Virus record (IMG/VR): IMGVR_UViG_3300021197_000433
Location: 1 to 23,509 of that record
Length of the DNA stretch: 23,509 bases
Source of the DNA: a virus
Direction: 5' to 3' (one strand)
In this document: in pieces, positions 1-23,509 of the stretch
Layout: each line of letters begins with the position of its first letter
Numbering within the stretch: the stretch's first letter is position 1
The notes under the pieces: generated by a model
What the model saw: the letters and a program-made list of their open reading frames with translations, nothing else
What the model was told of the DNA's origin: nothing
Databases searched by the model: none
Translations under genes and position numbers: made by a program

Positions 1-119
1 ATGAGAATCCTGAAAAATTAGAAGCTGACCCTATGAAAACATACCCTGTTCTAGTAAAAGCAATACAAGAACTCTCTGCAAAAGTAGAAGAATTAGAAAA
101 TCAATTACAAGGAAACTAA
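1..119 (+). CDS. C-terminal end of a tail fibre-like protein (partial)
   Basis: Frame 3 is open from the window edge to TAA at 117-119. The visible 38 residues end in a heptad-like stretch (VLVKAIQELSAKVEELENQL), the kind of coiled coil found at the end of fibre proteins that carry an intramolecular-chaperone (peptidase S74-type) tail. The rest of the gene is outside the window, so the family is inferred from this tail and from the fibre genes that follow. The next ATG begins 1 base after the stop, indicating one rightward operon. Confidence 0.6.
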   Translation, partial: ENPEKLEADPMKTYPVLVKAIQELSAKVEELENQLQGN

Positions 120-120
120 A

Positions 121-363
121 ATGATTGACGAAATCGCAACAACAGATGTAAAGACAGAAGAAGAAATAGCACAAGACTATTCTGCAATGCAGGATTCTGT
201 AAACTTAATTGATGAGATGAGAACTAATCCACCTGTAGATATGACTGACGAAGAAGTAGCAGATTGTATTTCTAGGAATGTAGAACATCTTGAACTAATG
301 GTAGCTAAAGACTATTGGACAAATGAAGATATGACAGCAGTAAACGCAGCAATTGGAGACTAA
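121..363 (+). CDS. Small acidic virion-operon protein, function unknown
   Basis: An 80-residue acidic protein starting directly after the upstream stop; an AAGGAAAC-like stretch inside the end of the previous gene can serve as ribosome binding site. The C-terminal part (RNVEHLELMVAKDYWTNEDM, then TAVNAAI) resembles short proteins found next to fibre genes in marine phages, but I cannot name a function. No membrane segment or cysteine motif is seen. Position between two fibre genes suggests a fibre-associated or assembly role, which is inference only. Confidence 0.75.
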   Translation: MIDEIATTDVKTEEEIAQDYSAMQDSVNLIDEMRTNPPVDMTDEEVADCISRNVEHLELMVAKDYWTNEDMTAVNAAIGD

Positions 364-366
364 ATA

Positions 367-1395
367 ATGTCAGTAGCTATTAACGGAACTAATGGGGTTA
401 CATATAATGATGGCTCATTACAAGCATCTGCTCCTGTAGGTAAGAATAAAATCATCAATGGTGATATGAGGATAGACCAGAGAAATGCTGGTGCTAGTGC
501 CACTACTACTTCTAGTACTTATATGGTAGATAGATTTCAACTTTATGCGTCTACTGTTACCAATGCTCAAACTTACCAACAAGTTACAGATGCTCCAGCA
601 GGATTTTCTCATTCTTTAAAAATAACTAATAGCTCAACAGCACAAGCTGCTGGAAGTGCTGCTCTTTATACTCCAAGACAAAGAATAGAAGGGTATAATA
701 CAGCTCACTTAAATTGGGGAACTTCAGATGCAAAAACAGTTACAGTATCATTTTGGGTAAAAGCATCTGTTACAGGAACATACCCTTTTGCAATAAATAA
801 TGGTAGTTTTAACAGAAGTTTTGTAGCTAATTATACTATTTCTTCTGCAAATACTTGGGAATACAAAACAGTTATTGTTGCAGGAGATACTTTAGGAACT
901 TGGAATGTAGATAATTCATCAGGTATGGTTGTAATGTTTTCTTTAGATACAAATTCTTCTTATGAAACATCAACAGTAGATGCTTGGCAGACAGGTAGTT
1001 TTAGAGCAACTTCTTCTAATGTACATTTTTTAGCTAACGCATCAGCAACATGGCAAATTACAGGCGTACAACTAGAAGCAAATACAACTGCAACACCATT
1101 TGAATATTTACAATATGGTCAACAATATGCTTTATGTCAAAGATATTATCAAACATTAATGGATTGCAACCAAAGTTATGTAAATACAGGTCAGCATGTT
1201 GGTGGTAGATGTCAGTTTAATACTGAAATGAGAGCAAACCCAACCATAACTTCTGCTGTACTTGAATCAGGTAATGTCAATAATTCTTATGTTTACCACA
1301 AACAAAGCAGTAATAGTTTTGGATATTATCACTCGGCAAGTGCAGCAGGTAACTTTTATTGGTATGCAGTCTTTACAATGAGTTCGGAGCTATAA
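367..1395 (+). CDS. Tail fibre / receptor-binding protein with lectin-like body
   Basis: A 342-residue protein. The N-terminus (VAINGTNGVTYNDGSLQ) is a short repeat-like fibre module, followed at about residues 26-40 by NKIINGDMRIDQRNAG, a motif common at the head of phage fibre domains (N-x-I-x-N-G-x-M-x-x-x-Q-R). The remaining 300 residues are rich in Ser, Thr, Asn and aromatic residues with no membrane segment, as expected for a beta-sandwich carbohydrate-binding body. It probably contacts the host surface. The receptor cannot be read from sequence. It begins 3 bases after the preceding stop. Confidence 0.75.
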   Translation: MSVAINGTNGVTYNDGSLQASAPVGKNKIINGDMRIDQRNAGASATTTSSTYMVDRFQLYASTVTNAQTYQQVTDAPAGFSHSLKITNSSTAQAAGSAALYTPRQRIEGYNTAHLNWGTSDAKTVTVSFWVKASVTGTYPFAINNGSFNRSFVANYTISSANTWEYKTVIVAGDTLGTWNVDNSSGMVVMFSLDTNSSYETSTVDAWQTGSFRATSSNVHFLANASATWQITGVQLEANTTATPFEYLQYGQQYALCQRYYQTLMDCNQSYVNTGQHVGGRCQFNTEMRANPTITSAVLESGNVNNSYVYHKQSSNSFGYYHSASAAGNFYWYAVFTMSSEL

Positions 1396-1397
1396 CT

Positions 1398-1577
1398 ATG
1401 GAATATAAATTAATAAGAAGTTCTTTATCAGATGAGATAGTGCATATAAACAAAACAGTAGAAAATGAAGATGGTGAAACTATTACCATGTCAATTCCTC
1501 TTGATGAAGATAACAGAGACTACCAAGAATACCTAGAATGGATTGCTGAAGGTAAAACACCAGAAGAAACAGAGTAA
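1398..1577 (+). CDS. Small conserved protein next to fibre genes
   Basis: I place the start at ATG 1398 (59 residues), because GGAG lies 9 bases upstream and it follows the fibre stop by 2 bases; an in-frame ATG at 1359 would overlap the fibre gene. The protein has MEYKLIRSSLSDEIVHINKT and a C-terminal segment with IPLDEDNRDYQEYLEWIAEG. Such short proteins with a DYxEYLxW signature recur near tail genes of marine phages. Role unknown; chaperone or adaptor for the adjacent fibre is possible. Confidence 0.75.
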   Translation: MEYKLIRSSLSDEIVHINKTVENEDGETITMSIPLDEDNRDYQEYLEWIAEGKTPEETE

Positions 1578-2294
1578 ATGTACGGCTTATCTGCATTTTC
1601 ACAAAGTCCATATTCTGCACTAGGCACTATAACAAAAACAGGTGCTGCACAGATACAAAGTGTAGGCACTCTTACAGCTAGTGCATTAAGAGAAAGAACT
1701 GCTGCTGCATCTATTAATGCAACTGCAACACTGACAGCAGATGGGTTAAGAATAAGATTTGGTGATGCAAGTGTTAATGGTCAAGCGACTGTTACTGCAT
1801 TAGGTGGGTTATTAAAAACTGCAACAGGTTCTGTTACTGGAACTGCTACTGTTACTGCTAATGCTATTTATATAGCATTTGGTGAGGGCGATATTAGTGG
1901 TCGTGCAACATTAACAGTTGCTCTATCAGGTTCTATTATTTATGCTGATGCAAGTATAAGTGGCACAGCTACGCTAACTGCTGATGGGTTAAGAATAAGA
2001 TTTGGTAATGCGAGTATATCAGGAACAGCAACAGTATCTGCATTAGGTGGGCTTGTTGCTACAGGAAATGCAAGTGTAGAGGGAATAGCAACTTTAACAG
2101 CAGCAAGTTCTGTAACAAGATTTGCTAATGCTTCTATAGATGGTGTAGGTACAGTAACAGCAATAGGATATTTACTGGGTGAAGAATGGACTGATGTACC
2201 AGTAGAAGAAAATACATGGTCAGCAGTATCGGCAGGTAGTGATGTATGGACAGACTCAACAGTAGGAACTAACGATTGGAAACGACAAGGATAA
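1578..2294 (+). CDS. Repeat-built beta-structured tail protein
   Basis: This 238-residue protein is made of about eight imperfect repeats of about 20 residues with the consensus (D/N)ASIxGTATLTA followed by a hydrophobic strand such as DGLRIRFG or LGGLLKT. One repeat type occurs twice almost unchanged, and a 24-base identical DNA segment underlies it (1740-1763 and 1983-2006). The last 45 residues break the pattern and are rich in Trp and acidic residues (EEWTDVPVEENTWSAV). The architecture suggests a rigid beta-helical or beta-prism tail spike or fibre shaft. It begins one base after the preceding stop. Confidence 0.7.
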   Translation: MYGLSAFSQSPYSALGTITKTGAAQIQSVGTLTASALRERTAAASINATATLTADGLRIRFGDASVNGQATVTALGGLLKTATGSVTGTATVTANAIYIAFGEGDISGRATLTVALSGSIIYADASISGTATLTADGLRIRFGNASISGTATVSALGGLVATGNASVEGIATLTAASSVTRFANASIDGVGTVTAIGYLLGEEWTDVPVEENTWSAVSAGSDVWTDSTVGTNDWKRQG

Positions 2295-2297
2295 ATT

Positions 2298-3095
2298 ATG
2301 GCAAAGACTAAAGTATCAGAATGGGATAGTACAGCAGCTAACAATACTGACATAAACTCAATAAACATAAATGAGGGCTGCCCACCCAGTACCATTAATA
2401 ATGCAATTCGTGAAACAATGGCACAAATCAAAAATTGGCAAGATGGTTCTAGTGGTGATAGTTGGACTAGCACTGGTACAATTACAGCAGCAGGTACATT
2501 AGCTGTTACTGGGGGTCTTACATTAGATGGTGCAACAGGAACATCAGGACAAGTTTTAGTTTCTAGTGGTTCATCAGCAACACCAACTTGGGGTAGTGGG
2601 TTTCCTACAGGTGGTATTATTTTATGGTCAGGTTCTACAGGTTCTATCCCTAGTGGTTGGGCATTGTGTAATGGCTCGTCAGGAACTCCTGATTTAAGAG
2701 ATAGATTTGTAGTAGGTGCAGGTAGCACTTATGCAGTAGATGCAACAGGTGGTAGTGCAGATGCTACTTTACCATCTCATACTCACACAGCAACTACTAC
2801 TGTAAGCACTAAAACAGGGTTAGATGGAACATTAACTTTAAAAAACAGAGGTGGTTCATCATATAACAGCTCATTAATGGCAGCTAGAAGTGGGTCAGTT
2901 ACAACAGTCAATCAAGGTAATTCTGTAGGATATGGTGAGGGATGGGAAGGTGAGGGTGGTTCTGGTTCATCTAAAGCAACCCTTACACTAAATCACAACC
3001 ATACAGCTACAACTTCTGTTTCTTCAGCAGGTTTAAGTGCAACTAACGCTAACCTACCTCCTTACTATGCTCTTGCATACATAATGAAACTATAA
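2298..3095 (+). CDS. Phage tail collar-domain fibre protein
   Basis: A 265-residue protein. Residues 1-60 hold a conserved fibre N-terminus (CPPSTINNAIRETMAQIKNW), a likely virion attachment region. From about residue 105 comes a phage tail collar domain: GGIILWSGSTGSIPSGWALC, then DLRDRFVVGAG, the LPSHTHTA histidine segment, a second LNHNHTA segment, and the usual terminal NLPPYYALAYIMKL. These are hallmark positions of the collar family (PF07484). It acts on the virion surface as a short fibre or host-recognition component. Confidence 0.85.
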   Translation: MAKTKVSEWDSTAANNTDINSININEGCPPSTINNAIRETMAQIKNWQDGSSGDSWTSTGTITAAGTLAVTGGLTLDGATGTSGQVLVSSGSSATPTWGSGFPTGGIILWSGSTGSIPSGWALCNGSSGTPDLRDRFVVGAGSTYAVDATGGSADATLPSHTHTATTTVSTKTGLDGTLTLKNRGGSSYNSSLMAARSGSVTTVNQGNSVGYGEGWEGEGGSGSSKATLTLNHNHTATTSVSSAGLSATNANLPPYYALAYIMKL

Positions 3096-3096
3096 T

Positions 3097-4533
3097 ATGA
3101 CAACAAAAAGATTACAATTTACAGACTGGCTACCAGACCAACCAGCAAATGCAGGTAGTTTAAATGATGCTAAAAATGTATTCCCTGTAGGTATTGGCTA
3201 TGGTGCTTTTCCTAGTGCAGAAGATTTTTCTAACGCTGCTAGTGAAGATATTAACAATATATTTGTAGCCAAGTTTGGTGCTAATGTAGAAGTGTTTGCA
3301 GGTGGTGCTACAAAGCTATTTAAATTAAATATTGCAACATTGGCATTAGCAGATGTATCTAAATCAGGTGGGTATGGTGGTAATGGCACATGGAAATTTG
3401 AACAATTTGGTAATGTAGTGTTGGCTTGTAATAATACGCAAAAGATACAAGCATGGACTATAGGTGTTTCTTCTGCATTTGCAGATGTAGCAGCCGCAGC
3501 TCCTATAGCTAAAGACATTGCTGTAGTTCGTGATTTTGTTTTTGCAGGAAATTTATTAGGTGGCACAAATCCAGATAAAGTGCAATGGTCAGATATTAAT
3601 GATGAAACAGATTGGACTTCTGGTGCTACAAGTCAAAGTGACTTTCAAATTATTCCTGATGGTGGTAATGTTCAAGCTATTACAGGTGGTGAATTTGGTG
3701 TTGTATTATTAGAAAAATCTGTGGTTAGATGTTCTTATGTTGGTAGTCCACTTTTTTGGCAATTTGATACTATCTCTAGTGGATTAGGTTGTTTAGAAGG
3801 TAATTCTGTTGCTAGATATGGAAATATAACTTTCTTTTTAGCAGATGATGGATTTTACTCTACAGATGGTCAAACAGTTACTAATATAGGATTAGAAAAA
3901 GTAGATAGATTTTTCTTTTCTAATGCTGATTTAACAAAAATAGATACAATTAGTGTTGCTATAGACCCTGTTAAAAATCTTGTCGTATGGAATTATGCAG
4001 ATGTAGATGGTAACAGAAAAATAATTATTTATAATTGGCAGTTAGGAAAATGGTCAAGAGCTGAAACTACATCAGATGTAGTAGGTACTATTGCTACTTT
4101 AGGAGAAACATTAGAAACTTTAGAGTCTAGTTTAGGCTATACAGATATAGATACTATGCCAGCATCACTAGATTCACGATTGTTTATAGGTGGTAAATTT
4201 TTATTTGCAGGTGCTAAAGGTACTAAAATAGTAGTATTTACAGGAACATCTATAACTCCACAACTTATTACAACAGATATAGAAATTGGCTATAATTCTG
4301 TAGCAACATTAGCAAGACCACAAATAGATAATGGCACAGCACAAGTAGCTGTAGCTAGTCGCAGAGAACTAGATGACACAATTACATTTAGTTCATTTGT
4401 TTCTGCTACATCAGAGGGTAGATGTAGTTTAAGGAGTGCAGGTAGGTATCATAGATTTAATGTGCAGCCTACAGGTAGCTGGACAACAGCTATGGCAGTA
4501 GATGTAGATGTAAAACCACAAGGCAATAGATAA
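3097..4533 (+). CDS. P22 gp10-like tail hub / DNA-stabilisation protein
   Basis: A 478-residue protein, close to the length of P22 gp10 (about 470). It shows repeated beta-propeller-like features: VRDFVFAGN, the S-D-x-x-D-x-x-D-W segment at VQWSDINDETDWTSG, GGEFGVVLLEKSVVRCSYVG, SSGLGCLEGNSVARYGNITF and a hydrophobic ...DDGFYSTDG strand. In P22-like podoviruses this protein sits between portal and needle and retains packaged DNA. The assignment rests on length, motif order and position before the ejection-protein genes, so it is family-level inference. Confidence 0.65.
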   Translation: MTTKRLQFTDWLPDQPANAGSLNDAKNVFPVGIGYGAFPSAEDFSNAASEDINNIFVAKFGANVEVFAGGATKLFKLNIATLALADVSKSGGYGGNGTWKFEQFGNVVLACNNTQKIQAWTIGVSSAFADVAAAAPIAKDIAVVRDFVFAGNLLGGTNPDKVQWSDINDETDWTSGATSQSDFQIIPDGGNVQAITGGEFGVVLLEKSVVRCSYVGSPLFWQFDTISSGLGCLEGNSVARYGNITFFLADDGFYSTDGQTVTNIGLEKVDRFFFSNADLTKIDTISVAIDPVKNLVVWNYADVDGNRKIIIYNWQLGKWSRAETTSDVVGTIATLGETLETLESSLGYTDIDTMPASLDSRLFIGGKFLFAGAKGTKIVVFTGTSITPQLITTDIEIGYNSVATLARPQIDNGTAQVAVASRRELDDTITFSSFVSATSEGRCSLRSAGRYHRFNVQPTGSWTTAMAVDVDVKPQGNR

Positions 4534-4847
4534 TGCCTAGAATGTATCGTACACTTCCCTATCAAGGTGGTGAACCTAGAGCTGTAGCAGAAGTAGTTAA
4601 TAATGCTATGAATGGCAAAACTAATAATAGTGGTACTTTTACTTTAGCAACATCAGTAACAGAAACCACAGTTAATAATGAAAGAGCAGGTTTTGATTCA
4701 GTTATTGTATTATCACCAAGAACTGCAAATGCAGCAGCAGAATCAGACCATACATATATTAAAACAAAAGCCAAAGGTAGCTTTATTATAGGGCATAGAA
4801 ATACATCTAATACTGATGTAACATATGATTATATCATTGTTGGATAA
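4533..4847 (+). CDS. Small virion-associated protein, unknown
   Basis: A 104-residue protein whose ATG shares a base with the upstream stop (TAATG), showing tight translational coupling to the gp10-like gene. It begins MPRMYRTLPYQGGEPRAVAE and ends in a Thr/Val-rich beta pattern (ITHRN-like segment, then YDYIIVG). Short all-beta proteins of this size occur next to tail genes of marine podoviruses and could be decoration or fibre-joint subunits. I do not recognise a named family. Confidence 0.7.
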   Translation: MPRMYRTLPYQGGEPRAVAEVVNNAMNGKTNNSGTFTLATSVTETTVNNERAGFDSVIVLSPRTANAAAESDHTYIKTKAKGSFIIGHRNTSNTDVTYDYIIVG

Positions 4848-4852
4848 ATTTT

Positions 4853-5260
4853 ATGAAGCTCTATGTAGTGCCTACGAATCAAGTGCAAAGATTTTGGTAT
4901 CTTGCAGAACCTTTATTACAAAAAGCATTAGACAAAGGTAACAACGAATTTACAGCAGACCAATTAAAACTGTTAGTAACTCAAGGTCAGCAACAATTAC
5001 TATTAGTAATGAAAGAAGATAAGTGTTATGTAGCACTTACTGTTCAGTGGATTAACTATCCTAACGACAGAGTGGCTTATATTACTTATATAGGTGGAAA
5101 AAATACAAAGGCAGGGTTTGAGCAATTTAAACAGTGGGTCAAACATAATGGTGGAACTGCAATACAGGGGTCTACTAAATTTGAGAGTATAGCTAGATTA
5201 TGGAACAGGCTATATGGTTACGAAAAAAAATATCAATTAATGGAGTTGAAACTAGAATGA
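4853..5260 (+). CDS. GNAT-like protein, possible T7 gp13-type virion assembly factor
   Basis: A 135-residue protein with an alternating pattern seen in GNAT folds: LLLVMKEDKCYVALTVQWI (paired strands), YITYIGGKNTKAGFEQFKQW (strand, glycine turn, helix) and a final AIQGSTKFESIARLWNRLYG. The length matches T7 gp13 (about 138 residues), an internal-virion/assembly protein sometimes grouped with acyltransferase-like folds. The location, directly before candidate ejection proteins, fits. No acetyl-CoA loop is clear, so enzymatic activity is doubtful. It overlaps the next start by ATGA. Confidence 0.5.
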   Translation: MKLYVVPTNQVQRFWYLAEPLLQKALDKGNNEFTADQLKLLVTQGQQQLLLVMKEDKCYVALTVQWINYPNDRVAYITYIGGKNTKAGFEQFKQWVKHNGGTAIQGSTKFESIARLWNRLYGYEKKYQLMELKLE

Positions 5261-6165
5261 TTAAGTTAAAAATATGGTTATATAACTGGTTAGCTAAAGA
5301 TTTAGGCAAATTAGGTAGAGAAGGAGATACTGAACTTGCTCATGTTAATACATGGGAAGCTAACCTTTTAAAAGCACATGGTGGTTCAGGCACAATTAAC
5401 CCTGTTACTGGGTTGCGTGAATATAAAGGCGGTGGTGGTGGTCAAACACAAACTACTAATCAAAATATTGACCCTGCAATCTTACCATACATAACCTATG
5501 GTTTAGATGAAGCAAAAGGTTTATATGAAGATGCTTCTCCAGAATATTACCCAGATGCAACTTATGTTCCAGCATCAACAACGACAACAGAAGCATTAGG
5601 TTTAGCAGGTGATAGAGCAAGAACTGGTAGTCCATTAGTACCAGCAGCTCAAGCACAACAGTTAAGCACAATTAGTGGAGATAGACTATCAGCAGGAAAT
5701 CCATATTTTTCTGCAATGATGGCTAGTGCAGCTAAACCTGCTGTTACAGAATTTAACAAAGCTATTAGAGATATTGGTAGCAGAACAGCAGCTTCTGGTA
5801 GATATGGTTCAGGTGCTATGGGCGAAATGGAATCACAAGCATCAGAAAACCTAGCAAACGCTTTAACTAATAGAGCAGCAGAATTAGCTTACAGTAACTT
5901 TGGTGCAGAAAGAGCTAGACAAGATGCAGCTATTGCATCAGCTCCACAAATGGCTATGGCAGATTATTCAGACCTAAATCAATTGGCTAAAATTGGTCAA
6001 ACACAAGAGCAGTATGCTAAAGATGCTTTAAATGCAGATATAGCTAGATTTGAGTTTGGTCAAAATAAACCATACAGTAAGCTAGAAAGCTATTTATCAG
6101 CAGCTTATGGTGCACCAGCACCTATACAACAAACTACAACTTCATCAGGTGGAGGAGGTAAATAA
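5257..6165 (+). CDS. Candidate internal virion / ejection protein
   Basis: Start chosen at ATG 5257, which overlaps the upstream stop as ATGA; the longer reading from 5200 lies inside the previous gene. The 302-residue product has a basic, aromatic N-terminus (IKLKIWLYNWLAKDL), then ELAHVNTWEANLLKAHGG and GTINPVTGLREY, a signature recurrent in marine phage virion proteins, a Gly-rich linker (GGGGGQTQ), a long Ala-rich helical part with GSRTAASGRYGSGAMGEM, and a Gly-Ser tail. Ala-rich helical composition and position fit a DNA-ejection protein. Function inferred. Confidence 0.6.
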   Translation: MIKLKIWLYNWLAKDLGKLGREGDTELAHVNTWEANLLKAHGGSGTINPVTGLREYKGGGGGQTQTTNQNIDPAILPYITYGLDEAKGLYEDASPEYYPDATYVPASTTTTEALGLAGDRARTGSPLVPAAQAQQLSTISGDRLSAGNPYFSAMMASAAKPAVTEFNKAIRDIGSRTAASGRYGSGAMGEMESQASENLANALTNRAAELAYSNFGAERARQDAAIASAPQMAMADYSDLNQLAKIGQTQEQYAKDALNADIARFEFGQNKPYSKLESYLSAAYGAPAPIQQTTTSSGGGGK

Positions 6166-7043
6166 TGGGTGCTCCAGTATTAGCAGGAATGGGAATAGGT
6201 GCAGCATTAGCTTTAGCTCAAGGTAGAGACCCCCTAAAAGCAGCAGCTATTGGTGGTGTTAGTGGTGGTATGTTTGGTGGTGCAGATGGGATTGGCTCTG
6301 GATTTGGTTTTGATGGAATGGGATTTGATTTAGGTTCTGGTGCATTAGCAAACACAGGTACTAACTCTTTAAATGGCGGAGCAAATCTTTTAGGTGGTAC
6401 AAGCACTGCTGTAGGCACAGGTGCTACTACAGGGACTACTACAGGCATACTAGGTAGCTCTACCAACACAATTCCATCTTATGATATAGGTATGGAAGGA
6501 GTAAAAGCAAACATAGGTGGATTTACAGCTCCAGTAGAACAAAGTTTAGTAAACGCTAATACTTATCAGCCATTAAATGGTGGAGCAGCCCCTGATATGT
6601 CGTTTAAACAATCTTATATTAATACTACTCCAGAACAAGGATTAGCTAATTTAGGCACTCCTCAAAGACCTAATCTTAATGAATATCCTACCATTATGGG
6701 TGGAGAAGGCTCTACTGTTGGTATTGATACAACAACTAGAGATGCTTTAGGTAATTATGAAAGCATTGCAACTAGACCAGACTTTACTGACATAACTAAA
6801 TCTAGCCCAGAAGAACTAGCAAATGCACAAGGCGGTTACGATAAACCTTTATATGAAAAAGCATTTGATAGCGTAGTAGGTTTTGCAGAAAAAAATCCAA
6901 TAGCATTAGCTACATTAGGTATGACAGCATTAGGTGGTGGTAGTAGTGCTAGTCCACAACAAGTCACACAATCAGCAGGTAAAATTGCACAACAAGCATA
7001 CAACCCAAGACAGGGCAACATATTAAAAGTAAGGAGAGCGTAA
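6165..7043 (+). CDS. Glycine-rich candidate ejection protein
   Basis: A 292-residue protein coupled to the previous gene by TAATG. Residues 3-45 are small-residue hydrophobic (LAGMGIGAALALAQGRDPLK, then AAAIGGVSGGMFGG), a composition compatible with membrane insertion during DNA ejection. The middle is low-complexity Gly/Thr/Asn, and a second hydrophobic stretch (ALATLGMTALGGGSS) lies near residue 250. A basic tail (RQGNILKVRRA) ends the protein. I do not recognise a named family; role inferred from composition and from lying between other candidate ejection genes. Confidence 0.6.
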   Translation: MGAPVLAGMGIGAALALAQGRDPLKAAAIGGVSGGMFGGADGIGSGFGFDGMGFDLGSGALANTGTNSLNGGANLLGGTSTAVGTGATTGTTTGILGSSTNTIPSYDIGMEGVKANIGGFTAPVEQSLVNANTYQPLNGGAAPDMSFKQSYINTTPEQGLANLGTPQRPNLNEYPTIMGGEGSTVGIDTTTRDALGNYESIATRPDFTDITKSSPEELANAQGGYDKPLYEKAFDSVVGFAEKNPIALATLGMTALGGGSSASPQQVTQSAGKIAQQAYNPRQGNILKVRRA

Positions 7044-7044
7044 C

Positions 7045-8835
7045 ATGGCAGATTCATTGCTAGATTTTGATTACAATACAATGATAGATAAAGCATTAGG
7101 GACGACTAATCAGCCCTTTAAAGGTCTTATTAATGACCCTAACTATGAAAGCTCTTTATTAGCAAATACATTATTAGGAGCAGGGTTAGGTTACACTGGC
7201 TCTTTATACAAAGACAAAACACTTGCTGAAAAGTTACTTTCAACTGCCTCTGGGGCTAAATCAGCAAGAACAAAAGCTATTAATGATTATGTTCAAAATA
7301 TATTAACACAGCAACAATACTCTAAAAATGTATTAGATATGACTTTAAATAGAGGAAAAATAGCTAAACAGCCTTTAGAGCTATTAAGGCTACAAGGACA
7401 ATTAGAGGAACAACCTTATGATTTGATTAAAAAACAATTTGAAGCAGAATCAGCTCCATATAAAACAGGACAAGAAAAAAATAAATTTCATGAATCTAGT
7501 TTATTTTTGCAAGGAGTTAAAGATGAAATTAAAATGTTGGAAGATAAAGGAGACTTTGCAGGAGTTAATTTTATAAAAGCAAATCCTAAAGAATACTTTA
7601 AAAAATTATCAGAAAGAGATTATAGAACACAGCCTATGCCAGATGGATATAATGCTGCTGCAAAATCTATTGGATTAGACCCAAATGATAGGGCTAATTG
7701 GAGTCAGCAAGATTGGGTTGATTTAGATACTTTAGTAAAAGCTCCAGATTCTCAAGCAGCACAAAAAACAAATTTAGCAACTCAAGAAGCAAATGTAAAA
7801 AATCCTAGAGGAATACCACTTCAAAGAATTGTAAGTAGAGATGAGCATAGACAGCAAATAATTAATAGAAGAAATAGAAAAAAAACAATGCCTAAAGATT
7901 ACACTAACACTGGAGGTGTGACTACTTCAGATGGCATTGTAAATGTTTCTGAAGAAAAAAATGCAAAAGAATTTGAAAATAATACTGTCTTTGATTCTAC
8001 AAATCTTGAATATTATGTTCCTAGCCAAAAAGAATTAAGACAAGGAGTTGTTAAAAAAGGTACAAATAAAAAGTTTCCAGAAGGAGCTGTATTTACACCT
8101 ACAGGAATTAATTACACTGAAGATGAATGGAACAACATGGGCAGTGCTTTTAAATTTGCTTTGAGACCAACAAGAAAGCCAGAAAAAGCAACCGATTTAG
8201 AAATAAAAACGATTGAAAATGCCGAAAACGCAGGTAATCAAAAATCATATTTATTTACTCAAATAGACAGGCGACAACAAGTAGTTAAAGAAATATTATC
8301 TAAACCACAATTTTTAAAAGATTTGGCTTCTGTAGGTGGTAGAGCTATTACTAACCTTAATTTAGGTAGTTATGGGTTTACTTCTGATGTTCAAGATATT
8401 AAAAACTTATTTGATTTAGTTAAAAATCAAAGTTTTGTTGCAGAGATTCAAGATATGAGAGCTAACAATGAAACTGGTGGTGCTGTAGGTAATGTATCTG
8501 ATAGGGAAGTAGCTATGTTTCAAAGTATTGCAGCCGCCCTACAAAATAGCGGTTCTGCTGAATTTATGTACACTCAATTATCTAATCTATATAACAACAG
8601 TACAGATGTACTTCGTAGAAACAAAAAAGTTTATACTGAATTATATGGAGAATCTTATGCTGAAAAATTTGGTTTAAACGAATTTAATGTTGAAGATTAC
8701 GGAAAAGTTCCTAATTACCAAGATGCACTAAAACAGGTAGGTTTTGAAGCATTTTCAGATAGAAAAAACACCAGATTACTTGAAGGTGCTGCTGCAAAAA
8801 GATATGACAAAATTCAACAAATATTAGATAGGTAA
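7045..8835 (+). CDS. Large candidate internal virion protein (596 aa)
   Basis: Begins with a good ribosome binding site (AAGGAG, 8 bases before ATG). The 596-residue product is hydrophilic and mostly helical in appearance, with many Lys, Asn, Gln and Glu, a charged central region (residues about 150-330) and no membrane segment or catalytic motif I can identify. Size, position after two Ala/Gly-rich proteins and before another 600-residue protein match the ejection-protein block of short-tailed phages. No transglycosylase motif is seen. Family unknown. Confidence 0.65.
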   Translation: MADSLLDFDYNTMIDKALGTTNQPFKGLINDPNYESSLLANTLLGAGLGYTGSLYKDKTLAEKLLSTASGAKSARTKAINDYVQNILTQQQYSKNVLDMTLNRGKIAKQPLELLRLQGQLEEQPYDLIKKQFEAESAPYKTGQEKNKFHESSLFLQGVKDEIKMLEDKGDFAGVNFIKANPKEYFKKLSERDYRTQPMPDGYNAAAKSIGLDPNDRANWSQQDWVDLDTLVKAPDSQAAQKTNLATQEANVKNPRGIPLQRIVSRDEHRQQIINRRNRKKTMPKDYTNTGGVTTSDGIVNVSEEKNAKEFENNTVFDSTNLEYYVPSQKELRQGVVKKGTNKKFPEGAVFTPTGINYTEDEWNNMGSAFKFALRPTRKPEKATDLEIKTIENAENAGNQKSYLFTQIDRRQQVVKEILSKPQFLKDLASVGGRAITNLNLGSYGFTSDVQDIKNLFDLVKNQSFVAEIQDMRANNETGGAVGNVSDREVAMFQSIAAALQNSGSAEFMYTQLSNLYNNSTDVLRRNKKVYTELYGESYAEKFGLNEFNVEDYGKVPNYQDALKQVGFEAFSDRKNTRLLEGAAAKRYDKIQQILDR

Positions 8836-8839
8836 ATAA

Positions 8840-10660
8840 ATGGCTGAAAAATATAACATTGATGTAGTCCAAGAAGAAAAAACTGTAGGCGATTGGTTAA
8901 TAGCTAATAAAAATATGCTGGATTCTGATAACCCTCAAGATGTAAAAGACTTTAATGATATTAGAGAATATTATAAAGATTTACAAGGTTATTACGCTAC
9001 TCCTGAAGGATTTGCTAAAACAGCACTACCTGCCGCAGCAGGTGAAATTGGAACTGTTGCAGAAATGGCTTGGAAAGCAGCCCAAAACCCTGTTGATTCA
9101 GCAAGAAATTTAGTTGGTGGTGTGTTTGATATAGCAACTACTGCCGCAACTAATCTACTTCCAAAAGATTTAGTAGATAGTTTATATTCGTATGAAGATG
9201 ACCCAGATTCCATACAGTATAAAATGAATGAATATTTTAAAACTCCATTTAAAGTGCCTTATTTTGGAGAAGCAGATTTGTCTCCTATTCTTGCAACCCA
9301 GCCTAGAGAAAAGTATGAAGAAATGGGTGGATTAATAGCAGAAGATGTTTCAAATACTTATGACAAATTATCTTCTCCTGACAGTGCTGCTAAATTAATT
9401 GCAAATAATCCATTAGAAACAGCATTAAATGCAAGTGGGATTGGAAGTCTTTTAAAATACCCTATTAAAAAAGCTGGATTACTAGACAGTGATGCTGGTA
9501 AAGTTATTGATAATATTACAGACCAGTCACCTACCTCTTTAATATCAGGAATACCACAAGTATTAAAGAACAGAAAAAACAGAAAAGGTGATGAGATGGC
9601 TGCTCAAAGAGTAGAAGCTGATACTAAAATTAAAAATGGTATTAATGCAGGTTATGTATTACCGCCAAGTGCTTATCAAGGCACAGGAGCTTCTGCATCA
9701 AAAGTAGTTGGTGGCTTACCTTTGGGTATTAAAAAAGGAGTAACTGATACAGCGATATTAAGAAACCAAGAAACATCTAATAAATTAGCTAGAAAGTATC
9801 TTAAAATACCTCCTAACACACCATTAGAAGAAGCAATGGATATTATTAAAGCAAGAAGTGCTCCTGCCTATGAAGCTATTGGAAAACTAAAAGGAAAAAC
9901 TCTTACTAAAACAGTTGATGTTCCAGAAACTTATATTGTAAAACAAAAGCAAAGAGGTGGTGGTACTAGAGATGTAGAAAGAACAAGGACTAACAAACAA
10001 ACAAGAAAACAAGTTATACATAGAGATGGTGCTGATATATTAAAAGATTTAAAAGCATCAAGAGATAGACAAACAGCACTATACAAATCAGGAAAATTTG
10101 ATGAAGCTATTGACCAAAAAGTAATTTCTCAATCATTTGAAAATGAAATAACAAAATTAGCTAGATTTAATGGAAACAAAGCTGTTATTAACAATTTAAA
10201 AGCTGCAAGAAAAGATTATGCTAGAGGATATAGTGTTGACCCTTATGTTCAAGATGGAAAAATAAATGTAATTGCTTTTGGTAAGGGAAATAAAAAAACA
10301 CCATTAACTGGTGAAGGCAAAATAATGAAAGAATTTGCTGACATAGAAATTAACCATCCTTCATTAATAAAACCAAAGGCAGACACAGGAAATATGTCTG
10401 CATTAGATACTTATGCTTTAGCAGGACTAGCAGTAGCCGATTTGTCAACTGCTGGTGGTGTACTTTCAGCAGTTAAAACAATCCCCTCATTATTATTAAG
10501 TAACGCATCTCAACAAAAATTCCTTGACCCTAAATATGGAGCAGGTGGTTTATTAAGTACATTAGGCAACACTACTGCCGTAAGAAACTCTGTTCTTTAT
10601 CCTACTCTTTTAGAACAATCTGGAATAAAAGATATTGAATATATGGGAGAAAATCAATAA
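8840..10660 (+). CDS. Large candidate internal virion protein (606 aa)
   Basis: A 606-residue protein with an N-terminal acidic helical region, an Ala-rich amphipathic part near residues 55-110 (ALPAAAGEIGTVAEMAWKAA and following), a highly basic middle (RKNRKGDEMAAQR, KQRGGGTRDVERTRTNKQTR) and a hydrophobic stretch near residues 525-555 (ALAGLAVADLSTAGGVLSAV). This mixture of basic and membrane-compatible segments fits a DNA-ejection protein. No enzyme motif is evident. It is the last large virion gene before the lysis block, and its stop overlaps the next start (TAATG). Confidence 0.65.
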   Translation: MAEKYNIDVVQEEKTVGDWLIANKNMLDSDNPQDVKDFNDIREYYKDLQGYYATPEGFAKTALPAAAGEIGTVAEMAWKAAQNPVDSARNLVGGVFDIATTAATNLLPKDLVDSLYSYEDDPDSIQYKMNEYFKTPFKVPYFGEADLSPILATQPREKYEEMGGLIAEDVSNTYDKLSSPDSAAKLIANNPLETALNASGIGSLLKYPIKKAGLLDSDAGKVIDNITDQSPTSLISGIPQVLKNRKNRKGDEMAAQRVEADTKIKNGINAGYVLPPSAYQGTGASASKVVGGLPLGIKKGVTDTAILRNQETSNKLARKYLKIPPNTPLEEAMDIIKARSAPAYEAIGKLKGKTLTKTVDVPETYIVKQKQRGGGTRDVERTRTNKQTRKQVIHRDGADILKDLKASRDRQTALYKSGKFDEAIDQKVISQSFENEITKLARFNGNKAVINNLKAARKDYARGYSVDPYVQDGKINVIAFGKGNKKTPLTGEGKIMKEFADIEINHPSLIKPKADTGNMSALDTYALAGLAVADLSTAGGVLSAVKTIPSLLLSNASQQKFLDPKYGAGGLLSTLGNTTAVRNSVLYPTLLEQSGIKDIEYMGENQ

Positions 10661-10863
10661 TGCCTGATATTAACCCACAAGAATTTGGAAGAATGAAAGA
10701 GCAGATAGAGAATCTACAGAAAAGCCAAGATGAACTTTCAAGAGATATGAAAGAAATGTTAGCACTAGCTAATCAAGGAAAGGGTGGTTTCTGGGCAGGT
10801 ATGGCTATTGCTGCATTTATATCCTCATTAGTTACTATTGTGTTTAAACAATGGATAAACTAA
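10660..10863 (+). CDS. Coiled-coil plus membrane-anchor protein of the lysis block
   Basis: A 67-residue protein. Residues 8-40 form a charged coiled coil (FGRMKEQIENLQKSQDELSR), followed by a single hydrophobic segment (FWAGMAIAAFISSLVTIVF, about residues 43-61) and a short basic/polar tail. This layout resembles hemolysin XhlA-type or accessory holin proteins. It overlaps the upstream gene by TAATG and the next small gene by 13 bases, so it is part of a coupled lysis cassette. The C-terminal codons contain GTTTAAAC at 10842-10849. Confidence 0.65.
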   Translation: MPDINPQEFGRMKEQIENLQKSQDELSRDMKEMLALANQGKGGFWAGMAIAAFISSLVTIVFKQWIN

Positions 10864-10967
10864 AAAAAATACTGTTTAAACCTATTGTTCTTGGGTTAGG
10901 TTTATTAGCTGTATTACCTATTACACCTATTGCACTTTGTTTACTATATGGATGGATTGAATCATGA
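10851..10967 (+). CDS. 38-residue membrane peptide of the lysis block
   Basis: ATG 10851 overlaps the end of the previous gene in another frame. The product begins with a basic segment (MDKLKKILFKP) and continues as one hydrophobic helix (IVLGLGLLAVLPITPIALCL) before a short tail. A basic start plus one transmembrane helix would suit a small holin-like or anti-holin peptide. The stop overlaps the next ATG (ATGA). The gene is too short for coding statistics; tight overlaps on both sides support it. GTTTAAAC at 10874-10881 lies inside it. Confidence 0.55.
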   Translation: MDKLKKILFKPIVLGLGLLAVLPITPIALCLLYGWIES

Positions 10968-11356
10968 TACAAGCACTGTTACCACTAATTGGAAATGTCA
11001 TAGATAGAGTTGTTCCTGACAAGAACGCTAATGAAAAAGCAAAGAGAGAAATAGAGAAATCTCTTACTGACAACGCTAACAAACTTTTACTAGCACAAAC
11101 AGAGATTAACAAAGTAGAAGCTGGACACAGGTCATTGTTTGTTGCAGGATGGCGACCCATGATAGGTTGGTCATGTGCCTTTGGTGTGTTTTGGCTTTTT
11201 GTAGGACATCCTTTTGCAGTTTACCTAGATGGGTTAGATGGGGTAACAACTCCTATTCCTACTATTGACAATGAGATTCTATTAGAATTAACTTTTGCTT
11301 TACTCGGAATGTCTGGATTGCGTACTTTTGAAAAGCTAAAAGGCATTGCTACATGA
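10964..11356 (+). CDS. Holin of the GTA 3TM type
   Basis: A 130-residue protein matching the three-transmembrane holin family first described in gene transfer agents (PF11351): an amphipathic N-terminal helix (QALLPLIGNVIDRVV), a charged helical linker, then the hallmark VAGWRPMIGWSCAFGVFWLF membrane segment (about residues 60-80), a second membrane stretch, and the C-terminal LLGMSGLRTFEKLKGI. Holins of this type permeabilise the inner membrane so that the endolysin reaches the cell wall. The endolysin gene follows with a 4-base overlap, which supports the role. Confidence 0.85.
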   Translation: MIQALLPLIGNVIDRVVPDKNANEKAKREIEKSLTDNANKLLLAQTEINKVEAGHRSLFVAGWRPMIGWSCAFGVFWLFVGHPFAVYLDGLDGVTTPIPTIDNEILLELTFALLGMSGLRTFEKLKGIAT

Positions 11357-11796
11357 TAAAGGCATCTCCTAATTTTACTATAGAAGAATTAACCTTTAGC
11401 GAGACAGCAACAAGAAAAGATATAGATAACACACCATCTGACGAGGTGTTAGATAATCTATTAATAACAGCATGGAGCATGGAAAATGTTAGAGAACTAC
11501 TTAATAATAATCCTATACTTATTAGCAGTGGCTATCGTTGTTTGGAGCTTAATACATTACTCGGCAGTAAGCCAACTTCGGCACACACTAGAGGACTGGC
11601 TTGCGATTTTACTTGCCCAAAGTTCGGTGACCCTGATGACATTGTGGATGCTATTTTTAGGTCTGATATTCTTTATGACCAGATTATTCTGGAGTTTGAT
11701 AAATGGGTTCATATCGCTTTTCCAGAGAATGGAAAGAGTGCTAGGAAAAAAGCGTTAATCATTAACAAGAAAGGGACAATGATTTACTCACAATGA
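11353..11796 (+). CDS. M15-family peptidase endolysin
   Basis: A 147-residue protein with the peptidase M15 (D-Ala-D-Ala carboxypeptidase-like, PF08291) signature: SSGYRC at about residues 58-63, SAHTRGLACDF at 76-86 and WVHIAF at 119-123. The zinc ligands would be His78, Asp85 and His120. N-terminal residues NFTIEELTFSETATRKDIDN are also typical of this family. It would cleave peptide stems of peptidoglycan in the periplasm at the end of infection. It has no signal peptide, so release depends on the holin just upstream. Confidence 0.9.
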   Translation: MIKASPNFTIEELTFSETATRKDIDNTPSDEVLDNLLITAWSMENVRELLNNNPILISSGYRCLELNTLLGSKPTSAHTRGLACDFTCPKFGDPDDIVDAIFRSDILYDQIILEFDKWVHIAFPENGKSARKKALIINKKGTMIYSQ

Positions 11797-11957
11797 TGGA
11801 TATATTACTTATAGCCAAACACATGATGGACAAAACGATAGATGATATTGATATTGTTTATGGTGAGAACACAATGACTATATTTTTAGATGATGGGTCT
11901 AGTGTTGAGATGATTGTTGATTCTATACATTTAAACGCAACGGAATATGACTCGTAA
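11793..11957 (+). CDS. Small protein downstream of the endolysin, unknown
   Basis: A 54-residue reading frame starting at ATG 11793 (ATGATG; the second ATG at 11796 is equally possible), overlapping the endolysin stop. The product is acidic with alternating hydrophobic residues (DDIDIVYGENTMTIFLDDGS) and looks like a small beta-rich cytoplasmic protein. No membrane segment is present, so it is not an obvious spanin. Support comes from the coupled overlaps at both ends. Confidence 0.5.
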   Translation: MMDILLIAKHMMDKTIDDIDIVYGENTMTIFLDDGSSVEMIVDSIHLNATEYDS

Positions 11958-12051
11958 AACAAAAAACCTATTAAATACATTAGCATCTTTAGCAACAGTT
12001 ATTTTGGTATTGTTGTTAATATACTTCATATTATTACTATTTCTTGTTTAA
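11947..12051 (+). CDS. 34-residue membrane peptide ending the late operon
   Basis: ATG 11947 overlaps the previous gene in another frame. The product has a basic start (MTRKTKNLLN) and then a single hydrophobic helix (ATVILVLLLIYFILLLFLV) reaching to the C-terminus. Topology and place suggest a lysis-associated peptide. Its last codon and stop, GTT TAA, lie in the GTTTAAAC octamer at 12046-12053, the first of eight stop codons in this window contributed by that octamer. Confidence 0.5.
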   Translation: MTRKTKNLLNTLASLATVILVLLLIYFILLLFLV

Positions 12052-12120
12052 ACGCTATATTTTGGCTTCGTCAGAGGCTCGTGGTGAGCTTTAAATAGAT
12101 TGCTTAAGGGGTAGCCCTAC
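12052..12120 (+). other. Convergent junction between late and leftward operons
   Basis: Sixty-nine bases separate the converging transcription units. A weak hairpin (AGGCTC, loop GTGGT, GAGCTT, with one G-T pair) lies near 12074-12091 but has no T-run on either strand, so I do not call a rho-independent terminator. The sequence TGTTTAAACGCT, an extended form of the octamer found at four other places, overlaps its left edge. Confidence 0.3.
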
Positions 12121-12618
12121 CTACTTTTGTAGTTCAAAATGCTTAATAGTTTTAATATCTTTAAATAATACTTTAGTTACTTTATCTTTTCTTTTGTATC
12201 TTGTATGAACAAGATAAACACCTTTCCCTTTTTTGTAATTATTTTCTTTTAATTTTGATAAAGTTAAATTTAATAACTCAATTCTATTTACAACCATCCA
12301 AGTATCTTCTCTTTCAAAAACAATATAATCAGAATTGCCTCTTATCCAGCCATCTTTCCCATTTACATTTTTACCTTCTACCCAAACTGATTCCATTACA
12401 CCGACACTTGGGTCAGAGCTATGGTCTAACCTTTTAGTAGTTTTAACATCAAATTTGCTAACATTGCCTATCTCTTTTAAAAGCCCCATTACATCCCAAT
12501 GCTCATAAATGTCTTGGTTTTTGTTTGAATAAACAATATTTGTTATATGTTTTTCTGCAAATCTTTTTTCAGCAGATTTACCATAATCAAAACAATATTT
12601 AATTTTGTCTTTAAGCAT
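12121..12618 (-). CDS. Putative PD-(D/E)XK-fold nuclease-like protein
   Basis: Start taken at ATG 12618 (165 residues); a TTG six codons upstream is in frame but less likely. The stop of the upstream gene overlaps this start. The pattern GKSAEKRFAEKH, then IYEHWDVMG and SKFDVKTTKR gives E-x(n)-D-x(n)-DxK spacing like the catalytic core of restriction-endonuclease-fold nucleases, and NVNGKDGWIRGNSDYIVFER resembles a conserved segment of marine phage proteins of this type. Possible roles are resolvase, packaging-related or host-DNA degradation. Fold assignment is inference. Confidence 0.5.
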   Translation of the reverse strand: MLKDKIKYCFDYGKSAEKRFAEKHITNIVYSNKNQDIYEHWDVMGLLKEIGNVSKFDVKTTKRLDHSSDPSVGVMESVWVEGKNVNGKDGWIRGNSDYIVFEREDTWMVVNRIELLNLTLSKLKENNYKKGKGVYLVHTRYKRKDKVTKVLFKDIKTIKHFELQK

Positions 12619-12937
12619 ATATTTTTTTCCCAGCAATAGTTAAAAGATTGTCTATAGCTAACTCCAAATCTCTTTCGTAATACATAGGCTTGTTACCACC
12701 TAGAAATCTGTAATTAATAGCTTGTTTCTGTTGCTTTGGTAAATCGTCTATAATAGAATCCACAATCTTTACATTGTCCATATCAGATTCAGATACCATA
12801 TCCTCAAACACTTCAGAAGTAGACTCTCCACCCGTAGAGAAATAAGATGTCTTGTTAGGGTAACCTAACCTATGGCTATCTTGTTTCATCCACCTTGCCC
12901 AATCTTCTAATATGTTCATGAGCCTAGCTATTCTCAT
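12611..12937 (-). CDS. Possible Q-like late antiterminator / transcription regulator
   Basis: A 108-residue protein with an N-terminal helix LMNILEDWARWMKQDSHRLG followed by YPNKTSYFSTGG and a C-terminal part with SIIDDLPKQQKQAINYRFLG and ELAIDNLLTIAGKKI. The pattern (LxxWARWxxxDxHRLGYP, then VDxxIxxLPxxxxxAIxxxYL) is reminiscent of phage antitermination Q / ArpU-RinA type regulators. Being near the end of the leftward operon, beside the late genes, would suit a regulator of late transcription. No biochemical residue is decisive. Confidence 0.45.
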   Translation of the reverse strand: MRIARLMNILEDWARWMKQDSHRLGYPNKTSYFSTGGESTSEVFEDMVSESDMDNVKIVDSIIDDLPKQQKQAINYRFLGGNKPMYYERDLELAIDNLLTIAGKKIYA

Positions 12938-13170
12938 TACTTACTTAATCCGCCCAGTATTGTCCCCCAGTTAGTTGCTTTTCTTTTCTCTTGCGGTGTC
13001 ATAGGTTTTGGCATTACAAATCCGTATTCCTCTTGTATTCTATCTAATGTTCCTGCATAAACACCTGCATAAGCCGAAATTCTACTTCTACTAGCATCAG
13101 GATTTTTTTCTATAAACTCTTTTGCTCTCGTTCCAAATTCATCATACTTTTCTTTTGTGTATCTACTCAT
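12937..13170 (-). CDS. Small basic protein, possibly helix-turn-helix
   Basis: A 77-residue basic protein. Residues about 24-48 (DASRSRISAYAGVYAGTLDR) resemble a helix-turn-helix with SRSRIS...AGTLDRI as recognition region, followed by a Pro-rich basic tail (VMPKPMTPQEKRKATNWG). It overlaps its neighbours at both ends by a few bases. It could be a DNA-binding regulator or a small terminase-like adaptor; I cannot choose. Confidence 0.55.
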   Translation of the reverse strand: MSRYTKEKYDEFGTRAKEFIEKNPDASRSRISAYAGVYAGTLDRIQEEYGFVMPKPMTPQEKRKATNWGTILGGLSK

Positions 13171-13490
13171 GATATATCCACCTCTCTACATACCCACTTG
13201 TTATTCTTCTTATGCCACCCTTGAACAAGTAGCACCCAATTTGCTTCTCTTAAATGATGGATAGCATCACTATCCTCCATTTTCTTTACCCTTGCACTAA
13301 TGTTACTGTAGCTAGTGACTTGGATTCCTACTGTGTTGCCTTTACTGTCTATAGCTAGTAAATCTATTATCCCAAATAAGTCTTGTCGTATCTTGGCAAA
13401 TGCGTTCCACCTTTCTACAATAGCAACTAAAGGGTAATCACCACTATCCCGTAGCTTCTTCAGAGTCCTTTGTGTTGGGCTTATCGCCAT
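13167..13490 (-). CDS. Possible degenerate PD-(D/E)XK nuclease-fold protein
   Basis: A 107-residue protein: TQRTLKKLRDSGDYPLVAIV, then ERWNAFAKIRQDLFGIIDLL and GNTVGIQVTSYSNISARVKK. The order E...D (in GIIDLLAI)...strand with QVT is like archaeal Holliday-junction resolvase or VRR-NUC folds, but the ExK position reads Q-V-T, so a catalytic residue may be replaced. The C-terminal LREANWVLLVQGWHKKNNKW adds a further strand-helix. Likely nucleic-acid related; activity uncertain. The gene overlaps both neighbours. Confidence 0.5.
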   Translation of the reverse strand: MAISPTQRTLKKLRDSGDYPLVAIVERWNAFAKIRQDLFGIIDLLAIDSKGNTVGIQVTSYSNISARVKKMEDSDAIHHLREANWVLLVQGWHKKNNKWVCREVDIS

Positions 13491-13596
13491 TTTTCTCCTC
13501 CTCTCTAGCTACATTGCCTTTAAATATTCTGTTCCAATTTTCTTCTAATTCTTCATCAGTAATATCTTGCTTTCTTTTTCCACTACCTTTACCCAT
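13444..13596 (-). CDS. 50-residue charged protein, unknown
   Basis: Reads ATG 13596 to TAG 13444, preceded by a strong AAGGAGG eight bases before the start. The product begins MGKGSGKRKQDITDEELEEN and contains NWNRIFKG, a signature (MGKGxxRR..eE...NWdrIF) shared by short proteins of many phages, and ends in a charged tail. It overlaps the following gene by 47 bases, which is large but common in this operon. Function unknown. Confidence 0.6.
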   Translation of the reverse strand: MGKGSGKRKQDITDEELEENWNRIFKGNVAREEEKNGDKPNTKDSEEATG

Positions 13597-13870
13597 CACA
13601 ATCCCTCCTTACCTTACATACTTCATGTTTATCATAATATCTTACGCTGTTGTTTTTCATGTCTATGTTTTTAATTTGTGTATCTTTTGGTAGGTGTATA
13701 TATTCTTTGTTTAAACACTTGTATTCCATTTCAACTTTGTTTGGGTCTGGATAATGTAAGCTGACATACAAAACCGCCTCCGAGCAACTGTTAAAGTTTC
13801 CAACATATTCCCAATCTGTTAAAGGCTCTGGTGCTAAATTAATTACCATTACAAATGCAAACTCAATCAT
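13589..13870 (-). CDS. 93-residue protein with hydrophobic N-terminus, unknown
   Basis: The product begins MIEFAFVMVINLAPEPL, a short hydrophobic segment that might be a weak signal or membrane contact, and carries Cys29, Cys52, Cys85 and Cys91, so disulphides or metal binding are possible. Its ATG overlaps the stop of the MT-A70 gene (ATGA). The first ten codons are duplicated 619 bases upstream (see the 32-bp repeat): the upstream copy has kept the ribosome binding site that this gene probably once used. Family not recognised. GTTTAAAC lies at 13709-13716. Confidence 0.65.
   Translation of the reverse strand: MIEFAFVMVINLAPEPLTDWEYVGNFNSCSEAVLYVSLHYPDPNKVEMEYKCLNKEYIHLPKDTQIKNIDMKNNSVRYYDKHEVCKVRRDCDG
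13839..13870. repeat. 32-bp direct repeat, copy 1 (start of 93-residue gene)
   Basis: Identical to 14458-14489 over 32 bases; the copies differ immediately beyond both ends. On the minus strand the repeat begins with ATGATTGAGTTTGC. The two copies bracket the methyltransferase gene. Confidence 0.9.
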
Positions 13871-14427
13871 ACTTCATTCCCCCATATATCCCAACCTTCT
13901 GTTTCTTGTCTAGCAAACAATTCTACTCTTGGTAAATTGCCACATAGTTCTACAATTTTATCTCTAGCCACAGCTGGTTTTTTTGAGTGTTTGTCGATTG
14001 GTTCATAGATAATTTGATGAACACTTTTAGATACTCTTTTTGGCTTACCTTTGGTAGCTAATAAACATATTTCGTTATTTGCTCTTGTCCAATAACCTAA
14101 ACCCCAAAAGAAACTATCTTTGTTTTTGTTCTTTTTTACCCAACTAAAACCACAAGTCTTGTAGGTAAAACCCCATTCCTTTATTGTTTGTAACCCTTCT
14201 TGTAACAAAGGATAAGTAACCCATAAAAAAAGAACACAGTCATCATCTGCAATATCTTGCACTGGTAAATCATATATATCTTGAATACTCATACAGCTAT
14301 ATTCTTTTTGAGGGTCACGGATATTCAGGTCTTGTGAAGTCCCTTCTGTCCTTTTTTTAGACTGATATTTAAACTGCCAAGCTGGGTCAGCATAAATAAT
14401 GTTGTACTTTTTATTAGGTAGTTCCAT
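13867..14427 (-). CDS. MT-A70 family adenine-N6 DNA methyltransferase
   Basis: Start taken at ATG 14427 (186 residues), which overlaps the stop of a 20-codon leader ORF as TAATG and has GGGAG 9 bases upstream; ATG 14448 is in frame but lacks a ribosome binding site. NIIYADPAW (residues 9-17) is the D-P-P-W catalytic/SAM motif of MT-A70 with Ala at the third place. LFLWVTYPLLQEGLQTIKEW, KTCGFSWVKKNK, the NNEICLLATKGKPKR segment and KPAVARDKIVELCG, LPRVELFARQETEGWDIWGNE complete the family pattern (PF05063). It likely methylates adenine in phage DNA, for protection from restriction or for regulation. Confidence 0.9.
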   Translation of the reverse strand: MELPNKKYNIIYADPAWQFKYQSKKRTEGTSQDLNIRDPQKEYSCMSIQDIYDLPVQDIADDDCVLFLWVTYPLLQEGLQTIKEWGFTYKTCGFSWVKKNKNKDSFFWGLGYWTRANNEICLLATKGKPKRVSKSVHQIIYEPIDKHSKKPAVARDKIVELCGNLPRVELFARQETEGWDIWGNEV

Positions 14428-14489
14428 TATACAATTCTCCCAATCCATTTGCCATTTTTAATTACCATTACAAATGCAAACTCAATCAT
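14427..14489 (-). pseudogene. 20-codon leader ORF: duplicated 5' end of the 93-residue gene
   Basis: ATG 14489 has a very good ribosome binding site (AAGGAG, 7 bases upstream). The ORF encodes MIEFAFVMVIKNGKWIGRIV and stops in TAATG at the MT-A70 start. Its first ten residues are identical to those of the gene at 13589-13870. It is best read as the orphaned start of that gene, left behind when the methyltransferase gene came in, and now serving as a coupling leader. Confidence 0.6.
14458..14489. repeat. 32-bp direct repeat, copy 2 (leader ORF upstream of MT-A70)
   Basis: Second copy of the repeat at 13839-13870, 619 bases away and in the same orientation. This copy retains the ribosome binding site; copy 1 is preceded directly by the end of the methyltransferase gene. 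Confidence 0.9.
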
Positions 14490-14492
14490 GAT

Positions 14493-14657
14493 TTACTCCT
14501 TAAAGTTTCCTTTAGTTATAATCTTTCCTGTTAGTTCATGTGCAATATTAAAATCTTTCTTATTATAATTCATTATAAATTTGTAACCCTCATATATAAA
14601 TTGATGTTCTTTCCATATTTCTTTATTCTTTTTCAGTGCTTCCTTACCCTTTGCCAT
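14493..14657 (-). CDS. 54-residue basic protein, unknown
   Basis: Start taken at ATG 14657 (MAKGKEALKKNKEIWKEHQF) because GGAG lies 8 bases upstream; ATG 14678 is in frame without a good site. The protein is Lys-rich with aromatic residues (IYEGYKFIMNYNKKDFNIA) and no recognised motif. It overlaps the end of the preceding zinc-binding protein gene. Confidence 0.55.
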   Translation of the reverse strand: MAKGKEALKKNKEIWKEHQFIYEGYKFIMNYNKKDFNIAHELTGKIITKGNFKE

Positions 14658-14811
14658 CTTTCTCACTCCAATATACATTTAGTATTGTTTCACACTTTGG
14701 ACAACTATACTGACTCCATATTAAGTATTGACTATTATCTTCTTCATCATTATCCCAATCGTTTCCCCATATCATTTCTACATCTTTACATTTAGGACAA
14801 CTGATATTCAT
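14644..14811 (-). CDS. Small protein with two CPxC zinc knuckles
   Basis: Start taken at ATG 14811 (55 residues), overlapping the upstream stop by ATGA and preceded by AAGGAG. The protein has CPKC at residues 5-8 and a second CPKC near residue 37, about 30 residues apart, which is the spacing of a zinc ribbon. An acidic stretch (GNDWDNDEEDNSQY) lies between. Probably nucleic-acid or protein binding; no family recognised. Confidence 0.65.
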   Translation of the reverse strand: MNISCPKCKDVEMIWGNDWDNDEEDNSQYLIWSQYSCPKCETILNVYWSEKDGKG

Positions 14812-14966
14812 TTCTTTTTCTCCTTGCAAAAACCTTTAGAATTAAACTCTCCCATTTCTGTGTTTAAACAACACCACCATTGCCCATCAGAATATATCTT
14901 TGCTTTCTTTTTACATGAATGGCAAACAGGATTATTTGGTATCTTTATTGTTTTTGCAGATTCCAT
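14808..14966 (-). CDS. 52-residue zinc-finger-like protein, paralogue of its upstream neighbour
   Basis: ATG 14966 has AAGGA 6 bases upstream. The product contains NPVCHSCKKKAKIYSDGQWW, then CC, and a final GFCK, giving a C-H-x-C ... W-x-C ... C pattern. The same pattern (VCHKC...DKKWYC...GICK) is present in the gene immediately upstream, so the two look like a tandem duplication that has diverged. Zinc binding is likely. GTTTAAAC is at 14862-14869. Function unknown. Confidence 0.6.
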   Translation of the reverse strand: MESAKTIKIPNNPVCHSCKKKAKIYSDGQWWCCLNTEMGEFNSKGFCKEKKK

Positions 14967-15117
14967 GATTTTCCTTTATGTCATACCAATTAAAATAACA
15001 ATACCATTTCTTGTCACTATCCATAAACATGGCATCACGACCACACTTATGGCAAACAAACTTATCTCCATATAAAAATACTTCTTGTTTATTAATCTTC
15101 GTCATGCAATTCGTCAT
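14932..15117 (-). CDS. Zinc-finger-like protein, paralogue of its downstream neighbour
   Basis: Up to 61 residues from ATG 15117; ATG 15105 gives 57. Neither has a clear ribosome binding site, and both overlap the DUF3310 gene end, so translational coupling is likely. The body reads KFVCHKCGRDAMFMDSDKKW, then YCYFNW and HGICKNNKD, a C-H-x-C ... W-x-C ... C arrangement matching the next gene. Function unknown. Confidence 0.6.
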   Translation of the reverse strand: MTNCMTKINKQEVFLYGDKFVCHKCGRDAMFMDSDKKWYCYFNWYDIKENHGICKNNKDTK

Positions 15118-15388
15118 CTATCCATTCATCTTGCTTGGCTTTAACTTCTAAAACTTTTAATTCTGTTTGATGAACTTTAATCATTTGTTCAAGATACCAT
15201 ATTGCTTTTTTACAGTCATCTATCTTGTCAGTTAATTTTTCTGACTTCAATCCTTCTCTACTAATATACTTTAGTGCATTGCCTTTAATGTAGCCATAGA
15301 ACTCATCCTTGCTCATCTTTGCTTGCATATATTCTATTGTTTCTATACCCCCTTTCTTATAATGGTCAGGGTTTATCGTATCACTCAT
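15092..15388 (-). CDS. DUF3310 protein (T7 gp1.7-type domain)
   Basis: A 98-residue protein with the DUF3310 signature: INPDHYKKGGIETIEYMQAK, then FYGYIKGNALKYISR and KIDDCKKAIWYLEQMI. The same domain occurs in T7 gp1.7, reported as a nucleotide kinase, but here only the domain is present, so kinase activity is uncertain. It is the first gene of the second leftward group, with AAGGAG 7 bases before ATG 15388. It probably acts in nucleotide metabolism during DNA replication. Confidence 0.85.
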   Translation of the reverse strand: MSDTINPDHYKKGGIETIEYMQAKMSKDEFYGYIKGNALKYISREGLKSEKLTDKIDDCKKAIWYLEQMIKVHQTELKVLEVKAKQDEWIDDELHDED

Positions 15389-15493
15389 ATTTACTCCTTA
15401 TAATCATTAGGTAAAACTCATACATTGTTCACTCTGTTTAAACTTACTTTGCAATTAAAATAAAGCCTTGATTAACCAACAAGGAACTTAATT
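15389..15493. promoter_or_regulatory. Divergent intergenic region between DUF3310 group and pqqA
   Basis: This is the only place in the leftward block where genes point away from each other. It must hold start signals for the leftward DUF3310 group and the rightward pqqA. GTTTAAAC lies centrally at 15436-15443. TAAAAT at 15456-15461 is a candidate rightward -10 box, but there is no convincing -35, so promoters are not resolved. AAGGA at 15481-15485 is the pqqA ribosome binding site. Confidence 0.45.
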
Positions 15494-15565
15494 ATGTGGA
15501 CAAAACCATCAGCTACTGAAATGAGATTTGGCTTTGAAGTTACAATGTATGTAATGAACAAGTAA
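15494..15565 (+). CDS. pqqA: PqqA, precursor peptide of pyrroloquinoline quinone
   Basis: A 23-codon gene starting at ATG 15494 with AAGGA 8 bases upstream. The product starts MWTKPSATEMR and continues FGFEVTMYVMNK. Bacterial PqqA peptides are 22-29 residues with the same W-x-K-P start, a central R-x-G and the invariant E-V-T-x-Y; Glu15 and Tyr19 here are the residues that PqqE joins by a C-C bond and that become PQQ. Everything needed for a substrate is present, but no pqqB, C, D or E is in this window. It points rightward inside a leftward gene block and lies directly against the terminator of the upstream leftward group. It would feed a host PQQ pathway. Alternative explanations (chance ORF) are unlikely given length, motif order and ribosome site. 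Confidence 0.9.
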   Translation: MWTKPSATEMRFGFEVTMYVMNK

Positions 15566-15587
15566 AAAAAGGGGGCGATTAGCCCCC
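15564..15587 (-). terminator. Rho-independent terminator after the SSB gene
   Basis: On the minus strand GGGGGC (15587-15582), loop TAATC, GCCCCC (15576-15571) is followed by seven T (15570-15564). It lies 13 bases past the SSB stop and ends the first leftward group. On the plus strand the hairpin follows pqqA directly but has no T-run, so it would be a weaker stop in that direction. Confidence 0.9.
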
Positions 15588-15599
15588 AATCCCCCCTAG

Positions 15600-15902
15600 T
15601 TAAAACGGCACATCTTCTGACACTTGGTCAAAACCTTCTTTAGCTTGTGGAGCAGTTGTATTACTACTACCCTCATCTTTAAAGAACACTTTAGTATTAC
15701 CTAGTATAGCCCCTCTCGTTCCTGCTTCTCTTTCTTCTTGAGAAACAGATTGAGTAATCATACCATTGTTATCATATTGGTCTTTCTCATCCAAATTAAC
15801 AAATGCGGTTATGTTTAAATAAGTGCCTTTCTTACCATCAATAAGTTTAGCCTTATCAATCTTTGTTACATCAATACTTGCTGAAATTCCTACTGTTGCC
15901 AT
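15600..15902 (-). CDS. ssb: Single-stranded DNA-binding protein
   Basis: A 100-residue protein with an OB-fold-like beta pattern (VGISASIDVTKIDKAKLIDG, then GTYLNITAFVNLDEKDQYDN, and GAILGNTKVFFKDE), a flexible middle and the acidic C-terminal tip QVSEDVPF. That tip, ending in D-x-P-F, is the protein-interaction tail of bacterial and phage SSBs. It is shorter than E. coli SSB. It follows exonuclease and annealing-protein genes, with which it would act in recombination and replication. Start overlaps the exonuclease stop. Confidence 0.8.
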   Translation of the reverse strand: MATVGISASIDVTKIDKAKLIDGKKGTYLNITAFVNLDEKDQYDNNGMITQSVSQEEREAGTRGAILGNTKVFFKDEGSSNTTAPQAKEGFDQVSEDVPF

Positions 15903-16522
15903 TAGTTATTCTCCTTAATAAATTTAACTGAATCCATGACTTCTACTGCAAACTCATGAATATCTCTTTCTAGACGACCTATTAAATCATCATCTCTTTC
16001 TACTCTTTTGATAAAGAGCTTATAGTCATCAGGGAAGTCAGGGTGATAACAAACAAAGTCACACCACTTTCTACCCGTGCAAGCCATCTGCCACATCATT
16101 TGATGAATATATCGTTTCGGAATTACTGCGTTCTGCAATATCTCCGTATGTGTTGTTGCTTGGGGGCATTTTATTTCTATCAATCCCTCATCTCCTACCA
16201 TTCCATCAGGGCTAGCCCCTGACATCATGACTGTTGGGTGGTCTACAAAACCTTCCTCTTTAACATCTACATCTTTAAGTAGCCCTAGCTTTGCTATGTA
16301 AGCGTTTCTAGCCTCATCTTCATACTCAACCCCATGTCTCATAGCTTCGTTCATAAATATCTTAACGGGCTTACCTGTCAGTTGCTCGGTAATGAGTTGT
16401 GTTCTATACTTTCTTTTGTATTGGCTCTCACCATTCTTAACTTTAACAATCACATTATCTACATTACTAGCAGTGACCTTACCGACCCTTGCTTGAAACC
16501 ACTCTGGTGACCTTTGTTCCAT
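15902..16522 (-). CDS. YqaJ / lambda-type 5'-3' exonuclease
   Basis: A 206-residue protein of the YqaJ viral recombinase family (PF09588). It opens with RSPEWFQARVGKVTASNV, has MRHGVEYEDEARN near residue 65, and the catalytic SGASPDGMVG...LIEIKCP, where Asp106, Glu116 and Lys118 form the PD-(D/E)XK centre; Gln141 and Gln145 in HQMMWQM are also conserved. It resects double-stranded ends to give 3' single strands for the annealing protein encoded just upstream. The start follows SD-like GGA and the octamer GTTTAAAC, whose TAA ends the previous gene. Confidence 0.92.
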   Translation of the reverse strand: MEQRSPEWFQARVGKVTASNVDNVIVKVKNGESQYKRKYRTQLITEQLTGKPVKIFMNEAMRHGVEYEDEARNAYIAKLGLLKDVDVKEEGFVDHPTVMMSGASPDGMVGDEGLIEIKCPQATTHTEILQNAVIPKRYIHQMMWQMACTGRKWCDFVCYHPDFPDDYKLFIKRVERDDDLIGRLERDIHEFAVEVMDSVKFIKENN

Positions 16523-16524
16523 GT

Positions 16525-17022
16525 TTAAACATCCTTTTTAATTGTTTCTATAAATGGCATACATAACTTTCTGTCTGCCTCGTTTAAACCATTAAAGTAT
16601 TGTCTAGCCGTAGCTACACCTTGCTCTTTATATATGTTCTCTATGCGTTCCAGAACATCTCCTTCTGGCAAGTCCTCACCTTGATAGATATACAAACCAA
16701 TACCATGTAATGATATAGCTTTTGCTAAACATCTTTGCATAGCAGTATTGAGTTGCATAGCATTAGGATTTTTAATAGCTTGGTTCTTAAAATCTATTAC
16801 AGGTAATTGTGAAGTGACATTTTTACCAAATGCTTGAACTGTGCAGAACACCATCATACTGCCATCAGGTAATGTCATAGGGTCTGCATAACCCCATGTT
16901 GCTGACTCGTCATGTTGCAATAAAGTATCTACTGCCCATGCCCATGATAGATAAGTAAACTTACCTTTCTTCTCTGTATATTTGCTAACATCTATCTTTC
17001 TTAACTCTGCGTATTTACTCAT
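16525..17022 (-). CDS. Single-strand annealing protein, Sak3/DUF1071 type
   Basis: A 165-residue protein: DVSKYTEKKGKFTYLSWAWA near the N-terminus, then VDTLLQHDESATWGYADP and MVFCTVQAFGKNVTSQLPVI, and NAMQLNTAMQRCLAKAISLH followed by GIGLYIYQGEDLP. This is the DUF1071 pattern (PF06378), grouped with Rad52-like Sak3 phage recombinases. It would anneal complementary strands exposed by the exonuclease. Its ATG overlaps the preceding stop (ATGA), and its own stop lies inside GTTTAAAC. Confidence 0.85.
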   Translation of the reverse strand: MSKYAELRKIDVSKYTEKKGKFTYLSWAWAVDTLLQHDESATWGYADPMTLPDGSMMVFCTVQAFGKNVTSQLPVIDFKNQAIKNPNAMQLNTAMQRCLAKAISLHGIGLYIYQGEDLPEGDVLERIENIYKEQGVATARQYFNGLNEADRKLCMPFIETIKKDV

Positions 17023-17177
17023 GACTTACCCCCAAATATTTCATTTATGATTTGTTGTTTGTAGGCAAGTTGAGACATCTGTTCTATCTCTTGATAGTCT
17101 TTAGCCATCTCTTGTTGTAATTGGTCTTGTGATTCTACTTGCTGAACTGCAAGTGATAATTCTGTTGATTTACTCAT
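17019..17177 (-). CDS. 52-residue Gln-rich coiled-coil protein
   Basis: ATG 17177 is preceded by AAGGAG 8 bases upstream. The product (MSKSTELSLAVQQVESQDQL, then QQEMAKDYQEIEQMSQLAYK) is rich in Gln and Glu and looks like one long helix or coiled coil, ending IFGGKS. The stop overlaps the annealing-protein start. It may be an accessory subunit of the recombination or replication complex; family unknown. Confidence 0.6.
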   Translation of the reverse strand: MSKSTELSLAVQQVESQDQLQQEMAKDYQEIEQMSQLAYKQQIINEIFGGKS

Positions 17178-17207
17178 GTGTTTCTCCTTTCTTGTTAAAA
17201 GTTAATA

Positions 17208-17360
17208 TTACTTTACACTGTTAATTTTATTTGTCAAACTTTTATTTACTTTGTCCCAATTTTTAGATTTATAAACTTTTCCATCTTTGCTTGTTGCTCT
17301 ATATTCAACATCTTTAAAACTTTGTTTAAACGCTTTAATAAACTCATTAGCAGTTAGCAT
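17208..17360 (-). CDS. 50-residue basic protein, unknown
   Basis: ATG 17360 lies inside the last codons of the helicase gene in another frame, so translation is probably coupled. The product MLTANEFIKAFKQSFKDVEY then RATSKDGKVYKSKNWDKVNK is strongly basic, with a helical start and a Lys-rich tail; DNA binding is plausible. GTTTAAAC at 17324-17331 (within the longer TGTTTAAACGCT) encodes F-K here. Confidence 0.55.
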   Translation of the reverse strand: MLTANEFIKAFKQSFKDVEYRATSKDGKVYKSKNWDKVNKSLTNKINSVK

Positions 17361-18268
17361 GGTCTCTCCGAAAATCTCTGTTTAAACTTGTTAAACCAAA
17401 AAGAAAATGTTCCCTCAAATGGGTGGTTTCTTTGTTTCTGAACCATTAAGTATGAAGTGCAAGGATTATCTCCTTCCTCTAACTCGCCTAACATCTTTGC
17501 CTGTTCTATATCTTTTCTTCTATGCAAACAGATAATATTGTCTGTTAGGTTTCTAATATGGCTACTCCCTAAAATATGTGAAGCGTCAGGTATTACTGTT
17601 TCATCTGCTAATTTTTTAGTATGAGCAACCAAGAAAACATGAATATTTAAGTCTCTAGCAAGGCAACTAATTTTATTGATAAACTTTTTCTGACTTGCGT
17701 AATCATCTTCTGCAATGCTATCTACTTTCATTAGACTGTCTATAACAAAAACATCACAATCATGAACATTTTTCCCGAAATGTAGACTAGCGACTAAATC
17801 ATCTTCAGATGTTGTTCCTTGTGCATTAAATAACCACAACTTATTTTTGTATTTTTCACAAAACTCCTCAATATGTTGGTCATTCGCTTCTCTGATTCCT
17901 GTTTGTTGAATCATTTTTGCTATCTGTATTACAGGTCTCATCTCCATACTTGCTACTAAAACATTTGTATAGGTCATTAAGTTAAGTAATACCTGTGACA
18001 AGAAAGTAGTTTTTCCTGACCCTGAACTGCCTGTCAAGATTGTTACCTCTCCTCGCCTTACAAGAAAATTACTATCCTCATCAGTTTTTTGAAAACCTAA
18101 AGAAAACCCAGAGTTTTTCTCATTACGATAATAATTTTTTACATCATCTACTAAATTATCTGTCGTTTTTACTTTAAAATCTGTTTCTTCTTCATAAAAA
18201 CCACCCTCTTGCAAAGTTTTTCTGTTAATAGTCAACTGCTCTACAATGCTACCGACATCAGTTTTCAT
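17354..18268 (-). CDS. Replicative DNA helicase, RecA/DnaB-fold, no primase domain
   Basis: A 304-residue protein with a Walker A loop GSSGSGKT at residues 80-87 (Lys86), VLVASMEM at 103-110, a Walker B-like VFVIDSL with Asp177, VFLVAHTKK at 211-219 and the arginine-finger-side SSHIRNLTDNIICLHRRK. This is the C-terminal helicase domain of DnaB/T7 gp4 proteins. The N-terminal 70 residues show no zinc or TOPRIM primase motif, so priming must come from another protein or the host. It overlaps the O-like gene by ATGA, which suggests initiator plus helicase acting together. GTTTAAAC occurs at 17380-17387. Confidence 0.88.
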   Translation of the reverse strand: MKTDVGSIVEQLTINRKTLQEGGFYEEETDFKVKTTDNLVDDVKNYYRNEKNSGFSLGFQKTDEDSNFLVRRGEVTILTGSSGSGKTTFLSQVLLNLMTYTNVLVASMEMRPVIQIAKMIQQTGIREANDQHIEEFCEKYKNKLWLFNAQGTTSEDDLVASLHFGKNVHDCDVFVIDSLMKVDSIAEDDYASQKKFINKISCLARDLNIHVFLVAHTKKLADETVIPDASHILGSSHIRNLTDNIICLHRRKDIEQAKMLGELEEGDNPCTSYLMVQKQRNHPFEGTFSFWFNKFKQRFSERPC

Positions 18269-18858
18269 AAAGCACCTCTAATTTGTGTTGGTGATTTAGG
18301 ATTATCATTCCACCTTTCTTGATTAATAATAACTTCAGGGCTAGGATTAAAACCCTCTAACCACTCTCTCGTTTTTTTCATGGTAGCAGTCCAAGAAATA
18401 ATTTTTTTTGAAATGTCGTCTAATTTTTTTGATTTCCATTTTTCTAAACAACCTTTCTTATTTACTTTTCTTTTATCAGGTAATGACTCCCACCATTTTT
18501 CAAAATGTTCAGCAGTGCCTTTTACAACTTCAGATTTTAAAACTGTCAGCATTAATTCTTTTTTTAGGTCTTGCTCTGTTACTTCATAGAACCAATTTTT
18601 TGCGTTTAAACTAGCGTATATTTTTTCTAGTTTTTTCTCATCTTGTCTTAAACGAAAAGCACAAGATTTTAGGTCAGGCAATACACCATTAAACTGCGAG
18701 GCTAAATCCCAAGCCTCTCTTAAAAACAGTCTTTCTGTTTCTGACAATTCCATGTAAGTAACATCATTTAAAATATCGCCACCATACATTTTATACCAAC
18801 TCATTTTATTTTTATGTTTGTAATGTTGGAACTTGTCCCAATTTTTTATTTTAAACAT
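18265..18858 (-). CDS. O-like replication initiation / helicase-loading protein
   Basis: A 197-residue protein. The first 75 residues (WYKMYGGDILNDVTYMELSE, then TERLFLREAWDLAS and a winged-helix-like SCAFRLRQDEKKLEKI) resemble the N-terminal winged helix of phage replication organisers. The C-terminal part has FEKWWESLPDKRKVNKKGCL followed by EKWKSKK and NPSPEVIINQERWND, the pattern of helicase-recruiting ends of phage O/replisome organiser proteins. Adjacent, overlapping helicase gene supports this. GTTTAAAC is at 18604-18611. Confidence 0.65.
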   Translation of the reverse strand: MFKIKNWDKFQHYKHKNKMSWYKMYGGDILNDVTYMELSETERLFLREAWDLASQFNGVLPDLKSCAFRLRQDEKKLEKIYASLNAKNWFYEVTEQDLKKELMLTVLKSEVVKGTAEHFEKWWESLPDKRKVNKKGCLEKWKSKKLDDISKKIISWTATMKKTREWLEGFNPSPEVIINQERWNDNPKSPTQIRGAL

Positions 18859-18876
18859 TATTTTTCCTTTTTATGT

Positions 18877-19044
18877 TTAAACAGATTTAGTTAAATACTC
18901 CTTAATTTCATACTGTCTTAATTTTGGTATCTGTTGATTGATAAACCATTTTGAAACTGCCTGTCTACTGATTTGTAATTTGTCTGCAATGTCAGATTGA
19001 TTTCTAAAATTTTCTAGCAGATATTCAAATGTAATTTTTTCCAT
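18877..19044 (-). CDS. Cro-like helix-turn-helix repressor
   Basis: A 55-residue protein read from ATG 19044 (AAGGAG 8 bases upstream) to a TAA that lies inside GTTTAAAC 18875-18882. NQSDIADKLQISRQAVSKWF (residues 15-34) is a canonical helix-turn-helix with S-x-x-A-x-x-L-x-x-x-x-x-x-V-S-x-W, as in Cro and YdaS-type regulators; INQQIPKLRQYEIKEYL follows. It is the first leftward gene and borders the divergent control region, so it likely regulates both directions. No CI partner is visible in the window. Confidence 0.85.
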   Translation of the reverse strand: MEKITFEYLLENFRNQSDIADKLQISRQAVSKWFINQQIPKLRQYEIKEYLTKSV

Positions 19045-19075
19045 TTATTACTCCTTGTTAATTGATTGAGATGTC

Positions 19076-19104
19076 ATCTTATGCTGAACAAAAAAGATTG
19101 TCAA
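19076..19104 (-). promoter_or_regulatory. Candidate leftward promoter
   Basis: On the minus strand TTGACA (19104-19099), 17-base spacer, TAAGAT (19081-19076). The -35 is a perfect match and the -10 matches four of six positions. It lies 32 bases before the Cro-like start codon. Confidence 0.5.
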
Positions 19105-19180
19105 GTAAAGTCTGAAAAATAAACATCATCATCACCCATATATATATTCTTTTCTAATCTTATCTTATCTGTTATATACA

Positions 19181-19211
19181 TTGTCTAGAGGTTGTCTAGA
19201 GCCTCTCTAGA
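19181..19211. promoter_or_regulatory. Operator-like cluster: three TCTAGA boxes at 11-base spacing
   Basis: TCTAGA begins at 19184, 19195 and 19206. The first two units read TTGTCTAGAG and the third CTCTCTAGAG. One helical turn between palindromic cores would place three proteins on the same DNA face. The location between the two divergent promoters makes it the best candidate operator for the Cro-like protein. Confidence 0.6.
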
Positions 19212-19264
19212 GTAAGTCTGTTTAAACTTATAAATCAATAACTTAAAAATAATAAATAAAAAGG

Positions 19265-19294
19265 TTGACATTTATTTATGTATTATGTCATTAT
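19265..19294 (+). promoter_or_regulatory. Candidate rightward early promoter
   Basis: TTGACA at 19265-19270 with CATTAT at 19289-19294 (spacer 18). The -35 is perfect; the -10 matches four of six positions. Transcription would start just before the first rightward gene at 19324. Confidence 0.5.
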
Positions 19295-19323
19295 GTCTTT
19301 ACATTAATAAAAGGAGAGCAAAA

Positions 19324-19494
19324 ATGAGAGATTATGAGTATGAAGTGATTGGTTACTTGTTAGCTAAAGTTGACCAAGAAACAGGTGAGGAAGTATTGAA
19401 CAGGCATGGAGATGTAAAGTTGTTTAAACACCTAGACAATACGATTGATGTTCTAGGATTTTCAGAAGAAACAGTAGAGGAGATAAAACAATGA
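19324..19494 (+). CDS. First rightward early gene, 56 residues, unknown
   Basis: Start at ATG 19324, with AAAAGGAG 8 bases upstream, preferred over the in-frame ATG at 19285, which lies in the promoter region. The acidic product (MRDYEYEVIGYLLAKVDQET, then GDVKLFKHLDNTIDVLGFSE) has no recognised domain. It carries GTTTAAAC at 19422-19429. It overlaps the next gene by 4 bases. As the first product of the rightward promoter it is a candidate early takeover protein. Confidence 0.7.
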   Translation: MRDYEYEVIGYLLAKVDQETGEEVLNRHGDVKLFKHLDNTIDVLGFSEETVEEIKQ

Positions 19495-19727
19495 ATAGCG
19501 AAGAAATATGGACAGAAAAAGTAGCAAAGTATTTAGTAGGCAAAAAGATTGTAGCGGTTAAATATCTACCATTAGATGAAACGACTGAATGGGGTTGGTA
19601 TAAAAGACCTTGTGAAATTCATTTAGATGATGGCACTATTATTACACCAAGTGCAGATGATGAGGGCAATGATGGTGGCTCTCTTATGACTAACAATAGA
19701 AACTTACAGTGCATACCAACATTATAG
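19491..19727 (+). CDS. 78-residue early protein, unknown
   Basis: Overlaps the previous stop (ATGA). It contains KIVAVKYLPLDETTEWGWYK, RPCEIHLDDGTIITPSADDE and GNDGGSL, a pattern of paired strands with an acidic D-D-E-G-N-D-G-G turn that recurs in short phage proteins of unknown role. The acidic cluster could bind a metal. No membrane segment. Function not recognised. Confidence 0.7.
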   Translation: MNSEEIWTEKVAKYLVGKKIVAVKYLPLDETTEWGWYKRPCEIHLDDGTIITPSADDEGNDGGSLMTNNRNLQCIPTL

Positions 19728-19737
19728 GAGAGTAAAG

Positions 19738-19878
19738 ATGAATTTAGATGAGATTTTTAAATGTATTAGTTGTAAAGAAAAGTTTGAGCATAGGTATTGT
19801 AGTGAGCATGATGTTGCATATTGTCATTCTTGCTATCAATGGATTAATGATGAACATTTATCAGAATTGGAGAATTAA
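19738..19878 (+). CDS. 46-residue zinc-binding early protein
   Basis: ATG 19738 is preceded by AGGAG 8 bases upstream. The product has C-x-x-C near residues 9-12 (FKCISCKEKF), Cys21 and His24 (YCSEH) and CHSC at 29-32, together a compact two-site zinc-finger layout. Its stop is part of TAAACATG, joining it to the next gene. It may bind nucleic acid or a host protein. Confidence 0.65.
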   Translation: MNLDEIFKCISCKEKFEHRYCSEHDVAYCHSCYQWINDEHLSELEN

Positions 19879-19880
19879 AC

Positions 19881-20063
19881 ATGAAAAATTATACACTTTA
19901 TGCAATAAGAGAGGTTGGTGAGGTAGCAGTTATCCAAGCCAATTCTAAAGACGAAGCGATTGAAAAAGTAACAAACGAAGATTGGGAGATTGACCAAGAT
20001 TTAAATTGGGAAATCACATCAGTAAAAGAAGATGGTGAATCATGGGAGAGTAAACATGAGTAA
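19881..20063 (+). CDS. 60-residue early protein, unknown
   Basis: Linked to the previous gene by TAAACATG, with GGAG in the preceding codons. The product is acidic: MKNYTLYAIREVGEVAVIQA, then NSKDEAIEKVTNEDWEIDQD. The strand-helix-strand pattern (YTLYAI...EAVIQA...KDEAIEKV) resembles small ferredoxin-like phage proteins. Function unknown. Confidence 0.65.
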   Translation: MKNYTLYAIREVGEVAVIQANSKDEAIEKVTNEDWEIDQDLNWEITSVKEDGESWESKHE

Positions 20064-20475
20064 TAAAATAAGTATAAAAGAGTTTTATGATTGGATAGAT
20101 GAGAATGAAGATGTGTTGGAATCAATAGATAATAATATTTATGATTATGATGATGAACTAAATGCTGAAGGTAAGTTAGAAACTTCGTTGGGTAGAGAAA
20201 TAGGAAAGGTTGAACTTAAGAAGTTACTAGACGATTTTCTGAATAAAGAGTTAGATGTAAAGTATGGCAAAGTAAATGATGACATGACACTATACAATGT
20301 TTTTTATACCTATGGGGGTGTGCATGAGTATGAGGGAACTACCAATAATATTAAGACATGGTTAGCTATGCATAACAAAGATAGATTAGCTAGTGGAGAG
20401 GGGTTTGAGTGGGAAGATGAGTTTAGTTTTGAAGAAATAGATTTTGCAATATATAAGGAGAATGAACATGAGTAA
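20056..20475 (+). CDS. 139-residue acidic early protein, unknown
   Basis: Start at ATG 20056 because GGGAG lies 9 bases upstream; the longer in-frame start is inside the previous gene. The product is strongly acidic (DYDDELNAEGKLETSLGREI, and GFEWEDEFSFEEIDFA near the end), with a helical first half and a beta-containing middle (NVFYTYGGVHEYEGTTNNIK). No catalytic motif is seen. It is the largest of the early block and could be an inhibitor or DNA-mimic-like protein, which is speculation. Confidence 0.65.
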   Translation: MSNKISIKEFYDWIDENEDVLESIDNNIYDYDDELNAEGKLETSLGREIGKVELKKLLDDFLNKELDVKYGKVNDDMTLYNVFYTYGGVHEYEGTTNNIKTWLAMHNKDRLASGEGFEWEDEFSFEEIDFAIYKENEHE

Positions 20476-20644
20476 TTATGACTACGATATAGATGTCAAT
20501 ATACCAACAACAGTAAGGTTGGATAATGGCAATGTTTTAGATTTAAAATTAACTAGCAAAATTTTAAATGACTCAACACTAGATAGAATTTTTCAAGACA
20601 TTGATGATTTTTTAGAAAATGAATTTCAAGGGGGGATTGAGTAA
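20468..20644 (+). CDS. 58-residue acidic early protein, unknown
   Basis: Start at ATG 20468, with AAGGAG 7 bases upstream, overlapping the end of the preceding gene. The product begins MSNYDYDIDVNIPTTVRLDN and ends in an acidic helix (LDRIFQDIDDFLENEFQGGI). No recognised motif. The stop shares a base with the next start (TAATG). Confidence 0.65.
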   Translation: MSNYDYDIDVNIPTTVRLDNGNVLDLKLTSKILNDSTLDRIFQDIDDFLENEFQGGIE

Positions 20645-20865
20645 TGATTAATTTTTTAATGGAAGATAAAGAGGTAGAAATTTTTTTAAGATTTAAGGCA
20701 TGGAAAATGAACCTGATTGATAAGTGGGAAGTTTATCCATTTTGTCATGAGTATATAAAAAATAATTTAATATCAAAATCATTTGTTGTTGACACTGCAA
20801 AAGAAATATGCGATATTAAATCTGAAGTCGTTGACATGAGATTAGACGACATATCTAAAATGTAA
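20644..20865 (+). CDS. 73-residue early protein, unknown
   Basis: Coupled by TAATG to the gene before. The product has a mixed charged and aromatic N-terminus (MINFLMEDKEVEIFLRFKAW) and a helical C-terminus (VVDTAKEICDIKSEVVDMRL). No motif recognised. It is followed by AAAAAGGAGTGTTTAAACATG-type junction sequence for the next gene, the first of the octamer junctions on the plus strand. Confidence 0.6.
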   Translation: MINFLMEDKEVEIFLRFKAWKMNLIDKWEVYPFCHEYIKNNLISKSFVVDTAKEICDIKSEVVDMRLDDISKM

Positions 20866-20881
20866 AAAGGAGTGTTTAAAC

Positions 20882-21034
20882 ATGGAAAGACGAGACGAAG
20901 ATTGGATTAACCCACCAGAAGAAAAAGATGATTATGAACCTGATTGGGATAGCATTAATGACAACATATGGTTAAGTGAACATGATGATGATGATGAAAT
21001 AGAAATTGAAGTGGAGTTAGAAGATGATGAATAA
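20882..21034 (+). CDS. 50-residue extremely acidic protein, possible DNA mimic
   Basis: ATG 20882 directly follows AAGGAGTGTTTAAAC. The product starts MERRDEDWINPPEEKDDYEP and ends EHDDDDEIEIEVELEDDE; about half of all residues are Asp or Glu. That composition is seen in DNA-mimic or RNA-polymerase/restriction inhibitor proteins of phages, but also in small tails without such a role. No cysteine or membrane segment. Function unproven. Confidence 0.6.
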   Translation: MERRDEDWINPPEEKDDYEPDWDSINDNIWLSEHDDDDEIEIEVELEDDE

Positions 21035-21203
21035 TAATGATGAAGTTTTAGAAAGTTTATATGATGAAGCTTATCAAGAAATTTTAGATGATGAACAGGA
21101 ACATAGAGACGACCCTGATTACAGGGTCTTGTCTTTAGAGCAGAAAAACGATAAAGCTTATCAGATAACCATGATGAAATTCTTAAAAACGGGAATGGTA
21201 TAG
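21024..21203 (+). CDS. 59-residue early protein, end of first rightward group
   Basis: Starts at ATG 21024 (or 21027), overlapping the acidic gene, with GGAG 7 bases upstream. The product MMNNNDEVLESLYDEAYQEI, then LDDEQEHRDDPDYRVLSLEQ, ends ITMMKFLKTGMV. Mostly helical and acidic; not recognised. A terminator lies 27 bases beyond the stop. Confidence 0.6.
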   Translation: MMNNNDEVLESLYDEAYQEILDDEQEHRDDPDYRVLSLEQKNDKAYQITMMKFLKTGMV

Positions 21204-21230
21204 TGTCAACTACCTTATTTAAATCGCACT

Positions 21231-21256
21231 ACGGGCTTTATATGAAGCCGTTTTTT
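21231..21256 (+). terminator. Rho-independent terminator of first rightward group
   Basis: ACGGGCTT (21231-21238), loop TATATG, AAGCCGT (21245-21251) pair over seven bases with one bulged G, followed by TTTTTT (21251-21256). GTTTAAAC starts 4 bases after the T-run at 21260. Confidence 0.75.
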
Positions 21257-21312
21257 AGCGTTTAAACAGAATATTACTAATATGAGGCTTTATAATTAAT
21301 TGTAATTAATAG

Positions 21313-21340
21313 TTGACATTATAATAAAAGTATGTAGAAT
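21313..21340 (+). promoter_or_regulatory. Strong sigma70-type promoter for second rightward group
   Basis: TTGACA (21313-21318), 16-base spacer, TAGAAT (21335-21340): eleven of twelve consensus positions. It lies after a terminator and 42 bases before ATG 21383. This suggests that host RNA polymerase drives the group. Confidence 0.75.
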
Positions 21341-21382
21341 AATAAATGTAGTAAATATTAATTAACAAAAGGAATGCAAACA

Positions 21383-21535
21383 ATGACAAAATTATCAGAT
21401 AAAGAAATTCAAGAGTATATAGGTTATATCAAAAAAGAAATTGAAAGGCACGAAAACAGAATTAGAACTTCAGTAGAAGCATTAGTAAACAAAAAAATTG
21501 AATTAATAAAGTATGAAAAAGAGGGGACTGTTTAA
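21383..21535 (+). CDS. 50-residue coiled-coil early protein
   Basis: ATG 21383 is preceded by AAAGGAA (spacing 9). The product MTKLSDKEIQEYIGYIKKEI, then ERHENRIRTSVEALVNKKIE is a charged helix, probably coiled coil. Its final codon and stop, GTT TAA, lie within GTTTAAAC at 21530-21537. No family recognised. Confidence 0.65.
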   Translation: MTKLSDKEIQEYIGYIKKEIERHENRIRTSVEALVNKKIELIKYEKEGTV

Positions 21536-21559
21536 ACTAACTTTAAAAAGGAAAATATT

Positions 21560-21748
21560 ATGAGATACGAAATGTTTGAGAACGGAGACAGAGTTACATT
21601 AAAAAGAGATTGGGCTGATGAATGGAATCCTAGCGAAGTTTTTACTGTAACAAATGCAGATGGTGATAGTTGTTTTATTGCAGATAGTAATGGTCGTGGT
21701 TGGTCTGTTAAAAACTATCAAATTGATTTAATAGAGGAGACTGTTTAA
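21560..21748 (+). CDS. 62-residue SH3-like small protein
   Basis: ATG 21560 follows AAAAAGGAAAATATT; an 18-base block here is repeated before the gene at 22555. The product (MFENGDRVTLKRDWADEWNP, then SEVFTVTNADGDSCFIADSN and GRGWSVKNYQIDLI) has the strand order of a small SH3-like barrel. It ends in E-E-T-V, the last codons being part of the SD-octamer junction with the next gene. Confidence 0.65.
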   Translation: MRYEMFENGDRVTLKRDWADEWNPSEVFTVTNADGDSCFIADSNGRGWSVKNYQIDLIEETV

Positions 21749-21750
21749 AC

Positions 21751-22101
21751 ATGAAAACATATACACTTAAAGAAGTTCTAGCATTGTATGAAGATAACAA
21801 CGAGTCAGGCTATTACTACGGCTACAAGGGAATAGTTTTAAATGCCATAGAGAAAGGGTATTCTATCTCTGTAAACAATGGCGAGGAGTGGTCAACAGAC
21901 AAGTCTACGGACTACAAAGAGGTCATTAAAGACATTGAAACAGTTGATGATTGCGACCTGAATTTTTTTGACAAGTCAGACAAGTATGTTGGTTGGGCTA
22001 AAATTATTTTATACAATGATTACAACGAGTCGGTCAGTGATTACACGGCTAATGATGAGATGGAGTCATTGATAAACATAGGGGGAAAAGTGCCATGTTA
22101 A
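21751..22101 (+). CDS. 116-residue early protein, unknown
   Basis: ATG 21751 directly follows GTTTAAAC (21743-21750), with AGGAG just before it. The product reads MKTYTLKEVLALYEDNNESG, then YYYGYKGIVLNAIEKGYSIS and a WSTDKSTDYKEVIKDIETVD segment: strands and helices, acidic and Tyr-rich. No known motif. Its last codons overlap the next small gene. Confidence 0.65.
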   Translation: MKTYTLKEVLALYEDNNESGYYYGYKGIVLNAIEKGYSISVNNGEEWSTDKSTDYKEVIKDIETVDDCDLNFFDKSDKYVGWAKIILYNDYNESVSDYTANDEMESLINIGGKVPC

Positions 22102-22208
22102 GTAAATGGGATAGTTTTTTGACAGAAAAAAGGAAGAAAAGAAACTGTAGTATTTTATTTTTTTTAGTGGGAATTTTTTCCACGATTATTTTTTATGAAT
22201 TTTTTTGA
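22095..22208 (+). CDS. 37-residue membrane protein
   Basis: ATG 22095 overlaps the end of the previous gene and has GGGGGA upstream. The product is basic at first (MLSKWDSFLTEKRKKRNC) and then a single membrane helix (SILFFLVGIFSTIIFYEFF). Positive-inside layout suggests a cytoplasmic N-terminus. A small phage membrane protein made early could act in exclusion or membrane remodelling; function unknown. Short length makes the call moderate. Confidence 0.5.
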   Translation: MLSKWDSFLTEKRKKRNCSILFFLVGIFSTIIFYEFF

Positions 22209-22317
22209 TAGTTTTTTAGTTTTATTTTTTTTAATTTCAAGTTTTAGTTTTTATAGTTTTATTTTTTAAAAAATTATTTTTTCCTTTAATTCCTTTTTGG
22301 ATTTAATAGTTTTTTAG

Positions 22318-22347
22318 TAGGGAGTTTAAACACTCCCTATTTTTTTA
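22318..22347 (+). terminator. Terminator whose loop is the GTTTAAAC core
   Basis: TAGGGAGT (22318-22325), loop TTAAAC, ACTCCCTA (22332-22339): eight perfect pairs, followed directly by T-rich 22340-22347. The octamer GTTTAAAC (22324-22331) forms the loop and the top two stem bases on one side. Confidence 0.85.
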
Positions 22348-22382
22348 CTCAATACCTGACTAAATTACTCAAGTATTAAAAC

Positions 22383-22396
22383 TGTTTAAACGCTCT
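22383..22396 (+). repeat. 14-bp direct repeat TGTTTAAACGCTCT, copy 1
   Basis: Identical to 22431-22444, exactly 48 bases away. The shorter form TGTTTAAACGCT also occurs at 12045-12056, 17323-17334 and, inverted, at 21256-21267 with one end difference. Confidence 0.8.
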
Positions 22397-22430
22397 AATA
22401 TATCAACTCAAATAACAGAATATATAATAT

Positions 22431-22444
22431 TGTTTAAACGCTCT
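22431..22444 (+). repeat. 14-bp direct repeat TGTTTAAACGCTCT, copy 2
   Basis: Second copy of the repeat at 22383-22396. It lies 45 bases before the TTGACA of the next candidate promoter, much like the octamer at 19220, which lies 38 bases before its TTGACA. Confidence 0.8.
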
Positions 22445-22554
22445 TTTAGTGATAAGTAAAACAAATCAATAAATACTATCAATTATTATTGACATGATGT
22501 TAAAATACCCTTACGCGTGCGAGCGTGTTTATTAACTTTAAAAAGGAAAACAAA

Positions 22555-22926
22555 ATGGAATTTGAAAAAATCAACACTTTTAGCAAAAAGCAATTATTGC
22601 ATACTGCGGATTTAATAAAAGAAGCGGTCAGGCTTGATTGGGATTTAACAGGTTATGGCAGTATCGGTTATAACACTATTCACGGGAACACTTATATATG
22701 GTCAGAAAACGAACAATATTCTTTATTTATAAGCGACTTTAACGAGCCTAGAATACAAGCTTGTTGGAGTGATGCAGAAAGCGGAGAAGAAACTTTTATA
22801 AATACTGAAAATATGGCTTCTAATGATTTGCACGATTGGTGCGAAAATAATTATTTTAAGGCTAACCCTGAAGATGTTCCGCAAGGGGAGTTAAGAATAG
22901 ATGATGGTTATAGAGGGGGTGTTTAA
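22555..22926 (+). CDS. 123-residue early protein, unknown
   Basis: Start at ATG 22555, with AAAAAGGAAAA upstream, the same leader block as before 21560. The product MEFEKINTFSKKQLLHTADL, then GNTYIWSENEQYSLFISDFN and LHDWCENNYFKANPEDVPQG has an alpha-beta layout with many aromatics. It ends D-G-Y-R-G-G-V, the last three residues being encoded by the SD-octamer junction. Not recognised. Confidence 0.65.
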   Translation: MEFEKINTFSKKQLLHTADLIKEAVRLDWDLTGYGSIGYNTIHGNTYIWSENEQYSLFISDFNEPRIQACWSDAESGEETFINTENMASNDLHDWCENNYFKANPEDVPQGELRIDDGYRGGV

Positions 22927-22928
22927 AC

Positions 22929-23162
22929 ATGGCATTATTAAAAGCGACTAGCCAAGCCCTAGTCATGCAATATAAAGGCTATTTAAAAAATCTTAAAACT
23001 AATTGCAGAGAGCAGTTAAAAAACTACAACGAAAATTATGGTCATCTAGACTATGATGTATCCGACAATATTTATTATGGTTATGAGTCTGCTATTAATG
23101 ATATGCAGTGGGATATAGACCAAATTTATGCAAATTTTAACAATTATAAAAGGGGTGTTTAA
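22929..23162 (+). CDS. 77-residue helical early protein, unknown
   Basis: ATG 22929 directly follows GGGGGTGTTTAAAC. The product MALLKATSQALVMQYKGYLK, then NLKTNCREQLKNYNENYGHL is helical and Tyr/Asn-rich and ends in K-R-G-V, again encoded by the junction. No motif recognised. Confidence 0.6.
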   Translation: MALLKATSQALVMQYKGYLKNLKTNCREQLKNYNENYGHLDYDVSDNIYYGYESAINDMQWDIDQIYANFNNYKRGV

Positions 23163-23164
23163 AC

Positions 23165-23383
23165 ATGAGAAAATTAAATAATAAGCAAAAGATTTTAATT
23201 AAAAACTTTATTAAAAATAACCCTTCAGCCCCTCAATTTTTACCCGTTGAAGTCATAGACGATACAGGCGAAATTGAAAACTGTAATATGTATGAGACCT
23301 GTTGGTCTGATATAGAGCGTTATTATTCTGATATGGTTAAACCTTTAACCATGATAAAAGACTTAAATTATAGGAGTGTTTAA
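23165..23383 (+). CDS. 72-residue early protein, unknown
   Basis: ATG 23165 directly follows GGGGTGTTTAAAC. The product begins MRKLNNKQKILIKNFIKNNP, a basic helical start, and continues with FLPVEVIDDTGEIENCNMYE. It ends in Y-R-S-V, encoded by the next junction. No motif recognised. Confidence 0.6.
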   Translation: MRKLNNKQKILIKNFIKNNPSAPQFLPVEVIDDTGEIENCNMYETCWSDIERYYSDMVKPLTMIKDLNYRSV

Positions 23384-23385
23384 AC

Positions 23386-23509
23386 ATGAAAACTTTAAAA
23401 GATGTAGAAGATTATATTTATGAATTAAAAACTGAAATTAGGAGACAAGACGACTATTTTTTAAGTAATGATTTTTTATTAAAGACAATGTTTAACCCTG
23501 AACATTTTA
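23386..23509 (+). CDS. Start of another early gene (partial)
   Basis: ATG 23386 directly follows AGGAGTGTTTAAAC (octamer 23378-23385) and stays open to the window end. The 41 visible residues begin MKTLKDVEDYIYELKTEIRR, helical and charged. The gene continues outside. Confidence 0.65.
   Translation, partial: MKTLKDVEDYIYELKTEIRRQDDYFLSNDFLLKTMFNPEHF

Follow-up and report, generated by a model that had tools for sequence, protein, structure and literature searches.

An MT-A70 methyltransferase gene between perfect direct repeats in a phage of OM43 bacteria, and its probable import by recombination between related phages

Results

The window, that is, the whole 23.5-kb virus record analyzed here, aligned to Methylophilales phage Venkman EXVC282S (MT375522), a cultured isolate grown on OM43 strain H5P1. 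Two aligned blocks contained 16 mismatches in 10,899 nt and 133 in 12,124 nt. The window phage is a virus of OM43 (Methylophilales), the methanol-eating bacteria of the ocean, and close kin of this isolate. A clean single-gene swap between 99% identical stretches also distinguishes the two genomes, a gene for 171 amino acids at window positions 12122-12610 replacing Venkman gp38.

The locus of interest lies on the minus strand and consists, in order, of a gene encoding 61 residues (14493-14678), a first copy of a 32-bp repeat, a 30-nt spacer, a methyltransferase gene (13867-14427), a second repeat copy that forms the start of a gene encoding 93 residues (13589-13870; Venkman gp33, hereafter G93), gp34, and gp35. 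G93 had no Pfam or PHROG match, and its function is unassigned.

The methyltransferase gene encodes a protein of 186 amino acids beginning MELPNKK, a start chosen by comparison with homologues; in the Venkman annotation it is gp32, with 193 amino acids from 14448. The protein is an MT-A70 family DNA methyltransferase (PF05063, PHROG 359) and matched the Pfam profile over its full length (positions 1-172 of 172, E = 7e-29). Motif IV reads DPAW, as it does in several more distant phage homologues. In family match and stand-alone state the gene resembles the orphan MT-A70/PHROG 359 methyltransferases of other phages, whereas its closest homologues among them have DPPW. Protection from restriction is the role usually inferred for stand-alone phage methyltransferases, and, judged from family membership, the present enzyme would presumably methylate adenine in phage DNA and so protect it against host restriction.

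The direct repeat ATGATTGAGTTTGCATTTGTAATGGTAATTAA occurs at 13839-13870 and 14458-14489, both copies on the minus strand and identical at 32 of 32 positions; when the 10 nt upstream were added, identity was 38/42. Among the other gene-start regions of Venkman, no pair shares a match longer than 19 nt, so an exact repeat of 32 nt is far beyond chance. The original prediction, made from the letters of the window, had placed perfect 32-bp repeats on either side of an MT-A70 gene, and both repeats lie exactly where it put them, in Venkman as well as in the window. It had also placed the methyltransferase exactly between the copies. The gene is indeed bracketed by them, but it does not begin directly after the upstream one, since the spacer AAATGGCAAATGGATTGGGAGAATTGTATA (14428-14457) intervenes as the left junction of the insert.

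The right copy (13839-13870) is the start of the present G93, and the methyltransferase TGA overlaps it as ATGA (13870-13867). The left copy (14458-14489) retains GGAG-TAAATC-ATG, preceded by a ribosome-binding region GGAGTAAATC (14490-14499) identical to that of relatives lacking the methyltransferase. As read from the sequence, it opens a 20-codon leader ORF, MIEFAFVMVIKNGKWIGRIV (14427-14489), whose TAA overlaps the methyltransferase ATG as TAATG (14429-14425). These details of the leader and of both overlaps had been described correctly, and coupling is kept on both sides of the insert. The spacer itself contains GGGAG nine bases 5′ of the methyltransferase ATG, a candidate ribosome site in view of which translation of the methyltransferase may or may not depend on the leader. 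A slightly degenerate form of the spacer matched no viral contig, and no source for the spacer was present among the fetched loci.

To place the insert in a comparative setting, the G93 protein was used as a query and retrieved 65 relatives in viral contigs. Far from all of them having the methyltransferase and the repeat, the methyltransferase was absent from all 65. An empty site, as had been predicted, is present in 30 IMG/VR contigs from this phage group, in which the 61-residue gene lies directly upstream of G93 with the same spacing and order. These sites read RBS-ATGATTGAG and then G93 directly, with the start geometry TAA-ATC-ATG or its equivalent, and relatives without the methyltransferase have one repeat copy at the junction. 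Wherever the syntenic contigs were long enough, neighboring genes were retained on both flanks. The left repeat copy of the window is identical to the G93 start of many of these relatives (e.g. L017, L019, and L023). In trees built from 890 nt upstream and 710 nt downstream, the window and Venkman nested among the empty-site phages with moderate supports. Their sisters differed between the two sides, being L017 and L019-22 on the left flank (support 0.95) and L003-L008 on the right (support 0.87). Because 65 contigs with G93 are without the gene and both flanks nest among empty-site phages, the methyltransferase was gained on the branch leading to Venkman and the window.

The affinities of the DNA around the insert are likewise side-specific. 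Immediately upstream of the left repeat, 200 nt of the window show 99% identity to L017, with a further switch of affinity about 270 nt upstream. On the other side, nt ∼45-113 of G93 are unlike every sampled allele. Over nt 33-132 the window differs from its nearest allele at 20 of 100 positions, and nearly all other lineages have a neighbor allele within 5 differences over the same stretch. Seventeen sites set the window apart from every one of 12 close alleles, and 16 of them fall at nt 45-110. From about nt 118 the window matches L003/L007, to which nt 133-182 are identical and nt 133-282 show 3 differences in 150 (98% identity). The 5′ tract of G93, from nt 1 to about nt 113 (13758-13870, minus strand), would thus be donor DNA that accompanied the methyltransferase, and on this pattern of differences donor sequence appears to run past the repeat and into G93 as far as about nt 113.

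A search with the methyltransferase yielded 33 viral loci. None of those examined had a G93 start near the methyltransferase; the homologues had varied flanks and no G93-start repeat, so the element did not recur at these sites with a target duplication. Elsewhere among phages (L068, L076, and L078), methyltransferases related to this one end in GGGGNAATGAARTATGA, whose ATGA is shared with the gene that follows, an unrelated one. The methyltransferase gene therefore supplies, at its 3′ end, both a ribosome site and a start overlap, and the right-hand coupling needs no special mechanism. Marine viral homologues were about 84% identical to the window protein, with one partial sequence at 90%. 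The best matches in cellular genomes were mostly from gut Clostridia at 48-62% identity, far below the marine viral homologues, and such a source was rejected as the immediate donor.

Two further properties of the repeat were considered and discounted. A pattern scan found it in 52 viral contigs, each with a single copy at the G93 start, which does not support a mobile linker. Nor was there evidence for special conservation at the DNA level, synonymous conservation in codons 1-12 being not significantly higher than in the remaining codons (permutation p = 0.10).

A second methyltransferase gene lies at the same G93 junction in contig L013. This gene (2937-3998) encodes an unrelated C5-cytosine methyltransferase (PF00145) and follows a Ref/HNH-like gene that is adjacent to G93 in L025, L027, L028, L031, and L051. 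The sequence TGGAGGAATAAT flanks it on both sides. The L013 G93 matches one allele group (L030 etc.) exactly at nt 1-32 and L009 exactly at nt 62-150, with private sites confined to the first 61 nt. This second methyltransferase also appears, then, to have brought a G93 5′ end with it.

More broadly, nine clusters of unrelated genes occupy the position upstream of G93, and one downstream neighbor is kept in 42 loci; this difference between the two sides marks the start of G93 as a module boundary. A general rule of start-region repeats around gene-sized insertions was not upheld. An overlap screen suggested several cases, most of which, when compared inside the carriers, were ordinary ribosome-site similarity. 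Only L013 and L036 ranked within the top 0.5% when set against Venkman gene-start pairs, and no case approached that of the window. In L036 a gene for 100 residues (4525-4827) is absent from L033, and its start region AAAGGAGA...GTGAGTGATTT resembles that of the next gene, AAAGGAGA...ATGAGTGATTT, a less convincing example of an extra gene bracketed by similar gene starts.

Discussion

The methyltransferase was probably gained by recombination between two related phages, with a donor segment carrying both the methyltransferase and the start of the donor's G93. The recipient would have had an empty site, its 61-residue gene being followed directly by G93, and the donor, an unsampled phage, would have had the methyltransferase immediately before its own G93, with the ATGA overlap. 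About 0.7 kb of donor DNA would have entered, comprising the 30-nt spacer, the methyltransferase gene, and the first ∼113 nt of the donor G93. The right joint would have been made by homologous exchange inside G93, and the left joint where the recipient's conserved 32-nt start of G93 ends, through very short homology or illegitimately. The two repeat copies would then be the recipient start and the donor start, and not necessarily a duplicated target. The recipient's original G93 start would have become the beginning of the 20-codon leader before the methyltransferase, and the donor's start would serve the working G93.

The phage encodes candidate enzymes for such an event. The Sak single-strand annealing protein (gp24; 16525-17022, minus strand; PF06378, E = 3e-37; phrog_659) is a candidate recombinase, and a YqaJ-type exonuclease (gp25; 15902-16522, minus strand; PF09588, E = 1.6e-24; phrog_149) is its probable partner. 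Sak belongs to the Rad52-like class of phage recombinases, which are reported to exchange sequences that are short and diverged (PMC3945230). We infer that the phage's own Sak and YqaJ did the joining, in the order of events proposed above. Homology suited to the right joint is present within G93. At the left joint only a few shared A residues are visible. No donor with the methyltransferase followed by G93 was found in the viral contigs, drawn from collections that may omit records very near the window.

The original prediction envisaged a seamless insertion into the start codon region of G93. The gain of the methyltransferase agrees with that proposal, but a simple copying of the target as the origin of the 32 bp is not supported, given foreign G93 sequence to about nt 113, and seamless insertion is probably not how the arrangement arose. 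This explanation would have methyltransferase DNA alone entering the G93 start through a staggered break, a template switch, or end joining, copying 32 nt as it did so, with the foreign tract left by a later, unrelated exchange. The duplication is exact and the empty site perfect, as such a route would leave them, and the 4-nt ATGA microhomology between the methyltransferase end and the G93 start could have made the right joint. The foreign tract could indeed be a separate later event, recombination being frequent in these phages. The explanation nevertheless requires a second, independent exchange that happens to adjoin the repeat, and the 5′ end of G93 is likewise switched beside the insert in L013. 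No terminal inverted repeats were found among the window inverted repeats of at least 18 nt, or by eye at the insert ends, and the 587-nt insert holds the methyltransferase only, with no transposase or integrase gene; these findings, with the lack of other bracketed copies among the viral loci examined, also led us to reject a transposon. On these grounds target duplication is unlikely.

It is distinctly improbable that the leader is what remains of a complete G93 copy, either duplicated or one of two copies joined around the methyltransferase and later trimmed to 20 codons. The leader and methyltransferase start do align to G93 codons of L029/L031/L050 over about 23 nt, with a score reached by 34 of 2000 random 50-mers (1.7%) and 25 of 2000 shuffles, but the alignment is weak, contains gaps of 3 and 5 nt, and was picked after the fact.

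Ancestral presence of the methyltransferase and repeats, with clean deletion in every relative, is highly improbable. Recombination between the repeats would yield exactly the empty site observed, yet the gene is lacking in 30 of 30 syntenic relatives, within which the window nests on both flanks, and the upstream copy is undecayed though it no longer encodes G93. Finally, the repeat is real in the record and direct repeats often cause assembly errors, but the cultured isolate Venkman has the identical structure, with differences at 2 of the 587 insert positions and many elsewhere, so the structure is real and mis-assembly very unlikely, to the point of being negligible.

Import by recombination with a related phage has a close precedent in gene 68 of mycobacteriophage Island3, which is present in one phage, absent from a close relative, and bracketed by a ∼50-bp copy of a neighbor-gene edge, an arrangement explained by recombination at short gene edges (Pope et al. 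2011, PMC3029335). The two cases are of the same kind, a single gene between copies of its neighbor's edge. They differ in that the gene edge repeated in Island3 is a 3′ end, that of the upstream gene, and the one repeated in the window a 5′ end, that of the downstream gene. The direction of change is undecidable for Island3, whereas here 30 empty sites, together with the foreign tract, indicate that the gene was gained along with donor sequence. The window case is thus of the Island3 kind, but better resolved and with a parallel in L013.

Phage mosaicism arising at conserved boundary sequences, or through the relaxed recombination of Rad52-like enzymes (PMC3945230), likewise involves exchange at a short conserved gene edge, and the window phage encodes both Sak and YqaJ; clear homology is found here on one side only, and the enzyme assignment is a predicted one. 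Like a moron (PMC3029335), the insert is an extra gene between genes that are contiguous in relatives, but morons carry their own promoter and terminator, neither of which is evident for the methyltransferase gene, which instead overlaps its neighbors in translational coupling. The MPME1/2 elements (PMC3029335) resemble it as small inserts in one of several near-identical phages, but are fixed elements of 439 bp with inverted repeats, found at several sites, and the window insert has neither feature. The window case is a well-resolved example of ordinary phage gene shuffling and does not represent a novel type of mobile element.

How a single gene can be gained while tightly packed operons with coupled translation stay intact is usually argued from junctions that are old and eroded. 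The present event looks recent, its empty site has been sampled many times, and insert and donor tract can be distinguished. It is plausible that the captured gene can be deleted cleanly by recombination between the repeats. With the cultured pair Venkman/H5P1, both the rate of such clean loss and the role of the Sak-type recombinase are directly measurable.

A broader proposal, doubtful at present and offered tentatively, is that the G93 start acts as a docking site for repeated capture of single genes by annealing-driven recombination of the G93 5′ end, with easy loss of the captured gene through the repeat that remains. If so, anti-restriction genes, including two unrelated DNA methyltransferases, would come and go cleanly at this position.

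Two other features of the window were recorded. A 109-nt direct repeat, 75% identical between copies, lies at 1700-2051 inside the gene for a 238-residue protein (1578-2294) built with repeated ...ASISGTATLTADGLRIRFG... units. A palindromic octamer, GTTTAAAC, is present in 26 copies in the window against 0.9 expected, and in 34 copies in Venkman against 1.4 expected; most lie in the part with small genes (e.g. window positions 20874, 21530, 21743, 22921, 23157, and 23378), often between the ribosome site and the ATG (GGAGTGTTTAAACATG). The octamer is frequent also in close relatives and rare in others. It may serve as an operator or mark the starts of early genes.

Follow-up and report, generated by a model that had tools for sequence, protein, structure and literature searches.

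The window, meaning the whole 23,509-base virus record analysed here, carries at 15494-15565 (plus strand) the gene pqqA, which runs from ATG to TAA and encodes the 23-residue PqqA precursor peptide MWTKPSATEMRFGFEVTMYVMNK; the assignment draws on the ORF call, profile matches and the copy in the cultured phage Venkman. A Shine-Dalgarno-like AAGGA (15481-15485, plus strand) lies 8 nt 5' of the ATG. Scanning for a sigma-70 promoter upstream of the gene in the window returned chance-level matches, none of them convincing, and such a promoter was rejected. pqqA is the sole plus-strand gene in this region and is flanked on both sides by minus-strand genes, namely a DUF3310 phage protein (15092-15388) and a gene for a small phage protein (15600-15902), whose positional counterpart in phage ctXG6705 is annotated as a putative SSB. 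Past the small protein lie a YqaJ-like viral recombinase (15902-16522, minus strand) and a Sak single-strand annealing protein (16525-17022, minus strand). Directly 3' of pqqA the terminator scan, which found 2 terminator-like sites against 0.3 expected, marks a GC-rich hairpin (15571-15587, minus strand). The T-run of this hairpin lies on the minus strand, so that it resembles a terminator for the recombination genes that converge on pqqA.

The peptide scores about twice the curated cut-offs of both PqqA profiles. Pfam PF08042 matches residues 1-19 across all 19 profile positions (E 3.2e-11, 43.3 bits, cut-off 21.1), and NCBIfam TIGR02107 gives E 2.3e-10 (40 bits, cut-off 20); PHROGs has no family that matches the window PqqA. 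The E-x3-Y spacing of the cross-link is present in the form of Glu15 (codon 15536-15538, plus strand) and Tyr19 (codon 15548-15550, plus strand), neither of which varies in related phages. From established PQQ biochemistry, we take these two to be the residues that PqqE joins. The original prediction of a complete pqqA gene is confirmed by the exact open reading frame and by both profiles: the window encodes a full PqqA.

The record is 99.5-99.8% identical to Venkman, a cultured OM43 methylophage, with 99.5% identity over the first 8 kb and 99.8% over the 94% of positions 12100-20000 that aligns. Venkman encodes the window peptide with 100% identity at the same location, where its deposited annotation leaves a gap. 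Given an identical peptide at an identical position in a cultured phage, the gene is neither a chance reading frame nor an assembly error. When 50,697 phage records were searched by tblastn with the 23-mer, matches were found in Venkman, the metagenomic podovirus ctXG6705, the freshwater phage P19250A, MEP301, MEP401, MEP402 and four isolates of the T4-like Melnitz, and none of these records annotates PqqA. The gene is thus carried by nine of the nine cultured Methylophilales/Methylophilaceae phage records surfaced by the searches, a set that leaves out the taxonomy-named OM43 phages MEP431-434, HIM624-A, phiMB624-A and Venkman EXVC038S. These nine phages, marine and freshwater, fall into five groups with differing genome plans. 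Two records named 'Acinetobacter phage MD-2021a' (CAKLQF020000010.1 and CAKLQH020000055.1; our L007 and L008) carry bacterial pqqABCDE, resemble host chromosome and were rejected as phage evidence.

Among uncultured viruses, at least 589 stretches in IMG/VR encode a relative of the window PqqA. Reading 182 distinct phage copies gave 50 peptides, and 177 leaders fell into 98 clusters, so the gene is located in many unrelated phage contexts. A sample independent of the peptide was obtained by using the Venkman, MEP301 and P19250A terminases to pick longer records and then checking these for PqqA. Of these contigs of at least 30 kb, 13 of 20 have the gene (3/4 by the Venkman query, 5/7 by MEP301 and 5/9 by P19250A); pqqA is therefore common, not universal, in related phages, and its lack in the other 7 indicates that it is not essential. 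A ribosome site precedes all 171 phage copies inspected under a lenient pattern, and a hairpin lies within 55 nt after the stop codon in 124 of the 171, against 58 of 171 in an upstream control stretch; in 76 of those 124 hairpins, four or more of the ten bases around the stem end are T. These signals fit, and do not prove, a small, separately expressed gene.

Phage pqqA is maintained by selection. The test set consisted of 21 distinct coding sequences from the terminase-picked contigs and the isolates, none of them selected by peptide, and gave a pN/pS of 0.135. Glu15 and Tyr19, which had been predicted to occupy the cross-link positions, are present in 21 of 21, while the synonymous sites have diverged; Trp2, Pro5 and the block from Glu9 to Tyr19 are likewise invariant, one ambiguous base aside. 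In the IMG/VR set, where residues 9-19 are partly fixed by the search pattern and only codons 2-8 and 20-23 were counted, pN/pS is 0.25. The low ratios and the invariant residues argue for a translated, working PqqA peptide. The phage peptide equals the host consensus in 27 of 182 copies; position 6 is Ser in Venkman and Ala in that consensus.

The likely host background can be read from Venkman, which was isolated on OM43 strain H5P1 (PMC8163748), in agreement with the marine methylotroph anticipated from the window. In relatives of this host, such as KB13 and LSUCC strains, pqqA is present three times, with two of the copies near each other and a single full PqqE gene at a distance of about 110 kb from these two; PqqE, the enzyme searched for in these relatives, exceeds its profile cut-off, and KB13 also encodes a PQQ alcohol dehydrogenase. 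A PQQ-producing host, the second expectation, is borne out to this extent. Methylophilaceae more generally contain 3-12 pqqA copies with a single pqqBCDE (PMC4109929), so that the hosts, too, increase the dose of the substrate alone. The top OM43 transcript is xoxF, which encodes a PQQ methanol dehydrogenase (PMC5120137). PqqE is over the cut-off in none of 42 pqqA-bearing phage contigs, and the phages thus appear, as had been proposed, to carry the substrate only.

Taken together, the sequence comparisons suggest that these phages replenish the only part of the PQQ pathway that is consumed. Each cofactor molecule costs one PqqA, whereas the enzymes turn over, and PqqA is therefore the sole component that could be resupplied by gene dose or continued transcription, and the part that needs continual production. 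An infecting phage would produce additional PqqA, whose Glu15 and Tyr19 would be linked by the host PqqE with PqqD, and host proteases, PqqB and PqqC would complete the cofactor. Until lysis, the resulting PQQ would sustain the methanol dehydrogenase of XoxF type, through which energy mainly enters the hosts. We consider it probable that phage pqqA is a functional auxiliary metabolic gene resupplying a consumed precursor during infection, its expression, modification and benefit being inferred from the genomes. Several points count against this role: 7 of the 20 large terminase-picked contigs lack the gene, the window shows no convincing sigma-70 promoter before it, the OM43 hosts already hold three pqqA copies, so that PqqA need not limit PQQ, and the dehydrogenase is present in only one of 68 virus records searched, which comprise the window plus 67 others with pqqA. 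That one, the 72-kb record L859 (IMGVR_UViG_3300025120_009955), is the best supporting single case for PQQ feeding, in that about 6 kb separate its pqqA from the gene of a PQQ methanol dehydrogenase; it also contains ribonucleotide reductase, DNA ligase and other genes of phage families. The features in question are the PQQ methanol dehydrogenase at 7990-9864, a formate-dehydrogenase-like subunit at 9944-12784, pqqA at 15888 and a SoxYZ protein at 16071-16790.

It is unlikely that the peptide acts instead as a decoy or inhibitor, occupying PqqD/PqqE or otherwise blocking PQQ synthesis and thereby redirecting metabolism. PqqA binds PqqD/PqqE as a small ligand, and it is the only part that the phage supplies; however, both cross-linked positions and the residues around them are conserved, many copies are identical or nearly identical to the host peptide, which a decoy does not need, and one phage contig pairs pqqA with the PQQ dehydrogenase. 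Slightly less credible again is a purpose other than host energy, such as the release of PQQ or a different product derived from the peptide. PqqA belongs to the RiPP precursors, and a RiPP family annotated as PqqA was reported to be co-expressed near defence systems (PMC11118758), but a PqqE-type modifying enzyme exceeds the cut-off in none of the phage contigs tested, the peptides have ordinary PqqA sequence, and the hosts' top transcript is the PQQ methanol dehydrogenase (PMC5120137). That a tiny piece of host DNA hitch-hiked by chance and drifts unused in the phage is very improbable: although the gene is short, the hosts are multicopy and some related phages do without it, the selection test opposes drift, the protein being constrained while synonymous sites diverged, and ribosome sites in all copies and recurrence across many unrelated phage contexts point the same way. 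Least probable of all is that the breadth is overstated by misclassified bacterial fragments with an orphan host pqqA, a source that was rejected, despite the numerous orphan copies in Methylophilaceae and the shortness of many contigs, because nine cultured phages and 13 of 20 large terminase-picked contigs have the gene, only one of 373 viral loci matches Acinetobacter PqqB-E (L693, which matches pqqB), and terminase, portal, capsid and tail genes surround the sampled viral copies.

Beyond the type found in the window, further viral stretches encode gamma-type (82) and alpha-type (217) PqqA, which occur there as orphans. These scans were seeded by chosen PqqA sequences, and the counts describe a sample and not an enumeration. 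All seven phage peptides of gamma, alpha and other types that were scored pass TIGR02107, one of the 160 gamma/alpha loci kept matches PqqB, and the neighbours include terminase, portal, capsid, tail and RNR genes. Orphan gamma-type copies occur in very large phage records (L649, 339,794 bases; L656, 216,820; L671, 187,935). Enterobacterial-type pqqA is located near one end of several 38-42 kb contigs (L690, L694-L696, L720 and L721); the L690 copy is equipped with a strong terminator, lies close to a lambda-like tail fiber J gene and resembles a prophage moron.

The alpha-type loci share a further feature 5' of the gene. A motif, C[CU]GCGG-N-CAACC[AG], is present in 76 of 80 alpha-type phage loci (contigs L724-L803) and ends, in the copies listed, about 23-46 nt 5' of the initiation codon of pqqA; an example is located just 5' of pqqA in L740 (5945-5986). 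Aligned copies form a hairpin that is interrupted by a 2-nt bulge and by a conserved internal loop; both sides change at 8 of 10 pairs and 97.3% of cells pair, against at most 48% in slid controls. The element occurs once per record in the 11 phage records searched whole, and Rfam has no family matching it. A genome-wide scan under strict filters, which weak copies could escape, gave two weak hits, neither beside pqqA. No copy was found 5' of the pqqA genes inspected at about 50 bacterial loci, and on this ground the interpretation as a host PQQ riboswitch was rejected; its presence in Methylophilales phages was rejected as well, with zero matches in the window or its relatives. The element is a candidate cis-regulatory RNA. 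A permuted alphaproteobacterial tmRNA gene is also present just 5' of pqqA in the alpha-type contigs L726, L740, L747, L774, L782 and L795. That precursor resupply is a general strategy, with repeated origins among phages whose hosts make PQQ and with PqqA of three types, and that in the alpha type it is governed by a dedicated RNA leader absent from the sampled bacterial pqqA genes, is a tentative proposal to which we lean a little less than to its opposite.

In length, sequence and Glu-x3-Tyr core the phage peptides are like bacterial PqqA (PF08042, TIGR02107), in particular the orphan copies of Methylophilaceae, which likewise have their own ribosome site and often a 3' hairpin; one of the common phage peptides is identical to the host consensus. 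The phage copies differ from bacterial ones in lying within phage genomes and in having leaders unlike those inspected in hosts. The proposed resupply may be likened to the case of cyanophage psbA, where the phage likewise provides only the quickly consumed part of a system essential to host energy, with the difference that psbA encodes a protein subunit whereas PqqA is a peptide precursor of a cofactor.

Viral pqqA is already known as a kind of gene, and the caution over novelty that accompanied the original prediction was apt. The Lake Baikal virus VP_266, predicted to infect a methylotroph, encodes a viral PqqA together with a viral methanol dehydrogenase (Coutinho et al., 2020; PMC7678222). 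It shares with the present phages a virus-borne PqqA and the same proposed role, but represents one freshwater metagenomic population, whereas here the gene is found in cultured phages of five groups and in hundreds of contigs, of which most lack the dehydrogenase. In reservoir sediments, viral pqqA, pqqD and pqqE have been counted among the auxiliary metabolic genes of the phosphorus cycle (2026; PMC13188868); the accessible portion of that paper likewise places pqqA on viral contigs, and interprets it as phosphate solubilisation without an analysis of the gene or of methylophages. The methylophage literature searched does not report pqqA as a phage gene, and a global ocean survey of auxiliary metabolic genes does not mention PQQ. 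The recurrence in the surfaced cultured methylophages, the occurrence of further PqqA types in phages and the RNA leader all appear to be unreported in the literature searched, mostly outside subscription journals.

With a length of 23 codons, pqqA was overlooked across a whole group of sequenced phages, and other consumed precursors, such as RiPP substrates, are worth seeking in phage genomes. The covarying element before the alpha-type gene adds a new candidate regulatory RNA. Venkman with H5P1, and similar cultured pairs, permit PQQ feeding to be tested directly. Should methylotroph phages feed the PQQ pathway as a rule, viruses would partly control the oxidation of methanol in coastal waters and lakes.
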